Assembly (NCBI GenBank): GCA_026692905.1
Contig: JAPLNL010000045.1
Span: 1 to 64,000 of the forward strand
Direction: 5' to 3'
DNA: 64,000 bases
Source: Planctomycetota bacterium
GTDB lineage: Bacteria; Planctomycetota; Planctomycetia; Pirellulales; Pirellulaceae
Shown: positions 1-64,000 of the stretch, one piece after another
How the letters are laid out: every line of letters begins with the position of its first letter
Position numbering within the stretch: position 1 is the first letter of the stretch
Made by a program: the position numbers and the translations under genes
The notes under the pieces: generated by a model
Told to the model about the DNA's origin: nothing
The model's input: only the letters and a program-made list of their open reading frames with translations
Database searches by the model: none

Positions 1-2
1 AT

Positions 3-100
3 GTTGTTTCACTAGCTTGCGCGTCGTGCTAGATTTGTTGTTTCACTAGCTTGCGCGTCGTGCTAGACATGTTGTTTCACTAGCTTGCGCGTCGTGCTGG
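3..100. repeat. Three tandem copies of a 34-bp REP-like unit
   Basis: A 30-base core (GTTGTTTCACTAGCTTGCGC and the following CGTCGTGCTAG) starts at positions 3, 37 and 71, a period of 34 bases, with one substitution near the end of the third copy. There are no variable spacers. The same core occurs at 39202-39225 and, inverted, at 39082-39105 and 39166-39189, so it is a dispersed family and not a unique local duplication. It lies upstream of the phosphodiesterase gene; no coding role is seen. Confidence 0.9.
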
Positions 101-237
101 AAAGAAAGCGATAGAGTGGATTTTTATTTTGTGTGAATCCATTGCAAAGCTTTCGTTAATTGTTCGCGTTGCCTCCAGACAGATCGAAGTTCAGTTGCAA
201 TAATCGCGAGACGCCCACCCGAATTGCAAACTATCAA

Positions 238-1203
238 ATGAGGTGCTTTATGTCGTTGGTTTTCGTCTTGCTGCTGTCCTTTATCGATTCCAGTCGTCCG
301 ATCGTGATCGCGCATCGAGGGGCAAGCGGCTACGTCGTTGAGCACACTGAGGCAGCCAAGACTCTGGCTCATGCGCAAGGTGCAGACTACATCGAACAAG
401 ATGTGGTGCTTAGCAAGGACGGGCAATTTATTGTGACGCACGACATCACAATGGAGGAAACCACCAACGTCGAACAACGCTTCCCTGATCGAGCGAGGCA
501 GGATGGACGCTACTACTTCGCTGATTTCGAATGGCAAGAGATTCAGCAACTCACCATGCATGAACGAACGCAACACGGTTCGGATCGACCTGCGCTGCCA
601 AACCGATTTCCCTATGATGCTGGCCAACGCGTCGTGCGACTTGCTGACGAACTCCAACTGATTGCCGGTTTGAATAAAACGACCGACAAGAACACTGGGC
701 TCTACATCGAACTCAAATCGCCAGCCTTTCACAAAAAAGAGTTTGGGACAGCAATGGGCGAAGCTCTCTTGAAGCTCCTCGCAAGTCACGAGGTGCACGA
801 CCGATGTTTCATTCAGTGTTTTGAGATGGAAGAACTCCGCGACCTTCACGATCGATTGCATTGCAAATTGCCGCTCATCGCACTTCTTGGAAGACGACCT
901 GCGGACGGTGACTTGGAAAACATCGCGAAGTTTGCCCAAGGCATCGGCCCATCGCTTGAACTGCTGGCAACCAGAAACGCCAGCAACGCGATCGAATCGA
1001 CAGGACTGGTAGAGGCAGCCAGAAAATCCGGTCTAAAAATCCATCCCTACACAGTGCGAAAGCATCAACAACCAAGGTGGTCAAACTCGCTCGAGGAAAC
1101 GCACAAAGTACTGGTAGAGCAACTCAAGGTAGACGGTTTCTTCACCGACTATCCTGACCTAGGGCGTGCGGCGGTGGATGCGGTGTCGGCTAATCCACGG
1201 TAA
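238..1203 (+). CDS. Exported glycerophosphodiester phosphodiesterase
   Basis: Hydrolyses glycerophosphodiesters to an alcohol and glycerol 3-phosphate (GDPD/GlpQ family). With the start at ATG 238 the protein has 321 residues. A hydrophobic N-terminus (MRCFMSLVFVLLLSF) looks like a short signal peptide and is followed at once by the family's HRGASG motif (His26), the metal-ligand pair E53/D55 and THD (His68), the expected catalytic pattern. A GTDN-like C-terminal region contains HPYTV and GFFTDYPDLG, typical of the family. The open frame extends upstream to TTG 160, but those residues are not hydrophobic and would bury the signal peptide; ATG 250 is another possible start. It is monocistronic, convergent with the anti-sigma gene downstream. 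Periplasmic or outer-surface phospholipid turnover is inferred. Confidence 0.9.
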   Translation: MRCFMSLVFVLLLSFIDSSRPIVIAHRGASGYVVEHTEAAKTLAHAQGADYIEQDVVLSKDGQFIVTHDITMEETTNVEQRFPDRARQDGRYYFADFEWQEIQQLTMHERTQHGSDRPALPNRFPYDAGQRVVRLADELQLIAGLNKTTDKNTGLYIELKSPAFHKKEFGTAMGEALLKLLASHEVHDRCFIQCFEMEELRDLHDRLHCKLPLIALLGRRPADGDLENIAKFAQGIGPSLELLATRNASNAIESTGLVEAARKSGLKIHPYTVRKHQQPRWSNSLEETHKVLVEQLKVDGFFTDYPDLGRAAVDAVSANPR

Positions 1204-1318
1204 GTGTAGCCTTAACTGCGGAGCAGTGGCATTTTATAGCCACGGACAAAATCACCTTTAGTCTCCCTTTTACTCATTTTTTTGTTGACTTTGTGCCTTT
1301 TTTGGGTCTGCTGCTCGC

Positions 1319-2575
1319 CTAACGTCGTCTCTCAAGTCTTCTTCTCGCCATTTCTGGATCCGAAAGATCAAGCCGATCTCGAGCGTCTTTGTCCATTTTG
1401 TCATAAGCGTTTAAGGGTGTATCCGTTGGATAGAGCCATATGTTTAAGACACGCATTCGCTCGGACTTGTCGACCCCTTCGATGATCTTTCTGGCGGTTG
1501 GCGAAAGGTTGACTAGAAGATCATTGACAAGCGGTTCTAGTTCCTGAATGAGATCAATTCGTCTTCGGATCAAGAGCTCCACCAGCAACTCACGCGTATT
1601 CAATTTCCGAGTGGATTCTTCTGTTCCTATGGGAAGGTCTGAAAGCATCGCCAATTGCAGAGCGGGCCGAAACGTCTCGAGATCCCATTTTTCTAATTCC
1701 GCCTTGTCCGATGGCGGAATCAAATCTGCGTAATACTTAGCACACTTCTGATAGATCTGTTCTCTCAAAAAGTCGTACCTTTGTTCCGATTTCATGGAGT
1801 CCATTTCGTTTCGTCGCGAACTACCGATTCCATCCAATACGAGACCGATCAGACTCACGGCTTCCTGGATTTGACGGTGGTCCGGCAAATGCTCGATTTC
1901 ATTTTCGATCGCAGTCAATCGGGTGCGTTCCTCGCGACTCAGCTTGGCTATCTTTTCCCGGCCGTCGTCCAATCGCGAAACTTGCTTCTGAGTTAAGCTC
2001 TGGACCCATGACTTTCTTTGATCAATCGAATCTGGTGGAGCTGGGACTAGTTTGTCTGCAAAATGTTGTCTCAAGACCGCCATAAGCTCTTTCTCTTGAC
2101 TGAGCTTGACCGCAATACTAACTTCGTTGACGTCTTTTAATCCATGGATGCCAGTAACCAGTCCTAGCTCTTGAAGTTGCCGGCGAGTTTCGATCATGGC
2201 AACGACTGAGGCACACACTGCACCCGTGACTGCGCAAAAGGCAATGAGAGCGAGGAGCGTTGGCCATGCCCGCTTGTTTATTGGTTTCGAGAAGGGTTTG
2301 GGCGATACCGCGGTTTGGTTCGATTGAGGTTGCTTCGTCGCCGATAGATCTTTGATCACCAGTTCGAGTGTGCTTTTGGTGAAGCGTTGGTTATGCGGAG
2401 TTTCTGGCACCTCGTCTAGCAAGTCATAAGCTTGTCGTAGTTCGGCCAATCGAATTCGCAGTCGCTCGTCGTCAACAAGACTCCTTTCTAGAGCAGCAGC
2501 CTCGGTTGGCGAGAGCTCGCCATCGAGATAAGCGGTTAGTTGCTCATCGATTTGTTCCAAGTCTGGGAGATTCAT
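1319..2575 (-). CDS. Membrane anti-sigma factor-like protein
   Basis: 418 residues. The N-terminus (about residues 10-50) has the LTAYLDGELSP motif typical of anti-sigma factors of the ECF class, but I see no HxxxCxxC zinc motif. One transmembrane helix lies near residues 105-130; the rest is a charged, helical presumed periplasmic domain (about 130-418) rich in Lys/Arg/Glu, with a DARDRLDLSDPE-like tail, which I do not recognise. The start overlaps the stop of the upstream sigma gene by four bases (1319-2575 versus 2572-3309), so the two are probably translationally coupled. By analogy it holds the sigma factor inactive at the membrane until an envelope signal arrives. Function is inferred from position and the N-terminal motif. 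Confidence 0.75.
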   Translation of the reverse strand: MNLPDLEQIDEQLTAYLDGELSPTEAAALERSLVDDERLRIRLAELRQAYDLLDEVPETPHNQRFTKSTLELVIKDLSATKQPQSNQTAVSPKPFSKPINKRAWPTLLALIAFCAVTGAVCASVVAMIETRRQLQELGLVTGIHGLKDVNEVSIAVKLSQEKELMAVLRQHFADKLVPAPPDSIDQRKSWVQSLTQKQVSRLDDGREKIAKLSREERTRLTAIENEIEHLPDHRQIQEAVSLIGLVLDGIGSSRRNEMDSMKSEQRYDFLREQIYQKCAKYYADLIPPSDKAELEKWDLETFRPALQLAMLSDLPIGTEESTRKLNTRELLVELLIRRRIDLIQELEPLVNDLLVNLSPTARKIIEGVDKSERMRVLNIWLYPTDTPLNAYDKMDKDARDRLDLSDPEMARRRLERRR

Positions 2576-3309
2576 TCCTCGGTTTCCCTCACGTTGGAAT
2601 TCGCTTCGTTTTCTCGGCCCGCTTCCGCGTTCGACGCAACGGAGTCAGGGGAAACGCCGGTGGTAATATAGGGGTCCAACAGGTTCTTTAAGTTCACTCT
2701 GGCTCGGCTCAGAAGAGACTTGATCGCTTTCACGCTGAGCCCCATGGTATCGGCAATTTCCTGATAACTCATTCCCTCGAACTTACTCAGCATGATAGCC
2801 GTTCGCTGACGCTCCCCCAGTGCTTGCAAGGCCTGGAGGACCACCTCGGATCGTTCCATCCGGTCGATTCGCTTCGACGGCTGAAAACCGCTAGGGGCAA
2901 CCGCCATGCTCTCCAAAAGGAACTGCGAGGTAGGATCATTTTCGTTAGGAGAAAGCTGGTATTCTTTTCGGTGCGAGGAATCGCGAATGTGGTTGGAAGC
3001 AATATTGTTGGCAATTCGGTACAGCCACGTGGTAAATTTAGCGGAAGGAACGTAGGTTTTTCGAGCCTTGTAGACCCGCAAAAAAACGTCTTGGGCTAAA
3101 TCCTCCGACTGCTGAATGTTGCTGACCCACCCCTGCATAAATCGTTGAATTTTGCCCTGGTGCCGATCAATCAGCATCTCAAATGCGAATGCATCGTCGT
3201 CTCGAACGCGTAGCATCAGCGCCACGTCCGGGTCATTCGCTGCATTTTCTGAGGGATTTGGTGGATTGGACAAAATTCTAGGCAAAGCAAAAGTTAAGTA
3301 GCTGCTCAA
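2572..3309 (-). CDS. ECF-type RNA polymerase sigma factor
   Basis: 245 residues, sigma-70 family. Region 2 is visible around residues 30-110 (DAFAFEMLIDRHQ, SEDLAQDVFLRVY, FTTWLYRIANN) and region 4 around 165-215 (LGERQRTAIMLSKFEGMSYQEIA, broken here only by reading context, then LSVKAIKSLLSRARVNLK). The linker between them is longer than usual, and an acidic tail of about 30 residues follows region 4. The first in-frame start is TTG 3309; internal TTG codons are also possible, so the first 15-25 residues are uncertain. Cotranscribed with the overlapping anti-sigma gene, it probably directs an envelope or stress regulon. The large surface-protein gene upstream, same strand, is a plausible but unproven target. 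Confidence 0.9.
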   Translation of the reverse strand: MSSYLTFALPRILSNPPNPSENAANDPDVALMLRVRDDDAFAFEMLIDRHQGKIQRFMQGWVSNIQQSEDLAQDVFLRVYKARKTYVPSAKFTTWLYRIANNIASNHIRDSSHRKEYQLSPNENDPTSQFLLESMAVAPSGFQPSKRIDRMERSEVVLQALQALGERQRTAIMLSKFEGMSYQEIADTMGLSVKAIKSLLSRARVNLKNLLDPYITTGVSPDSVASNAEAGRENEANSNVRETEE

Positions 3310-3444
3310 TTTGAACCCAAACCGCAGCCAAAAGTTTTCACGGGAGTTCGAATCTTTCCCGCCAACTCCCTATCATAACCTTTTCCGCTGTTAGGTTCAG
3401 CATACGCAGTTGCATCCCCTTTTCAAAATGCAAGGCAAATGCGA

Positions 3445-6400
3445 TTAGCCGCGTCGGCGCCGCACGATCTCTTCCTCCAACTGCTGGTAAGCTGTCAACC
3501 CAAGAGCTGAGGATTCCTTTTCATTCTCGGAAAGAGAGTCTGTGATTGGAGCGGCACTCGACTGCACAGAAACAGAAAATGATGATTCTCCCTCGCCGCT
3601 ACTTGAAGTCCCATTCAAGAAGTTCACGATCACCAATACGTCAAGTGGAGTGAGGAATCCATCGCCGTCCGCATCCAAATCGCTTTGCCCCAGGGTAGAA
3701 GCTGGGCGAGGAAAAGGGAGTTTGCCTTGCTGATTCGAGTTGATTGCATTGATGACAACAAGCACATCGCGTGGATCCACGAGGTTGCCTTCTTCCGGTT
3801 TACTCCGGTCGACATTCAACGCATTTGATCTGTTTTGCCAAGGTCGGGGATTTGCTAAACGCGTTAGCCCGATCGACAGTTGGAAGGAAAGCGGATTCAA
3901 TCCAACCTCTGTCGCGACAATGGGTACCGTTATCGACAACGGATCTGTTTCGGAAAGCGCCTTGCCAGACGCAACCATCAGCCGACCGTCCTTTACTGAA
4001 AAGCGATCATCGAGAGACTGGATGGTATACGTTTGTCCAACATCTTGATCCGCAATCGAGATTGTCCCCATATCGAGGTCCGTGACGTTCGAAAGTACTT
4101 GTGTTGTCGCAACCACGGCACTCGTTGGAGCATCGTTTGCATCGGTCACGTTGACAGTAACAGTCCTATCCCCGAAACGCCCACCTGTGTCGGTCACACG
4201 AACTACGACCCTGTCGACGCGGCTTTGCTCAAAATCAAAAATCCCGGTCCGCGTTAGTGACAGCTCACCCGTTGATGCGTCTATACGGAAACGATTCTCC
4301 GCTTGAGGTAGAGAGAATGTGAGTTTTTGCTTCGTATCGAGATCGCTCGCTTGAACCTTGGTAAACGCGACATTCGGACTTTGCTTTTCCGATACAAAAA
4401 TCGCGTTGCTATCGATCGTCGGCGCAAACTCGTTCACGTCCTCCACAACAACCAAAACCGAGGAGGCCGTTGCGAGTGGGGGTGTGCCATTGTCATACGC
4501 TTCAACAAAAAACTGATAGGAATCCCTGAGTTCGTAATCGAGTGCGGCCGATGCCTTCGTGGCGACCCAACCTGTGTTCGAATCGATCGTAAAAAGCTCT
4601 GGTGGAGTACCGACAAAGCGATACTTCACCTGATTTGCCAGGTCCCTGTCCGGCGCTTGTAGGCTACCTACGGTTGTCAATCCGGATGAATTCTCTGGTA
4701 TTTGAAATAGGGTTGGCCGCAGTGCGGGGGCAAATTCGTTCACATCCAACACCGAGATTCGGAACAGTTGGTCCAAAGAGAGTGATGGTGTGCCCGAATC
4801 GGTCGCTCGTATCATTAAATCGACAAATGGAGATTGCTCATAGTCAAGCGAGCGGCCCGAAACCACGAACAATTGATTGCCTGAAATGGCAAACCTCGTG
4901 TCCACGTTTACCATCGAAAAGGAAATGGTGTCTAAGCCATCTGGATCGGTGGCAAAGAGCGTTCCCACCATGATGCCCGTTGCGTTTTCGGAAACACGGT
5001 CTCCGATCAAATTGATTGCTGTTGGGGCATCGTTGACATTCAAAATCGAAAGCGTGAATGTCACCGTTGCAAATGCTTTGAAGGAGTCGGTTGCCTGCAC
5101 CACAAATTCATAGTTCCCAACATGGTCATTGGTCGGCAGTCCACTCAAACGACCAGCGACGGGATCGAAAGTTAACCAGCTTGGGATTTGCAGCCCATTG
5201 GTCCTCGTCAATGAAAGCTGCAAAATCGCATCGTCGACATCACTAAACCAAGCGTTCGTTGGAATAACGAGGTCAAAAAACTCGTCTTCAAACGATTCAA
5301 ACGCGGGGTAGGAGACCAAGGATACCGGTGCATCATTGACGGGCGTAACCAAAGTTCTTAACGAGCTATCCAACAAAGACAAAGGCCCGTCTGCAACTGC
5401 CGATGTCACATTGATCGTGCTGCGAACCGTACGTGTGGAAAAAGTGCCCGCAAAGGTATTGTCTATCCCACGAAACCTCAACGGAGCAGGAGTGCCATTG
5501 AAATTCAATGCTGGCAAGAATCGAATCCAAGTGTCTTTCGAAAGCAGGAGACTCGAAGAGGAACTGACCATTCCGATCGGTACCCACTGAACACCATTGA
5601 TGGAGTACTGCCATAAACCGGTTGCCGATGAAGCCGTGTTTGTGGTCACCGCAATCCCTGAAAGCGATGAGCCGATGTCGACATCCCGGAACGAGGAGCC
5701 TACGATCACGGCCACCTGCTGGCCTGGTGAGTTGGCAGTATCCTCCGGGATCGATTGCAATTTAGCGTCGGTAAGAACAGGGGAGTCATTGACCGGGATG
5801 ACTCCGACCATAGCAAACGCCATGTTGCTTGCACCATTATCTGCGTTGTCCAAAAATACCGAGACGAGCCGCTGATCTGTCGTCGGAGCATCGGTTGTAT
5901 GCTCGAACGTTAGTGCACGTATGACCGCCTCCAAGGCACCGCTGGTCGCCGCCGCATTGAAGCTAACGGATAAATCTTGCGACCCCACCGAAACGGTTCC
6001 AATCAGCGCGTCACCATAAAAAATGTCGCCGCCCGCGACAGAAATTTGCCCAGGCCCTGTACCTGACGAAGCGATCCCAAGTTGGTCGCCAGCTTGGTAA
6101 TTGGTTGCTATCGCAAATTGGAGAGTTCCTCCGTCAAACGTATCTATGTTGAACGTGGTAAACGTAGCATTGGATGCGATCGGAATCGGCGGCGTGTTTT
6201 CGGTGTAGTCCGAAACATCCGAAACTGCAATTTCGATCGACGATGCAATCGTCCCCGAAATGAGATATTGACCGAGACTGACATAGTTCGAATATCCCGT
6301 AGGAGGATTCGCAGTGGGGGATCCAATCCCAACCCCAACCACTCGTATATAGTAGGTCCCGACACGTAGACTTAAATTCGAAAAGCTTGCCCTAAGCCCC

Positions 6401-7755
6401 ACTGGATTAGAAACCGCAATGACGTTTCCGGCCCCGTCATAAAGCGTCGCTTCCACGTCAAGGTTAGAGCCTTGATTTTGACCCCAACGAGTGCCATCCA
6501 GAAAGGAAGACTCAATACTGTTGACGTATCCTCCATTTCCATTGCTCGTCCAAAGATCATTCACGTAGGGATCGATTGTGATGTCGACAACACCAGTTCC
6601 CGTTTGGAACTTAAAGAAATCCACATCGCCAGGCTGCTCAATCGTCCCAAGCGTCGATATGGTTTGTCTTCCACCCGCAATGGCGGTACCGACCAAAGAG
6701 GTCGCCAAAGTATCTGTATTTCCATCGGCATCAGGCACGAATCCAGTGCCGTTAAGTGGCTGCGTAATAACTGTCAAATCCGCCGGGCCCGATCCAAGGT
6801 TCGCGTTAGAGCTTCCGTTACTTGTCCCGAAATAGGTACCATCATCCCAAGTGGTTAGGTTTTGATAATATCCCGATCCCATAATCGGCCCCCAGCCATT
6901 CTCGCCGGTTCCATGCCCATCGTAATACTCAGCATTTTGCTGGAACGGATTGGCTGCACCTGTTCCATCGTGCGACAATCCAAGCGAGTGGCCGACTTCG
7001 TGGCTGGACGCTGCCGCAACCGACATCGATGTGCTATTGAACACGTAACAAGGCGTGTCAGTGGCGCCACTACTTTCATAATTCCATCTGAAACTGTTAT
7101 AGTAAGCGAACCCTCCCACGTTTCGGTTTGTGAAATTCGTAAGTGTATTCACGACTCGGATTCCCCAACTGTCGTCTGCCCCTCCCGTGTTAACCAAGTT
7201 CGCTTCACCGGGATCCTCGGTTGTAACGTCGACATCAAATGGCGCAAAGTCTGCCGCCACACGCTGCCATGCTCCTCGAATTTCCCGCAGCTCATTATCG
7301 GTAAACACCGGGCCATTGCGATCCGGATCCCAAGCAGGCGAAACAATCGTCGCAATATTGTTGTCTCTATTCCAGGAAGTCCCTCGCGCGGTGAAACCGT
7401 CGAAGTCTAAATAAATCGTCTTTTTTGACGTAGGACGACTATGAAGCAAGAAAGTGCTCGCAGCTGGAATTGCCTCTCCTAACCCAGGACTAGGCGAACG
7501 ATTTAGACTAACTAGTTCGGGCGGTTCCGGAGGCATATAGCCGAGTGTTGGTTCCGGTCCTTCACCTTCGGCACGCAAGTCCAACGAAGAAAAAAGATCC
7601 TGCGAAACAAGACAGTCTCCTGCCATGAGCGTTCTCGTTTCCAACGCCTCCAACCGCAAAAGTCGGCGGTACATGGAACGTTTTCCGCACAAGTTCTTCA
7701 TGGACCGTAACCAACAACTTTGGATGCGACTCTTGATCCGGCAAACGTTTCTCAT
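3445..7755 (-). CDS. Giant surface protein: metalloprotease, cadherin repeats, dockerin
   Basis: About 1436 residues. A basic N-terminus leads to LEALETRTLMAG near residues 36-48, the planctomycete LEPR-XLL motif found at the start of large exported proteins. A zinc protease signature HEVGHSLGLSH follows (His253, Glu254, His257, His263, counted from TTG 7758), in a region starting with a YLDFDGFTARGT motif. Then come a pre-peptidase C-terminal-type domain (about 370-500), beta-sandwich repeats with PVNDSP/PVNDAP linkers, a putative Ig domain (about 820-910) and about four cadherin-like repeats with DxND/DVNEFAP calcium motifs (about 910-1230). A dockerin-like segment with two Asp-rich loops (LDADGDGF) lies near 1319-1383. 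Start taken as ATG 7755, one codon after TTG 7758. Likely a calcium-stabilised adhesive or degradative surface protein; protease substrate unknown. Confidence 0.85.
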   Translation of the reverse strand: MRNVCRIKSRIQSCWLRSMKNLCGKRSMYRRLLRLEALETRTLMAGDCLVSQDLFSSLDLRAEGEGPEPTLGYMPPEPPELVSLNRSPSPGLGEAIPAASTFLLHSRPTSKKTIYLDFDGFTARGTSWNRDNNIATIVSPAWDPDRNGPVFTDNELREIRGAWQRVAADFAPFDVDVTTEDPGEANLVNTGGADDSWGIRVVNTLTNFTNRNVGGFAYYNSFRWNYESSGATDTPCYVFNSTSMSVAAASSHEVGHSLGLSHDGTGAANPFQQNAEYYDGHGTGENGWGPIMGSGYYQNLTTWDDGTYFGTSNGSSNANLGSGPADLTVITQPLNGTGFVPDADGNTDTLATSLVGTAIAGGRQTISTLGTIEQPGDVDFFKFQTGTGVVDITIDPYVNDLWTSNGNGGYVNSIESSFLDGTRWGQNQGSNLDVEATLYDGAGNVIAVSNPVGLRASFSNLSLRVGTYYIRVVGVGIGSPTANPPTGYSNYVSLGQYLISGTIASSIEIAVSDVSDYTENTPPIPIASNATFTTFNIDTFDGGTLQFAIATNYQAGDQLGIASSGTGPGQISVAGGDIFYGDALIGTVSVGSQDLSVSFNAAATSGALEAVIRALTFEHTTDAPTTDQRLVSVFLDNADNGASNMAFAMVGVIPVNDSPVLTDAKLQSIPEDTANSPGQQVAVIVGSSFRDVDIGSSLSGIAVTTNTASSATGLWQYSINGVQWVPIGMVSSSSSLLLSKDTWIRFLPALNFNGTPAPLRFRGIDNTFAGTFSTRTVRSTINVTSAVADGPLSLLDSSLRTLVTPVNDAPVSLVSYPAFESFEDEFFDLVIPTNAWFSDVDDAILQLSLTRTNGLQIPSWLTFDPVAGRLSGLPTNDHVGNYEFVVQATDSFKAFATVTFTLSILNVNDAPTAINLIGDRVSENATGIMVGTLFATDPDGLDTISFSMVNVDTRFAISGNQLFVVSGRSLDYEQSPFVDLMIRATDSGTPSLSLDQLFRISVLDVNEFAPALRPTLFQIPENSSGLTTVGSLQAPDRDLANQVKYRFVGTPPELFTIDSNTGWVATKASAALDYELRDSYQFFVEAYDNGTPPLATASSVLVVVEDVNEFAPTIDSNAIFVSEKQSPNVAFTKVQASDLDTKQKLTFSLPQAENRFRIDASTGELSLTRTGIFDFEQSRVDRVVVRVTDTGGRFGDRTVTVNVTDANDAPTSAVVATTQVLSNVTDLDMGTISIADQDVGQTYTIQSLDDRFSVKDGRLMVASGKALSETDPLSITVPIVATEVGLNPLSFQLSIGLTRLANPRPWQNRSNALNVDRSKPEEGNLVDPRDVLVVINAINSNQQGKLPFPRPASTLGQSDLDADGDGFLTPLDVLVIVNFLNGTSSSGEGESSFSVSVQSSAAPITDSLSENEKESSALGLTAYQQLEEEIVRRRRG

Positions 7756-8005
7756 CAATCAACCTCAGCACACTAACAAAAGTTCCAGCGTGGAATACGC
7801 GGGCACAACAGGAATCATCGAAAAGAGGAAAATTTCAGTCTAAACCAAATCCAAATCTAACGGAAATGTTACTTTTGCGGATTTGCCATGATTTAATTGC
7901 ATTTTCGAGCTTGGTTCCGCCTGGATTTTTCACGTTAACCGACTGGGGGCCAGTAGCAATCAATCCCCTGAACCCAATCGAATTGAGACCTTGAAAGAAA
8001 TTCGT

Positions 8006-9193
8006 TTAAATGCCCAAGCTCGCTCTCGTCGATTCGGGTAGTTTTTTCGACTCAAGCATCCTCAGGATCTCTTCGAGAGAGCCTTTTTGGGATTTCAATT
8101 CTTGGACAATTGGAACCAACCGATTCAATTCTAATTCAGCAGCCCGTGGGTTGTTCATTTGACTCAAAACGTCATAGCGAGAAAGCCCGGTGTTCAGCAC
8201 TGCCATTTGTAAATCCAAACTCAATGGAAAATCTGCTCGCCTTATCGCGAGGTAGCGATCCGAATCATCGAGGAATTGCAACGCTTGTTCCAATTCCCCA
8301 TTAGCCACCATTACATCAATCCATACATCGAGAACTGGGCAGAAATCCACTAGGACCCATGATTCATTCTCGATTGGTTTCCATGCTGATCGGAATAATC
8401 TTCCCCCATTTTCAACGGCTTCAAGTGCAAGTTTGTTTTCCGATTTCAGCATTGCATAGCTAGCAATTCGTGCATATCCCTTAATTGCGTGCTTGGCTAA
8501 AACAGGACGATCTGGATGCTCACGCCATAGTTTTTCCGAAATCGACACCGCTTCCAACGTCAACTTTTTGCATTTGTCCGGATCGGCTGAGGATATAAGA
8601 TTTGCAATATTTAGTTTCGTCGCCGCAAACGCATCTAAGTATTCAATCTTGGATGGGTTCCTTAGCGAAAGCCGCTCGATGTCAGAATGTGCATTCTCGA
8701 GCAAATCAATCCCACTTAACGAAATGGAAGCTGGTCGCAATTCCGGCATGCGAACCAGCCATTCGCCAAGGATCAATCGAGAGAAAAACTGTTGGTATAG
8801 ATAAAGTTCGTTTTCGGGATGAGATTGAAGAAGCCTGGCGAGAATCTCTAGGACTTCTGCTCTTGCTGCTATGTACTGTTCTTTTGTTCCTACGCGTTGG
8901 TAAGCCATCGATTGAAAGTGACTCAGTACACTTTTGAGATGCAATACCTTCTCATCGTCGGGATGTTCCTCCAAGTATTCGACCAGCACACCCCGCATCT
9001 TCAATGACAAGTCCAGCATGACTTTGTCCTTGATACGCTTACCAGCGAAGACATCGTCGCCGACCCCCGTGTAGACCGACACAAGGTCAATCACACGCAA
9101 GCGTTCACGCTCGTTTGAAATCCTTTCGTTCCTCAGTGAAATCGACAACCCAATGATCGCCAAGCAATTGGTAAGAAACGCTACAGTCAACAA
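8006..9193 (-). CDS. Membrane anchor and C-terminal half of a split Ser/Thr kinase
   Basis: 395 residues as an independent frame. It begins with a transmembrane helix (LTVAFLTNCLAIIGLSISL) followed by a long all-helical region with many Leu/Ala-rich helices of TPR-like appearance. This is the usual architecture after the kinase domain in planctomycete receptor-like Ser/Thr kinases. The frame overlaps the end of the kinase gene by 89 bases in the +1 frame and opens upstream of its only weak start (TTG 9193). Reading straight from kinase residue RKH into VSSLLTVAFLTN needs a single-base shift near 9200-9206. It is therefore best read as the second part of one gene, broken by a frameshift, a sequencing error or, less likely, programmed frameshifting. 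If expressed alone it would be a membrane helical-repeat protein. Confidence 0.7.
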   Translation of the reverse strand: MLTVAFLTNCLAIIGLSISLRNERISNERERLRVIDLVSVYTGVGDDVFAGKRIKDKVMLDLSLKMRGVLVEYLEEHPDDEKVLHLKSVLSHFQSMAYQRVGTKEQYIAARAEVLEILARLLQSHPENELYLYQQFFSRLILGEWLVRMPELRPASISLSGIDLLENAHSDIERLSLRNPSKIEYLDAFAATKLNIANLISSADPDKCKKLTLEAVSISEKLWREHPDRPVLAKHAIKGYARIASYAMLKSENKLALEAVENGGRLFRSAWKPIENESWVLVDFCPVLDVWIDVMVANGELEQALQFLDDSDRYLAIRRADFPLSLDLQMAVLNTGLSRYDVLSQMNNPRAAELELNRLVPIVQELKSQKGSLEEILRMLESKKLPESTRASLGI

Positions 9194-10448
9194 GCTCGAT
9201 ACGATGTTTGCGAGCGGCGTAGCTCCAACGTCGGAATAACGTGCTCGTCTTCGCTTCGACCGGTTCCCCTCGAAGAAAACGATCCAGATCCAAGCTAAGC
9301 TCCGCTCCGGACGGGTAACGGGCTGACGGCTCTTTGCCCAAGCACTTCAGAACCACCGCCTCAAGATCCGCCGGAATCAACTTATCCACCAATCGCGGAC
9401 GAGTCGGCTCCTTATCAGAGATCATCGTTCGAATGTTCTGATCGAGGGGATCGTCAAACGGAACTTTTCCCAATAACAATTGATAGAGGAGGATGCCTAA
9501 CGAAAAAACATCCGAGGTTGTTCCGACTTCGGAATGCGCCCCTCGGGCTTGCTCCGGTGACATGTATCTCACGGTACCTAACAGACGTCCATCGCGAGTC
9601 TTATTGGTACTGGAACCCTCCTGATCCAAACGCTTGGCCAGTCCGAAGTCAGTGAGCATAGGTTCAAACCCAAACTGCTCGGAACGGTCTAGCTCGCATG
9701 GTTTCAACAAAATGTTGCTGGGCTTCAAATCCCTGTGCAAAATAGCTTTCGAGTGAGCGAATTGAACCGAGTCCGAAATGCGTGCAACCACCCAAGCCGC
9801 TTGCCGAATCGACAGTGGATTGTCCTTTGCGATATAGTCGGCAAGTGTTCCGCCATCCAGCTTCACCGAAGTAATGTAAGGCAGTCCGCCGATCAGACCG
9901 GTGTCGTACACACGCACGATGCTTGGATGGCATAGCGAAGCCGTGACTTGGGCTTCGCCGATGAAGCGCGCTCGCAACTCTTGCGATCGACTCTTGGACG
10001 GGCGGAGGATTTTCATCGCAACGTCCATTCCCAGCAGTTCATCGCGCACGGAAAAAACGATACCGAATGCACCTACCCCTAGAAATTGCGGTACAGAAAA
10101 ACGTGGCTTGCTTTCTTCTTGCTGTGGTGGCTCTATTGGAATGCGTTGCACGGATTGATTGTTCTCTATAGATTGATTGTTCTCTATAGAAATACCGGTG
10201 GACCTATCAGGTATTTCCTGCGATCCGTTCGCAGCTTCTGGAAGCTCAAAATCGCTGGCTATCTTTACGCTGTTTTTCAACAAGAGCTGGATACATATCT
10301 CCTTATCGCGACGAACTTCGGAGGGTTCGTCGAGGCTGTCCCAATCGTAATGGTCCATCCACTCGCGGATACGATCCAACTCGATCGGGTCATCCGCCGA
10401 AAAGCTTGAACCATCGGTACCTCGCGGCGCACTGCTGTCGTCAAACAC
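9105..10448 (-). CDS. Serine/threonine protein kinase (kinase half)
   Basis: 447 residues from a GTG start at 10448, which overlaps the end of the upstream sigma gene by eight bases. The kinase domain spans about residues 120-395: glycine-rich loop LGVGAFGIVFSV, VAMK with Lys146, HRDLKPSN with catalytic Asp240, DFGLA with Asp267, then YMSPEQARG and TSDVFSLGILLYQLL. All catalytic residues are present. The N-terminal 120 residues are acidic and contain a direct repeat of IENNQS. The last 30 or so residues are non-homologous-looking and hydrophilic, where this family normally enters a membrane helix; that helix is found in the next frame (8006-9193). The sigma/kinase pairing is common in planctomycetes and suggests phosphorylation-dependent control of the sigma factor. 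Confidence 0.92.
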   Translation of the reverse strand: MFDDSSAPRGTDGSSFSADDPIELDRIREWMDHYDWDSLDEPSEVRRDKEICIQLLLKNSVKIASDFELPEAANGSQEIPDRSTGISIENNQSIENNQSVQRIPIEPPQQEESKPRFSVPQFLGVGAFGIVFSVRDELLGMDVAMKILRPSKSRSQELRARFIGEAQVTASLCHPSIVRVYDTGLIGGLPYITSVKLDGGTLADYIAKDNPLSIRQAAWVVARISDSVQFAHSKAILHRDLKPSNILLKPCELDRSEQFGFEPMLTDFGLAKRLDQEGSSTNKTRDGRLLGTVRYMSPEQARGAHSEVGTTSDVFSLGILLYQLLLGKVPFDDPLDQNIRTMISDKEPTRPRLVDKLIPADLEAVVLKCLGKEPSARYPSGAELSLDLDRFLRGEPVEAKTSTLFRRWSYAARKHRIELVDCSVSYQLLGDHWVVDFTEERKDFKRA

Positions 10449-11067
10449 TCAAGCCATTCGGAAACACGTCCGACCTCAAACGAGCAAGACATCGATTAAC
10501 AAGCATCCGGACATCATTATCGGATCGCTCCAGTTTTTCGCCGATTTGCTTGTACGTCATGCCTTTGCGAAATCGCCAGCGCAGAACCCGCTGCAACTCA
10601 CGAGGCAATCGATTCACGGAATCATTCAATCGTTCGCAAACTTCTTGGTTGAGAAGATTTTCGATAGGCTGCGAGTCCGAATCGACCAACTTGTTTACGA
10701 TATGCTGACCCACCGTTTCGATTGGCCGTTCACGATAAATGCTCCGCTTTTGGCAAATCAAAAATCGGCGCCTGACGTCCTCGATCTTGTGCTTGAGCAC
10801 GGTCGAAATGTAGGCCACAAACTGCAAACGACTCGTCGTTTGCAGGGAGGGAAAACTGCGGGCCACGTCGCGGCAAGTTTCCTGGACGATATCAGAAGCA
10901 TCGATCTTCGAACGCAAGAGTCGGTCCAAGTCCCGATTGGCCATTCCTTTTAGCAGAGGCCGATACCAAGCGATTAAATCCTCAAGTGCGTTCGGGTCAC
11001 GACGAGTTAAGAGTTCGCTAATGTCGGCCTTAGATTTCACCGGTTCGAATTCTTGCAGTTCCATCAT
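10441..11067 (-). CDS. ECF-type RNA polymerase sigma factor, kinase-linked
   Basis: 208 residues from ATG 11067 (a second ATG lies at 11064). The open frame continues upstream to 11217, but that extension has no sigma character and collides with a small divergent open frame. Region 2 is seen in KIDASDIVQETCRDVARSF and LQFVAYISTVLKHKIEDVRRRF; region 4 in LPRELQRVLRWRFRKGMTYKQIG and NDVRMLVNRCLARLR. The family is the planctomycete-rich ECF group whose members adjoin Ser/Thr kinase genes, as here (overlap of eight bases with the kinase). No anti-sigma gene is adjacent, so control through the linked kinase is a reasonable inference. Confidence 0.88.
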   Translation of the reverse strand: MMELQEFEPVKSKADISELLTRRDPNALEDLIAWYRPLLKGMANRDLDRLLRSKIDASDIVQETCRDVARSFPSLQTTSRLQFVAYISTVLKHKIEDVRRRFLICQKRSIYRERPIETVGQHIVNKLVDSDSQPIENLLNQEVCERLNDSVNRLPRELQRVLRWRFRKGMTYKQIGEKLERSDNDVRMLVNRCLARLRSDVFPNGLSV

Positions 11068-11123
11068 GGATGATGAAGTCTCATGTACAGCGTGATTTGC
11101 AATTCGAGGATCGAGAGTTGAAC

Positions 11124-11303
11124 ATGAAGTCCCGTCCCCCGAGAGTATTGGTAGATGATACTCATTTGGCAATCGCAATGACGGATTTGTCGGACGGCAT
11201 CGTCGATTTTCCACCAAAAAGGCGCCCCCCCCTGCTGACTACCGTTTCTGTCGCACGGCTCAAAGAACTCCATGAAACACGGAAGACGTACGCCTTCTGC
11301 TGA
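11124..11303 (+). CDS. Possible small DUF2442-like protein, perhaps truncated
   Basis: An open frame of 59 codons, divergent from the sigma gene and starting 57 bases from it. The peptide contains a beta-rich stretch around LSDGIVDFPPKRRPPLL followed by VARLKELHE. This resembles the short DUF2442 proteins that usually accompany DUF4160 or toxin-antitoxin-like pairs, but the usual C-terminal WPxLDEDI segment is missing and no partner gene is present. It may be a relic or a chance frame. No good ribosome binding site is obvious. Confidence 0.3.
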   Translation: MKSRPPRVLVDDTHLAIAMTDLSDGIVDFPPKRRPPLLTTVSVARLKELHETRKTYAFC

Positions 11304-11347
11304 CTGTTAAACAAATGGTCAAGCATTCGTCTCGATTCGAGTGAATA

Positions 11348-12127
11348 CTATACCTCCTCGGCGGTCCAGCGTTTGACTAGGCTGCCGTTTTGTTCGGCTT
11401 GGCCGCGGGGTTTTTGATAGGCTCGGCGATGTTGCATTGTATGAGTAAGATCTTCGCTCGCATTGAGCATGAGCCGACTCTCACCCATCTCCCATGGCAA
11501 TGCGTACGCTCCTGCTAATCCGTCTACGGTTCGAAAGTAGGCTCGGCATGCTTCTGCATCCATCTCTTTCCGCACCAGTCGCGTCACCTTGCCCTGAATC
11601 GCGTCCCACTCAGATGCAGGTGGCACGGTTTCTGGAGCACCGGCAAACGTTTCCCTAAAGTCTCGCATCCCCTCGTGACTCAACATGCTCTCCGGCAATG
11701 CCATGAGCATCGCTCGAATGACATCCGGAAAAGGAGCAATGGCTGTCGCCACGTTTCGGCTGACGTCTTGATATGGACAACGAATCTCGACGATGCGTGG
11801 TTTTGTGGGCGAGCTACATCCATCATGATGATAATACTCTGCCTGACTCAGCTTCGAAAAACTTGATTTCCCACGGACGCGGCGATAGGAGGGAGCGTCG
11901 GATCGGACATTTTTGCAAACCACGAGCCCTTCCTTTTCAATCAACGCCATTAGACCGTCACGATTCGATGGCGTAAGCAAGATTTCATGCAAATAATCCT
12001 CGGAGACTTGCTTGCCAGCAGACGGCACTGGACCTTCGATGACCAATCCGAATCGATGCGGACGCGACGTCGCAAAAGGGACATCGCCCAAAACAAGAGT
12101 GGAATGGTCCGTATCAGTGGAAGGCAT
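11348..12127 (-). CDS. Putative Fe(II)/2-oxoglutarate-type oxygenase
   Basis: 259 residues, cytoplasmic (no signal or membrane helix). A YYHHDGCSS segment near residue 100 offers an HxD-like iron-binding pair, and a late LTHTMQHRRAYQ segment near residue 232 could supply the distal His and the Arg that binds 2-oxoglutarate, in the order expected for TauD/TfdA-like enzymes. The spacing between them (about 130 residues) also fits. Against this, the overall sequence is not one I recognise, and the HxD is embedded in HHDG. Substrate unknown. The gene stands alone between the kinase/sigma locus and the cytochrome gene, on the same strand as both, with gaps too large to suggest one operon. Confidence 0.4.
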   Translation of the reverse strand: MPSTDTDHSTLVLGDVPFATSRPHRFGLVIEGPVPSAGKQVSEDYLHEILLTPSNRDGLMALIEKEGLVVCKNVRSDAPSYRRVRGKSSFSKLSQAEYYHHDGCSSPTKPRIVEIRCPYQDVSRNVATAIAPFPDVIRAMLMALPESMLSHEGMRDFRETFAGAPETVPPASEWDAIQGKVTRLVRKEMDAEACRAYFRTVDGLAGAYALPWEMGESRLMLNASEDLTHTMQHRRAYQKPRGQAEQNGSLVKRWTAEEV

Positions 12128-12269
12128 TTAGCCGAGCCGTTCGGGAAAGAGGAGTGTCGTCGGAAAGAGAGATTTATAACATTTTCATCCTTGGATGCTT
12201 ACCCCTAACGTTCCGCAAATGGTTACCAGGGAGGGTGGCTAAACCGGACGCTCCGCTTTCGGTCCCTTC

Positions 12270-12698
12270 CTATTTTTTGATCGCATCGCCGCTTTGTTTG
12301 ACTCGAAGGTAGCGATGGCATTCGATACATTGGACTGTCATGTTGACGTACCCAAGTGCAGCCCGATCTAGATTTTCTTCGTGCGCGGCGCTAGTAACGA
12401 CATGCAATGCTCGACGAAAGTCTGAGCTGTGGTCGAGGTATTCCATGGTTGTGTGCGCATTCCAGCTACTTTCCAGACTAAGTGCAGTCAGGGCTTGTGA
12501 TGCCTTTGCAATCTGCTCAAAATTCTCGGTCGCAAGTCCCTCAAGGATCGCTTTGGAATGTTCCAGTTTCATTTCCATAAAGGAATCCAGCTGTGACTTG
12601 CTGGCCTTTCCCGTTTGCTCCTGCGGTTTACCATGGAGCGGGATCATACTTAGCATGATTGCTAAAGCCGGAATTGCGATCACTAATGTGCGTTTCAT
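12270..12698 (-). CDS. Exported cytochrome c'-like protein
   Basis: 142 residues. An N-terminal signal peptide (MKRTLVIAIPALAIMLSMIP) is followed by a mostly helical domain with a C-terminal haem attachment motif CIECH (Cys124, Cys127, His128) close to the end. A single haem site near the C-terminus of a small four-helix protein is the arrangement of cytochrome c' and c556. Planctomycete genomes carry many such proteins. Covalent haem binding in the periplasm is well supported; its electron partner and role are unknown. An isolated gene on the minus strand. Confidence 0.75.
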   Translation of the reverse strand: MKRTLVIAIPALAIMLSMIPLHGKPQEQTGKASKSQLDSFMEMKLEHSKAILEGLATENFEQIAKASQALTALSLESSWNAHTTMEYLDHSSDFRRALHVVTSAAHEENLDRAALGYVNMTVQCIECHRYLRVKQSGDAIKK

Positions 12699-12875
12699 AC
12701 TGTTTCCTTCTTTTTGCCAATCGAAACTAGGCGAGTTCGTTGAGTCGAGACCAATAGTAAATCCGAGAGATGCAATTTGGATACCAAGTAGCTTTCAGCC
12801 AAAGAAAAGAAGAAAAGCAGCTCCATTGGGCGAGCGGAATCCTGCATTCCGAGGCGTACGGGCTTGTTGATTGAA

Positions 12876-12934
12876 TCACAACCCGAAGCGTAAGCGAGGG
12901 ATTCCCCGCCCCTCGCTCGCGATTCGGGTTGTGA
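12876..12934. repeat. Palindromic element, CCCTCGCTC family
   Basis: Arms beginning TCACAACCCGAAGCG and ending with the complementary CGGGTTGTGA enclose an inner palindrome around CCCGCCCCTCGCTCGC, giving a strong hairpin. A related palindrome with the same CCCTCGCTCAC and TTTCGGGTT elements lies at 54278-54327. It sits in the 487-base gap (12699-13185) between the cytochrome gene and the large membrane protein gene; apart from this and the next element I see no gene in that gap. Confidence 0.8.
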
Positions 12935-13092
12935 TAGAGAGTTTGGTTTGCACCTTAAAAAACGAGCCGTTTTGGATCGTTTGCGCGCCCATTTGACAAT
13001 CAATGACAGCCTCCCTGGCAACGCCAAAGAATGGTGCTTCTGCTAGAATGGGCTGCGAGAAGTTCACGGCACAGCCTAGGCAACGGAATTAC

Positions 13093-13165
13093 TGAGCCGC
13101 AGGCACTAGTCGCGTTACGGTTTCCCTTATCAAAAACGATTGTCGCGGCAAGCGCCTGCGGCTCA
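13093..13165. repeat. Inverted repeat with GAGCCGCAGGC arms
   Basis: Perfect 12-base arms (TGAGCCGCAGGC at 13093-13104 and its complement at 13154-13165) are separated by 49 bases. It ends about 20 bases before the ATG of the large membrane protein gene, so it will lie in that transcript's leader or promoter. A similar GCCGCAGGCGTAC palindrome occurs at 43643-43687. Confidence 0.75.
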
Positions 13166-13185
13166 AGCTGAACGAAGAAGCACGA

Positions 13186-16100
13186 ATGGCTGAGGAGATT
13201 TCGCCGATCCAGGCGTTGCGAACCGCTTTGTCTGCCGCTGATCGTACCGCATTTCTGGTCGAAGCTCGGGTCATTCGTCGGTTTATTCGCGAGCGGTATG
13301 GTGTGGCAAACGTTGTGGTGGCGTTGCCTCACACGCAGTGCCAAGTTGTGAATGAAGAGGATATTCGAAAATTCGCACACCCAGACGAACTGGGACTGAA
13401 TTCTTTTGAGTTGCTCCCCAACGAGTGCCTTCTGATATGTGAGCCAGAGCGTGGAGAGCTCGACCACTGGCCGTTGCAGGAGCTAAAACAGCAAGTCTGG
13501 CGAAGACTTTTTCATGCAACCTTGGATCGAGAACTTAAGAATGAAAAGCAGGCGGGGAATCGGATCGCCTTGCGAGAGAGCATCGCAGCCTTCGGGCAAG
13601 TCGAATTCGACGAAGCCCATTATGTTTTGCGCACGGAACTCCACTTGATGGCTCCCAATTCGCGAGAGGAAGCGTGGCGAGAACTTGCTGCCGTCTACTT
13701 CGAAATGCGTTATTTCGAACCGGACCTGCTACCGATTTGGTTCCCATCTTTGCGAGACAGTGATTCGGTTCAAAAACTCTTGGCTCAAGGTTTGAACGTT
13801 GAACAAATCTTTCGGGAAACGAAACTGGAGGGGGCACCTGCTCCTGAGTTGATATCGCACGCGGCTTCCGATGAAGATCGACTATTAACCACACGTCGAA
13901 ATTGGTCTTTGGCAATTGGTGTTTCCCAATCGGAACAAAGCTATCAGCGACAACTTCGCAGGCGGGATCGAGCCAACGAGAGAGGCAATACGGTATTTGC
14001 CATCGCTTGCGCTTTGCGTGCAACACAGCGAGCAAACACCGAAGGCAAACGACTCGCAGCGGAAAAGAAAGCTCGTGATGATGTCCGCACCTTGGTGAAT
14101 CGGTTGCGCAACGCTATCGCTTTCGCCAAACAGGACAAAGACGAATGGCAATCAGCCCTATGGGAGCTTACCAAGAACTCAGTTCATGGGTTTTGGAATG
14201 CTGAGAAGCGTTTGCTTTATGATCTTCAGAAGGTTTGCCTTGACCACGAACGCGTAACCTTCAAAGTCGACTTGGTCAAATGGGTCGTCAGTCGGGGCAA
14301 GAGGCCGTTAAAACGTCCTCTCAAAAGCCTGCGTGAAGTTGCCATGGCAAAGCACCTTGCCAGCGCTGCGTCAAGACTGACGCACGTGCGATTGAGCGGA
14401 AACGACCGCAACCATTTGACAGAACTGATCGAGCACGCCGCGGAACTCGCCGAGACGCAGATGCGAGAGCGAATGCGACCTATTCTCGCGGAGACGTTGG
14501 TTTCCGTTCAATTGCTTCCCTCCAGCGTCCCCGAGCAAGTTGCGTCCGAAAAGCTCGTTGAGGAATCATTGGACTGCATCGCCGAACGAGGCTATCTCAC
14601 GATGGGGTACCTTCGTGATGCGATCAGTAGAAACGATCTCAAGCTACCGGACATTCAGGAGTTGCGAGAGGTCTGGCACGGCGACCAGCTATTGCGAGCG
14701 GATGACCAACTGGATCTCGCCCTGGATGGAGTCTATCGTCGAGGCGAATTCTATCTTCGATGGCTGCAAGTAGTCAGTTCCTTTTTCTTTGGCACACGCG
14801 TTGGCCGATTCGTAACCATGTACTTGATCATCCCCTTCGGTGGAGCGGTCGTGATCGTGGAAGGGACGTTGCACATCGTTCATATGTTCCAGCCTCGGAC
14901 TCATCATGCCGAAGCGAAAGCTGCACACGAACTGGAGAGTGCTACCGAGAAAACAAACGTAGACAAGACAAACGTAGAAAACCAAAGCACCGGTAGTATG
15001 GCAGTTGAGACAAAACTGTCGTCTACAACGTCTACGGAGGTCGCTGCTATCGACCAACCTAAAGAAGGTAAAGTAGGGAATGAGGAAACCGACACGTCCG
15101 CATTGCAGGGTGATATCGAGACAACGATTTCTATTCCCCCCAAAACGACGGACGAAGTTGCTCGTCAAATCCTCTCTCGCCAAACACCAACTTTTTCGCT
15201 TGTGCTGATCCTCGGGCTATTGCTGATGGCTCTGATCCATATGCCAGCCTTTCGAAAATTCTGTGTCGGGCTCATTTTCAAAGCGTTACATTTGGTTCGA
15301 GCGGTTCTATTCGAGACCCCAATGTTGCTCCTGAAGCTGCCCATTTTGTTGCGAATTTGGATGGCTGATCCATTTGTCCGACTAAGACGATTTGTCCTTG
15401 GTCCCACAGTCCTTGCGGTTTTCTTTGGACGATTCCTGCCTTGGCTCTGCAATTGGAATTTGTGGGACTGGTGGATTGTTGGCGTTATTTCGATTCTTGT
15501 TAGTGCACTGCTTAACTCCAGAATTGGGCGCGATGCTCAGGAATTAACCCGAGACTGGCTCGAGAAATCGTTGCACCAACTGCAGGCCCGATTTGTATTC
15601 GCATTCATTGGCTGGGTGTTTGACTTCTTTCGATTGTTGATGAGCACTTTGGAGCGAGTGCTCTACGCTGTCGATGAATGGCTGCGATTTCACAGCGACG
15701 AAAACTTGCTCGTCGTCCTTGCAAAGGCAATCCTAGGAGTTGTTTGGTCTTTTGTCTCCTTTCTTATTCGCATCTACGTCAATCTACTAATCGAGCCAAC
15801 ATTCCATCCGGTCAAGCACTTTCCTGTCGTGACCGTCGCCCACAAGATTTTCCTTCCCGCGCTCATCATGCTCGAGGGGAACATGGTTCACTTCCTGGGG
15901 CAGTACATGGGCACTCCGCTTGCTCGATCCATCACTTGGTTCAACATGCTCTTCTTGCCTGGCTTCTTTGGGTTTGTGGTTTGGGAGCTAAAGGGGAATT
16001 GGAAACTTTATCTTGCTAATCGAACAAACAGACTGATGCCTGTCACTGTCGGTAGTCATGGTGAGACGATCGCTCGCCTGCTTCGACCTGGATTTCATTC

Positions 16101-16773
16101 GGGGACATTGCCAAAAATCTTTCGCAAGCTTCGGCGACTGGAGCACCAGGATGCGTCGCTCAGCCGATTTGCCAGGCGACGTTCAACTCGTGGGCAACTC
16201 CACCATGTCGAGAAAGCCATTCAATCGTTTGTAGATCGCGAACTCATCTCGTTGCTGAGGAAATGCGATGCCTGGACAGAGTTGCCGCTGCAGTGCGTTC
16301 ATGTCGTGGCTGCCTCGAACAGCTTTTGCATCGAACTCGAATGCAAAGTTCTAGGGGATTCACCATTGCAGATCCGAATTCAGGAACAGAGCGGATGGAT
16401 CGTTTCGAGCGTCGCACAAACAGGTTGGCTCAAGCTCGTTACTGAGGCTCAGCGAGAATCGTTTGAAAACGCTCTCGATGGATTTTACCGAAAATGTGGG
16501 ATCGATTTAGTTCGCGAGAAACTCGAGGCGAATGTGACTAAGTCTCATCCCTATGACATCGACTTGGCAGGCCTAATCGTATGGCCATCGAACCGCTTCG
16601 AGGTAGAGGTCGTGATGGACTTAAACAGCGAAGGAAGGATAACGCCGGAGCCTGAAATGGAAGCCGCAAAAGCAGGCTTCGGACCAATGGATCGAGAGAA
16701 GGTTCTGTATTCCGCAACCAGTACCGAGTGGAAGACATGGGAAAATACGTGGCCAAGTGGCCATACGGGGTAA
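13186..16773 (+). CDS. Large multi-pass membrane protein, family not recognised
   Basis: 1195 residues. Residues 1-510 are hydrophilic, Arg/Glu-rich and helical with no signal peptide, so probably cytoplasmic. A first hydrophobic pair lies near 520-570, followed by an acidic Thr/Ser-rich linker (about 575-655). A cluster of hydrophobic segments follows near 665-940, several beginning with amphipathic Trp/Phe-rich stretches. Residues 940-1195 are again hydrophilic. No catalytic motif is visible. The start ATG 13186 follows a palindromic leader. The gene is convergent with the unrecognised membrane protein gene at 16786-18309, with only 12 bases between their ends. The layout suggests a channel-like or scaffolding membrane protein, but that is only inference. 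Confidence 0.85.
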   Translation: MAEEISPIQALRTALSAADRTAFLVEARVIRRFIRERYGVANVVVALPHTQCQVVNEEDIRKFAHPDELGLNSFELLPNECLLICEPERGELDHWPLQELKQQVWRRLFHATLDRELKNEKQAGNRIALRESIAAFGQVEFDEAHYVLRTELHLMAPNSREEAWRELAAVYFEMRYFEPDLLPIWFPSLRDSDSVQKLLAQGLNVEQIFRETKLEGAPAPELISHAASDEDRLLTTRRNWSLAIGVSQSEQSYQRQLRRRDRANERGNTVFAIACALRATQRANTEGKRLAAEKKARDDVRTLVNRLRNAIAFAKQDKDEWQSALWELTKNSVHGFWNAEKRLLYDLQKVCLDHERVTFKVDLVKWVVSRGKRPLKRPLKSLREVAMAKHLASAASRLTHVRLSGNDRNHLTELIEHAAELAETQMRERMRPILAETLVSVQLLPSSVPEQVASEKLVEESLDCIAERGYLTMGYLRDAISRNDLKLPDIQELREVWHGDQLLRADDQLDLALDGVYRRGEFYLRWLQVVSSFFFGTRVGRFVTMYLIIPFGGAVVIVEGTLHIVHMFQPRTHHAEAKAAHELESATEKTNVDKTNVENQSTGSMAVETKLSSTTSTEVAAIDQPKEGKVGNEETDTSALQGDIETTISIPPKTTDEVARQILSRQTPTFSLVLILGLLLMALIHMPAFRKFCVGLIFKALHLVRAVLFETPMLLLKLPILLRIWMADPFVRLRRFVLGPTVLAVFFGRFLPWLCNWNLWDWWIVGVISILVSALLNSRIGRDAQELTRDWLEKSLHQLQARFVFAFIGWVFDFFRLLMSTLERVLYAVDEWLRFHSDENLLVVLAKAILGVVWSFVSFLIRIYVNLLIEPTFHPVKHFPVVTVAHKIFLPALIMLEGNMVHFLGQYMGTPLARSITWFNMLFLPGFFGFVVWELKGNWKLYLANRTNRLMPVTVGSHGETIARLLRPGFHSGTLPKIFRKLRRLEHQDASLSRFARRRSTRGQLHHVEKAIQSFVDRELISLLRKCDAWTELPLQCVHVVAASNSFCIELECKVLGDSPLQIRIQEQSGWIVSSVAQTGWLKLVTEAQRESFENALDGFYRKCGIDLVREKLEANVTKSHPYDIDLAGLIVWPSNRFEVEVVMDLNSEGRITPEPEMEAAKAGFGPMDREKVLYSATSTEWKTWENTWPSGHTG

Positions 16774-16785
16774 ATAGCCTCAAGC

Positions 16786-18309
16786 CTAAGGACTTGTGGA
16801 AAGGGCGGCGGCGTTGGAAATGCTCGCCAGTTCACGTTGATGTTTGACGAGTCTATCGCGATAGGCCATGATCGAGCCGTAAAGTTGACTTAGCTCGGCT
16901 TTTTTTGCTGCGATCTGAGCATCTAGGTCCATAGCCACCGAAGCGATCACTTCGGCCTCTTTCTCATATTGCCCTTTGTCAAGTTTGAGCATTCGGTTCT
17001 CTGCTTCACCTCGCTGCTCCTGTGTATCGGTAACCTTGGTTTGGGCGACTGTTTGCTCCGTCTCTCGGGTGATCAACGCGTTATCTTGGATCGCCCGAAT
17101 GGTGACGCGTCGGGTCTCACGAAATGCAAATGCGTAGTCGATAAGTTGCCGAATGAACAATCGAGAGCCTAATTCTACAGTACCATTGGCTTGGAGCTTG
17201 TCTGCGGAACCAGAATCCAAAACATAAGCATCCCCTTCTTTGAAGGTAAACTCGGCAGGAGCATCTCGCTTCAACCGATCGTCGATCATGTTGCCTTCGG
17301 AATCGTGGTAACCGCCCTCCAATGGAAGTCGTACTACTTTTGCGTCGACACCTTCCGAAAAGTCCTTACGGAATTTAACTTGGTAGCCAAGCAATTCTGG
17401 AGGAGTATCGTCCGACGCTGGTCCACCATCTCGGATGTAAGTATCCAAAATCTTTGCTTTCATTGCGTCGGTTAAAGGAGGAATGCATCCAGCAAATGCA
17501 CTCTCGAATATCTTTGCGATATCCGCATTGTCCATTCGACCAAATGCGGCGGTTTCCTCAGCCGAGGAGCCGTCAGCAGCAAATACGTTGTGGGAGTCCA
17601 TCGGCATCACTTCGTAGATAGCCCAGGACGTGTATCCGGAAATCGCTGTCTCTTGGTCTTTGGTCAGTGGAATCGTTGGAATGACCGTGATGGTTAGGTC
17701 CTTGGATTCCTTGACTACAAATTCGCCGAAAAAGACCTGCGGAAGCGGTCCGACCTGCTCAAGCTTTTCGCCGAACATGTAAACAACGCTTTCAAGCGCC
17801 AGTCCGGTTTCTGAAGTTGGCACGACAGCCACAGCGTCGGCACCTGGAGCGCCCTCGGGCGAAGCCGCAGGCAAATTGCTCACCTTCGCCGGCAATTGCA
17901 AGATTGCAGAGCTTGGCGTCTTTCCGCTTGCTGGAGTCGTTTTTTGCAAGACAGCACCTCGCCAAACTCGGCCACGTTCGAGCGTCAATCGATTAAGCTC
18001 ATTGGTAAGCGGCACAAACTTGGTAAGGTCCAATTTGGGGTCAAGTCGATCGCCATACATCTCCAAATCGACCGACTTTAGAAGCCCCTCAACTTTAGCT
18101 GCAAGTTCGTCATGCTTTTTGGTGATTGCGATTCGATGATGAGCAACACCAGCCGCAAAGAACAAGAAAGTCCAGCACTCGATGAAGAGTAGGGTGAGCA
18201 AAATAGTATGGGCCACACCCCAGGACTGAAACGCTTTGACCAGTAAAACGATGAAAACGATGAGCGAGACGAGGACCATAGCCCAGATCAGCATGCCTGT
18301 AATTTCCAT
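16786..18309 (-). CDS. Membrane protein with periplasmic helical domain, unknown
   Basis: 507 residues. Two transmembrane helices lie at about residues 6-28 and 36-57, with a short turn between them. Then come a coiled-coil-like segment (60-115), a Ser/Pro/Ala-rich linker near 130-155, a folded central domain (about 160-400) and a C-terminal helical, coiled-coil region (about 400-500; QTVAQTKVTDTQEQRGEAEN). I do not recognise the family. The ATG at 18309 is the only sensible start because it leads directly into the first membrane helix. Convergent with the 13186-16773 gene; the pair may or may not act together. Confidence 0.85.
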   Translation of the reverse strand: MEITGMLIWAMVLVSLIVFIVLLVKAFQSWGVAHTILLTLLFIECWTFLFFAAGVAHHRIAITKKHDELAAKVEGLLKSVDLEMYGDRLDPKLDLTKFVPLTNELNRLTLERGRVWRGAVLQKTTPASGKTPSSAILQLPAKVSNLPAASPEGAPGADAVAVVPTSETGLALESVVYMFGEKLEQVGPLPQVFFGEFVVKESKDLTITVIPTIPLTKDQETAISGYTSWAIYEVMPMDSHNVFAADGSSAEETAAFGRMDNADIAKIFESAFAGCIPPLTDAMKAKILDTYIRDGGPASDDTPPELLGYQVKFRKDFSEGVDAKVVRLPLEGGYHDSEGNMIDDRLKRDAPAEFTFKEGDAYVLDSGSADKLQANGTVELGSRLFIRQLIDYAFAFRETRRVTIRAIQDNALITRETEQTVAQTKVTDTQEQRGEAENRMLKLDKGQYEKEAEVIASVAMDLDAQIAAKKAELSQLYGSIMAYRDRLVKHQRELASISNAAALSTSP

Positions 18310-18556
18310 GTGGGTCTGCCTGGGGTGAGTTGTTGCGAAGTTTGGGGGTAGCAGTTTTTACACATCACGTACGCTAAGGATCTACTCCAAAGCATAGTTG
18401 GAATTGGGAGGAATTCCATCAAATCCTCCCGCATTCCGATGTTAAGTTGGGCAGATTGGAGTGTCAAGTAATTGGATGAGTTTTGGGTATACTAGCCGCC
18501 ACGTCTGTAGCGATTATCCGGTTTTCTAGCCATTTCCCCCAACCATTTGTTTCAAA

Positions 18557-19897
18557 ATGTCTGAACCCATCATCAGCATCAGCGGCTTGCGAGGCATCGT
18601 AGGATCAGAACTAACCCCGGCTGTGGCGAGCAATTTTGCGGCCGCTTTCTGCTCGCAGGCCCCTGAGGGAGCGATCGCATTGGCCCGAGACGGTCGCGCC
18701 AGCGGCCCAATGTTCGCAGACGCAATCGCTGCCACCATCGTGGGCCACGGCCGAAAATGCTTGGATCTCGGTGTTGCCAGCACCCCGACCGTAGGCGCCT
18801 TTGTGCGACAATCCAAGGCGGCCGGCGCCATCCAAATTTCCGCTAGTCACAACCCCCCACCCTATAACGGTATGAAGCTTTTCAGCCCCCAGGGGAGAGT
18901 TCTTCCAAGCGAACCAGGTACTCGAGTACTCAACGCTTATCGCCAAAATCAAAACAACTGGCAACCGACCGACCGGCTAGGAACCCGAGACCGGATCGAG
19001 CAACCTCATTCAGGACACCTCGCATTGATTTTGGCAACTGTCGACGTTTCCGCGATCCGAAACTGCCGATTCAAAGTCCTTCTGGATAGCAACCACGGCG
19101 CGGGGGCCATTCTCGGGCGAATGCTTTTGGAGACTCTTGGCTGCGAGTTTTTGATTCTTGGAGAAACTCCGGACGGACTGTTTTCTCATCCACCAGAACC
19201 GCTAGCTGAGAATCTGACTACCGTCTCGCCCATGGTTTCGTCTCAGGGATTTCAAATAGGTTTTTGCCAAGACCCCGATGCCGATCGACTTGCTGTGATC
19301 GATGAGACTGGGCATTTTATCGGCGAAGAATACACTTCGGTTCTCTGCATGAAACGCGCCCTGATGTTGAAGTCGGGTCCTCTCGTCACCAACTGCGCGT
19401 CGAGCAACATGACCAAATGGCTCGCAAAGAAACACGGCGTCCCATTCCACCAAAGCAAAGTCGGTGAAGCCAACGTGGTCGACACCATGCAATCGCAAAA
19501 CGCACTTTACGGGGGCGAAGGAAGCGGTGGACCCATCGATCCGCGCGTCGGATTTATCCGCGATAGTTTTGTTGGAATGGCCCAGATCCTCGATCTCATG
19601 GCCGCCACAAAGTCCACTGTGAGCCAACTTGCAAATGAGTTGCCTCGGATGGCCATGATCAAGGACAAAATGGTGTTAAGCAAAGAACAGCTTTCTGCTT
19701 CCATAAGTCGGCTTTCGGACAAGCTCAAAGCCGAATCGGTAAGCAACTCCGATGGAGTTCGGTTGGACTGGTCTGACTCGTGGCTGCTTTTGCGAGCCAG
19801 CAATACCGAGCCTATCGTAAGATTGATCGCCGAAACGCCGAGCGAGACTCAGTCACGAGACCTAATCGCTCAGGCTAAGACAATCATTGCGAGTTGA
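18557..19897 (+). CDS. glmM: Phosphoglucosamine/phosphohexose mutase
   Basis: 446 residues of the alpha-D-phosphohexomutase superfamily. It has the phosphoserine active-site loop ISASHNPPPYNG with Ser97, the metal-binding loop DPDADR (Asp239, Asp241, Asp243), the sugar-binding segment GEGSGGPIDPRV (a variant of GGExSGH) and the C-terminal phosphate-binding RASNTEPIVRL. Likely reaction: interconversion of glucosamine 6-phosphate and glucosamine 1-phosphate for UDP-GlcNAc synthesis; a phosphomannomutase/phosphoglucomutase activity cannot be excluded from sequence. The start is ATG 18557. Its stop directly abuts the convergent DinB-like gene, whose stop is at 19898. Confidence 0.88.
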   Translation: MSEPIISISGLRGIVGSELTPAVASNFAAAFCSQAPEGAIALARDGRASGPMFADAIAATIVGHGRKCLDLGVASTPTVGAFVRQSKAAGAIQISASHNPPPYNGMKLFSPQGRVLPSEPGTRVLNAYRQNQNNWQPTDRLGTRDRIEQPHSGHLALILATVDVSAIRNCRFKVLLDSNHGAGAILGRMLLETLGCEFLILGETPDGLFSHPPEPLAENLTTVSPMVSSQGFQIGFCQDPDADRLAVIDETGHFIGEEYTSVLCMKRALMLKSGPLVTNCASSNMTKWLAKKHGVPFHQSKVGEANVVDTMQSQNALYGGEGSGGPIDPRVGFIRDSFVGMAQILDLMAATKSTVSQLANELPRMAMIKDKMVLSKEQLSASISRLSDKLKAESVSNSDGVRLDWSDSWLLLRASNTEPIVRLIAETPSETQSRDLIAQAKTIIAS

Positions 19898-20386
19898 TCA
19901 AAACAAAGGAGGCAACCCAAGCAATCGCCGCCACCCGGAGAGTTGCCCAACATGTGTTGCGAAGTGTGTCGTCAAAATATGAGCCAACAAATCACCCTTG
20001 GTCTTGACCGGCGTGTCGTAGAGAAGCGGAACCGTGTGGGCGACGGACAGTTTCGATGAATCCGCATCCAAGGATACAATGCAAAGCTTGATGTAATTGT
20101 CATCGATGAACTTGAGAAGCTCTGTTTTGGATGGCCGTAGTTTGGCATTCGACGCAGGATCGCTCCCCGGCCCATAAGAGACATGCCACTCTTTTGGAGC
20201 GACAAATGGCATATCAAGTTGCTTGAAGCCGTAATCGACGGCGATCGCGAGATGGACAAGAATCCAACGAGCCGAATGGCTCCCTGGCCCAAAAGTAGAA
20301 TCCAATTCTGGGTCCGCGATCGAATCAATCATGCGATGAAGATAATGTCGATTAAACGAGTTCAAGGCGACAATGGGTTCATTCAT
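19898..20386 (-). CDS. DinB/YfiT-like four-helix protein
   Basis: 162 residues. A small helical protein with the DinB-superfamily pattern: an early His in SARWILVHLAIAVDY (about residue 46) and a late pair in LLAHILTTHFATHVGQLSGWRR (about 135-150), which together would form the three-His metal site. DinB-like proteins are thiol- or metal-dependent transferases or of unknown function. Convergent with glmM with no gap. The substrate cannot be told from sequence. Confidence 0.8.
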   Translation of the reverse strand: MNEPIVALNSFNRHYLHRMIDSIADPELDSTFGPGSHSARWILVHLAIAVDYGFKQLDMPFVAPKEWHVSYGPGSDPASNAKLRPSKTELLKFIDDNYIKLCIVSLDADSSKLSVAHTVPLLYDTPVKTKGDLLAHILTTHFATHVGQLSGWRRLLGLPPLF

Positions 20387-20737
20387 AAGGATTTACGGCA
20401 GGTGTTTGAAATGGTTTAATCGAGAACATGCCGTTATTTGATCATATTCTCAACGAATGTGGTACGGGATTTGTCATCACGCATCGAAATCAAACCCAGT
20501 CTGAATTTCCCGGTTGGCCGGCCCCCAATCTGGCCCGCTCATCCCCCACAATGATCTGGTCGTTGACTTCTGATTGTTGGCTTCTGGCTGTTGGGATATG
20601 CCGCATTATTTACCATCGGCAAGTCCTACGCTGGCCGACGCCATTGGACATCTCTGTTGCGGTTATATTTCGAGCCATTCATGGGTACAATGTGGCTGCA
20701 TCGGACCATGGTCATCCTCTAAGATCTCGAAATCAGA
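20387..20737. other. Intergenic stretch without a recognisable gene
   Basis: 351 bases between the DinB-like gene (leftward) and acpS (rightward). An open frame of 113 codons (20428-20769, plus) crosses it but runs into acpS in another frame and has no recognisable sequence. The stretch presumably carries the divergent promoters; I could not identify convincing -35/-10 pairs or a palindrome. Confidence 0.5.
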
Positions 20738-21136
20738 ATGCAGCACGACATGCCTGGGAATTTGATTAGCATCGGCACAGATATCATTGAGTGCGTGCGA
20801 ATTGCCCAAATGATTGAAAAGCATGGCGAGGTCTTCTTGCAACGCGTTTTCACGCAAAAGGAAATTCTCTATTGCTCTTCCCGGAAAGCCGCAACGCAAC
20901 ACTACGCCGGTCGATGGGCTGCCAAGGAAGCTGTTCTGAAAGTCCTCGGTACCGGATGGGCAAAAGGAATCCAATGGACAGACGTTGAAGTCGTGAATGA
21001 AGTTTCCGGTGCACCCGTCATCAAAATCATCGGTAAGGCGGCAGAAATTGCAAAGGAAAGAGGCATCCGGGAAGTGATGATCACGATCTCCCATTGCAGG
21101 GCTTATGCTACCGCGTTTGCAACCGGAATTACGTGA
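20738..21136 (+). CDS. acpS: Holo-[acyl-carrier-protein] synthase
   Basis: 132 residues; transfers 4'-phosphopantetheine from coenzyme A to apo-ACP. It has the family's two signatures: SIGTDIIECVRI near the N-terminus (magnesium-binding Asp) and FTQKEILYC leading to YAGRWAAKEAVLKVLGTG (Glu of KEA). The C-terminal ITISHCRAYATA also fits. Possible starts are ATG 20738, ATG 20750 or TTG 20762; AcpS proteins usually begin only a few residues before the GTD motif, so the later starts are at least as likely. It would supply phosphopantetheinylated ACP for fatty acid synthesis. The type III polyketide synthase far downstream would not need it. Confidence 0.93.
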   Translation: MQHDMPGNLISIGTDIIECVRIAQMIEKHGEVFLQRVFTQKEILYCSSRKAATQHYAGRWAAKEAVLKVLGTGWAKGIQWTDVEVVNEVSGAPVIKIIGKAAEIAKERGIREVMITISHCRAYATAFATGIT

Positions 21137-21152
21137 ACGCTGTGAAGCATTT

Positions 21153-21223
21153 TGTAGCGAAACTCGCCCAGAGTTTCGGTCGTTTCGGCGACGCAGCCGA
21201 AAGTCTTGACGACTTTCGCTACA
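21153..21223. repeat. Palindromic element, TGTAGCGAAAGTCG family, copy 1
   Basis: An imperfect palindrome running from TGTAGCGAAACTCG to GACTTTCGCTACA, with an outer pair of complementary bits (GCTGTGAAGCA near 21138 and ACTTCACAGC near 21253). A close copy in the opposite orientation lies at 35744-35812. It occupies most of the interval between acpS and the TolC-like gene (21137-21464), where no gene is seen. Confidence 0.85.
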
Positions 21224-21464
21224 CAAAAGCATGGTCGTTGAAGCGGAAAATACTTCACAGCATTGCTTAAATTCTTGAGCCCAAATCGCCAATCGATCAC
21301 TTTTGCTAGCGTGAAAGGCGGACATTCGGAAAGATTGGCAAGACAGTCAGCCTAGGCAGTTCATGCAAGGCTGGTATTACAGGGATCAACAGCAAGATCG
21401 TCAAAAGCCGAAAGAGAGGAAGGATGCGTTTCTTGATTTTCTTTTTGGCAGTGGCGGTATTGAA

Positions 21465-24314
21465 ATGTCTGACAAATCTCGCAAACGGAATTGGTTGAAG
21501 CTCAGCGTACAGCTTTCCTGTGTATCGCTCATGACGAGTGCTGTCATGCTGCCAATGGGATGCAACCGAGCGCACTACCGCAATCGAGCGGACCAAGAAG
21601 TGACCAATGTCATCAATGAGAAAATCGCCGATGCGTGCGCCCCGACCATTCCAGGCATTCAAATGGATCGAGCATCTCGAATGTTCGATCCGTTCAATCC
21701 GGACCGTCCTCCTATGCCCGAGGATGACAATACCGCGCACCAGTACATGAAGGTGCTCAATGGAAAGAAAGGCTATCCGCTTTGGGATGTCAACGGAAAA
21801 ACAAACACAGCCGAAAATCCAATTTGGTGGCAGTATCTTCCGTTGGATGAGCGCGGTGTACTTGTGCTCGATGCGGACGCAGCGGTGCGAACTGCTGTAC
21901 TGCACAACACTGTCTACCAATCCGAAATCGAAACACTTTACTTATCAGCACTCGACGTTAGCTCCGAACGCTTCTTTCTCGGTAACCAATTGTTTGCAGG
22001 TTACAGCACGTCGTACACAGCCGATGGCTCTCTCAGGCGAGGTGGTGGTGGTGCAAGTCGGTCGACTGTCAACGCAAACGCGTTTTCCAGGGGACAACGA
22101 GGATTGGCTTTGCAACGTCAATTTAACAACGGAGCGGACTTGGTCGTCGGTTTTGCAAACTCAATGACCTGGCAATTGGCGGGCCCAGATACCCAAAGCG
22201 CCACAACTCTCCTGGATTTTAGTTTGATCCAACCTCTACTTCGTGGAGGCGGACGAGACGTGATCATGGAGCGATTGACACTTGCCGAACGAACACTTCT
22301 CTACAATGTACGTGCCTTTGAAAGATATCGGACTGGCTTCTACACAACGGTGACTGTTGGCCGCGCCGCAGAACCTGGGCCGACTCGTCGTGGTGGTTTG
22401 TTCGGAGGCGCAGGCTTACAAGGATTCACGGGGCTTGGAGGCGGATTCGGCACCGTTGGAACAGTGCAGAACAATGCCGCCGGCGGTTTTGGTGGCGGTG
22501 GAGCTGTACCAACGGTAGGCGGGTTCTTGGGCTTGGTCCAAAATCAACTTCAAATCAGCAACGCAGAAGAAAACGTGGCCCGACAACGAGAAAATCTGGC
22601 TCGATTCGAAGATACTTTGCGAGAACAATTACTCGTTATTCCCGCGAGCCAAGATGCCATCCCGAGCCAACAACTGCAAGTTGCACAGGCTCGACAATCG
22701 CTGATTTCGTCTCAGGCCCAATTGCTCCAATTGCGTTTCAACTACGAACAGTCGATGGACAATTTCAAGGGGACATTGGGACTACCGCCCTATGTTTGTA
22801 TCGAGATCAAGGACCCGATCCTCGACCAATTCAATCTGATCAGCAAAGAGCTCAAACAAAGACGAGATCAAGTTTCGGACTTGCGAAATGCAATCGGTGA
22901 CAGCAACGGAAAACTCCTGGAGCTAAGCCCAATCCAGATCGAAAAGGCAACGGGCGCTAAGTTCCGTTCTTTGACCTGGAGCGACGATGCTGCAAAAGCC
23001 GTCGGCGAAATCAAAGGGCGAATCGGCAAAATCGAATCCATTCGACGCAAACTTTTAGATAGCGACCTCCCGCAAATCCGACTGGACATCGAAAAGCTTC
23101 GCAGCGTTTCCGTTGCCAGAGAAACAGAACTGGCTCGCCTTCGCGAAATTTATCAGCAAGAGCGCTCGACTGTTTGCAACTTGCTACCTACAGAATCCCT
23201 GGACATCGCGCTGCTCGACTCGGGGGAAATCATGCAACTCCCGGATACTTTGTCCAAAGACATCGACAAGTTGGAAAAGCGATTCCAAGAGCGTGAAGCC
23301 AGGATACGAAAATTGGACGCGGCCCTTGAAAAACTTCTTGCCAAACGCGACGAAAGCGATCCTAGAAAAGTCTTCGAGTCTTTGCGAGACCAAGCTCTTC
23401 TACCCAGCCAAAGTATCCTGGCGGAGTTTGCCGAAGACGTGTTGGCTCTGCAAGTGCTACAAGCGCGTGCGAGAATCGAAAGCGTTGTCTTACCACCAGT
23501 TGACCTCATGCCTGAAGAGGCGGTCGAAATCGCTCGAGCAAATCGTCTAGACTGGATGAATACCAGAGCTGGACTCGTAGATTCCTGGCGAGCCATTGAG
23601 GTTGTCGCCGATAACTTGGAGAGCACACTCGATGTGGTATTTTCCGGTGACATGCAGAATGCAAACGACAACCCGCTTTCTCTGCGAGGCAAAACAGGTC
23701 GACTTCGTGCGGGCCTTCAGTGGGACTCGCCTCTTACTCGTATGCAAGAACGAAATCAATATCGTCAAGTACTCATCGAATACCAGCAAGCCAAACGCGC
23801 TTACTATCGTTTCGAGGATGGTGTGTGGCAAACACTTCGGTCAGAACTGCGAAACATTCGCTACAACCAATATAATTTTGAGTTGCAACGATATGCCGTT
23901 CGAATCGCAGCACAACAGATCACAATCAACGAAGACTTGCGACAGATCCGCGAGAGTTTGAGCCTCGCCTCTGGACCAACAGCCGCTCGAGATAGCGTCT
24001 CCGCGTTGCAAGATTTGCTCAATGCGCAAAACACATTTCTGGGAGTTTGGGTCTTCTATGAAGCTCAGCGTAGAAATCTAGATCAAGACTTGGGTACGAT
24101 TCGTGTTGACGAAAACAATATTTGGGTCGATCCCGGTTCGATCACTTCTCAAGGCTTCGGATTCTGTGGCTCCTCTGCTGTCAATGCGATGCCTTGGAAT
24201 GACGGAATGCAACCGATGGATGTTGCACCTCCAGTTATGATGGACACAACGGCTATCCCAAATCCAGCAAATCCCGGAATCATGGCCAAGGCAACGACGC
24301 CACCCATTCTGTAA
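21465..24314 (+). CDS. TolC-family outer membrane channel protein
   Basis: 949 residues from ATG 21465, about twice the usual TolC length. The N-terminus (MSDKSRKRNWLKLSV) precedes a hydrophobic stretch ending LPMGCN, compatible with a lipoprotein signal although the -3 position is a poor match. Two outer-membrane-efflux halves are visible: one around residues 150-470, interrupted by a Gly/Phe-rich insert (about 310-370), with the NAEENVARQRENLARF coiled coil; the other around 730-910 with AVEIARANRLDWMNTRAGL and NEDLRQIRESLSLASG. Between them is an extra long coiled-coil domain (about 480-700). The open frame extends to 21363, without a signal-like sequence. It would be the outer channel of an export system, but no inner-membrane pump or adaptor gene is nearby. 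Confidence 0.85.
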   Translation: MSDKSRKRNWLKLSVQLSCVSLMTSAVMLPMGCNRAHYRNRADQEVTNVINEKIADACAPTIPGIQMDRASRMFDPFNPDRPPMPEDDNTAHQYMKVLNGKKGYPLWDVNGKTNTAENPIWWQYLPLDERGVLVLDADAAVRTAVLHNTVYQSEIETLYLSALDVSSERFFLGNQLFAGYSTSYTADGSLRRGGGGASRSTVNANAFSRGQRGLALQRQFNNGADLVVGFANSMTWQLAGPDTQSATTLLDFSLIQPLLRGGGRDVIMERLTLAERTLLYNVRAFERYRTGFYTTVTVGRAAEPGPTRRGGLFGGAGLQGFTGLGGGFGTVGTVQNNAAGGFGGGGAVPTVGGFLGLVQNQLQISNAEENVARQRENLARFEDTLREQLLVIPASQDAIPSQQLQVAQARQSLISSQAQLLQLRFNYEQSMDNFKGTLGLPPYVCIEIKDPILDQFNLISKELKQRRDQVSDLRNAIGDSNGKLLELSPIQIEKATGAKFRSLTWSDDAAKAVGEIKGRIGKIESIRRKLLDSDLPQIRLDIEKLRSVSVARETELARLREIYQQERSTVCNLLPTESLDIALLDSGEIMQLPDTLSKDIDKLEKRFQEREARIRKLDAALEKLLAKRDESDPRKVFESLRDQALLPSQSILAEFAEDVLALQVLQARARIESVVLPPVDLMPEEAVEIARANRLDWMNTRAGLVDSWRAIEVVADNLESTLDVVFSGDMQNANDNPLSLRGKTGRLRAGLQWDSPLTRMQERNQYRQVLIEYQQAKRAYYRFEDGVWQTLRSELRNIRYNQYNFELQRYAVRIAAQQITINEDLRQIRESLSLASGPTAARDSVSALQDLLNAQNTFLGVWVFYEAQRRNLDQDLGTIRVDENNIWVDPGSITSQGFGFCGSSAVNAMPWNDGMQPMDVAPPVMMDTTAIPNPANPGIMAKATTPPIL

Positions 24315-24336
24315 ATTGTTTTAGAGCGGACCACAC

Positions 24337-24843
24337 ATGGAGTTCTTAGAAGAAGACGAGGGAGCAGGCTCTCTACTCCCATTCGGGGCAGAACACTTTA
24401 TGCGGCGCGCCATCGAACTCGCCCAACAAGCTGCAACCGAAGACGAAGTGCCAGTGGGTGCGATCATCGTTCACAAGCATCAAATCATCGCTGCGGCCTA
24501 CAACCAACGCGAGAACTTAGCGGACCCAACCGCTCATGCGGAAATGATCGCTATCACACAAGCCGCGTCGCAACTCAAATCTTGGCGGCTGATCGATTGC
24601 GAACTGTACGTGACTCTCGAACCTTGCCCGATGTGCGCTGGTGCCATTTTGCAATCTCGCATCCCTCGCGTTTTTTACGGCGCAATCGACCGAAAAGCCG
24701 GAGCGGTGGAATCATTGTACCAACTGCTTTCTGACCCGAGACTCAATCATCGATGCGAAGTCCAAGGGGGCGTTCTGGCAATCGAGTGCGGCCGAGTTCT
24801 CACCGACTTCTTTGAAGAAAAACGTCGGCAGGGTAAGAAATAA
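24337..24843 (+). CDS. tadA: tRNA-specific adenosine deaminase
   Basis: 168 residues; converts A34 to inosine in tRNA-Arg(ACG). Zinc ligands and the catalytic Glu are intact: HAEMIA (His67, Glu69) and PCPMCAGA (Cys97, Cys100). [10 protein letters not shown] near residue 37 and the C-terminal [17 protein letters not shown] are characteristic of TadA as opposed to other cytidine/adenosine deaminases. Start ATG 24337 gives an acidic 20-residue lead before [10 protein letters not shown], matching TadA N-termini in length; ATG 24400 is possible. It follows the TolC-like gene by 22 bases and may be cotranscribed with it. Confidence 0.94.
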
Positions 24844-25008
24844 ATTTGCATCACCTAGCAAGACTATCGGTGAAGCATTTCAAACAACGAAAAAGATGGC
24901 TATGTTTCAATAGTCGCTTCATAGAGGTAAGAATGTTGTCCGGCTCGGGCTTGTCCCGAATGGACTCCGCTTTGGTGTTCTAATGGGCCTCGCGATGAAA
25001 ATGACACC

Positions 25009-25051
25009 TCCGGATTTGTCGCACCGCCTTTGGCGGTGCGACGAATCCGGA
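25009..25051. repeat. Strong hairpin between convergent tadA and argJ
   Basis: Arms of 20 bases (TCCGGATTTGTCGCACCGCC and its near-perfect complement, one mismatch) flank a three-base loop. It lies in the 343-base interval 24844-25186, in which I see no gene. It may act as a bidirectional terminator or RNA-stabilising structure for the two convergent genes, though no U-run follows on either side; it looks like a member of a dispersed palindrome family. Confidence 0.75.
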
Positions 25052-25186
25052 AGCACGCGGTCGGGCGGCGTGAATCTAGAACTCCAAAGCTGCGGACGGA
25101 GGGGCAAGCCCCAGCCGTCCTGAAATGCGGTGGCCCCGTTCTCCCATTGGTATTTCAAGGAGAAAGGGCGTCGAGAAGCGTACCTT

Positions 25187-26389
25187 TTACGTTGAATACT
25201 CGGAGTTGAATCGAACATACTCGGTGTTCAAATCCGTGGTCCAATGCGTAGCTACACCTGGGCCAAGTCCAACTTGAAGATCGATTTCGGTCAGCTTCCG
25301 GGCTTTGATCGATTGGCTTACTTTGGCGGCGTCGAACGCCAATGGCTCGCCTCGTTCAAACAATGGAATACCGTTGATCTTAAGGGCGGTATGATCTGGG
25401 CGTATAGGAACGCCTGCGTAGCCAGCCGCCGAAACGATACGCCCCCAGTTCGGATCGCCACCCGTGATGGCTGTTTTGACTAGATTGCTCAATGCGACAC
25501 TTCTCGCAACTGCATCCGCATCGGAATCCGTGTTGGCTCCTTGAATTCGGATCTCCAGGAGATGGGTCGCACCCTCCCCATCGTCAGGAATCTTCTTAGC
25601 CAATTCGATCGCCATCTCGTTAAGTTGTTTTGCGAATGCGAGTTCGCTCTCGCCATGAAGGGCTGGGACAGCATCGGTCGGTTGCGCTGCCAACATAACG
25701 AGCGTATCATTCGTGCTCATGTGTCCCTCAACGCTGATGCAATTGAATGATTTATTAGCGGCTGACTGCAACAATCGCTGCGCTTGCGTTGGTTCGAGCG
25801 GCGCGTCCGTAATGAGGATTGCGAGCATCGTCGCCATCTTGGGACCAATCATGCCTGCCCCTTTGCACATGCCAACGATGTGTGTCTTTCGTCCCTCCAA
25901 CTGAAAACTGCGTTCTGCTATTTTTCGGGCTATGTCGGTTGTTAGTATCCCGTCACATGCGTTCAGAAATGCTTGCTCGGTTGCCGCCAGCTCACTTGCC
26001 GCGGCAGAAATGCCAGCCTTGATCTTTTCCATGGGTAGAAATCGACCGATGATGCCGGTGCTCATGACGACGAACTGCTCTGCGGTCAGTTTGCCTTGCG
26101 GGTCGATGGCCGCCGCAGCATGCCTGGTCATCTCAACCGCGTCTTGGTGGCCTCGCGTTCCCGTACAAGCGTTCGCGTTTCCGCTGTTGACGACAATTCC
26201 TCGAATGGTTTGGGAGGGGGTTCGGCTACGAGAAACAACAACCGGGGCCGCAACAATTTGGTTGGTCGTATACACACCTGCGGCAACACAAGGTCCGTCG
26301 GATACGATGAGGGTCACATCACGGGCACCAGCCCGTGTCTTGATTCCGCCAATTACGCCCGCAAAACGAAATCCTTTTGGAAGATGCAC
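25187..26389 (-). CDS. argJ: Bifunctional ornithine acetyltransferase/N-acetylglutamate synthase
   Basis: 400 residues; transfers acetyl from N-acetylornithine to glutamate and may also acetylate glutamate from acetyl-CoA (arginine biosynthesis, cyclic route). The autoproteolysis site is present in KGAGMIGPKMATMLAILITDA-type context, with nucleophile Thr187 opening the beta chain; VNSGNANACTG (about residue 68), STGIIG (about 110) and DPNWGRI near the C-terminal half are other family signatures. Length is normal. Start ATG 26389. No other arginine genes are in the window. Confidence 0.95.
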   Translation of the reverse strand: MHLPKGFRFAGVIGGIKTRAGARDVTLIVSDGPCVAAGVYTTNQIVAAPVVVSRSRTPSQTIRGIVVNSGNANACTGTRGHQDAVEMTRHAAAAIDPQGKLTAEQFVVMSTGIIGRFLPMEKIKAGISAAASELAATEQAFLNACDGILTTDIARKIAERSFQLEGRKTHIVGMCKGAGMIGPKMATMLAILITDAPLEPTQAQRLLQSAANKSFNCISVEGHMSTNDTLVMLAAQPTDAVPALHGESELAFAKQLNEMAIELAKKIPDDGEGATHLLEIRIQGANTDSDADAVARSVALSNLVKTAITGGDPNWGRIVSAAGYAGVPIRPDHTALKINGIPLFERGEPLAFDAAKVSQSIKARKLTEIDLQVGLGPGVATHWTTDLNTEYVRFNSEYST

Positions 26390-26440
26390 GATAACGATTC
26401 CTTAAAAATTAAATTATGCACGAGGCCATGAGTCCTTTTC

Positions 26441-26541
26441 GTGCTCGTACTCCGCCCGAAGGGCAGTACTCGTGCTCGTACTAGATCGATACGACGATCG
26501 AGTACGAGTACCATTTCATTGAGTACGAGTACGAGTACGAA
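26441..26541. repeat. GTACTCG-rich palindromic repeat, copy 1
   Basis: A run of overlapping GTACTCG and CGAGTAC units arranged as inverted repeats, upstream of argJ and downstream of the BtaA-like gene. The block TACTCAATGAAATGGTACTC is shared, in the opposite orientation, with the element at 54136-54227. It has the character of a dispersed genomic element and codes for nothing I can see. Confidence 0.85.
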
Positions 26542-26614
26542 ACCAGTCTGAAAAAGTGGGTAATGACAAGGGGCGATAGTCCTGGTTCTCGGCGAATGTC
26601 GAGTTCCGACGTGT

Positions 26615-27802
26615 TTAACCGATTAGATCAGCAATGTAGAAACTGCCGTAGGTATGTACGCGATCTAACTGATGCAGGCGCGTCGAGAGTTCTGAATGGA
26701 AACTCAGTAGCTCGGGCAGTTTCACGGTCCGTCCATTTCGCTGAACGGTGACATCGTTCATGAACTCCGTTCGCAAACCACCGGACCGCCATAGAATCCG
26801 CGTCTTAGGTGCGGCGCGGCTCAAGATGGCTTGCCACTCCGATTCAAGGAGCGGGAAATAGTGGTCACTCAACCAGTCCATATGATCCAGCAAGACAAAC
26901 CGTGAAATCTGTCCGTCATGCTTTTCCAAGAAGCCCTGAACCGAGTCTGTATTTACCGTGAGCTTGTCGATCAATCCATCCTTGAGCTTCTCGAAGTTGG
27001 CTTGTTTGACATACTCTGGACAGCAATTGGGCGTATAACTGCCGGTGATATAAACTCGCCAAAAGTAGTTGTCTTGAATCGGTATCTTCGCGAAGACCGC
27101 TTCCAATGAGTCCTCAACGAACTTGACAATCCCACCTGGGTACTGCTCGTCAATTTGCTTACGCTGCGCTTTTGGAACTCCCAACATGCTGAGGGTTGTG
27201 TCACGATTCATCGCGAAGCGAAGTGTCTTGGACCAGATTTTGTCTCGCGTCCGCGAGTAGATTTCTTGCTGATCTACCAAAGTCGGAGCGTCCAAGATCT
27301 CTTGCACTTCCTTCCGGCAACGAGCAATGCGATTGATGTAGATTCCAATCAACCGAGCGAAAGCCCCCGAGGTTCCTCGGAAGTAAAAGGACTTGGCTGG
27401 GTTATCGAAAAAGCGAATCCATCGATCCCAGTATTTTCGGCTTGTAGGCGAAAGCGAGGTTCGCAAGTGCGAAGCGTAAATGGACTCGGCGTTGGGCAGA
27501 TATCCTTGTCCAAACATCTGAAAAAAACGTTCGTAATCCAGATTTCGAATGGCGGACAGTTTTAATTCCAGAAGTGCGTTTTGTCGTGGATTCATGTCCA
27601 CGGCGTAAACATGCCCTGCTCCCGCCAGCAAGTAATCCAGTGCGTTACAACCCGCAGAGGTAATCACAAGCACGCGATCTTGTGAAGTGAGCTCAAGGGC
27701 CTGTCGGTCCAATCGAGGATCTTCCCAACAGGTGTTGTAAACTAGATTGTTTCCATGGACGAATTTAAAAACTCGTCCGCTGACCCATTCACTGATTGCC
27801 AT
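26615..27802 (-). CDS. btaA: BtaA-like AdoMet:diacylglycerol aminocarboxypropyltransferase (DUF3419)
   Basis: 395 residues. The N-terminal [15 protein letters not shown] and [17 protein letters not shown] followed by [17 protein letters not shown] are the hallmarks of the DUF3419/BtaA family. BtaA moves the 3-amino-3-carboxypropyl group of S-adenosylmethionine to diacylglycerol, giving diacylglyceryl homoserine, the precursor of the betaine lipid DGTS. The AdoMet fold (VDMNP in strand 2) and the C-terminal LDHMDWLSD segment are both present. BtaB, the N-methyltransferase that normally completes DGTS, is not next to it. Start ATG 27802, 11 bases after the stop of the membrane protein gene on the same strand; the yajC-secDF group lies upstream. 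Confidence 0.8.
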
Positions 27803-27813
27803 CGACTCGTTGC

Positions 27814-28536
27814 TTACTTCTTGTTGTTTTGGTTTGCTGGTTTGTTAGGATCTGCTGCGCCAGGCTTTCCAGGTCCGGCAGCTCCTGGCATGGGAGCCAT
27901 TGGCTTCTTCGCTCCCGAATCCGCGTCTCTAATCTGACTAAAGTCCATCAAAATCATTTGGGACATCTGTGGGGTACCAGATGAATTTTCCATCGCACTA
28001 TTCCATGGAGCTGAGTAGGCCGCAAACTGTCCAGACCGCGTATCGACGACATAAATCAATGACTGAGCAAGCTTGACATTACCGCCAAGCCGTGCGCCGA
28101 AAGTACCACCGCTGACAAGCAGATACTCAGGATTTTTGCTTTGCCCCAATTGTTGCTTCACGTTGGTCATGAACAGTCCGCCAAATCGTCCCATCTTAGG
28201 ATAGTAAACCCAGCCTTTAAGGTCACCTGTGATGAAATCCAACGCGAAAAAGCCTTCGGCATCGTCACCTACCTGAGCCGTGCAAACCGCCATGTTTGCT
28301 CCACCGTGCGTTGCGGAAGCAGCTAGGAGATCGGTAGGAACTTTGTCCCTTGCAATGCCATTCCAAGTGGATTGGCTCGACGCCGATGCGGACTCTCGTC
28401 CTAGCCAAAACGCGGTCCCGACGACTACGCTCAGAGCGATACCGGCTAGCACCCCATACGCAACCAACGTCCAATTGCAGCATCGTGCCTTGCTGGTCGA
28501 TGCCACCATTTCCAAACTTGTATCTACTTGGGACAT
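27814..28536 (-). CDS. Single-pass membrane protein, unknown function
   Basis: 240 residues. One transmembrane helix at about residues 24-46 after a short cytoplasmic head, then a periplasmic domain of about 170 residues with beta-rich stretches ([49 protein letters not shown]) that resemble the strands of a repeated sensor or propeller blade, and a Pro/Gly/Ala-rich tail ending [10 protein letters not shown]. No family recognised. Likely cotranscribed with the BtaA-like gene immediately downstream. Confidence 0.8.
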
Positions 28537-28620
28537 CTTTGACTTCCTTAATCGAAAGAAACCTCGTCTGCAGAGTAGCCAGGAAACACTCCCAGCCTCG
28601 ACTTCAATTTAGCAAGTTGT

Positions 28621-31600
28621 CTATCTCGAAGATACTTTTCCAGCCAGTTTTGCAGCTTGCTCTCTTTGAACAAACCACACCAAAATAGGGGATGCGATGA
28701 AAATCGAACTGTAGGTTCCGACCACAATGCCTACAAATAAGCAGTAGGCAAATCCATGGATTCCTTCGCCGCCAAACATGTACATCAAAAGAATGGCAAG
28801 GATGGTTGTTGACGAAGTCAACAGGGTTCGGCTCAGCGTTTGAGTCACGCTGGCATTGATCATTTGCTCAGTCAAGTTCTGGCTCTTTCCCTTGACTTCG
28901 CGGATTCGGTCAAACACGACGATCGTGTCGTTCAGTGAGTAACCAATAATCGTCAAGAAGCCAGCGATGGTCGTCAACGAAACTTTGAAGTCTTCGATGA
29001 GCAAGAAACCAAACGGCTTAAACAACCAATGGCTCACAGCAATGAATGCGAGGGTAATCAAGACGTCGTGCACGAGTGCAACCACCGCTGCAATACCATA
29101 GGCTAGTTTTTGAAAGCGGAACCAAATGTAGCCCACGATGAAAACCAAACTCAGCAAAAGACCAGCGATGGCCCGTCGTTGCATTTCACCTGCGACGCGC
29201 GACTCAATCGTGCTTACCGATTCAAAAACAGGCTCGGAACGTATTGTTTCTTTCATTTTGTCAATAACGGCTGTGGCTTTCGCCGAATCGAATGGAAGCG
29301 TCACGGTCCACGCCTCATATCCAACGAGCGATTCGGTGGTCCAACCGGTGGCGTTCTTTGGAACCATTTCAATTTGGGCCGGCACCAAAGTTGTTTGGAT
29401 GGATTCTGCAGCCTCGATCAGTTTCTCGGAAACTTGCATGGCATTCATTTTGGCGGTGTCGCCTTTACCACTTTTGAATTCCAAGTCAAACGAAGACTTG
29501 ATGACGGAATCGTCAGCAGGCACTTCTGCTTTCACATCGCCGTCCGTTTTCACTTCTGCTCCTGGAGCAGCGGCAGCGTTCGGATTTGCAGTCCCTGGTT
29601 CTTGGAACGAAATCAATTTGGCAGAACGCTTGGGACTCCAAGAATCGGATTGAGGGTTCGCTACAGGCTTGACGAAGACATCATAGTTCACCAACCCCGC
29701 CTTCCCGCTCTCCTTGAAACCCTTAACCAAACGAGACGTTACATCGTCTTTGTCTTTGATGGAAACGTCTAACTTATAGACGGTATTCTTTTCATGTCCA
29801 GACATTTCAACGTTGGTCAAAGTTGTTTGGATAGGCAACCCGTTCGAATCGGTTTCGAAGACCTTGTCGGAAATCTCTCGTACGTCTTCTACGGACGTAC
29901 CTTTGTCGAGGGTGAAAACAACAGAGACACCGCCATTGAAATCGATATCCAGAATCTGGTTGCCTCGCAACGCCGTTGCGATCAGTCCGCCGATAATCAA
30001 GATCAATGATCCTGTGTAGCACGCAAATCGGTACTTCATGAAGTCGACATCCTTGTCACCAAAAATCGATTTGCGGGCAGTATTCACATAGTCCATCATG
30101 CCAAGCGACAGGAACTTCCACTTTTCAGCAACTTCAAACAATTTGTGAGTCACAAACACAGCCGTGAACAAGCTGATGACCAAGCCGATAATCAGAGTAA
30201 TCGCAAAGCCTTTGATCTGTTCCGTTCCAACGAAGTACAGAACAACTGCGGTGATCAGGGTTGTTAAATTCGAGTCAAAAATAGTGGTCCAAGCCCGATC
30301 GAAGCCGTTGCGGATGGCCATTCGAGGCGTTGCATTCTTCTCTGTTTCTTCGCGAATACGCTCAAATACGAGAACATTTGCGTCAACACTCATGCCTACC
30401 GACAAAACCAAACCGGCGATGCCAGATAGGGTTAGCGGTTGTTTGATCACAATCATGCAGGCGAGAATCATTCCAAGATTCAGCAGGAGGGCAAAGGTCG
30501 CCACGATCCCTGAAAATCGGTAGTAGAGCAAAACACAAAGAATCGTAACGATCAGAGATATTCCGCTGGCGTATTCAGCCTTGGCAATCGCATCGCGTCC
30601 CATGCTTGCGCCAACCGTATTCTCGCTGATCGGGGTCTTCGTTAGCGCCCCCGGAAGTGCTCCGGAATTCAAGATACCGACCAGAAAGTCGACTTCTTTT
30701 TCAGTAAAGCGACCTTCGATCAACCCCTCGCTTCGAATCGTTGAATTCAATTGCGGCGCGGACAGAATACGTCCGTCAAGCAAAATGGCCATCCGGCGGA
30801 AGTGATCGCCACTAGGCAAGTTTGCTCCCGTTAGACGCATCAGCTTGTCGCCCCCGCCCACGGTCATTTTGAAGTTGACTTCATAGCCGCCCTTTGAGGA
30901 TATCGACTTCTTTGCCGTGGCTAAATCACTACCGTTTACTTCAGAGTAAAGTTTGCCAGCTCGCTCGGTCGCCAGCAAAACATCGACGTCAATAATCTTT
31001 TGAGATGCCAACCATTTTTCAAAGTCATTTGCCTTACCACCGGCTGGTGGCGAAATCAAACGACCGGTTTGAGAATTTCGAATCAAATCTCCAGGCTGGT
31101 AACCCGTTACTTGACGGATGCCATCAATTTCAACACCGCGACCAAGCGTTCGCCACATACCAATGACTCGCTCTTCGTTGGTCGTCTTGTCAACCATCTT
31201 AATATCTCGTCGAACCCGCACATTCTGATCCGGGCTGTTCGCTTGGGCTGTCGCCAAATCAAATAGCCCTTGATGGTCATTTCGGTTGGCCACGATTCGA
31301 AACTGCAAAATTCCCGTTTCCGTAATCTGGCGTTTTATTTCAGCTAGTTCTGTTTCGTCAACGTCAGGAATCGTGATTTCGATTTGGTCCTCTCCAATGG
31401 GACGAATCAGCAACTCTTTGGTCCCTGATGGATTCAAACGGTTAACCAAAGGGAACATAAAATCTTTGGCCAAAATCTTGACCTTCGAGTTCCCTTCCGT
31501 CGATCTGTCGATCTGATAAATAAGATTCGTTCCGCCGACAATTTCAGGACCAAATTTCAATCGAAACTGCGTGTCAAATGGTTTCTTTTCGTCTGTACTA

Positions 31601-31911
31601 CTGAAACTCTGCTTGTAATTCGCTGCGGGATTAAAAAAGGTCAGACCCAAAATCAGCGCAGTGGATAACACCGACAAAATGATCAAGTAAAACGCGGTCA
31701 AGTGCGCTGGCATCTTCAGCCTGCTCGCGGCCAACTTACTCAAAAGAAAGGGAATCAAAACAGCCCCGCCCATCACGGCGAGGTTGGTGATCCCAGATAC
31801 CCAATCCGTGGCCAAGGGCGCGGCACCAGCTCCAGTTCCGGGCAATCCGGGGATGCCACCAACGTTCGAAGGGCCTTGTGCGATCATTTCCTGAAAGAAA
31901 TTTCCAAACAT
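28621..31911 (-). CDS. secDF: Fused protein-export membrane protein SecD-SecF
   Basis: 1096 residues. SecD and SecF are one polypeptide, as in several planctomycetes and Gram-positives. The first half (about 1-620) has a signal-like first helix, a large periplasmic P1-type region (about 100-430) and a six-helix RND bundle with the SecD motif DANVLVFERIREE; the second half (about 640-1090) repeats this with a shorter periplasmic part and the SecF motif NDTIVVFDRIRE. It uses the proton-motive force to help translocated proteins leave the SecYEG channel. The first SecD periplasmic part contains extra sequence and the SecF part carries an Ala/Pro/Asp-rich insert near 790-830. It follows yajC on the same strand, the classical order. 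Confidence 0.95.
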   Translation of the reverse strand: MFGNFFQEMIAQGPSNVGGIPGLPGTGAGAAPLATDWVSGITNLAVMGGAVLIPFLLSKLAASRLKMPAHLTAFYLIILSVLSTALILGLTFFNPAANYKQSFSSTDEKKPFDTQFRLKFGPEIVGGTNLIYQIDRSTEGNSKVKILAKDFMFPLVNRLNPSGTKELLIRPIGEDQIEITIPDVDETELAEIKRQITETGILQFRIVANRNDHQGLFDLATAQANSPDQNVRVRRDIKMVDKTTNEERVIGMWRTLGRGVEIDGIRQVTGYQPGDLIRNSQTGRLISPPAGGKANDFEKWLASQKIIDVDVLLATERAGKLYSEVNGSDLATAKKSISSKGGYEVNFKMTVGGGDKLMRLTGANLPSGDHFRRMAILLDGRILSAPQLNSTIRSEGLIEGRFTEKEVDFLVGILNSGALPGALTKTPISENTVGASMGRDAIAKAEYASGISLIVTILCVLLYYRFSGIVATFALLLNLGMILACMIVIKQPLTLSGIAGLVLSVGMSVDANVLVFERIREETEKNATPRMAIRNGFDRAWTTIFDSNLTTLITAVVLYFVGTEQIKGFAITLIIGLVISLFTAVFVTHKLFEVAEKWKFLSLGMMDYVNTARKSIFGDKDVDFMKYRFACYTGSLILIIGGLIATALRGNQILDIDFNGGVSVVFTLDKGTSVEDVREISDKVFETDSNGLPIQTTLTNVEMSGHEKNTVYKLDVSIKDKDDVTSRLVKGFKESGKAGLVNYDVFVKPVANPQSDSWSPKRSAKLISFQEPGTANPNAAAAPGAEVKTDGDVKAEVPADDSVIKSSFDLEFKSGKGDTAKMNAMQVSEKLIEAAESIQTTLVPAQIEMVPKNATGWTTESLVGYEAWTVTLPFDSAKATAVIDKMKETIRSEPVFESVSTIESRVAGEMQRRAIAGLLLSLVFIVGYIWFRFQKLAYGIAAVVALVHDVLITLAFIAVSHWLFKPFGFLLIEDFKVSLTTIAGFLTIIGYSLNDTIVVFDRIREVKGKSQNLTEQMINASVTQTLSRTLLTSSTTILAILLMYMFGGEGIHGFAYCLFVGIVVGTYSSIFIASPILVWFVQREQAAKLAGKVSSR

Positions 31912-31988
31912 CTGCTATTTAGTCCGTGCGTTGGATTCAGTGAAGCTTTTGGCTTCGCTATCAAGGGAGGTAGTAGGGGTAAATGGTG

Positions 31989-32489
31989 TTAACTAGCAAC
32001 CGAACGGATCGAATTCCGGTCAATCGTTAGTTTTGCGTTTGAGTTTTCGTCGACTCGAAGAGTCACCGTCCCCGCATCCGTGTTGATATTGGATACGATT
32101 CCGTGAATTCCAGCCGTTGTGACCACTCGGTCGTTCTTCTTCAAATGGTTCAATCGCAGAAGCTGCGATTGCTTTTCGTTGCGTGCACTTCGAGGCTGTA
32201 TGAACATCAAATAGATGTACAGACAAACAACTAAAACCAAGAAGTAATTGAGCGGGCTAGAGAAGAACTCTTCAAGCAAACTCGGGGTCTTTTTGAGAAC
32301 GGGTTCTGACGAAGGACCTGATTCCGACTTGTTTTCGGTCGTCCCGCTCTCCAGCTGACTAACAGGAGTACTGTCCTCGCTCGCAGTATCCGCCGCCTTG
32401 ATGATTCCTGCATCTTGTGCGTGCGACTCCTTGGTTGCGAAACACAACGCGGCAGAGGCTATCACAAAAACGAATACAAAGCGAGGCAT
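31989..32489 (-). CDS. yajC: Sec translocase accessory subunit YajC
   Basis: 166 residues. The YajC core is at about 75-166: a single membrane helix (NYFLVLVVCLYIYLMFIQP), then NEKQSQLLRLNHLKKNDRVVTTAGIHGIV and a beta-barrel-like C-terminus. Unusually, about 75 residues precede the core: a signal-like hydrophobic segment (MPRFVFVFVIASAALCF) and an acidic Ser/Thr-rich linker. Standard YajC has about 110 residues and only one helix. The first segment may be a cleaved signal or a second anchor. The gene heads the yajC-secDF group and is divergent from the parvulin gene. Confidence 0.9.
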   Translation of the reverse strand: MPRFVFVFVIASAALCFATKESHAQDAGIIKAADTASEDSTPVSQLESGTTENKSESGPSSEPVLKKTPSLLEEFFSSPLNYFLVLVVCLYIYLMFIQPRSARNEKQSQLLRLNHLKKNDRVVTTAGIHGIVSNINTDAGTVTLRVDENSNAKLTIDRNSIRSVAS

Positions 32490-32755
32490 TGGGGAGCGAG
32501 TCTTGAAACCCGTGGAAGTCTTGTACGGAAACGCAAACCAAGCAGTGTACGGCTACGCAAAAAACGTCACAAGTCCAGACTTTCCCAGTTGCCCCCTTTC
32601 CGGTCGAGTTTCCGCCTTGACCCGCCCCCCGCGATCTTCGTACACTGCCCGAATTACGCAGTTCTCACCAAACGGCCGCCCCACGAAGGCATGCGGCTGG
32701 TGAGGATCGATCGTGGACGACCCAATATTGTCCTAAATTTTCACGAGGAAAACCC

Positions 32756-34693
32756 ATGCGTCCTATCCAACAAAAAATCCGTCGGACCCGTTTCCGTCTA
32801 GCCCACCTGCTGTCCGTTGCGATCCCAATCGCTCTTTCCTTGTGTGGTTCGGGGGTATTGGCTCAACAAAACAGGCAGCAACCACCGACCCAGCAACCAC
32901 CGACGCAAAACGGAAAAGGAGTCGCAGCAACTCCCGCCTCGTCCACCAGAAAAGTCTCGGACGACCCTAACCTCGCTCCAAAAATCGTGGCAACCGTCAA
33001 CGGAATGCCGATTTCGCTCGATGATCTTGCGGCTCAGTGCAAACTTCGCTTCGGTGAAGATGTCCTCGAAGATATCATCAACAAAACACTGATCTTGCAA
33101 GCCTGCGAAACGCAAAAGATTTTCATCTCGCAAAAGGACATCGATGAAGAGATTTCCAGAACCGCTGGCAAATTCAAGCTTTCCACGGCAATGTACCTCA
33201 AGCTAATCCAAGACGAACGAGGTATTTCGCCAGAGCAATATGCTTCCGACGTCATTTGGCCAATGCTGGCTCTGCGTTCGCTTTCACGAGGGCAGATCAA
33301 GGTTACTCCCCAAGAAATTGACCGGGCATACCAAAGCGAGTTCGGCCCCAAGGTCCAAGTTCGAGGGCTCTTTTGCTCCGATCTTCCAAAAATCACCCAA
33401 TTGCAGAAAGAAGCAACCAGCAACCCTGAGAGCTTCAAGACCCTCGCAAAGAACCACAGCGAAGACCCAAGCAGCGCTAGCGTCGAAGGGCTATTGCCTC
33501 CGATTCGTCGCTTTAGTGGCGACGAAGAACTGGAAAAGATCGCCTTCAGCTTACAACCCAACCAAGTCTCACAGGTTTTCACCGCAGGCGAGATGCACGT
33601 CGTCCTGCAATGCGTTCGTCATCTAGAACCAACCAATCCGCCTTCGGCCCAAATGAAAGAGATCCAAGATCGAATTAAGGTCGAAATCGAGGACCACAAA
33701 CTTCGCAGCACCGCCGAAACCGTCTACAAATCGCTTCGTGATAATGCGGACGTCACCATCGTTAACGGCAATCCCCAACTCATGGCTCAGTACCCAGGTG
33801 TCGCCGCCATTGTCAAAGGTCAAGCGGTGCCTATGCAACGCTTTGACGAAGCCTGTGTCAAACGACATGGCGTCCAAATTCTCGAAGGCGAAATCAATCG
33901 CAAACTAATCGAAGGTGCGCTGATTCAATCGCGGTTCCAAGTAACGCAAGCGGATATCGATGCGGAAATCAAGCGAGCAGCGGACTACTACGGATACATG
34001 AATCAAGACGGAAGCCCCAACGTCGAAGAGTGGAAAAAGAGCGTATTATCCGAGGACAATATTACCTTCGAGATGTATGTCCATGATGCGATTTGGCCAA
34101 GTGTTGCCCTCAAAAAACTGGTCGCTGGCAAAGTGCAAGTTACCGACGAAGATCTTCGCCGAGGCTTTGACTCCAACTACGGACCACGAGCCGAAGTTCT
34201 CGCGTGTGTCCTTAGCAGCCAACGCACCGCCCAAGAAGTATGGGAGTTGGCAAGAAACAACGCGACCGAAAAGTTCTTCGGCGAACTCGCGAACCAATAC
34301 TCCGTTGAGCCAAGCTCAAAAAGCAACTTCGGCAAAGTGCCACCACTTCGACGGCACGGCGGCCAACCCAACTTAGAAAAGGCGGCCTTCGATCTCAAGC
34401 CAGGTGACCTGTCCGGTATCATCGAAGTCAACGGACAATTTGTTATTCTCAAGAGCCAAGGCCTAACCACACCAGTCGTCAAAGACTTTAATGCAGTTAA
34501 GGATGAGCTGTACAAGGATATTCTCGAAAAGAAGCAACGCATCGCGATGGATAGCCATCTCTCGAAGATGATTGCCGACGCGCAAATCACGAACTACCTA
34601 ACCAAGAAGACGCGATTGGGCGCGGCTGAAACCAAGGCTGCAATGGATACTCTCGAGAAGGCCGGCCCGCCAAACGGTGGCCTGCGCCGCTAA
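32756..34693 (+). CDS. Exported peptidyl-prolyl isomerase with two parvulin domains
   Basis: 645 residues. A signal peptide (about 1-36) ends near VLAQQ; a Gln/Pro-rich linker follows. The rest is an internal duplication: each half has a SurA-like helical chaperone part (IVATVNGMPISLDDLA and AIVKGQAVPMQRFDEA) followed by a PpiC/parvulin domain (about 198-295 and 478-575, both with the PPxRR and FxLxPGxxS-type signatures). SurA/PrsA-type proteins help outer membrane and exported proteins fold. A GAGG-containing ribosome binding site lies just before ATG 32756. Divergent from yajC, which fits a shared role in secretion. Whether both parvulin domains are active cannot be told by eye. Confidence 0.88.
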   Translation: MRPIQQKIRRTRFRLAHLLSVAIPIALSLCGSGVLAQQNRQQPPTQQPPTQNGKGVAATPASSTRKVSDDPNLAPKIVATVNGMPISLDDLAAQCKLRFGEDVLEDIINKTLILQACETQKIFISQKDIDEEISRTAGKFKLSTAMYLKLIQDERGISPEQYASDVIWPMLALRSLSRGQIKVTPQEIDRAYQSEFGPKVQVRGLFCSDLPKITQLQKEATSNPESFKTLAKNHSEDPSSASVEGLLPPIRRFSGDEELEKIAFSLQPNQVSQVFTAGEMHVVLQCVRHLEPTNPPSAQMKEIQDRIKVEIEDHKLRSTAETVYKSLRDNADVTIVNGNPQLMAQYPGVAAIVKGQAVPMQRFDEACVKRHGVQILEGEINRKLIEGALIQSRFQVTQADIDAEIKRAADYYGYMNQDGSPNVEEWKKSVLSEDNITFEMYVHDAIWPSVALKKLVAGKVQVTDEDLRRGFDSNYGPRAEVLACVLSSQRTAQEVWELARNNATEKFFGELANQYSVEPSSKSNFGKVPPLRRHGGQPNLEKAAFDLKPGDLSGIIEVNGQFVILKSQGLTTPVVKDFNAVKDELYKDILEKKQRIAMDSHLSKMIADAQITNYLTKKTRLGAAETKAAMDTLEKAGPPNGGLRR

Positions 34694-34722
34694 GCACATC
34701 GCATGTGTTTCACCCGTCAATT

Positions 34723-34796
34723 AGCCGTTGGGCGCTAGCCCCGGTTTCCTAGCGTGATCGACATTCGTCGAGAACCGCGGCTAACGCCGTGCGGCT
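34723..34796. repeat. Inverted repeat downstream of the parvulin gene
   Basis: Imperfect 24-base arms, AGCCGTTGGGCGCTAGCCCC and onward, paired with AACCGCGGCTAACGCCGTGC and onward, separated by 26 bases. A second, smaller perfect hairpin with GTCACTCT/AGAGTGAC arms follows at 34813-34833. They fill the gap between the parvulin gene and the acyltransferase-like gene. Confidence 0.7.
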
Positions 34797-34865
34797 CATT
34801 TGTTGATTGTGGGTCACTCTTGCCGAGAGTGACTTGGCACGGCCCTAACATCAGCGGTTTCAATC

Positions 34866-35663
34866 ATGCAAACGCACCCAATCGAAAAACCCTCGCGACC
34901 CAAAGGAAGCCGACGTGCCTTCCCAAAATATCGCGAGACAGTCCTCAATATCATCCGCGTCTCTCAAAACGTTCCTAGCTTTCCTCTGGTGCGAAAGATG
35001 CAGCTTGGCGAACTCTCCGCCATTCGCAAAGCCTCCAACCCAAGAATCGCTTGGTCTACCCTCTTTGCGAAAGCCTATGGACTCGTCTGCCAGCGGCACC
35101 CGGAACTCCGAGAACTGTTCGTAAAATACCCAACCAAGCACTTGTACCTTCACCCCAAAAGCGTTGCCTCACTATCTGTCCATCGGCAGGACGAGGACGG
35201 CAATCATCGATTGATTTGGGGCCGATGGAATAGCCCCGAATCCTCATCGCTCTTGGAATTGCAGGAGCAGTTGGACGCGTTTTGCAATGCACCCATCGGA
35301 GACGTTTTCGGCGAAGGCCTATGGCTAGAACGCATGCCCTCGCTGCTGAGGCAATTCGTTTGGTGGTGGGTTACCAATTGGTCCGGTCGTCAACGAGCCA
35401 AACGCATTGGAACATTCAGCATCTCGAGCGTTGGCGGCCAAGGTGCGCTCAATGCACACCATCCGCTCATCACGACCTCTAGCTTGGCGTTCGGCCCCTT
35501 GGATGAAAACGGAAACTGCGAAGTGGTTCTGCTTTGCGATCACCGAACCCTCGACGGTGTGTTGGGAGCCAGAGCACTGCAAGAACTAGAAAAAACCCTC
35601 GCCGGACAACTTGTTGATGAACTGCGATCGCTTGCTCCTCGAATCGCAAGCGATGCAGCTTAG
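34866..35663 (+). CDS. Stand-alone E2-type acyltransferase catalytic domain
   Basis: 265 residues resembling the catalytic domain of 2-oxoacid dehydrogenase acyltransferases (CoA-dependent acyltransferase fold, trimeric core). The catalytic motif is kept as CDHRTLDG (His226, Asp230), matching the consensus DHRxxDG. There is no lipoyl domain and no peripheral-subunit-binding domain, so it cannot work in the usual dehydrogenase complex alone; it may be a lipoyl-independent CoA acyltransferase. The N-terminal region (about 15-70) aligns in character with the first helices of the E2 catalytic domain. Isolated on the plus strand. Confidence 0.7.
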   Translation: MQTHPIEKPSRPKGSRRAFPKYRETVLNIIRVSQNVPSFPLVRKMQLGELSAIRKASNPRIAWSTLFAKAYGLVCQRHPELRELFVKYPTKHLYLHPKSVASLSVHRQDEDGNHRLIWGRWNSPESSSLLELQEQLDAFCNAPIGDVFGEGLWLERMPSLLRQFVWWWVTNWSGRQRAKRIGTFSISSVGGQGALNAHHPLITTSSLAFGPLDENGNCEVVLLCDHRTLDGVLGARALQELEKTLAGQLVDELRSLAPRIASDAA

Positions 35664-35743
35664 GGAATCCGCTGCGACTTCTCCGACTCGCCCCTTTCGG
35701 CAACGCTGTTGAGCATTTTTCGCTGCAGAAACCAAGCGTTTGC

Positions 35744-35812
35744 GTAGCGAAAGTCGTCAAGACTTTCGGCTGCATCGCCTAAACGACCGAAACGCTTGAC
35801 GACTTTCGCTAC
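35744..35812. repeat. Palindromic element, TGTAGCGAAAGTCG family, copy 2
   Basis: GTAGCGAAAGTCGTCAAGAC at the left and GACGACTTTCGCTAC at the right form the arms. About 50 bases match the element at 21153-21223 with few differences, in inverted orientation. The right arm overlaps the 3' end of the flippase-like gene (ends 35809) and supplies its TAG stop codon. Confidence 0.85.
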
Positions 35813-36801
35813 ATGCGATTACCGGGATGCGTATTCTTCTCGCCAATGCCCGTGAAGTAATACGCCGCGCCGATCAGAGAAACGCCGACCAATAGTCCCC
35901 GCAACACACCTGCCACAATCAACCCCGAAAACTCCGATGGCAAATTCGGCAACTCTCGAAACAGATTGTCGATGGCCATCTCTTGCACCCCGACTCCACC
36001 AGGCGTCAGGGGCAATGTTGCCGCTGCCATCGCCGGCGGAATTGCCATAAAGTGTTCCGCGATCGAAGGGGGAGCGGCGTAAAGCGAATTGGAAATCAAG
36101 ACACAAGCTATCGTGAAGCAAACGTGCACCATCAAGCTCGCCCCCAAAAGCTCCAACACCAACATCGGTCGTCCCTGAAAAACCATACATGCATGTGCGA
36201 CGCGATGAAGCGTATGACCCACGACTGGAATCCGATTGACCCATACGAGTGGAATACGATGCCCCAGTACCACAATCATTGCGAGCACGGTTAAGCCAAC
36301 GCAAGTGAATGCCGCCGCTCCAAGCCAAATCCATTTCAACGTCGGAGACAAGCTAGGGGCAATCGAAAGCCCGATGCATGCCACCATGAGCAGTGCAAGC
36401 AAGCCGATCGCTCGATCCACCAAGACCGAAGCGACTACCTCGGCCCGTTTCTTCTCCGCTTTGCGAGCCGCCTCAATCGCCTTGAAGACGTCGCCACCCA
36501 CAGAACCTACACTCACTAAATTCAAAAGCGTCCCTAGAAACCCAAGCCGAACCGCTTCCAGCAATGTGAATGAAACCCCGATCGCCTGAACCAAGATTTG
36601 CCAGCGCCAAAAAGAAAACAAATGGGCAATGAGAACGATCGCAAACGCTTGACCTAGCAAGAACCAGTTTTTGTCTTGCTCTACGAGTGCGTCCCAATTC
36701 TTCTTTGGGAACGTGCAGATCAACCAAACAACAATCCCAACTAGAATTGCAATCTTGGCAAAAGCAAAGCCACTCGAAACAAAGCTGGGTTGAGGTTTCA
36801 T
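35809..36801 (-). CDS. UPF0104/LPG synthase-type flippase domain protein
   Basis: 330 residues from ATG 36801 (the frame extends to 36852). About eight membrane helices and the signature of the lysylphosphatidylglycerol synthase transmembrane region: LNLVSVGSVGGDVFKA near residue 95, then VVASVLVDRAIGLLAL and near the end PLTPGGVGVQEMAI. Related stand-alone proteins move or handle lipid-linked molecules, but the substrate here is unknown. No aminoacyl-transfer (MprF-like) domain is fused. The stop codon lies inside a dispersed palindromic repeat. Confidence 0.85.
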   Translation of the reverse strand: MKPQPSFVSSGFAFAKIAILVGIVVWLICTFPKKNWDALVEQDKNWFLLGQAFAIVLIAHLFSFWRWQILVQAIGVSFTLLEAVRLGFLGTLLNLVSVGSVGGDVFKAIEAARKAEKKRAEVVASVLVDRAIGLLALLMVACIGLSIAPSLSPTLKWIWLGAAAFTCVGLTVLAMIVVLGHRIPLVWVNRIPVVGHTLHRVAHACMVFQGRPMLVLELLGASLMVHVCFTIACVLISNSLYAAPPSIAEHFMAIPPAMAAATLPLTPGGVGVQEMAIDNLFRELPNLPSEFSGLIVAGVLRGLLVGVSLIGAAYYFTGIGEKNTHPGNRM

Positions 36802-36909
36802 GCGAAAGAATTGTGCCTCGGACAGGTCTTGAAGGCCGAGGGCTCGACACACCCTTTGCCGGTGCCGAGAGGCACCGGACTTGCGGATAGAATCGTCATT
36901 AAATGCTAA

Positions 36910-38076
36910 TTAGCCACGCACAGCAGCAGCCAGCTTGGGTGCATTCGAAGTGTTTTCCCAAGTGAATTCTGGTTCGGAACGACCGAAGTGACCACCTGCA
37001 GCAGTCTTGCGGTAGATCGGGCGTCGAAGATCCAAGTATTCAATGATTCCACGCGGCGTCAAATCGTAGAATGTCTGAACCACTTCGCAGATTCTTTCAT
37101 CGCTGACCTTCCCCGAGCCTTGAGTATCCACGCGTACGCTCACGGGCTTGCTCACGCCAATCGCATAAGCAAGTTGGATTTCGCATCGGTCAGCAAGTCC
37201 GGCTGCGACGATGTTCTTCGCGATGTGGCGAGCCATATACGCTGCAGACCGGTCCACCTTCGTTGGGTCCTTGCCGCTGAACGCACCACCACCGTGTCGT
37301 CCCCATCCGCCGTAGGTATCGACGATGATCTTTCGCCCGGTGAGACCGCTGTCACCGTGAGGTCCACCGACCACAAAATTGCCAGTTGGGTTGATATGAT
37401 AAGTGATGTCATCTTTGATCATCGCAGGTGGCAGGCACGGCTTGATGATCTTTTCGATAACGAATTCACGGATTTCCTTGTGCGTAACGCTCGGCGCATG
37501 CTGAGTCGAAACGACCACGTTATTGATTCCGATTGGAGTAAAGTCATCGTAGAGCACCGATACTTGGCTCTTCGAGTCTGGTCGCAGCCAGTTGACCTCT
37601 TTGTTGAAGCGAGCTTCGGTCAATCGATTGGTAATTCGGTGAGCCAACGCAATTGGGAGAGGCATTAGTTCCGCTGTATCGTTGCACGCGTATCCGAACA
37701 TGAGGCCCTGGTCGCCCGCACCGATGTCTTTGTTGTCCGCGGAGCTGTCCACACCCATGGCGATGTCCGGGCTCTGGCGGTCCAAAGCAACCATGACATT
37801 GCAAGTCTTGCCAGAAATGCCTGTTTCATCATCGTCGTATCCGACATCGAGAATCGCTTGACGAACGATATCAGAGTAGTTCACGATCGCTTTGGTCGTG
37901 ATTTCGCCGACAATCAGCGCCAGTCCAGTCGTCACAACGGTCTCACAAGCCACTCGGCTCATTGGATCTTGTGCCAAGAGAGCGTCCAACACGCTGTCGG
38001 AGATTTGGTCCGCCAGTTTGTCTGGGTGACCCATGGAAACAGATTCGCTCGTAAATAGGTATTTGCCCGAAGCCAC
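36910..38076 (-). CDS. metK: S-adenosylmethionine synthetase
   Basis: 388 residues from GTG 38076, which is preceded at the right spacing by a GGGAGG ribosome binding site; the open frame runs to 38271 but the extra residues are not MetK-like. Family signatures: [20 protein letters not shown] near the N-terminus, [12 protein letters not shown] (about 118), and [22 protein letters not shown] (about 260). Reaction: methionine plus ATP to S-adenosylmethionine. This would serve the several methyltransferases encoded elsewhere in the window. I saw no SAM riboswitch in the 250 bases upstream. Confidence 0.97.
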
Positions 38077-38329
38077 CGAAACAACCTCCCTCGAATGGGA
38101 TATCGAGAATGAAGTACTGAAATGAAAACTTGACGACCGGATAGTGTAACCAGCGTTTCGAATAGTTGAAGCCAAAACCAGAGCTAAAAGCGACTGCATA
38201 TTCGTCAAATTCCGCAATTCTTGACGAATCCTTGAGTTTTGGGGAATCATTTCCGGAGCGATCACAAGCAAGATCCCATTCGCGAGCTAACTTTGCACAG
38301 CCAAAATAGATGCTCCTTCCCCGAAAAGC

Positions 38330-39055
38330 ATGGGTTATACCCAAATCATGCAAACCACTACCAACCTAACCAACGACCCAACCTTCGCTTGTTCTGACGT
38401 GTGGGGAAATTGGTGGTCCGTTCCTGCGATCCGCTCGAAGGTTCTTGATGCCTTCGAACGCATCGTGATCTTGGGCTTATTTGGTAGCTTTTTTCAAGCA
38501 TTGGTCGTTTCCATCGGAACCGCCCTGCGATTCGGGCAATCCATCGTGATTTCTGACTTCATGGTCTTGCTCACGGAAACCATGATGGTTGTGATGGTGT
38601 TGTTTCGACGCAGAACCCTAAACATCTCGCTACGACCAACCGACTGGGCTCTCGCCTTTTCGGCAACATGCCTGTCGTTGCTCGCACGTCCGTTCCCAGG
38701 GGATACACACGTACTAAGCCAGTTTGCGGTCTTTCTTACCATCCTCGGCGTATCGATTCAGCTCATTGCCAAATTCACGTTGGGCCGACGTTTTGGGGTG
38801 GTCGCTGCCAACCGAGGTCTGTGCATGTCCGGTCCCTATCGAATCGTCCGACACCCGATCTACATGGGATACATTGTCCTCCATACGGGATTCCTTTTGC
38901 TCAACCCACACATTTGGAACTTTTGCGTGTTCGCAGTTCTTTACTCCGTCCAGATCCCTCGTATCTTGGCCGAAGAACGCCTTCTCAGCCAAGATCCCGA
39001 GTACCAGAACTACATGCAAAAGGTTCGGTCTCGACTTCTCCCTGGCTTGTTTTAA
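38330..39055 (+). CDS. ICMT/PEMT-type membrane methyltransferase
   Basis: 241 residues, with about five or six hydrophobic segments. The C-terminal catalytic module has the family's AdoMet-binding motif GPYRIVRHPIYMGYI (about residue 167) and RILAEERLLSQDPEYQNYM, as in isoprenylcysteine methyltransferases and related lipid methylases. Substrate unknown. ATG 38330 or ATG 38348 may be the start. Its last codons lie within an 84-base tandem duplication. A distant relative lies at 55982-56794. Divergent from metK, which supplies its methyl donor. Confidence 0.75.
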   Translation: MGYTQIMQTTTNLTNDPTFACSDVWGNWWSVPAIRSKVLDAFERIVILGLFGSFFQALVVSIGTALRFGQSIVISDFMVLLTETMMVVMVLFRRRTLNISLRPTDWALAFSATCLSLLARPFPGDTHVLSQFAVFLTILGVSIQLIAKFTLGRRFGVVAANRGLCMSGPYRIVRHPIYMGYIVLHTGFLLLNPHIWNFCVFAVLYSVQIPRILAEERLLSQDPEYQNYMQKVRSRLLPGLF

Positions 39056-39225
39056 TTCGAGCGGCTGCATGAATAGCATCTTAGCACGACGCGCTAGCTA
39101 GTGAATCTCCTATCTGTTTCACTCCCTGGCTTGTTTTAATTCGAGCAGCTGCATGAATAGCATCTTAGCACGACGCGCTAGCTAGTGAATCTCCTATCTG
39201 TTTCACTAGCTTGCGCGTCGTGCTA
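39038..39225. repeat. 84-bp tandem duplication containing REP-like palindromes
   Basis: The sequence 39038-39121 is repeated at 39122-39205 with one substitution seen (GCGGCTG versus GCAGCTG). The first copy includes the last codons and stop of the methyltransferase gene. Each copy holds an inverted REP-like core (39082-39105 and 39166-39189), and a direct core follows at 39202-39225, so the second inverted core and this one can form a hairpin. The core is shared with the tandem repeat at 3-100. The remaining gap up to yaeQ (39226-39358) shows no gene. Confidence 0.9.
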
Positions 39226-39358
39226 AGGGGATTTATCTGGTATCGCTCCTAATCAAGGATAAAGAGCTAAATAACACGAGGCAATCGTTACGACGGAGTC
39301 GTCGCTCATTGCCTAAGAAAATCTTAAGATTTTGATGTGACTCTCGGACGTCTGGCCA

Positions 39359-39907
39359 TCATCGATTCGGGCTTATTCGCATTCGTGGACGAATGATGAG
39401 CGTATCATCGCCGCTCATGAATTGACAACATCCCTCTTGAATCATAACCTGCAAACGCATGGTCCGTTGCAAGAAGCGCGTTGTTGCTTCTACTTCTGCT
39501 GATTCCAAATCGATGATCGTCAAGTTTTTGCATCGCATCAGCGGCGCTTCGTTCTTGCTCCACCAAATCTCCGCAGAGCTACCACTGTAGGTGACCACGG
39601 TTACTTGCTGTGCGCGGCCGCAGGCTTTGCGAACGGCAGATTCCTCTGGTTGTCCAAGCTCGATCCAGTTTTCTATGATGCCGGTATAATCGCGTTGCCA
39701 AAGATCCGGATCTTCCTCGGTGCTCAACCCTCGTCCAAATTCAAGGCGTTCGTGGGCGAACAAGGCGAACGCTATGAGTCTGGCCATCAATCGCCGATCG
39801 TTTTCCGACGGGTGCTGCGCTAAAGTCAGCGTGTGCGAAGCATAGTACCCCCGATCGATATCGCTGATTTCCAATTCCGCCTTGTAGACGGTCGCTTTGG
39901 TGGCCAT
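39359..39907 (-). CDS. yaeQ: YaeQ family protein
   Basis: 182 residues with the YaeQ pattern: YKAELEISDIDRGYYASHTL at the start, then HPSENDRRLMARLIAFALFA, WIELGQPEESAVRKACGRA and a C-terminal MIQEGCCQFMSGDDTLII. The fold is a PD-(D/E)xK nuclease-like one; the DNA or RNA target is unknown and some members lack nuclease activity. It starts four bases after the polX stop, so the two are surely cotranscribed. Confidence 0.9.
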   Translation of the reverse strand: MATKATVYKAELEISDIDRGYYASHTLTLAQHPSENDRRLMARLIAFALFAHERLEFGRGLSTEEDPDLWQRDYTGIIENWIELGQPEESAVRKACGRAQQVTVVTYSGSSAEIWWSKNEAPLMRCKNLTIIDLESAEVEATTRFLQRTMRLQVMIQEGCCQFMSGDDTLIIRPRMRISPNR

Positions 39908-39911
39908 AAAC

Positions 39912-41642
39912 TTATTTGATTTCCAGCCGCTTCTTGATGTCGACGAGCGATAGCGTGTTCAAAACATGACTTGGAACAACTCCGGCGCGACGCGCTTGCG
40001 TGATGCCAAACTTCATCAGGTCCAAATTAGGAATGCTGTGAGCATCGGTATTGATCACAATCGTGACACCTGCCGCGATGGCTGCAGCAGTATTGATGTC
40101 GTTTAAGTCCAATCGGGAGGGGTTGGCATTGAGCTCTAGAAATTTGCGACGAGTCTTGGCTGCGTCGATCACGGCTGTCAAATCGACTTCGTAGGGTTCG
40201 CGTCGTGAGATGAGTCGACCTGTTGGGTGCGAAAATGCATCCACGTGCGGGTTTTCGAGAGCACCCAAAATACGTTGGGTGATCAGCTCGCGAGATTGAC
40301 GCTGGCCGTAATGGATACTAGCGGTGACCCAATCGGCTTTCGCAAGGCATTCATCTGCGATGTCCATTCGGCCATCTTCCAGTATGTCGCATTCGACCCC
40401 TTTGAATATCCAAAAGTGGCCATCGGACTTGGCGTTGATTGCGTCGATTTCCTCCCACTGCTGTAGGAGTCGCGTCTCGTCAAGTCCGCGGGCCATGCTA
40501 ACGCGTTTTGAGTGATCCGTAATCGCAATGTATTCAAGACCACGCGATCGAGCAGCAGCGGCCATTTCAAGAATCGTATTTTCGCCGTCGGTTGCGACCG
40601 TATGCATGTGCAAATCACCGCGAATATTCGACAACTCAATCAACTGAGCAAAGCGTTTTTGAATTGCCGGCTCGAACTCGCCTCGATCCTCTCGCATTTC
40701 GGGTGGAACCCACGGCATTCCGACCAGCTTGTAAATGGACTCTTCGTCTGCGCCAGCGAGCACTTTGGACTCGTCATCCGCATCGAAGACCCCATACTCG
40801 TTGATCTTCATCCCTTTGGATTTGGCGAGGCCGCGGATGTGAACGTTGTGTTCTTTGCTGCCGGTAAAATACTGAAGCGCGGCGCCCCAGGATTTCTCCG
40901 CGACCACGCGCAAGTCCACTTGGAAGGAATCGGTCACGCGAATACTCATCTTCGTGTCACCGCGAGCGATCGTTTCTTGAATGGCTGGGAAATTCGCAAA
41001 GTGGTCCATCACCGAATTGTTATCGTCGCTGATTACGAGAATGTCGAGATCGCCGATGGTCTCCTTGCCACGTCGATAGCTGCCGGCGAAGTCGAGTCGC
41101 TGGACCGCTGTGCACTTCGTCATGTGAGCTTTCAGTCTCTCTACCAAATCGTCCGCAACGTCAATGGTCAGTCGCAACGCTGCCTTCTCGGCGATTTGCA
41201 TGTTCTGCAAAATGGACTGCTGGGTTTTTTCTCCAAAGCCTTTGAGCGAAGCTACCAATCCCGCTTCGCAGGCAGCCCGAAGCGTTGCCAAGTCAACAAC
41301 CTGCAACTCTTGGAACATCTTCATCGCCTTTTTGGCGCCGACTCCAGGAACCATCATGATGTCTCTCAGCGTTGGCGGAACTTCCTTTCGCAGTTTATCT
41401 AACTGAGGCAAGTTCCCGGTTTTGACCAGCACTGCAGACTTTTCAGCCAACGTAGAACCAATACCATCGATCGCAGTCAAATCAGTACCGGCATGAATCA
41501 TCTCGGCGACCGGTTCGCTCAAGTCGCGGATGGCTTTGGCTCCATTGCGATAAGCTCGAATGCGAAAGGCGTTTTCGCCAGAGAGTTCTAGCAGATCAGC
41601 CATCTCCTCGAAGACGGTTGCGATTTCGACGTTGGTGAACAA
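39912..41642 (-). CDS. polX: Family X DNA polymerase with PHP domain
   Basis: 576 residues. A helix-hairpin-helix and Pol beta-like core come first (about 1-320): ENAFRIRAYRNGAKAI, VPGVGAKKAM, GDLDILVI with its pair of catalytic Asp, and IRVTDSFQVDLRVV. A PHP phosphoesterase/exonuclease domain follows (about 340-570) with DLHMHTVATDG, AITDHSK and GVECDIL-type metal motifs. Bacterial PolX acts in gap filling and base-excision or double-strand-break repair. Start is TTG 41642, supported by AGGAG eight bases upstream. It lies in an operon: ankyrin-like gene, polX, yaeQ. Confidence 0.95.
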   Translation of the reverse strand: MFTNVEIATVFEEMADLLELSGENAFRIRAYRNGAKAIRDLSEPVAEMIHAGTDLTAIDGIGSTLAEKSAVLVKTGNLPQLDKLRKEVPPTLRDIMMVPGVGAKKAMKMFQELQVVDLATLRAACEAGLVASLKGFGEKTQQSILQNMQIAEKAALRLTIDVADDLVERLKAHMTKCTAVQRLDFAGSYRRGKETIGDLDILVISDDNNSVMDHFANFPAIQETIARGDTKMSIRVTDSFQVDLRVVAEKSWGAALQYFTGSKEHNVHIRGLAKSKGMKINEYGVFDADDESKVLAGADEESIYKLVGMPWVPPEMREDRGEFEPAIQKRFAQLIELSNIRGDLHMHTVATDGENTILEMAAAARSRGLEYIAITDHSKRVSMARGLDETRLLQQWEEIDAINAKSDGHFWIFKGVECDILEDGRMDIADECLAKADWVTASIHYGQRQSRELITQRILGALENPHVDAFSHPTGRLISRREPYEVDLTAVIDAAKTRRKFLELNANPSRLDLNDINTAAAIAAGVTIVINTDAHSIPNLDLMKFGITQARRAGVVPSHVLNTLSLVDIKKRLEIK

Positions 41643-41661
41643 GCGTGAAGCTCCTATGCGA

Positions 41662-42264
41662 TCACTTTTTCTTTAGAAACGGTACAGGCTTTAGCTCGAC
41701 CTGCTTGACCGATTGCAAATACTCGAGTGTATCGGCTGCCTGTTCTTGACCGACTTGTGCATGGAAGTGCAGACTGAACCCATGCGGGCCACGAGCATCG
41801 ATGAGAGCTGGCTGCAAAGTCAAGAATGCCTTCACTGCTTCTAGTTGCCCCATCATGGCTGCACAAAAAATATCGATTCGCGCGCTTCGTGACAACAGGT
41901 ACTCCACAATGTCTTTTCGCCCCATGTGAGATGCTCCGCCCAAGGCCGACTCCCAATCACCACCCCCCCAATCCATGAACGAGTTGATCAGAGCTGGCTC
42001 ACGCTCGAGTAGCTTCTTGACCATGTCGAGATCGGAGTGCGCAAAGAGGATAAAGTCCTGAACAAGTTGGCGATTGATTTGCGGTTTTTTCCAAGAGAGC
42101 GGAAATGACGGTGGCTCGTAATCTCGCTCGAATGGAGCTTCGACTGGAGCGGGCTTGGGCTTCGGCGCATTGGGATCATCTTGAGCGTAGCCTTTTGCGG
42201 TCATGCCGATCACTGCAGCGCCAGCCACAAAACCAAAACTGCGCCGAGTTACAGGTTTAAGCAT
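41662..42264 (-). CDS. Tat-exported ankyrin-repeat protein
   Basis: 200 residues. The N-terminus MLKPVTRRSFGFVAGAAVIG is a twin-arginine signal with processing likely after KGYA. The mature part has ankyrin-like helices: DLDMVKKLLEREPALINS, GRKDIVEYLLSRSARIDIF, GQLEAVKAFLTLQPALIDA and GPHGFSLHFHA, about four short repeats. Ankyrin repeats mediate protein contacts; the partner is unknown. It ends 19 bases before polX, so probably the first gene of that operon, an odd mix of a periplasmic and two nucleic-acid proteins. Confidence 0.8.
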   Translation of the reverse strand: MLKPVTRRSFGFVAGAAVIGMTAKGYAQDDPNAPKPKPAPVEAPFERDYEPPSFPLSWKKPQINRQLVQDFILFAHSDLDMVKKLLEREPALINSFMDWGGGDWESALGGASHMGRKDIVEYLLSRSARIDIFCAAMMGQLEAVKAFLTLQPALIDARGPHGFSLHFHAQVGQEQAADTLEYLQSVKQVELKPVPFLKKK

Positions 42265-42446
42265 CGTTAGTCCTCTTGCGTCGTGTCAAAACATCGTGTC
42301 AAAATCACTTCAATTCGAGAGCGATTATAGCAGTTCACAATTGGATTTATGCACCGAGCATGAAAAACGCAGCAAAGAGTCGCAGCAAAAGAGAAACATG
42401 AAACCATCGCCGCGTATTGCTTGGTTGGACCAATGGCTTTATCAAG

Positions 42447-43610
42447 CTATTTCTTTTCGTATCGTCTGCGGTGGTAAAGTTTTAGGCCTGCGATCGCGTG
42501 GTAGGCGCCGCCGCATTCAAGATCGATTCTTTCGCCTGCTTTTAACATAGCGCACAATCGCTCCGCGGCCTTTTCCATCCAAGGCTCTGCAAGTTCGCGG
42601 TCTTCTAATGCATAAGCTAGAAACTCAAACGTGTGTCCGGTCGCACTGATGCTCGCACTGAGGTCGCTTGTATTGCCCGGTCGAGCGGAATAATTGGTCG
42701 AAAACGAGCCGTCTGAGTTTTGAAATTTGCGAGCGCTGTCGACCGATGCTTCGACTACTTTTTTGGCCATTCCCCAGCCTTCATCGAAGAGACCGTTTTG
42801 CTTCTTACGATAGCGAACCGCATGCGCGAGTCCCATCAGTCGGTGCATGCCGCCGCAGGGGCTGTCCGATAAGTCTTGTTGCGATTCAAATCGAACCAGA
42901 GGCTCGAGCGTCCAAGTCTTCCCGTCGCTCGCTTGCCATTCGGTTTCGTTTGGAAAAAAATTGGTGAGTGCAATGAGAGTCCAGGAATACTCCTTGAATG
43001 GATTCTTGGGAACATCCCACTGCGACTGTCTCGCCCAGTCTTCCAGTGCAAGCGTTTGTTCATGGATGGTTATTTTGCGATTGAGCGAGAGTGGAATTTG
43101 GGAAAAATAGCCAAGCCATTGATCCGGGTGTCCTTGGCCGATGTAGCTTCCGGCTTCCACGCGAGCGAGAATGCCGGGACGTTTCGTCGCGGGTAGGATG
43201 GGTCCCGCTTGGATTTCCCATCCGTTCATGGTCCCACCGGACAGCAGAAAATCGACGGCCTTAACTTGCTTTCCATCGACCATCATGGTCAGTTCATCGC
43301 CGTAAGCGACGGCACCATGGACAACTTGCCAAGCACCATTTCGCTCTGCCGAAAGTTCTCGCTTTTCGAGATTGTTTCGCAGTGTTGCTTCGATCGTCTC
43401 GCGCAACGGTGTTGTCTCAACGTTTGTCGTCGAGGTTTGTTTGTCGGTTGCGATGACAATGCGATCACGACCATGGGGGAGAGTGTCTGGCGATTTCGTG
43501 TTTCGCGAGCAACTCGCGAAAGTCAGGATTCCGCAAAGGAGCAAAGTGAGAAGTTTAGAGAAATGAGACAACGGGTGTGACCTTATTGTTTTGAATCGAA
43601 AAAAGTGCAC
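42447..43610 (-). CDS. Lipoprotein with terpenoid-cyclase-like helical repeats, unknown
   Basis: 387 residues. The N-terminus has a hydrophobic segment ending in the lipobox LTFASC (LLCGILTFASC), marking a lipoprotein. The rest has regularly spaced helices with Trp/Tyr-rich repeats and a conserved-looking GGMHRLMGLAHAV (about residue 265) and ECGGAYHAIAGLKLYHR at the C-terminus, reminiscent of alpha/alpha-toroid folds such as those of prenyltransferase-like or glycosidase-like proteins. I cannot name the family. No neighbour hints at its role. Confidence 0.75.
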   Translation of the reverse strand: MHFFRFKTIRSHPLSHFSKLLTLLLCGILTFASCSRNTKSPDTLPHGRDRIVIATDKQTSTTNVETTPLRETIEATLRNNLEKRELSAERNGAWQVVHGAVAYGDELTMMVDGKQVKAVDFLLSGGTMNGWEIQAGPILPATKRPGILARVEAGSYIGQGHPDQWLGYFSQIPLSLNRKITIHEQTLALEDWARQSQWDVPKNPFKEYSWTLIALTNFFPNETEWQASDGKTWTLEPLVRFESQQDLSDSPCGGMHRLMGLAHAVRYRKKQNGLFDEGWGMAKKVVEASVDSARKFQNSDGSFSTNYSARPGNTSDLSASISATGHTFEFLAYALEDRELAEPWMEKAAERLCAMLKAGERIDLECGGAYHAIAGLKLYHRRRYEKK

Positions 43611-43642
43611 AACAAAGCGTTCGCGATTAGTCCTTTAACGGC

Positions 43643-43687
43643 CAGCCGCAGGCGTACCGTCAAGGGAACCCAGTACGCCTACGGCTG
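43643..43687. repeat. Inverted repeat with CAGCCGCAGGCGTAC arms
   Basis: Fifteen-base arms with one mismatch (43643-43657 and 43673-43687) and a 15-base loop, between the P-loop ATPase gene and the lipoprotein gene. Related in the GCCGCAGGC core to the element at 13093-13165. Could act as a transcript-end structure for the ATPase gene upstream. Confidence 0.75.
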
Positions 43688-43705
43688 ACTGTTAGACGAA
43701 CTACT

Positions 43706-45193
43706 CTACTGCCGGCGATCTTCGGATTGAACGACGGCAAGCGTGGTTTCGAATAGTTCCGCTGAGATTTTAAATTGTGGGGTTTCCGAACGGTAGCGTT
43801 TGCAATGCTCCGTGATCAGTCGATACAAGAAGCGGAACAGGTTTCTCGGAGTATGAAGCGATTGCAGGGCGGTGATGAATCGTGACTCGGTCAGTTCGGA
43901 TTCAAACAATTCCTTAGGGCTAGGTTTCGCGCCCGCGTTGGCGCAGGCTCGCATTCGAGCGGCAAGCAAGTCGTAGAGCGCTTCGCCAGTCCAGTCAAAC
44001 GATTGAACGACGTTTTGTTTGTCGAGTCTCGCGCGTTCGTGAAATTCGCGAGACTCGCGATCGATATAGTACTGGAGTTCGCTCGGCAAAAGCAGTTTGA
44101 TTCCAAAGTCATTGTGCTTGAGCAGTTTGTTGTCGAGCAATGGCCAAACCAGTTGCTTCATCCTTTCCGCTTGGCCATTGACCAAGTCCGGTTCGTCGAC
44201 TCGATCCACGATCACAATCATGCCTGGGAAACCGAGAGAGCGTAGGAGCAGTTGGAGTTTTTCCAAAAGGGCATAGCGATCGTCGGAACGTTGCGAATGA
44301 GGTAGTGGTTGTTCGTCCAATTCCTTATCAGAGAATTGCATCAGTAGTTTGCGAAGTTGACCGCGATCACGCGGGATCACGCGCAGATTTTTACAGACTC
44401 GCATCGACATCCATTGGTGGCGAATCCATCGATAGGCATACATGCCCCAAGCCGACATGCACAAGAGAGGGAATAACCACAGAAGTGTTTTGGTTGTTAC
44501 CGTCTCGGTGCTGTAAAGAAAGTAGCTAAGCCAAATCGCGAAGATACTGAGTACGATTCCAAGCGACAACGGAAGCCATGTGGAAGGGGAATAGAATCTC
44601 AAGCGTTTTCGGATCGACGCGAAGCGGTCGAGTAGGGTTCCCGATTTGGAGCGATCGTAGGCGGCCGTCAGTAAGAGCAGGTCGCGTCTTTGGCCGCGGT
44701 CCAAGCGATCGATGGCATCCTGGCGAACGTTGATGGCTGGCTGATTATGGGCGGCGGAGGTTTGAAGGATTCGGTCGACCAGTTGCGTTACGCCTTGACT
44801 GAGCATGGCATCCATGTGGTCCCAAAGGCGGAGGGACTGCAAAACGCGATCGGGATTCGTCTGATGCCGATGGGGAAGATGTTCTTCAAAGGGGCCGAGG
44901 TAGCTATTGAAATCGTCGAATTCGATTAAAAAGACCCGATTTTCGGGGTGCTGCTGGTTGTGCTCTGTGATATGACGAACCAGTTGTAGACGCATCGCGG
45001 TTTTCCCAGAGCCTTTTGGGCCGAAAACCACAGCCGTAGCGGGTTGTTTTGCATCGCCAACAACCTTGCTCCAGGATGGATGGAATGTGCCGGAAATGCA
45101 GAATTCCCGAAAAACAGAGTCGGTTTGGGCGTCCTCGTCCGAAAAGGGGTTGCGAGTTAGCTGGTGGTGTGCGAGGAATTCTTGTTCAGTCAT
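43706..45193 (-). CDS. Membrane-spanning P-loop ATPase, unknown family
   Basis: 495 residues from ATG 45193 (frame open to 45217). A Walker A motif GPKGSGKT (residues 58-65) is followed by AMRLQLVRHI and EFDDFNSYLGP. In the middle (about residues 205-265) two hydrophobic helices form a hairpin, and a Walker B-like MIVIVDRVDEPD stands after it (about 325-340). The C-terminal part has QSFDWTGEALYDLLAARM and TPRNLFRFLYRL, the look of a helical lid. A P-loop domain interrupted by a membrane hairpin recalls KAP-type NTPases, which fits in outline but not certainly. No partner gene is identifiable. Confidence 0.75.
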   Translation of the reverse strand: MTEQEFLAHHQLTRNPFSDEDAQTDSVFREFCISGTFHPSWSKVVGDAKQPATAVVFGPKGSGKTAMRLQLVRHITEHNQQHPENRVFLIEFDDFNSYLGPFEEHLPHRHQTNPDRVLQSLRLWDHMDAMLSQGVTQLVDRILQTSAAHNQPAINVRQDAIDRLDRGQRRDLLLLTAAYDRSKSGTLLDRFASIRKRLRFYSPSTWLPLSLGIVLSIFAIWLSYFLYSTETVTTKTLLWLFPLLCMSAWGMYAYRWIRHQWMSMRVCKNLRVIPRDRGQLRKLLMQFSDKELDEQPLPHSQRSDDRYALLEKLQLLLRSLGFPGMIVIVDRVDEPDLVNGQAERMKQLVWPLLDNKLLKHNDFGIKLLLPSELQYYIDRESREFHERARLDKQNVVQSFDWTGEALYDLLAARMRACANAGAKPSPKELFESELTESRFITALQSLHTPRNLFRFLYRLITEHCKRYRSETPQFKISAELFETTLAVVQSEDRRQ

Positions 45194-45515
45194 GATTCCA
45201 ATAGCATTGTCAAACATCAGCGAAAAACAAGGTCACACGAGGCGGCCAAACCGGTTTTGTTGCATGGGAATCCGCTAAAACGGTAGTAATAGGATAGAAA
45301 TGAAAGCCTTTGAGTACAATAATGAGGCGAACCACGCTTACCTTCTAAGTTTGATGGGGGTTCCCCATACTCACCTCCCACCGAGTTTCCCGATTATGGC
45401 ACGGATTATTCAAAACACCTGGTTCCAACCTGCTGCCGCGGAGGCACGAATTGGAAACTCGTCGCTCAAGCGGGGAACATGCCGAATTTTCGCGAGAACG
45501 CTTCGGGGCACCAGC

Positions 45516-47219
45516 ATGCGTTGCGCGCGTACCATATTCTTTGGGATCGCAGTCGTTGGTAGTCTTTTTTTCACCCCGAACTTCGCGATTGCAGCCGACG
45601 ACAAACCAGTAGCAAAAAAAGACCTCAAACGAGCGACACTTCCTGTTCAAGTAGCAAAGATCGATGCCTCGATGCAAGCGTCTTGGGAAGACAACAAAAT
45701 CAAGCCGTCTCCGGTGGAAGATGAGGTGAAATGGTGCCGTCGCTTGTTTCTTGATTTGATCGGTCGAATTCCGAGCTATGACGAGTTTGCCGACTTTGCA
45801 AAGGACAAGTCTCCCGACAAGAAGTTCAGTCTCGTCAATCGACTGCTCAACGATGATCGATACACCGAAGAATATGCCAATCACTGGTCCTCGGTTTGGA
45901 CCAATATTCTAATCGGGCGGAATGGCGGGATGGAAAACCGCAGCCTGACCAACCGAGAAGGTATGCAGAAATACCTCCGGGACAGTTTTGCTCAAAACAA
46001 GCCCTATAACGAGATGGTTATCGAGCTTGTGACTGCGACGGGAAGCACCAAACCGGGAACCGAGGGTTTTAATGGTGCTACTAATTTTCTAGCGATGAAG
46101 GTCAACGAGGAGAATGGGACTCAAGCCACGGCTGCTGTCTCTCGGATTTTTCTCGGACTACAAGTTCAATGCACTCAGTGCCACAATCATCCATTCAATC
46201 AATGGAAGCAGCAGAAGTTTTGGGAGTTCAATGCGTTTTTCCGTCAGTCGCGAGCTCTTCGTAGGTACGTATCAGGTTCCGTGAATCGCGACATCGATCA
46301 CGCGGAAATCGTGAACGAAGACTTTGCGGGCGAAGGGCGTAGACCAGAGCAAGCCGAGATCTACTATCAGTTGCGAAACGGTTTGACCAAAGTAGCGTAC
46401 CCGGCATTCGTGGATGGCACCGAGATTGGCAAGAGTGGCTATGTTAGTCAAGTTAATCGACGCAATGAGCTGGGAAAGTTGATGATGGAGAGTCCGTTCC
46501 TAGACAAGTCGATTGTCAATCGGATGTGGGCTCATTTCCTCGGTTATGGTTTTACCAAGCCGATCGACGATCTTGGTCCGCACAATCCAACGACACAGCC
46601 AGAGTTATTCGATGAGCTTTCTTCGGACTTCCGAGCTGCAAGCTATGACTTGAAGCAACTGATTGTCTGGATCACCATGTCCAAGCCTTATCAGTTGTCG
46701 TCGAAAATTACGAAAGACAACGCTTCGGATGAGCCTTCCTTGGGTGAGTCTCCCAAATTCTCCCACTTTTATACGCGTCAGATGAATGCAGAGCAGCTTT
46801 TTCAATCTTTGGCGGTTGCAACGCAAGCCAATCGCAAGGGAAACTTAGAGGAACAACAGAAGAAGCGTGAAGACTGGATGCGGCAGTTTGTCGTTGCATT
46901 TGGAACAGACGAGGGAGATGAAACGACGACATTCAACGGTTCAATACCGCAGAGTTTGATGTTGTTTAATGGCGATTTGATTCGCGAAGCGATCTCGACA
47001 GAGTCAGGTACTTGGCTCCACGCGATGACGCAGGTCAAGGGGCCCATTGCCGACAAGGTTCAGTACTTGTACATCGCAGGGCTTGGCCGGAAGGCGAAGC
47101 CGGAAGAAGTGAATGTCGCTCAACAGTTGCTTGCGGCTCGAAAAAATGATGTCGGCGGCATGTTGCAAGATATGTGGTGGGCCATCTTGAATAGCAATGA
47201 ATTTATCTTCAATCATTGA
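45516..47219 (+). CDS. DUF1549/DUF1553 (PSCyt2/PSD1) exported protein
   Basis: 567 residues from ATG 45516, which begins a clear signal peptide (MRCARTIFFGIAVVGSLFF, cleavage near AIAA); the frame is open to 45300 but that part is not signal-like. DUF1549 is seen in DEVKWCRRLFLDLIGRIPSYDEF and ANHWSSVWTNIL; a haem-binding-like CTQCHNHPFNQW (CxxCH) lies in the middle; DUF1553 in LDKSIVNRMWAHFLGYGFT, DLGPHNPTTQP and LKQLIVWITMSKPYQLS. These planctomycete families are usually paired with DUF1501 genes, as here (68 bases downstream). The function is unknown; a periplasmic cytochrome-like role is inferred from CxxCH. Confidence 0.92.
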   Translation: MRCARTIFFGIAVVGSLFFTPNFAIAADDKPVAKKDLKRATLPVQVAKIDASMQASWEDNKIKPSPVEDEVKWCRRLFLDLIGRIPSYDEFADFAKDKSPDKKFSLVNRLLNDDRYTEEYANHWSSVWTNILIGRNGGMENRSLTNREGMQKYLRDSFAQNKPYNEMVIELVTATGSTKPGTEGFNGATNFLAMKVNEENGTQATAAVSRIFLGLQVQCTQCHNHPFNQWKQQKFWEFNAFFRQSRALRRYVSGSVNRDIDHAEIVNEDFAGEGRRPEQAEIYYQLRNGLTKVAYPAFVDGTEIGKSGYVSQVNRRNELGKLMMESPFLDKSIVNRMWAHFLGYGFTKPIDDLGPHNPTTQPELFDELSSDFRAASYDLKQLIVWITMSKPYQLSSKITKDNASDEPSLGESPKFSHFYTRQMNAEQLFQSLAVATQANRKGNLEEQQKKREDWMRQFVVAFGTDEGDETTTFNGSIPQSLMLFNGDLIREAISTESGTWLHAMTQVKGPIADKVQYLYIAGLGRKAKPEEVNVAQQLLAARKNDVGGMLQDMWWAILNSNEFIFNH

Positions 47220-47286
47220 TGTTCGATTTGTTTCTGAATCATGATATTTCAAAACGGGTTTGATTTAACTGTAGTAAAAAAGGTAA

Positions 47287-48567
47287 ATGATTATGTGGTC
47301 TAGATTTGCACCTCCGGTAGGGATGGACCGTCGGCACTTTTTGAGCCACATGGCTGGCGCGAGTGCACTGCTTGGTTCGTCGATGTCTTTGGGGCATTCG
47401 CTCCGAGTCCACGCGGACACGCTCAAGAAGAATCATAAGTCCTGTATTTTGCTTTGGATGGGTGGTGGCCCGTCAAGCATGGATATTTGGGATTTGAAGC
47501 CAGGTACAGACAATGGTGGGCCATTCAAAGCTATCTCGACCTCGGGCGACATGCAGATTTGCGAACATATGCCGTTGATGGCCAAGCAAATGCATCACAT
47601 GAGCATCGTTCGGTCGATGAGCACACGCGAGGCGGATCACAATCGGGGTCGATACTACATGCATACGGGCTATGTTCCAGACGCCAATGTGGACTACCCG
47701 AGTTACGGCGCGGTCATGGCGCACGAGCTGGCTTCGCAGCGACCAGAACTTCAGATTCCACCGTTTGTATCGATAGGTGGGGCCAGCGAAGGACCAGGAT
47801 TCTTAGGAATGTCATGGGCACCGCTTGGGGTTTCGAGCAATGGTCGAATTCGCAACTTGGAAATGAAGCTTGAGAATGATCGACTCACTCAACGACGAAT
47901 CGCTTTGGAACTCATCGAGAATTCCTTTATCGCCCAAAATCGAGGTGCGGTACTTGAGGACCATCGTAAAGTTCAAGGCAAAACGTTCGATCTGATGACG
48001 AGCACTCAGATGAAAGCGTTCGATGTCGAAAAAGAGCCCGAAGAGACGAAAGAACGTTATGGAAAGAACAACTTCGGCCAAGGTTGTCTACTCGCTCGCC
48101 GATTGGTCGAGGCGGGTGTGCCGTTTGCGGAGGTGGACCTTGGGGGCTGGGACAATCACCAGGGCATTTTCCGAATTTTGGAAAATGATCGGCTGCCGGT
48201 TTTGGACAAAGCCATGAGTGCTTTGGTCGAAGACTTGTCGCAGCGAGGCCTATTAGAGGACACTTGTATCGTTTGGATGGGTGAGTTCGCTCGTACGCCG
48301 CGAATCAACGCGGACGCAGGGCGGGATCACTGGGCCAAAGCTTGGAGCGTCGTCGTCGGTGGCGGCAAATTCAAGGGAGGCAATGCGGTTGGCGCCACGA
48401 ATGCGGATGGAACGGAAGTCGAGGGAGAGCCTTACTCCTCTGAGGATTTGATGGCTTCGGTTTGCCATGCTTTGGGAATTTCGTTGGAAACAACTTTCAC
48501 CAGTCGGAATGGCCGGCCGATGAAAATAGCCAACAGCGGAAAAGTCATTAAGGGTCTTTTCGGATAA
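47287..48567 (+). CDS. DUF1501 Tat-exported protein
   Basis: 426 residues. A twin-arginine signal MDRRHFLSHMAGASALLG starts near residue 13. The mature region is a DUF1501 (sulfatase-superfamily-like) domain: LLWMGGGPSSMDIWDLKPG, GGPFKAISTS, HHMSIVRSMSTREADHNRG, GGWDNHQGIF and VWMGEFARTPRINADAGRDHW. Metal ligands of the alkaline phosphatase-like fold are plausible among these Asp/His. The pairing with the DUF1549/DUF1553 gene upstream is a conserved planctomycete module of unknown job. ATG 47287, 47293 or 47323 may be the start. Confidence 0.93.
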   Translation: MIMWSRFAPPVGMDRRHFLSHMAGASALLGSSMSLGHSLRVHADTLKKNHKSCILLWMGGGPSSMDIWDLKPGTDNGGPFKAISTSGDMQICEHMPLMAKQMHHMSIVRSMSTREADHNRGRYYMHTGYVPDANVDYPSYGAVMAHELASQRPELQIPPFVSIGGASEGPGFLGMSWAPLGVSSNGRIRNLEMKLENDRLTQRRIALELIENSFIAQNRGAVLEDHRKVQGKTFDLMTSTQMKAFDVEKEPEETKERYGKNNFGQGCLLARRLVEAGVPFAEVDLGGWDNHQGIFRILENDRLPVLDKAMSALVEDLSQRGLLEDTCIVWMGEFARTPRINADAGRDHWAKAWSVVVGGGKFKGGNAVGATNADGTEVEGEPYSSEDLMASVCHALGISLETTFTSRNGRPMKIANSGKVIKGLFG

Positions 48568-48572
48568 TCCGT

Positions 48573-49112
48573 TTGAGCAGGCAGCCTCTCCATTCACCTA
48601 ATGCAGACCAATCCCTCGGTGCATCGGAACTCATAACCGAACACCAAGCTGGAGTGTGGAGGTATTTGCGCGCGATTGGGTGCGATCAATCGCTCGCGGA
48701 TGATTTGACTCAGGAGACCTTTTTTGCTGTTTTGCGTCGGCCATTTATTCAGGTCAATGCGAACGCAACGTCAAGTTACTTGAGGCGAGTTGCCTATCAT
48801 TTGCTGGTTTCCTATCGGCGCCGGCAGAAAAAAATGAAGGTAACGAGCGACCTCGATCAACTGGACACACAGTGGCTCCGATGGGCTGGAGCGGACACCC
48901 GTGGCAATGAACTCGCTGATCGACTAGCAGAGTGCTTTGGTCGACTGACCGACCGAGCGCAATTGTCTTTGAAATTAAGATTCACCGAGGGGTCATCTCG
49001 GGAATCCATTGCAAAGGAGCTAGGCATCACAGAACATGGTGCGAAAAACTTAATGCAACGCGCTAAAGCACAACTAAAACTATGTTTGGACGAAAAGTTG
49101 AATCGTGAATAA
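48573..49112 (+). CDS. ECF-type RNA polymerase sigma factor
   Basis: 179 residues. Region 2: HQAGVWRYLRAIGCDQSLAD, LTQETFFAVLRRPF, SYLRRVAYHLLVSYRRR; region 4: LTDRAQLSLKLRFTEGSSRES, LGITEHGAKNLMQRAKAQLK. The first candidate start is TTG 48573, five bases after the DUF1501 stop, so the sigma gene is in the same transcription unit; no ATG is available upstream of region 2. The stop overlaps the GTG start of the next gene by eight bases, which indicates coupling to the anti-sigma-like fusion. Confidence 0.88.
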   Translation: MSRQPLHSPNADQSLGASELITEHQAGVWRYLRAIGCDQSLADDLTQETFFAVLRRPFIQVNANATSSYLRRVAYHLLVSYRRRQKKMKVTSDLDQLDTQWLRWAGADTRGNELADRLAECFGRLTDRAQLSLKLRFTEGSSRESIAKELGITEHGAKNLMQRAKAQLKLCLDEKLNRE

Positions 49113-51435
49113 ACGACAAGCGGACGAATTTCAGGACGAACCGGGATTCCCGAATCCCAGCGACACCCTAATGGAGGTATTGCTCGCGAGCTTTTTCGAA
49201 AAAGAAGAAGCTCCGGATTTGCGTGCGCGAATTCATTCCTGTCTGAGCAAGTCATCCGTTCCCAATCCTCGCTGCACGACAGAGGAATATGATCAAGCAG
49301 TTCAATTGGCTGCCACGGACATAACCAACGGTTATGGGTCGATTATCCCCCCTCCTGTCAAACGGCCTGAAGTCATTTCCAATTTGGATGATGACGAATT
49401 TACTCCATGGCTTCGCCGCGGATTCTATGTTGTTGCCGCGTTGGCTGCGGCTGTGATTGCTGCTGTCTTTCTTCCTCATTCGGTTCAGTTTTGGGTGCAA
49501 CCAGAGAACCCAAAGGCGACAGCGCCAGAGTTGGCATCTGCTACCCCTGCAACTGGCGCAGCCGCGTCAGGCACCCCCGCAACTGGCTCAACTGCGTCTG
49601 GGCACGGAGAGTCTGAGCACGGAGAGTCTGGGCACGGAGAGTCTGAGCACGGAGAGTCTGAGCACGGAGAAAGGATGGCAACCGCTTCCCCGTTGGAACC
49701 GATCCTAGATCATTTGGTTGTGCCCGCAGCACGGGAGCCTAAGGAATCGATCGCAGCGCAGTTCGAAACAGCAGACAGCTTGAACGCATCTCCTCGCTCT
49801 TCCGAGGAATCGATCGCAATCGCTGACGCTGAGTCGATGGACAACAAGGAAATCGTCGGGGTTATTGATAGTCAATTGAGTTTTCTATGGGACCGGGTGG
49901 GACTGACGACAAATCAAAATATGCAAGTTGATCTGTGGCTGGATCGAGCCGCGAATGCGATTATTGGGCGGCCGGCTACGAACGCCGAAAAACAAGTTTT
50001 TTACAGTAACAAAAGCGAGAATCGAATTGCAAAGTATGTGGACAGCCTGATTTCAAGCAATGAGTTTTCTCGATTCTGGTCCCTGCGACTTGCGGAACAT
50101 TACTTGGGGCGAAAACTGCCGCCAACGCGCGATCTTTCTGGCGCAGAGAATGCGTTTCTCGAGTGGCTTCAGGATTCGCTTGCACAAAAAACATTCATTG
50201 GTGATATCGAGCAACAGTTGATCGATGGTCCAACGGTTGCAGATGACCATTCTTCGCGATCCGATCCAGCTTCGCTGTGGCTCATCGAAGTGATGGAAAA
50301 GACCTACAACAATCATCGTGAAACCTTCGATCAGTTGGTTCCGCCTGTGAAACGTCGTCAACCTCGTGAAGAATCCTTGATCGGAGTCTCGAGACAATTG
50401 ATGCGTATTGCTGGAAATCCAGCTATGGTATGTGCGCAGTGCCACATGGACGAAGCAGCAAGTTCGGACATGAGAAACTACGTTTCTATGCCCAGTCAAA
50501 AGTTTGCCGCTGGAGCCAGTTCGTTTTGGTCGGTCCCTGCGAATTTTTCTGGCTTAACGATTGTTCATCCAACATTCGAACGGACCCTTAAGACGGATCC
50601 GCCCGTAGGATACTATTTTGAAGACGGGGATGGACGCATGAAATTGGCGGTAAGTGGTCCTCCGACACTTCGAAAGAGTGACTTGGCCAACAAAAGCTTG
50701 GGTGAATGGTTTCGTACCTCGTCCGAGCCACGGCGTGCCACTATTGAATTGGCGTGGGGGCAAATCTTCAAACAACCTTTAGTCCCTGCCATTGGTCTTT
50801 CCGAAGACGAGGGTTTGACGGAAAGAGTCGATCTTCGCGAGTTCCTTGCAAATCAAATGCAATTGCGGAAAGCGGACCTGGGTACGTTAGTGCGTTGGAT
50901 TGTCTTTGCAAAGTCCTTTCGGTTGGAGGGAATGAAAACGGATGCACCTTGGTACATCAAATCCACGGAGCCGCAAATCGCTGATTCGCAACGAAGAATG
51001 CGACTGTTCGGAGGATTTTCAGGATATCAGTCAGCGGTCGCCGAGTCCGGTAAACTATCGCCAAGCAAGGTCGCGACCTGGTTGGATCAGAAGAGTGCTT
51101 TCCAAAAAGCAGAATCATCAACCTTGGCCCAAGCAGGTAGAGAACAGAAACCAAAAGTTGCACCGAAATCGAGCAAGATCGAATACAGTGAAGATCAAGT
51201 GCGATTCTTTATCTCGGTAGAGCAACCATACAGCCATCTCAAGGCTCTATCGCAGCGTTGGGCAAACAGCTCGATGTCTTGGCAAATGTTGTTAGAGCAT
51301 GCTTATCTGGCGACGGATGCACGATTCCCTACGAAGGTTGAGCGCGACGAAGCGAACAAACTGTTCGAATCTTCGGGCAAGGATCGCGCTAAAGCGTTAG
51401 TGGTGATCGTCAACGGTAGACTGGGGAGTTGGTAG
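49105..51435 (+). CDS. Fusion: anti-sigma-like head, membrane helix, DUF1549-type domain
   Basis: 776 residues from GTG 49105. Residues 1-110 are cytoplasmic, acidic and helical with no zinc motif; a transmembrane helix lies at about 112-133. Next is a low-complexity linker with five copies of the Glu/His/Gly/Ser motif HGESE (about 165-190), then a periplasmic part from about 250. That part has DUF1549-like segments (WLDRAANAIIGRPATNAE, FSRFWSLRLAEHYLGRKL), a CAQCHMDE haem-like motif (about 447-453), and DUF1553-like WGQIFKQPLVPAIGL and DLGTLVRWIVFAKSFRL. The position right after an ECF sigma gene, with overlap, suggests the head binds that sigma factor. This is a single protein linking a periplasmic DUF1549 domain to transcription. 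Confidence 0.8.
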   Translation: MNKRQADEFQDEPGFPNPSDTLMEVLLASFFEKEEAPDLRARIHSCLSKSSVPNPRCTTEEYDQAVQLAATDITNGYGSIIPPPVKRPEVISNLDDDEFTPWLRRGFYVVAALAAAVIAAVFLPHSVQFWVQPENPKATAPELASATPATGAAASGTPATGSTASGHGESEHGESGHGESEHGESEHGERMATASPLEPILDHLVVPAAREPKESIAAQFETADSLNASPRSSEESIAIADAESMDNKEIVGVIDSQLSFLWDRVGLTTNQNMQVDLWLDRAANAIIGRPATNAEKQVFYSNKSENRIAKYVDSLISSNEFSRFWSLRLAEHYLGRKLPPTRDLSGAENAFLEWLQDSLAQKTFIGDIEQQLIDGPTVADDHSSRSDPASLWLIEVMEKTYNNHRETFDQLVPPVKRRQPREESLIGVSRQLMRIAGNPAMVCAQCHMDEAASSDMRNYVSMPSQKFAAGASSFWSVPANFSGLTIVHPTFERTLKTDPPVGYYFEDGDGRMKLAVSGPPTLRKSDLANKSLGEWFRTSSEPRRATIELAWGQIFKQPLVPAIGLSEDEGLTERVDLREFLANQMQLRKADLGTLVRWIVFAKSFRLEGMKTDAPWYIKSTEPQIADSQRRMRLFGGFSGYQSAVAESGKLSPSKVATWLDQKSAFQKAESSTLAQAGREQKPKVAPKSSKIEYSEDQVRFFISVEQPYSHLKALSQRWANSSMSWQMLLEHAYLATDARFPTKVERDEANKLFESSGKDRAKALVVIVNGRLGSW
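49597..49671 (+). repeat. Five tandem 15-bp units coding for the HGES linker
   Basis: Units of TCTGGGCACGGAGAG or TCTGAGCACGGAGAG start at 49597, 49612, 49627, 49642 and 49657; the third base difference changes Gly/Glu before His, and the last unit ends GAA. The period is a multiple of three, so the frame is kept and copy-number change would only shorten or lengthen the periplasmic linker of the sigma-linked fusion protein. Confidence 0.92.
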
Positions 51436-51599
51436 TTAGTTTTCCGTTTTCAGCTGGTGGTTACTAGTTACTAGTTGGCAGCCAACCTCCGTGGCTCACC
51501 TTGTCGCCGCGCATCAATGTGACCGATTATGGTATGCTGACGTTCTTGTCTGCAGCATTCCTGTATCTATCATGGGTCGAAACATCGAAAAGGCTCTTT

Positions 51600-52315
51600 A
51601 TGTCGCGGGCTTTTTCACTGGCATTGATCTTGACGAATCTTGCCTCAGCCACGTTTTCATCAGATTTATCGGCGCAGGATTGGCCGATGAGAGGACAACC
51701 GGTAAACGAAAGTGGCAATTCGACTTGAACACTTTGGCCGAACGGCGGGCAAAGAACGCATACGCGAAGCGGCGATTGCTGACGGAGTCGCCGGTGTTCG
51801 ATGGCGAGAGACTCTATTTCGTCATAGGGGCTGATCGAGAGGGAGGTGTTGAGCGTGGCGGCATTTACTGTATTGATCCCTTCGGCAGCGGTGATGTTAG
51901 CCCCGAAATCATCGTCGAAAACTCCTCGCAAAAAAACAAAAACTCAAAGTTAATTTGGGAGCATTCCGAGTTCGAGGGCAAGCAAGTGCATATCAGCACG
52001 GCCGGACTTTGTGTGACCCCGTCGTTTCTTTTCTCCGCAGATCTCGATGGAATCGTCAAGTGTTTCGACAAACGCTCGGGCAAATTGAATTGGAAGCATG
52101 ATATGCAGGCGGCAGTTATTGGGACGCCCCTAGTTGTAGGCGATACACTCTACGTGGCAGACGAAGATGGCGATATCGAAGTGCTAAAAGCTAGTGCCGA
52201 GTATGAACTTATCTCCAGTATGAATCATTCCCACCCGATCGAATCCTCCCTCATCTATGCGGACGAAACACTTTTCGTCGTTACACGAGATAAGGTTTTC
52301 GCAATTGGAGAGTAG
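51600..52315 (+). pseudogene. Decayed PQQ-like beta-propeller protein gene
   Basis: The start (ATG 51600) gives a signal peptide MSRAFSLALILTNLASATF leading to QDWPMRGQP, the typical opening of exported PQQ-propeller (BamB/PQQ-dehydrogenase-like) proteins. That frame stops soon after (51728). The matching C-terminal part lies in another frame (visible from about 51690 to the stop at 52315): GKRKWQFDL, SPVFDGERLYFVIG, GIYCIDPF, DGIVKCFDKRSGKLNWKHDM, TPLVVGDTLYVADEDGDIEV, FVVTRDKVFAIGE. The middle blades are missing. The simplest reading is a deletion plus frameshift. If the second frame is translated (start unclear, 51491 would need a non-signal N-terminus), a truncated propeller would lack export. 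Confidence 0.6.
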
Positions 52316-52399
52316 AGCCGACTCTTTCGTCGAATCCAAAGTAGCGAAACTACATTTCGCATGTCTAAGAGAGTGGCAGGGAAAAACACACCACGATTC

Positions 52400-52453
52400 G
52401 TAGCTGGATTCGTAAGAATTTAGCTAGTCCGGAATTCTTACGAATTCCGCTAC
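52400..52453. repeat. Inverted repeat with ATTCGTAAGAATT core
   Basis: Arms of 21 bases (52400-52420, beginning GTAGCTGGATTCGTAAG, and 52433-52453) with two mismatches and a 12-base loop. It sits downstream of the decayed propeller gene and of the convergent DUF1015 gene, where a transcript-end hairpin would be expected; no clear U-run follows. Confidence 0.75.
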
Positions 52454-52477
52454 GGTATGTTTCATCCTGCCGCTCGT

Positions 52478-53794
52478 CTAAGCGAGTGGATGGACAACCA
52501 ACCCGGAAACGAGCTTCGGGTAAAAGTAGGTGCTTTTGGCTGGCATGCGTTCCTGATGAAGTGAAACGGATCGGATGTGTTCAATTGTCGCGGGCATGAC
52601 CATGGCCGCGAGTGGATAGTCTAAATGTCCCTCGAGTTTTCCGTTCAGTCCATCAATAACCTCTTGGACGAGATGAACGTAGGTTGGTTTCGGGATGTCC
52701 GAAAGCCCAAGGAGATCTTCAAATACCAAGCGATGAAGAACGGCAACGCCAAGCTCTTGCCAGTCTTCCGAATGTTCGGCTGCGATGGCTGCCATTCGAT
52801 CAGCGGCTTCTTGTTTGGCTGAAATTCGCGTCCATTCGTTGGAGGCTTTCGAGTAGATCGCCATGATCAGTTGTTCATCCAGTCGATCCATTTCCGCCCA
52901 AACAGCGCCTGTGCTTTCCGGGCCTGTTCCGACAATTTCGCAATCGAACCAACCGGAAAGTTTTTCGTGCAACTGGCTCGTGGTTAACTCCGGCACACCG
53001 TTGAGCAGTCTGTGCGTTGGCAGAACGATGAGACCGGGATCGCTCATGCTGACCAACATGGTCAGGACAAAGTTGGCGGGGTGCGCACTGGGCAACGGAG
53101 ACTGGGCATTCAATTCGTCCCGATAGTTGCAAGCGGTCTCATAGCGATGGTGGCCATCTGCAACGAACATGTCTTTGTCGCTGACCATCGCCATGACTTG
53201 TTGGATGACTTTGACATCGCTCACGGGCCACATGCGATGCAAGACTCCTAAGTGATCCGTCGCTTCGATTCCATGAACACCTGCGATCTTTTGTTCCAAT
53301 AGTTCTTGGATTTCGTTTTCTGGATCTGGGTACAGTCCAAAAATTTGGGATAAATTCGCTTGGGTAGCGCGCGTCAGACGCAATCGGTCATCTTTGGCTT
53401 TGGCATGAGTTTGTTCGTGAGGGTAGATGTTTCCTTCGCCAAACCGCTGAAGGCGAACGCGAGCCATAAATCCGCGGCGGGTCCATCTTTTTCCTGCGTA
53501 ATCGAATTCTTGATGGTAGACATAAATCGCCGGGTCGGGCTCGGTTTGCAGAATCCCCTCGCTTCGCCAAGATCGATAAATTCTTGCGGCTCGCTGGTAA
53601 ATCGCATTTTCGTCTTGGTCCTGATCTTCGCGCCGATTTAGCTCGAGGCGCAGAAAGTTGAATGGCGAAAGGCCATACAGATGGTTTTGCAACTCGGAGT
53701 CGACCACGTCATACGGTGGTGCAATACAGCTGGAAAGTGAACCAACCTGTGCCAAATTGTAGCGAAGACCGCGAAAAGCCTGGATTTCTGGCAT
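52478..53794 (-). CDS. DUF1015 family protein
   Basis: 438 residues, cytoplasmic. It has the family pattern: IQAFRGLRYN and APPYDVVD at the start, GFMARVRLQRFGEGNIYPHEQT (about residue 110), RATQANLSQIFGLYPDPE and the signature FVADGHHRYETACNYRDE (about 210). DUF1015 proteins often occur near amino-acid or D-phosphoglycerate metabolism genes, but the reaction is not known to me with certainty. Start ATG 53794; the gene ends just upstream of a palindromic element on its 3' side. The tRNA-Gln terminator lies immediately upstream. Confidence 0.9.
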   Translation of the reverse strand: MPEIQAFRGLRYNLAQVGSLSSCIAPPYDVVDSELQNHLYGLSPFNFLRLELNRREDQDQDENAIYQRAARIYRSWRSEGILQTEPDPAIYVYHQEFDYAGKRWTRRGFMARVRLQRFGEGNIYPHEQTHAKAKDDRLRLTRATQANLSQIFGLYPDPENEIQELLEQKIAGVHGIEATDHLGVLHRMWPVSDVKVIQQVMAMVSDKDMFVADGHHRYETACNYRDELNAQSPLPSAHPANFVLTMLVSMSDPGLIVLPTHRLLNGVPELTTSQLHEKLSGWFDCEIVGTGPESTGAVWAEMDRLDEQLIMAIYSKASNEWTRISAKQEAADRMAAIAAEHSEDWQELGVAVLHRLVFEDLLGLSDIPKPTYVHLVQEVIDGLNGKLEGHLDYPLAAMVMPATIEHIRSVSLHQERMPAKSTYFYPKLVSGLVVHPLA

Positions 53795-53814
53795 GATGTG
53801 TTCAAGGATGGCAA

Positions 53815-53841
53815 TGAAAAAAGCCCGGCTAGTGCCGGGCT
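53815..53841 (-). terminator. Rho-independent terminator of tRNA-Gln
   Basis: On the minus strand a GC-rich stem AGCCCGGC/GCCGGGCT with a four-base loop is followed directly by a run of six T (53817-53822). It lies 14 bases beyond the 3' end of the tRNA and just before the DUF1015 gene, so the tRNA is transcribed alone. The best-defined terminator in the window. Confidence 0.88.
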
Positions 53842-53855
53842 GGAGTTGTTTGAAG

Positions 53856-53927
53856 CTACCCCGCTAGGACTCGAACCTAGAATAAAGGAACCAAAATCCC
53901 TTGTGTTGCCAATTACACCACGGAGCA
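53856..53927 (-). tRNA. tRNA-Gln (anticodon TTG)
   Basis: 72 bases on the minus strand without encoded CCA. Acceptor arm TGCTCCG pairs with CGGGGTA, with G:U at two positions; D-arm contains GTAATTGGC; the anticodon loop TTTTGGT gives TTG at the centre; the T-arm has GGTTCGAGTCC, giving the TpsiC loop. It reads CAA and by wobble CAG. A promoter-like pair and a terminator flank it, so it is an independent unit. Confidence 0.93.
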
Positions 53928-53974
53928 ATTATTTTTGTATCAAATTGGGAAAAATGCCCGACTTGATACGTCGA

Positions 53975-54003
53975 AGTGTATACGCTCTTTCTAAGCTTGA
54001 CAA
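53975..54003 (-). promoter_or_regulatory. Sigma-70-type promoter for tRNA-Gln
   Basis: On the minus strand, TTGTCA (53998-54003) and TACACT (53975-53980) are separated by exactly 17 bases, about 45 bases before the tRNA 5' end. Matches to TTGACA and TATAAT are 5/6 and 4/6. No other gene lies downstream before the tRNA. Confidence 0.5.
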
Positions 54004-54044
54004 CAGGAGTTTTTTCGAGGGTTATTTGCTATCGGGTTCGCCCT

Positions 54045-54069
54045 CGTTCCAAGGCTCTGCCTTGGAACG
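54045..54069. repeat. CGTTCCAAGGC hairpin
   Basis: Perfect 11-base arms (CGTTCCAAGGC/GCCTTGGAACG) with a three-base loop. A widespread kind of palindrome in planctomycete intergenic DNA. It is the first of three elements in the gap 54004-54344, which carries no gene. Confidence 0.75.
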
Positions 54070-54135
54070 CACTGCTTTCGAGGCTCCGCCTCGCGTTAGA
54101 GGTGGATTTGTTTACTCAGGAGGCAGGGGTCCAAT

Positions 54136-54227
54136 CGTACTCGTACTCAATGAAATGGTACTCGTACTCGTACTCGACTAACGTCTTTCGAGTACGAGTA
54201 CCGCTTGTGCTGAGTACGAGTACGAAA
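54136..54227. repeat. GTACTCG-rich palindromic repeat, copy 2
   Basis: Overlapping TACTCGTACTCG and CGAGTACGAGTAC units. It shares TACTCAATGAAATGGTACTC and flanking GTACTCG units with 26441-26541 in the opposite orientation. Located between tRNA-Gln and the endonuclease-like gene. Confidence 0.85.
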
Positions 54228-54277
54228 AGCCAATTTTCCTCGCTGGCAAGCGTCAGGATTTTCGAAAATCGCAACTT

Positions 54278-54327
54278 CGAAAGGCGTGAGCGAGGGGCAC
54301 GCCGCGGGCCCCTCGCTCACGTTTCGG
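54278..54327. repeat. CCCTCGCTCAC palindrome, copy 2
   Basis: Arms CGAAAGGCGTGAGCGAGGGG and GCCCCTCGCTCACGTTTCG around a short GC-rich loop; same family as 12876-12934. It ends just downstream of the endonuclease-like gene (ends 54345, minus strand), where it could serve as a transcript-end hairpin. Confidence 0.8.
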
Positions 54328-54344
54328 GTTATGACTGGTAGTAT

Positions 54345-55616
54345 TCACTTGCTGTTGGGCGTCAGTTCGATATCCAACCACACCAAATGGTGATCCGATG
54401 CATCCGCAAGTTTTGGATCACTTCCCTTGAGTTTCTCGCCCTTGGGCCAAAAAACGCCGCCGTTGATGACTTTGCAATTGGAAGAGGGCAATACAAAGTC
54501 GATACGTAAGTTGCCGGGTTCGTTATCGTTGAAATCGCCCGTGTCGTTGGCGGGGTTTCCTTTGTGCTTCACATTGGCCTTTCCCTGAGCCTGGGCCGCT
54601 TCCACGGCGCCTTGGCTTTCCGGCACGAAATCGGAGAGGACTCGCTTTGAACTGAGCAAATCGATGATTCCCTGCGAGATGCCACTGCCATCTTTGGGGT
54701 CGGAATTCAAATCTCCCAAAATAACAAACCGAGTATCCGCGGCTAACGGCCCGGATTTGCCTTTGTCGTCTACCAGATAGCTACCGTCGCTTGTGCCGCT
54801 GACGTAGTCCTTGATGAGTCGGATTTCGTCATGGTTGCGACATCCGTTGCGGTCCTCTGGGCCATCGAAAACGGGTGGCGTTGGGTGAGAAGCAATCACA
54901 TGGAGCGTTGTGCCGTTGATCTCAATCGGAATATCCCAATGCGATTTGGAACTCAGTCGCAGTTGGTTCCAAACCTCATCCGAGTGAAAGAACTTTTCCT
55001 GGCCAGTTGCTTTATCCACGAGCTTCGGTCGCTTAGCGCCGGGCATTTGGCTCCACCGGAACATCTGAAAGCTTCTCACTTCTTTTTCTGCGATCGGGAA
55101 TCGGCTAAAGACCGCCATACCGTATTGCCCGGGAAAGGCTCCGTACCCCCAACTGTCGTCGCTGTCCGCTGTTCGACCATTCAAATTGAGGTCCAAACCG
55201 GAAGGCACCCCTGTGTTGACTGGGGCCGTGAAAAGATTATTCAATGTGCTCGGCCCCGTCTTCCACGCGTTCGTCTGAGGCTTGAGGAAGTACATATCGC
55301 GCAACCATTTCGCTGCTTCGCCATCGGAGTAATCCACTTCGTTGGCAAGTAACACATCAGGCGCAACCAATTGAACAATCGTGGCGATTCGTTTAGCTTG
55401 CTCGTCTCCTGTCTTGAGATCACGTACAAGTTGTCCTTGTTCTTTCCGATTCAACGCGACATTGAATGTGGCGATTCGAATGCAACCTTTGGCTGGCGGC
55501 GGCGGAGCGATATCTGATTTTTCGTCGGCGATGAGGTTCGGGAGTGGCGAGCAAGTAGCAATGAGAGCAAGTGCCCAGTTGGCTGGCTTGCTCGAAAATC
55601 GAGGAGGCTGTTGCAT
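54345..55616 (-). CDS. Exported endonuclease/exonuclease/phosphatase-family protein
   Basis: 423 residues. Signal peptide at about 1-31 (NWALALIATCSPLPNLIA). The EEP fold shows IRIATFNVALNRKE near the mature start, APDVLLANEVDY with the metal-binding Glu (about residue 90), HVIASHPTPP, RFVILGDLNSDP (about 300) and the terminal ASDHHLVWLDIEL, i.e. all the catalytic stations. These proteins hydrolyse phosphodiesters or phosphomonoesters (DNA, lipid or nucleotide); an exported member suggests scavenging of extracellular phosphate. Start ATG 55616. Upstream, 55617-55981 has only a palindromic element. Confidence 0.88.
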   Translation of the reverse strand: MQQPPRFSSKPANWALALIATCSPLPNLIADEKSDIAPPPPAKGCIRIATFNVALNRKEQGQLVRDLKTGDEQAKRIATIVQLVAPDVLLANEVDYSDGEAAKWLRDMYFLKPQTNAWKTGPSTLNNLFTAPVNTGVPSGLDLNLNGRTADSDDSWGYGAFPGQYGMAVFSRFPIAEKEVRSFQMFRWSQMPGAKRPKLVDKATGQEKFFHSDEVWNQLRLSSKSHWDIPIEINGTTLHVIASHPTPPVFDGPEDRNGCRNHDEIRLIKDYVSGTSDGSYLVDDKGKSGPLAADTRFVILGDLNSDPKDGSGISQGIIDLLSSKRVLSDFVPESQGAVEAAQAQGKANVKHKGNPANDTGDFNDNEPGNLRIDFVLPSSNCKVINGGVFWPKGEKLKGSDPKLADASDHHLVWLDIELTPNSK

Positions 55617-55818
55617 TGGAAGATCGCGGTTGAAGTGGCATTGATGGAAAGTTGAGTGCGTATTGTAGCCCGCTTCAAGCCTGTTTTGCTATCTTTGGAT
55701 TTCCAAAAAACGGATGCATCCTCAACTATCCGCGCACATGGAAACAATAGCAACCTTGAGAAACCCACCCAAACTAGGCTTTTGTGAGGGCTCTGCGGCG
55801 TGCGTGTGATCCTTGGTT

Positions 55819-55947
55819 TAGCACGCCAAGCATGTTGCGAACATTAGGCCCAAGGCCCACGTTCGCTGCGATGCAGGAGCCCGAGCTTGCGAAGGGGCAG
55901 CGACGGGTGGGCTTGTCCCACCGATGTCGAAAATGCTTGGCGTGCTA
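55819..55947. repeat. Widely spaced inverted repeat TAGCACGCCAAGCAT
   Basis: Perfect 15-base arms at 55819-55833 and 55933-55947, about 100 bases apart, around a GC-rich inner part. The 365-base gap 55617-55981 holds no other feature I can recognise. It lies just beyond the 3' end of the ICMT-like gene of the leftward polyketide operon. Confidence 0.7.
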
Positions 55948-55981
55948 CACGCAAGCTCAAGTGTTTCGAATAGTGCGTCCA

Positions 55982-56794
55982 CTACTTCATCAACCGCAGC
56001 GGGCCAATGCCGATAATGGGCAGTCCTGTGACTCGTTTCGCATACTCTCGGTAGTCTTCACCGACGAAGCGGATCATTCGTTTATCCTTGAAGTAACTAC
56101 CGGCGTAGATGTACGCTGTCCAAATGGCCGTTAATACCGCGTGGTCCAGTGTCATCGTTGGTGTAAACCAAATCAGGCCCAAGAAGCTCATGTAAATCGG
56201 GTGACGCATCCATCGGTAAGCGCCAGTCTCCAAGAACTCACGTTTAGGCGGCTTTTGCTGAATCAACCAGTACCACCATTGCGTCAGCCCGGTCTGATAA
56301 AGCATGCCTGTGATGTAAAGGCTATAAAACAACGCAACCCAGGAACCGTAAAAACCACACAGAATCGCAAACTCGGTGATGCCGGTTGCATGCCACAAGG
56401 TTGTCGAACACACTTCCCAATTGTGAAACATGAAAAGCAAAGTCAAGCAAGTCACGGAGCAGTGCAAGCAGCCGAGAAGGCCTGCTGGCATCCAGACTTT
56501 GATCCGTTTCTGAATTGGCGGTGCTAACAGCAGACTGTGCGGAATCGCAAATCCAATCGAAAGCAAAACGTCGATCCAAAACCAATGCGAACTCGAATGC
56601 GTACCACCGTACTTCAGAAACGTAAACAGTTGCACAACGGTCCACAGGAACAATACTTGACTTAAAACGCCAAAGGCGATACCGCAAAGGCGGCCTGCTA
56701 TCTTAGTGTATGTCCGTTCTGTCCCTAACACCGCTAACCCAAGACTAGCCGCCACTGTCGAGGGCTTGCTTGGAACACTTGTACTCGAGTGCAT
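55982..56794 (-). CDS. NnrU/ICMT-like membrane methyltransferase (PKS cluster)
   Basis: 270 residues with about six membrane segments. Its start ATG overlaps the stop of the methyltransferase gene upstream by one base (TGATG), so translation is coupled. The C-terminal catalytic motif is GAYRWMRHPIYMSFLGLIW (about residue 200) followed by DYREYAKRVTG, as in NnrU, ICMT and methanethiol S-methyltransferase-type enzymes. In bacterial type III PKS loci, ICMT-like enzymes such as BpsB methylate alkylpyrone products; here the same role is inferred, with the membrane as its place of action. Last gene of the leftward operon. Confidence 0.82.
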   Translation of the reverse strand: MHSSTSVPSKPSTVAASLGLAVLGTERTYTKIAGRLCGIAFGVLSQVLFLWTVVQLFTFLKYGGTHSSSHWFWIDVLLSIGFAIPHSLLLAPPIQKRIKVWMPAGLLGCLHCSVTCLTLLFMFHNWEVCSTTLWHATGITEFAILCGFYGSWVALFYSLYITGMLYQTGLTQWWYWLIQQKPPKREFLETGAYRWMRHPIYMSFLGLIWFTPTMTLDHAVLTAIWTAYIYAGSYFKDKRMIRFVGEDYREYAKRVTGLPIIGIGPLRLMK

Positions 56795-57630
56795 CAGTCC
56801 TTTTTCTCCGCAATGAAATATCCATATTCCATGGCGCCGGAATCGTAGGCGTTTAAGATGGCGTCAAAATGGTCTAAAAACAAAACGTGATTGCTGCCAA
56901 GAATTTTGGCTAGATATCGCACACCGGTCTTTTCAACGCGTTTGCGACATATCTCCCAAGTCTTTTTCACTTGTTTGGTCCAAATCCCTTTGGCTGTTAC
57001 GGTTAGTCCAGCTTCTTCGAACCAGCCAACGTAGTCGGATTGGCTTCCCAGCGAAGGACAAAACATGCCTTCGCATACACGTAAGGCTTGTTGCGAGTGA
57101 GCATCGCTCATTGGCAACGCGCCAGAGAGCCATGCCAGCAATGCAAATCGCCCCCCTGGCTTGATCCACGATGCTGCCTTTTTGAAGAACGCCGGCTTAT
57201 CGAAAAGATGCTCAGTGCATTCGATACTCCAGACAACGTCCGCCGAGCCTTCGGGAAACTGAGTAGCCTCTGCGTCTTCGCATCGGAATTGCGGTCGAGG
57301 TTGCAGTCCCTTGATGGCTGCACTTGCGGTGGCCCATTGGCGTTGGACCGGACTGAGCGTCACCCCAGTTACTTGGCATTGCAGATTCTTCGCGAGCCAA
57401 ATGCTGGAGCCACCCATCCCGCAACCGATGTCGTACACAACCGATTTGGGCTGAATTTTAGCTAGTCCCGCCAAAGTGGCCGTCAATTGAATTTGCGCTG
57501 CAGCCGGTGATTCGTCTGCCAACCAGTAGCCATGATGGATGTGCGGCCCCCAAAGCAATCGATAAAAAAGCGTACTCACGTCATAGTGATTCTTGATGAC
57601 GGACTTCTTGATGTCTGGACACTCGATCAT
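56794..57630 (-). CDS. Tocopherol-methyltransferase-like enzyme (PKS cluster)
   Basis: 278 residues from ATG 57630; the frame extends to 57765, but the start at 57630 overlaps the YceI stop by one base (TAATG) and gives the proper N-terminus. Features of the gamma-tocopherol/sterol C-methyltransferase type: NHYDVSTLFYRLLWGPHIHHGYW, AdoMet motif DIGCGMGGSSIWLA (about residue 65), VTLSPVQRQWA and VWSIECTEHLFDK. Members methylate aromatic rings or sterol-like substrates. A soluble enzyme; in this cluster it may C-methylate a phenolic polyketide. Second gene of the leftward operon. Confidence 0.85.
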   Translation of the reverse strand: MIECPDIKKSVIKNHYDVSTLFYRLLWGPHIHHGYWLADESPAAAQIQLTATLAGLAKIQPKSVVYDIGCGMGGSSIWLAKNLQCQVTGVTLSPVQRQWATASAAIKGLQPRPQFRCEDAEATQFPEGSADVVWSIECTEHLFDKPAFFKKAASWIKPGGRFALLAWLSGALPMSDAHSQQALRVCEGMFCPSLGSQSDYVGWFEEAGLTVTAKGIWTKQVKKTWEICRKRVEKTGVRYLAKILGSNHVLFLDHFDAILNAYDSGAMEYGYFIAEKKD

Positions 57631-58295
57631 TACTCCGGTACCACCCAAATATCGCCATAGATAACAAGTTCGTCGGCGACCCCAACGGCGCCCAGCATTT
57701 TCGAATAAGGTTTGATTCCGTAATTGGATTGCAAAATCTTGAACGAGCCACGGTAGTGGTGCCATCCATCCTTGACTTCGAGATCACAAGGTATCTCGAT
57801 TCGTCGCGTTTTTTCATGCAGAGTAAAATCGCCTACGAGTAGATATTCTGGAAGCTGACGTTTGCTCGTCGTGTTCTTAGGCCGAATGGTAACGTGTTCG
57901 AACTTGGCTGTCGTGTACTTCTTTACGTTTAGAATTTCAGCACCCAGCATGTTCTCGTTTACCTTTTTGCGGGTTGCCTCATCCACGGCGTTTTCGAGTG
58001 CCAAATACTTTTTCGCTTGAGGAGTGTCCGCATTGAACGATTGCATATCGAAAGTGAGTTTGCCCTCGCGGCCCTCTTTTTGAAACAACTCGCCGCTCGC
58101 TAGTTTGCCCTCGACCGCATGTTGGTGACCGACGACGCCAGACTTGTCAACAAAAATGTAGACGCGGCTGAAGTCGGTATTTACCTGGCCGGACGGCGGT
58201 CGCTCTTGAGCGCCGCAAACGCTTGCTATCGCGATAAAGCAAGCAAAGATTTGGGCTGTCAGCCGACCCAGTGAAAACTGATCAACCTTTCGCAT
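57630..58295 (-). CDS. YceI-like periplasmic lipid-binding protein (PKS cluster)
   Basis: 221 residues from ATG 58295, which begins a signal peptide ending in CGA (LTAQIFACFIAIASVCGA); the open frame reaches 58331. The mature protein is a lipocalin-like beta-barrel: FSRVYIFVDKSGVVGHQHAVEG, LTFDMQSFNADTP, HVTIRPKNTT, LLVGDFTLHEKTRRIEIP, ILQSNYGIKPYSKMLGAVGV. YceI family members bind isoprenoid quinones or other long lipids. In a locus that makes a polyketide, it is likely to carry the lipid product or precursor in the periplasm. Its stop overlaps the next start. Confidence 0.87.
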   Translation of the reverse strand: MRKVDQFSLGRLTAQIFACFIAIASVCGAQERPPSGQVNTDFSRVYIFVDKSGVVGHQHAVEGKLASGELFQKEGREGKLTFDMQSFNADTPQAKKYLALENAVDEATRKKVNENMLGAEILNVKKYTTAKFEHVTIRPKNTTSKRQLPEYLLVGDFTLHEKTRRIEIPCDLEVKDGWHHYRGSFKILQSNYGIKPYSKMLGAVGVADELVIYGDIWVVPE

Positions 58296-58565
58296 CGTCG
58301 TAACTCCGTTTCCCGTGTACAATCCATCCATAGTTTCAATGGCTACGCGACCATCCTAACACGTACCACGACCTTAGGACTAGTCGAGCTCTCCAATTTC
58401 GAATCTCAGTGGAGGAACTACCTGCGAGATCGGTGCAGTTCGATGACAATTGTGACAGGCGATACCCACGATTAAAAACCTGCAAGATATCTCGATTCGT
58501 ACTCGTGTTTCGGCCGCAACACGCTCATGTGGTGCCTTGTTCTCATTGTGTTTTGCGGAGAAATC

Positions 58566-59285
58566 ATGAAGTCAAGAGTGCTAGTTCCTGAGCTCATGGA
58601 CGATCCTGCTATCGATCCTGTCGAACATCGACGGGCACTCAACGGTCTACGCCGTATCAACAAGCTGTGCCAAACTGGCTCGCAATTAGCCAAAGAAATC
58701 CTCGCAATTGCCAAAAAGCATCAGCGTACTGAGATCAACATTTTGGACATAGGTTGCGGAAGTGGTGACGTTGCGTTCGACGTAGCTCGGCGACTTACCA
58801 GCCACCTACAATGCCATGTCACCGGTTGGGACATCAGTCAGACGGCTGTGGACTGCGCCGCAGCCGACTGGACAAACCAAAAAAATCGCATGCCTGCGGA
58901 GAAGCGATCCAACATCGAAATTCACTTCCAGCAAGCCGACGTCTTTCAGCCGAGTGAATCCAAATTCGATATCGTCTATTGTTGCCTCTTTTTGCATCAC
59001 TTCACGGAGCAGCAGGCCGTCCAAGTTCTGATGCGAATGCGGGAAATAGCTTCCCTTGGCGTTGTAGTAGATGACTTGATTCGGTCTCGAGCAGGTTACG
59101 CGCTGGCTCAGATCGGATGTCAGTTGTTGTCGCGTTCGCCAGTGGTCCATTTTGACGGACCACAATCGGTCCGTGCTGCCTTTACGGAAACCGAGGCCAA
59201 GAAATTGGCTACAGAGGCCGGTATGAATTCTTGCACGACTCGCAAGCATTGGCCAGAGCGATATCTATTGAGATGGGACGCCTAG
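58566..59285 (+). CDS. UbiE-like AdoMet methyltransferase (PKS cluster)
   Basis: 239 residues from ATG 58566, preceded by GGAG at the right spacing (frame open to 58527). Motifs: MDDPAIDPVEHRRALNGLRRIN at the start (a shared opening of type III PKS-linked methyltransferases), ILDIGCGSGDVAFDV (about residue 58), VTGWDISQTAV, and FDIVYCCLFLHHF near the middle. AdoMet fold class I. First gene of the rightward operon, whose stop is one base from the flavoprotein start. Likely O- or C-methylates an alkylphenol; substrate not known. Confidence 0.87.
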   Translation: MKSRVLVPELMDDPAIDPVEHRRALNGLRRINKLCQTGSQLAKEILAIAKKHQRTEINILDIGCGSGDVAFDVARRLTSHLQCHVTGWDISQTAVDCAAADWTNQKNRMPAEKRSNIEIHFQQADVFQPSESKFDIVYCCLFLHHFTEQQAVQVLMRMREIASLGVVVDDLIRSRAGYALAQIGCQLLSRSPVVHFDGPQSVRAAFTETEAKKLATEAGMNSCTTRKHWPERYLLRWDA

Positions 59286-59286
59286 C

Positions 59287-60465
59287 ATGATCGCGGTCAA
59301 ACCATCACGCTCGTTGTCCTTGATGGACATGGAAGCCATTGATTGGGACGTCGTCATACTCGGCGCAGGAGTTGCTGGTGCCGCTGCTGCGATTCTGGCT
59401 GCCCAGCACGGGCTTCAAACGCTGTTGGTGGAGTCGAAAAGTTTTCCTCGCGAGAAAGTATGTGGTGGCTGCCTAAATCTTCGCTCGCAAGCTTCGCTCG
59501 ACCGACTTGGCGTCTCAAGTGAAATCAAGTCGGCCGGTGCCATTTCCATTCAATCGATGCGATTGCAGATCCTGGCGACCAATGTGCAATGGAAAGTGCC
59601 CACCATGGTGAGCGTTCGACGTTCGACGTTGGATACGATCCTGGTCGACCGCGCTATCGCAACCGGATCGCATTTCATCGATCGCACCACAGGCCATGTC
59701 TTGCCGACTTCTCTTGAGTCAAACAACGGACTGGGAACGGTTAGACTACAACAGGATGGCAACTCGGTCCTCGTTTCCACGAAGTGTATCCTAGTCGCGA
59801 GCGGATTGACCCGATCTTCGATTCGACAAGATGATCAATGGCCAGCCAAAATAGAAAGCGATTCTAGGATCGGCGTTCAGTGCTTGATCCCGGAACACCA
59901 AGCTGAATGCTTTGCGGATGGGCAGTTGCATATGCTGGTAGGAAAACGCGGGTACGTCGGCATCTGCAAGACCGACGGCGACTTGCTAGACATCGCCGCA
60001 GCTATCGATCCGGCTTGCATTCAGTCTATGGGTGGCATCCCGGAAGTGATCCGCACGATTTTATCTGAGTGCGGTCACAATGGAATCGAACTCCCCAGCA
60101 AAGAGCATTGGATGGCGACTCCTAGCTTAACGCGCTGTTCCAAGCGCGTTAGCGATCGAAACACGTTTTTGATCGGCGATGCGATAGGTTACGTAGAGCC
60201 ATTTACCGGCGAGGGAATGTCATGGGCCTTGGCCAGCGCCGAAGCCGTGATGCCGATGGTTCTCGAAATCGCATCGAGCGGTTGGCAGGAGGGCATGGGC
60301 GATCGCTGGAACGATTGGGCTCTGCGCGAAAGAATACACAAACAACGAACATGCCGGTGGATTGCGAGCCAGATCAGATGGCCGCGCGGTGCGGCTTGGG
60401 TTTTACGGGCTTGCAATTGGCTTCCGCCTTTACGCGCCTCAATCATACGAAGGACAAGTCAATGA
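59287..60465 (+). CDS. Geranylgeranyl-reductase-like FAD oxidoreductase (PKS cluster)
   Basis: 392 residues. The Rossmann FAD-binding motif VVILGAGVAGAAAA (glycines 26, 28, 31) and VESKSFPREKVCGGCLN are the markers of the geranylgeranyl reductase/flavin hydroxylase family, and GDAIGYVEPFTGEGMSWAL near residue 296 is the second FAD site. Such enzymes hydroxylate aromatic rings or reduce isoprenoid chains. In the phenolic lipid locus srsABC of Streptomyces, a flavin hydroxylase follows the type III PKS, so ring hydroxylation here is a reasonable inference. It ends with TGA overlapping the PKS start (ATGA). Confidence 0.87.
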   Translation: MIAVKPSRSLSLMDMEAIDWDVVILGAGVAGAAAAILAAQHGLQTLLVESKSFPREKVCGGCLNLRSQASLDRLGVSSEIKSAGAISIQSMRLQILATNVQWKVPTMVSVRRSTLDTILVDRAIATGSHFIDRTTGHVLPTSLESNNGLGTVRLQQDGNSVLVSTKCILVASGLTRSSIRQDDQWPAKIESDSRIGVQCLIPEHQAECFADGQLHMLVGKRGYVGICKTDGDLLDIAAAIDPACIQSMGGIPEVIRTILSECGHNGIELPSKEHWMATPSLTRCSKRVSDRNTFLIGDAIGYVEPFTGEGMSWALASAEAVMPMVLEIASSGWQEGMGDRWNDWALRERIHKQRTCRWIASQIRWPRGAAWVLRACNWLPPLRASIIRRTSQ

Positions 60466-61670
60466 GTTTATTAAGCCTGGAAACACCGATGGTCCTCAAA
60501 GCGACCCATACCAAGATTCTTGGTTTGGGAACTGCAACACCAGAACATTCGATCGAGCAAGCGGACGCAGCCACCGTAGCCCAGCAGTTGAATCTGTCGG
60601 AGCGATGGAACAACGCACTCCCGGCTTTGTATCGCAAATCGGGTGTGCAGCGCCGCGGAAGCGTTTTGTTGGGGCCAGAAGGTCTTCCGGGTATCGATCG
60701 TCAGACATTTTACAAACCCGCTTCGGAAGCCCAACCGTATGGTCCTACGACATCGGATCGCATGAAAGTGTTTTCGGAATACGCGGGCCCAATGCTTCAG
60801 CGAGCCTGTTCCATAGCGATTGAAAATTCTGGAATCGCAACGAGCAGTATCACGCATTTGGTCAGCGTTTCCTGCACAGGTTTCTTTGCGCCGGGTGTCG
60901 ATATCGCATTGATTGAAGCGCTGGGTCTGGACTCCAATATCCAGCGTACCCATGTCGGCTTTATGGGGTGCCACGGAGCCCTCAATGGCATTCGCGTCGC
61001 CAAAGCGATCGTCGATGCAACTCCCACCGCAGTGGTTCTGCTCGGTGCGGTAGAGTTGTGTAGCCTCCATCAGCAGTACACGGACGATGCACAGCAATTG
61101 GTTGCCAACTCATTGTTTGCCGACGGAGCAGCGGGACTTGTCGTAGGGGCCAACAACCAAAACGGAAACGGCCAAAACGCGAGTTACCAAACCAACGACT
61201 CACCATCGAAGTCGCTTTTGCAATGGACCGTGGTTTCCACGCTATCGAAATGGATCCCAAAAACAACTGACTTGATGAGTTGGACCATTGGCGACTATGG
61301 TTTTCGGATGACCTTGGATCCTCAAGTGCCTAGCATTGTTGAAGCAAACTTGGAGAGCGAGCTCAAGAGTTGGTTGGATGGCCAATCGCTCAGCATTGCG
61401 GACATCGATGCTTGGGCGATCCATCCCGGCGGCCCACGCATCATTCAAGCGGCCGGGGTAGCACTGGGCTTACCCGCAAAAGCTCTTGAGGGTTCGCAGT
61501 CGGTCCTGGCCAATTATGGAAACATGTCTTCTCCGACGGTTTTGTTTATCCTGGAAGAATTGTCGCGTCAGCAACCGGACGCAAATTACTGTATTTTGTT
61601 GGCTTTTGGACCTGGATTGTGCATCGAAGCGGTCTTGCTGAGGTCGGCAGGCGTTAACCATATCGTGTGA
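60462..61670 (+). CDS. Type III polyketide synthase
   Basis: 402 residues from ATG 60462 in the ATGA overlap with the flavoprotein stop, with GAAGGA upstream; the frame is open to 60222, but the longer version is not a PKS. The catalytic triad of the chalcone synthase superfamily is complete: Cys170 in GFMGCHGALNGIRVAKA, His321 in AIHPGGP and Asn354 in NYGNMSS. Other marks are SCTGFFAPGVD and LFADGAAGLVVG. These enzymes condense malonyl-CoA units onto an acyl-CoA starter without ACP. By genomic company the starter may be a long-chain acyl-CoA, giving alkylresorcinol or alkylpyrone type lipids, but the starter and number of extensions cannot be read. Confidence 0.95.
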   Translation: MSLLSLETPMVLKATHTKILGLGTATPEHSIEQADAATVAQQLNLSERWNNALPALYRKSGVQRRGSVLLGPEGLPGIDRQTFYKPASEAQPYGPTTSDRMKVFSEYAGPMLQRACSIAIENSGIATSSITHLVSVSCTGFFAPGVDIALIEALGLDSNIQRTHVGFMGCHGALNGIRVAKAIVDATPTAVVLLGAVELCSLHQQYTDDAQQLVANSLFADGAAGLVVGANNQNGNGQNASYQTNDSPSKSLLQWTVVSTLSKWIPKTTDLMSWTIGDYGFRMTLDPQVPSIVEANLESELKSWLDGQSLSIADIDAWAIHPGGPRIIQAAGVALGLPAKALEGSQSVLANYGNMSSPTVLFILEELSRQQPDANYCILLAFGPGLCIEAVLLRSAGVNHIV

Positions 61671-61884
61671 CGAGGGTCATCTCATGGTTCAGACAAACGA
61701 TCTGACGCCACGAACCCTGGCAAGCATCAGTTCCGAGTCCAAACACCATCGGCTAAATCAATAATCTCTGGTTGAATTGGCAGGGCTAGTCCAAACGTAA
61801 CGGATGGGATCGCTAACGCGATCAGGAAACAAAAAAGAGTGGATGCAACGATCGACGCATTTCGTTTCCTGTTCATGGCTTTCC

Positions 61885-63228
61885 TTATTGGCTGTATTTC
61901 GTTTTGTACTTTTCGTTCAGCTGCGTATGCTTGCTGGTTAAATCGACCAATCGGCCTTGGATATAAGCCTTCACTATTTGTGTTGGTGTCTCCAGGATAT
62001 TCCCATCGGTAACGATGAGCGTAGCATCTTTTCCTACCGTCAGTGACCCGATCCGATCGGCGACGCCAAAGATCTCCGCAGGCGAGAGAGTAATGGAACG
62101 AACCGCTTGATCCTCTGTCAAACCATATGCAGCAGCGGTCGCTGCATTATACGGCAGATTGCGAACACCCGAGGCACCAAATCGTCCGTCGCTGGCAATC
62201 GAGAACTGGATTCCAGCTTCTTGAAGTTGAGCAGGCAATGTGTACGCAGAATCGTAGGCTGCATCATGCCGGTTCGGTAGACGATAGACGCTGGCAACTA
62301 CCACTGGGACCTTGGCTTCTTTGATCAAGTTGGCGCATTGCATGGCATCGGCCCCCCCCATCAAAATCAGCTTCAAATGGTATTGCTTTGCAAAAGCGAT
62401 GGCTGTTTGAATCTGCTTGGTCGTGTTCGCTTGGACCAGCATAGGCGTTTTGCCCTCAACGACAGGGATCATCGACTCAAGCCGCAAATCGATCGGATGC
62501 TCCTTTGGGGCTTTGGTTCTCGCAACAGAATACGCCTTGACTTCTCGCATTAGATCATGGAAAGGTCCTAGGCGATCGCTGTCGCCACCTGATGCCTCTG
62601 CATCGCCGCCACCGCCTCCACGTCGACCTCGAGGGGCTGCGGAAAATCGAGGCCAAGTTGCTGCCATGGCAGCATCTGGCAACAGAGTCATCGATTCCCA
62701 AGTCCAACCGTCCAAAACCATAACCGCAGCACGGCCAGAGATCAGACCGCCATTGGGAGCCGTCACGGCCGTGAGTACCCCATTGGCACGCGCAACCGGA
62801 ATCGCTTCGCTATCTGGATTGAAGGCCACGGCAGCCCGAACGTTCGGATTGAGATTGCCTATTTCGGTGGAGTCGATCGAAGCACGAATGGAATCGATTT
62901 CGACCAATCCGATACTAGAATACGATTCCATCAATCCTGGGTAGACATGCTGGCCTTTGCCCTCAATAACGTCTGTATCGCCAGGGAAGGAAAGGTTTAC
63001 GCCGATCTCCGTGATCTTGCCATCCTTGAACAAGACGCATCCGTTTTGGATGGTCTCACCCGACACCGTGTGGACGGTCGCGTTGCGAATGATGATCGGA
63101 CGCTTTTGCGGAGCGCCGGGAATTTGATCGGAGGCTGATAGGGCTGATGTTAGTAGACTGGATGTCATCAGGCCGGACGCAAGGAGTGCCCAAGTCAACG
63201 ACGCTTTAAGTGAATGTTTGATTTTCAT
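61885..63228 (-). CDS. Amidohydrolase-like exported protein lacking the HxH motif
   Basis: 447 residues. Signal peptide at about 1-32 (LTWALLASGLMTSSLLTSAL). The amidohydrolase fold is recognisable: IIIRNATVHTVSGETIQNG, GKITEIG, HVYPGLMES, and the C-terminal LSPAEIFGVADRIGSLTVGKDATLIV. But where active enzymes have HVYPGLIDxHxH, this has MESYSSIGL, so the first metal-binding His pair is missing; the final Asp is kept in SDGRFG. A Gly/Arg-rich insert interrupts the middle. Possibly a non-catalytic partner of the amidohydrolase next to it (63337), or a diverged enzyme. Same strand as that gene, 108 bases apart. Confidence 0.8.
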   Translation of the reverse strand: MKIKHSLKASLTWALLASGLMTSSLLTSALSASDQIPGAPQKRPIIIRNATVHTVSGETIQNGCVLFKDGKITEIGVNLSFPGDTDVIEGKGQHVYPGLMESYSSIGLVEIDSIRASIDSTEIGNLNPNVRAAVAFNPDSEAIPVARANGVLTAVTAPNGGLISGRAAVMVLDGWTWESMTLLPDAAMAATWPRFSAAPRGRRGGGGGDAEASGGDSDRLGPFHDLMREVKAYSVARTKAPKEHPIDLRLESMIPVVEGKTPMLVQANTTKQIQTAIAFAKQYHLKLILMGGADAMQCANLIKEAKVPVVVASVYRLPNRHDAAYDSAYTLPAQLQEAGIQFSIASDGRFGASGVRNLPYNAATAAAYGLTEDQAVRSITLSPAEIFGVADRIGSLTVGKDATLIVTDGNILETPTQIVKAYIQGRLVDLTSKHTQLNEKYKTKYSQ

Positions 63229-63272
63229 CGGAGTATGTTTTTACGTTTTAGGTTGTGTTTTGTTTGTTGTTT

Positions 63273-63293
63273 GCACAGGCCGGCAGCCTGTGC
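63273..63293. repeat. GCACAGGC hairpin
   Basis: Perfect eight-base arms (GCACAGGC/GCCTGTGC) with a five-base loop, in the 108-base gap between the two amidohydrolase genes. It belongs to a kind of short palindrome common in planctomycete intergenic DNA. Confidence 0.6.
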
Positions 63294-63336
63294 TACGCGG
63301 TAGGCTTTTAGTCTGCCGGTCGCTTAATTGTAGGTG

Positions 63337-64000
63337 CTATTCGTGTTCGTGTTCCGCATGATCCGATTCGTCGTGATGGTGATGACAAAACTCATCGTGA
63401 TTCGGCCACAAGCGAGAAGGATCGTCGGCCAGCGAACTCTTTTCGCCCGACGCTTCGCCGCTGTCGAGGATCTTCTGAACCAACGACTTATGGAGGGCGA
63501 AGTCTCGTTTTCGCATCTCGGCGTCGGATTGGCGATCAAAGTACTTACGACCATCGATCCAAGTTTGTTCGCATCGAGCAAGTGTCGAAAGAGGCGAGCC
63601 GGTCCAGATTGCAATGTCCGCATGCTTGCCGACCTCTAGCGAGCCAACCTTCGAGTCGATGCGCAATTGCATTGCCGGATTGATCGTAACGAATTTCAAG
63701 GCTTCCGTCGGTTCGACGCCACCGTACTTGATCGCTTTGGCCGCTTCGTGATTCATGTGCCGTCCCAACTCTGCATCGTCCGAATTGAACGAGACATTGA
63801 CCCCTTGCTTATGAAGTATCGCACCGTTGTAAGGAATGGCATCGTACACTTCCAACTTAAACGCCCACCAGTCGGAGAAAGTCGAAGCGGTACCACCATG
63901 CTTGGCGATCGCATCGGCAACTTTGTATCCCTCGAGAATGTGTTGCAAGGAGCCGATCTTGACGTTGTTTTCTTCGAGCAATCGGAGCAGACCGAGGATT
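63337..64000 (-). CDS. Amidohydrolase family protein, N-terminus cut by window edge
   Basis: The C-terminal 221 or so residues of an amidohydrolase; the frame stays open to the window end on the minus strand, so the start lies outside. Visible: FNSDDAELGRHMNHEAAKAI with the metal Asp and neighbouring His, VTINPAMQLRIDSKVGSLEVGKHADIAIW, the standard end of the fold. The protein ends with a His-rich tail (HHHHDESDHAEHEHE), a likely metal-binding segment. Function of the pair with the HxH-less paralogue downstream is unknown; imidazolonepropionase-like or dipeptidase-like activities are the usual names. Confidence 0.85.
   Translation of the reverse strand, partial: ILGLLRLLEENNVKIGSLQHILEGYKVADAIAKHGGTASTFSDWWAFKLEVYDAIPYNGAILHKQGVNVSFNSDDAELGRHMNHEAAKAIKYGGVEPTEALKFVTINPAMQLRIDSKVGSLEVGKHADIAIWTGSPLSTLARCEQTWIDGRKYFDRQSDAEMRKRDFALHKSLVQKILDSGEASGEKSSLADDPSRLWPNHDEFCHHHHDESDHAEHEHE

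Follow-up and report, generated by a model that had tools for sequence, protein, structure and literature searches.

The window analyzed here, a 64,000-nucleotide stretch of DNA from a planctomycete of the family Pirellulaceae, carries six genes arranged in two divergent arms. The left arm, on the reverse strand, begins with a YceI-family lipocalin (57630 to 58295), a putative periplasmic lipid carrier. It continues with MT2 (56794 to 57630; 278 aa), a soluble, CMAS/Methyltransf_11-type SAM methyltransferase, and ends with an ICMT/MddA-like integral membrane methyltransferase (55982 to 56794; 270 aa) that may methylate a phenolic lipid in the membrane. The right arm, on the forward strand, encodes a HidA-like SAM methyltransferase (58566 to 59285; 239 aa), a HidB-like FAD-dependent oxidoreductase scoring over the FAD_binding_3 cut-off (59287 to 60465; 392 aa), and a type III polyketide synthase (PKS; 60462 to 61670; 402 aa). 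The last is a putative alkylresorcinol synthase, with homologues that make alkylresorcinols (PMC10896814). YceI and MT2 meet at TAATG and MT2 and the ICMT-like gene at TGATG, while in the right arm a one-base gap (TAG-C-ATG) separates the HidA-like and FAD genes and ATGA joins the FAD and PKS genes. Between the arms lie 270 bases (58296 to 58565), a length that presupposes a YceI start at 58295; an alternative in-frame start is found at 58331. A consensus scan of this region gave no sigma-70-type promoter match. The six open reading frames, four tight junctions, and 270-base divergent spacer reported in an earlier note on this DNA are all real.

The right arm is not new. Read on one strand from 58566 to 61670 (+), it contains the three gene classes, in identical order, of a published planctomycete operon that resembles cyanobacterial hidABC, the hierridin cluster of picocyanobacteria (PMC10896814). 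The same study found this methyltransferase, FAD oxidoreductase, and type III PKS arrangement for 58 of 96 PKS genes, placed the planctomycete PKSs with HidC, and obtained alkylresorcinols from four of six tested enzymes. The methyltransferase and oxidoreductase of Gimesia maris added one methyl group, probably on carbon (PMC10896814); HidA is described as an O-methyltransferase, whereas its G. maris relative is probably a C-methyltransferase. The earlier note compared the locus with srsABC and bpsAB alone and was to that extent incomplete. The planctomycete operon was presented as a three-gene cluster, and the main text of that paper contains no mention of YceI, isoprenylcysteine, or ICMT. 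Nor do the words isoprenylcysteine, lipid-binding, or MMPL appear in a cyanobacterial survey of hierridin-type clusters (PMC8086630), a check that did not extend to YceI.

The PKS, the sole type III PKS found in the genome assembly, matches the chalcone/stilbene synthase N and C domains at 85 and 90.5 bits (cut-off, 27), and it has relatives across the phylum. Cys170, His321, and Asn354 (residues counted by hand) line up with PKS18, the first of them at that enzyme's FMGC cysteine, as befits a type III PKS; we take the three to be the catalytic Cys-His-Asn triad. The FAD protein reaches 106 bits against the geranylgeranyl-reductase superfamily, below the cut-off of 158.8. As for the HidA-like methyltransferase, the label “UbiE-like” given to it previously is backed by a match of 25.1 bits (cut-off, 20.1) but is loose, the best match being to a hypothetical protein family, NF004851 (190 bits, below the cut-off of 243).

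The left arm is the new part of the locus, and it tracks the PKS in related genomes. YceI belongs to its family without difficulty (PF04264, 52.4 bits; cut-off, 23.7). Its profile matches BcnA (5ixh) at an E value of 4.7e-5, and its N terminus, judged by eye, resembles a signal peptide. MT2 scores over the cut-offs of both Methyltransf_11 and CMAS, and its nearest solved relatives are RebM/AtmM, MitM, and phosphoethanolamine methyltransferases. It had been called tocopherol-methyltransferase-like, a description that finds no specific support, since no tocopherol methyltransferase is among the NCBIfam or PDB matches listed. The ICMT-like protein falls below two family cut-offs: 89.8 bits for NCBIfam MddA (cut-off, 270), and 19.3 bits, or 22.1 in a six-frame search, for PF04140 (gathering cut-off, 24). 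At E values up to 1, PF04140 hits 13 of the 22 members of its own family, and NnrU also hits 13; the motif Arg-His-Pro-x-Tyr is invariant in all 22. Its profile matches a solved ICMT, 5v7p, at an E value of 0.0034. A structure-based assignment by Foldseek was weak: no match reached an E value of 0.001, and a steroid 5-alpha-reductase, 7c83, came top (probability, 0.95), followed by 5v7p (probability, 0.47), with TM-scores of 0.2 to 0.3.

Enzymes of the ICMT type are known from other type III PKS operons, as srsB in Streptomyces and BpsB in Bacillus (excerpts of PMC6669644 and PMC10083409). The srsABC and bpsAB loci thus share a PKS and an ICMT-type methyltransferase with the present one, and srs also has a flavin monooxygenase (excerpt of PMC6669644). 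They differ in having one methyltransferase rather than three and, in those same excerpts, no YceI; two transporter genes lie close to one srs-like locus. All three srsABC gene classes are found here, but the ICMT-like gene belongs to the divergent arm and scores under the PF04140 cut-off, so that the locus is not of the srsABC type. For YceI, the closest comparison is the BcnA/LcoA system, which acts against lipid peroxyl radicals and in which a periplasmic lipocalin is believed to bind a ligand of the quinone or phenolic kind (excerpt of PMC9113575). Its partner there is a cytochrome b561, in contrast to the biosynthetic enzymes here, and the functional link is one of analogy.

How well do the six genes hold together? 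MT2 loci were gathered as the best 80 of 143 relatives, a sample that leans towards close ones, and 41 of the 80 have at least 7.9 kb on either side. In 37 of these 41, a PKS lies within 10 kb of MT2, and all six genes are present in 29 (with a weak FAD match in two). Four full-flank loci have no PKS in reach (L176, L177, L209, and L244), and three of them (L176, L177, and L244) were matched to genomes with a PKS elsewhere (G098, G059, and G150, respectively). Blind clustering of open reading frames of at least 100 aa, from the 80 loci and the window, recovered the same six families plus an MMPL/RND exporter. The counts among these 81 loci are lower bounds (the MT2 of L189, for example, was missed): MT2 in at least 71, YceI and ICMT each in at least 57, PKS in at least 53, FAD in at least 47, HidA in at least 45, and RND in at least 35; the next family reached at least 10. 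An earlier clustering at another setting over-split families and was discarded. Layouts vary among divergent, co-directional, convergent, and interleaved, across three families, and in some relatives all seven genes fall within about 8 kb. The claim that the six genes go together is borne out by their co-occurrence and repeated clustering in differing orders. The set is recurrent but not complete as first drawn, as the exporter recurs as a seventh member; it is absent from the present locus and found in only 15 of the 41 full-flank loci.

Of 199 family genomes, 110 carry a PKS, 48 carry MT2, and 34 carry the ICMT-like gene. At the E values used, all 48 MT2 genomes and all 34 ICMT-like genomes are PKS positive, and neither gene was found in the 89 PKS-negative genomes; a flanking control gene occurs in 77 PKS-positive and 46 PKS-negative genomes. 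These counts disregard shared ancestry. The left-arm genes track the PKS, whereas published work describes conservation of the neighboring genes as confined to close relatives (Milke 2024; PMC10896814). The same paper notes that the PKS of “Saltatorellus ferox” is flanked by a lipid/isoprenoid-binding protein and two methyltransferases. Several results count against a strict six-gene unit. At an E value of 1e-60, MT2 is missing from 62 of the 110 genomes with a PKS, and G136, a close relative whose MT2 is 91% identical, has no YceI or ICMT at the locus and no ICMT in the genome at an E value of 1e-30. Neither MT2 nor ICMT is nearby at 83 of 112 PKS loci; counting just the 71 loci flanked by more than 7 kb on each side, this holds for 55. 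G343 and G462, considered as cases of MT2 lacking an adjoining PKS, were set aside as distant homologues (43% and 37% identical, with the other genes absent around them).

On a tree of the PKS, the presence of MT2 changes 19 times, or at least 12 counting starred branches. The tree was built quickly from 107 of the 112 loci plus the window; proteins under 300 aa were dropped, long-branch warnings apply, and one genome (G177) is labeled MT2-less, probably wrongly. Within the genus, identity to many relatives is about 70% for MT2 and about 51% for the PKS, which raised the question of whether the right arm had recently been replaced. That idea was rejected: the relatives closest by PKS (G136, G189, G195, and G059) also rank among those closest by MT2, and faster divergence of the right arm therefore suffices. 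Among MT2-centred loci, spacings of -8 to +2 bases separate HidA from FAD in 26 of 31 and FAD from PKS in 22 of 29, compared with 15 of 44 for YceI-MT2 and 19 of 43 for MT2-ICMT, all with the in-frame start chosen as close as possible to the stop before it, a choice that favors tight junctions. Every junction is coupled at the present locus, as the earlier note proposed. In relatives, however, the arms are found rearranged or apart, and it is therefore not joint expression of the six genes that is conserved. Conservation of the six-gene set is a stronger test than junction spacing.

The preferred reading, to which we give a probability of roughly two in three, is that products of this locus make a polyketide phenolic lipid, decorate it, and transport it. 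From the gene content, family assignments, co-occurrence, and recurrent clustering observed directly, we infer both the substrates of the left arm and the product, most likely a multiply methylated, alkylresorcinol-derived envelope lipid. The PKS would condense a long-chain acyl-CoA with three malonyl-CoA to give a 5-alkylresorcinol, as its homologues do (Milke 2024; PMC10896814). Next, the ring would be C-methylated and probably hydroxylated by the HidA-like methyltransferase together with the HidB-like flavoenzyme, whose role is putative. Further methylation may come from MT2, in the cytosol, and from the ICMT-like enzyme, which would act in the membrane like SrsB and BpsB. The YceI lipocalin would carry the lipid in the periplasm, and the linked MMPL/RND pump of many relatives could move it out of the inner membrane; the order of these steps is likewise presumptive. 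HidAB and YceI-MT2-ICMT(-RND) are separable add-ons to one synthase, and the present genome has both. The earlier note suggested a more elaborate phenolic or quinone lipid, possibly membrane-associated; a phenolic lipid with more decoration, directed to the envelope, is the best reading.

Could the left arm serve a different lipid, such as a respiratory quinone, and sit near the PKS through shared regulation or a shared envelope role? Many solved YceI proteins do hold ubiquinone-8 or related isoprenoids (excerpt of PMC9113575), the arms are apart in several genomes, and the right arm occurs without the left at 54 of 112 PKS loci. Even so, this is distinctly unlikely: the 89 PKS-negative genomes, in which neither MT2 nor the ICMT-like gene was found, also need quinones, and at L062, L069, and L075 MT2 adjoins the PKS with HidA, FAD, and ICMT not in reach. 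That two unrelated operons are neighbors by chance is very improbable. A clear MT2 is found in under half of PKS-positive genomes, but its recurrent proximity to the PKS, in differing gene orders and three families, disfavors chance, and three genes flanking the locus in the window gave no match at any of the 112 PKS loci.

A more serious contender, though still one we doubt, is that the locus makes a hierridin-like allelochemical for secretion instead of an envelope lipid, with the extra methyltransferases diversifying it and the exporter of relatives secreting it. The right arm matches hidABC in order and class, some cyanobacterial hierridin-like clusters have a second methyltransferase (PMC8086630), and the exporter recurs. 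A periplasmic lipocalin and a membrane methyltransferase would better fit an envelope lipid, however, and undecorated alkylresorcinols had no added antimicrobial effect, the finished compound not being among those tested (PMC10896814).

Published work on the planctomycete alkylresorcinol pathway stops at three or more steps, with the final product and function unknown, and deletion of the S. maiorica PKS gave no growth or ampicillin phenotype (PMC10896814). The missing steps now have concrete candidates that track the synthase: two more methyltransferases, a periplasmic carrier, and a pump. As all seven genes are so compactly grouped in some relatives, the pathway could be completed in the existing heterologous system. 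A bolder and less likely possibility is that the seven-gene system makes a highly substituted methyl/methoxy alkyl(hydro)quinone and shuttles it across the periplasm; such a compound would parallel ubiquinone or tocopherol but be built as a polyketide, and would act as a redox carrier or envelope antioxidant. Should the product prove to be a quinone-type lipid of the envelope, planctomycetes would possess a membrane lipid with a redox or antioxidant role that is made by a non-isoprenoid route.

The earlier note described six open reading frames at 55982-61670 with a 270-base spacer between the arms and junctions of TAATG, TGATG, one base and ATGA, all of which can be read directly from the window sequence. 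The right arm (+) encodes a HidA-like methyltransferase, a HidB-like FAD oxidoreductase and the type III PKS, the only one in this assembly (5,955,990 bases, 148 contigs), and is an already known operon. Passages in Milke et al. 2024 (PMC10896814) report that 58 of 96 planctomycete PKS genes stand in the order methyltransferase-FAD oxidoreductase-type III PKS, that four of six planctomycete PKSs yielded alkylresorcinols when expressed in Corynebacterium glutamicum, and that the G. maris methyltransferase and oxidoreductase add one extra methyl group, probably on carbon. They also report kinship of the operon with cyanobacterial hidABC, no growth or ampicillin phenotype upon PKS deletion in Stieleria maiorica, and conservation of PKS-adjacent genes limited to close relatives. 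A passage of a 2025 review (PMC12078418) still describes a three-gene cluster of unclear function. A plasmid-borne version (L265) occurs on Paludisphaera borealis PALBO1 (NZ_CP019083.1), with 4-base overlaps at both junctions and neither YceI nor a second methyltransferase among the annotated neighbors shown.

What about the left arm (-), which encodes a YceI lipocalin, the soluble methyltransferase MT2 and an ICMT-like membrane methyltransferase? The words YceI, isoprenylcysteine, ICMT and tocopherol are absent from the main text of PMC10896814. The open-licence literature searched yielded no paper joining YceI to polyketide synthases in planctomycetes or polyisoprenoid binding to type III polyketides, and a single paper, on a mycobacterial pan-genome, that combines MMPL, type III polyketide synthase and alkylresorcinol.

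Across genomes, the left arm tracks the PKS. Among 199 family genomes, 110 carry a PKS (E 1e-20); MT2 (E 1e-60) is found in 48 and the ICMT-like gene (E 1e-30) in 34, every one PKS-positive, and neither occurs in the 89 PKS-negative genomes at these cut-offs. The control, a flanking endonuclease/exonuclease/phosphatase-family gene (54345-55616; E 1e-60), is found in 123, comprising 77 PKS-positive and 46 PKS-negative genomes. With ancestry ignored, Fisher p values against PKS are 1.4e-15 for MT2, 1.5e-10 for ICMT and 0.012 for the control. By genus, PKS is present in 37 of 68 and MT2 in 19 of 68. A phylum sample of 392 genomes gave PKS in 68 (E 1e-40) and MT2 in 11 (E 1e-45): our own genome, eight at 56-59% identity, all of which have a PKS at a distance below 3.2 kb, plus two distant homologues (43% and 37%) that lack the PKS-locus context.

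The genes also lie together. We collected the best 80 of 143 MT2 relatives without using the PKS to find them; several of the nearest named relatives among these are metagenome genomes labelled Pirellula. In the 41 loci whose flanks reach 7.9 kb or more in either direction, PKS lies within 10 kb in 37, FAD in 34, HidA in 33, and YceI and the ICMT-like gene in 31 each; all six are present in 29, including L226 and L235, where the FAD match is weak. Centered instead on 112 PKS loci, MT2 is found in 29, the whole left arm in 20 and all six genes in 18; three genes flanking the window locus match at none. By these two sets of counts, a minority of these synthases carry the left arm as an add-on, yet the arm itself is hardly ever met without a synthase. 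MT2 presence switches 19 times on the PKS tree, at least 12 by starred branches. Botrimarina colliarenosi Pla108 has two MT2 copies, one beside HidA-FAD-PKS (L219, L220 being the two loci) and the other in a YceI-MT2-ICMT-RND module.

The arms are divergent in the window, co-directional in L229 (titled Rhodopirellula baltica BR-MGV), convergent in L257 and L261 (whose PKSs share 74.9% and 73.6% identity with the one in L196, titled Gimesia sp.) and interleaved as YceI-HidA-FAD-PKS-MT2-ICMT in L200 and L225. L242, L246 (Stieleria sedimenti, with a weak YceI match) and L248 carry MT2-PKS without HidA, FAD or ICMT; judging from these loci, the S. maiorica two-gene operon may therefore hold MT2 in place of a HidA relative. 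Single genomes also depart from the pattern, which counts against a strict six-gene unit. In G136 (MT2 91% identical), neither YceI nor ICMT gives a match at the locus, and the genome as a whole lacks ICMT at E 1e-30. G195 retains an MT2 fragment (L159, contig C48; residues 140-277, in-frame TAG) and, at its PKS locus, a FAD but no HidA match. G059 and G098 have MT2 and PKS on different contigs, and in G019 and G032 an ICMT-like gene is present but MT2 is absent at the cut-off used. G177 has no MT2 match; this is likely an assembly gap, since its YceI match is interrupted where the contig stops and the ICMT-like gene of this genome sits on another contig.

When the ORFs of the 80 MT2 loci plus the window were clustered blind, the six families came out on top (71, 57, 57, 53, 47 and 45 of 81 loci), followed by an MMPL/RND exporter (Pfam MMPL) in 35, with every further family in 10 or fewer. 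The exporter is present in 15 of the 41 full-flank loci; 20 times it lies 3' of, and co-oriented with, the ICMT-like gene at a distance within 200 bases. None is found at the window locus, so pump linkage is not required. By sequence, a likely orthologue (55% identical to the RND of L182) lies on separate contig C32 (L256), surrounded by short ORFs that by eye are ExbD-like. Two other features lie near the locus: a tRNA-Gln (TTG; 53855-53927, -) about 2 kb to its left, a possible integration landmark, and, about 17 kb away and outside it, a second ICMT-family ORF (38330-39055, +; 38.1 bits, over the PF04140 cut-off).

How might the left arm act? The MT2 model (pLDDT 90) resembles the natural-product methyltransferases RebM, AtmM and MitM, a likeness that does not fix its substrate. 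For the ICMT-like protein (pLDDT 88), sequence suggests a membrane methyltransferase of the MddA/ICMT/NnrU type, with weak fold-search pointers to steroid 5-alpha-reductase and ICMT. Because passages on other type III PKS operons term SrsB (PMC6669644) and BpsB (PMC10083409) isoprenylcysteine carboxyl methyltransferases, membrane methylation of a phenolic lipid is the natural guess for its putative role. Many solved YceI proteins bind ubiquinone-8 or related lipids, and one aids protection against lipid peroxyl radicals, as a passage of PMC9113575 describes. In Mycobacterium smegmatis, a type III PKS alkylresorcinol is reported to become a polyketide quinone via O-methylation and oxidation (PMC5916927, in part).

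Overall, the gene association is real, recurrent and rearranged: a known alkylresorcinol operon gains two methyltransferases and a lipocalin, to which relatives add a pump. That the locus builds, decorates and traffics a polyketide phenolic lipid, with the left-arm chemistry putative, we put at roughly two chances in three. The product and role of this extended operon are directly testable.
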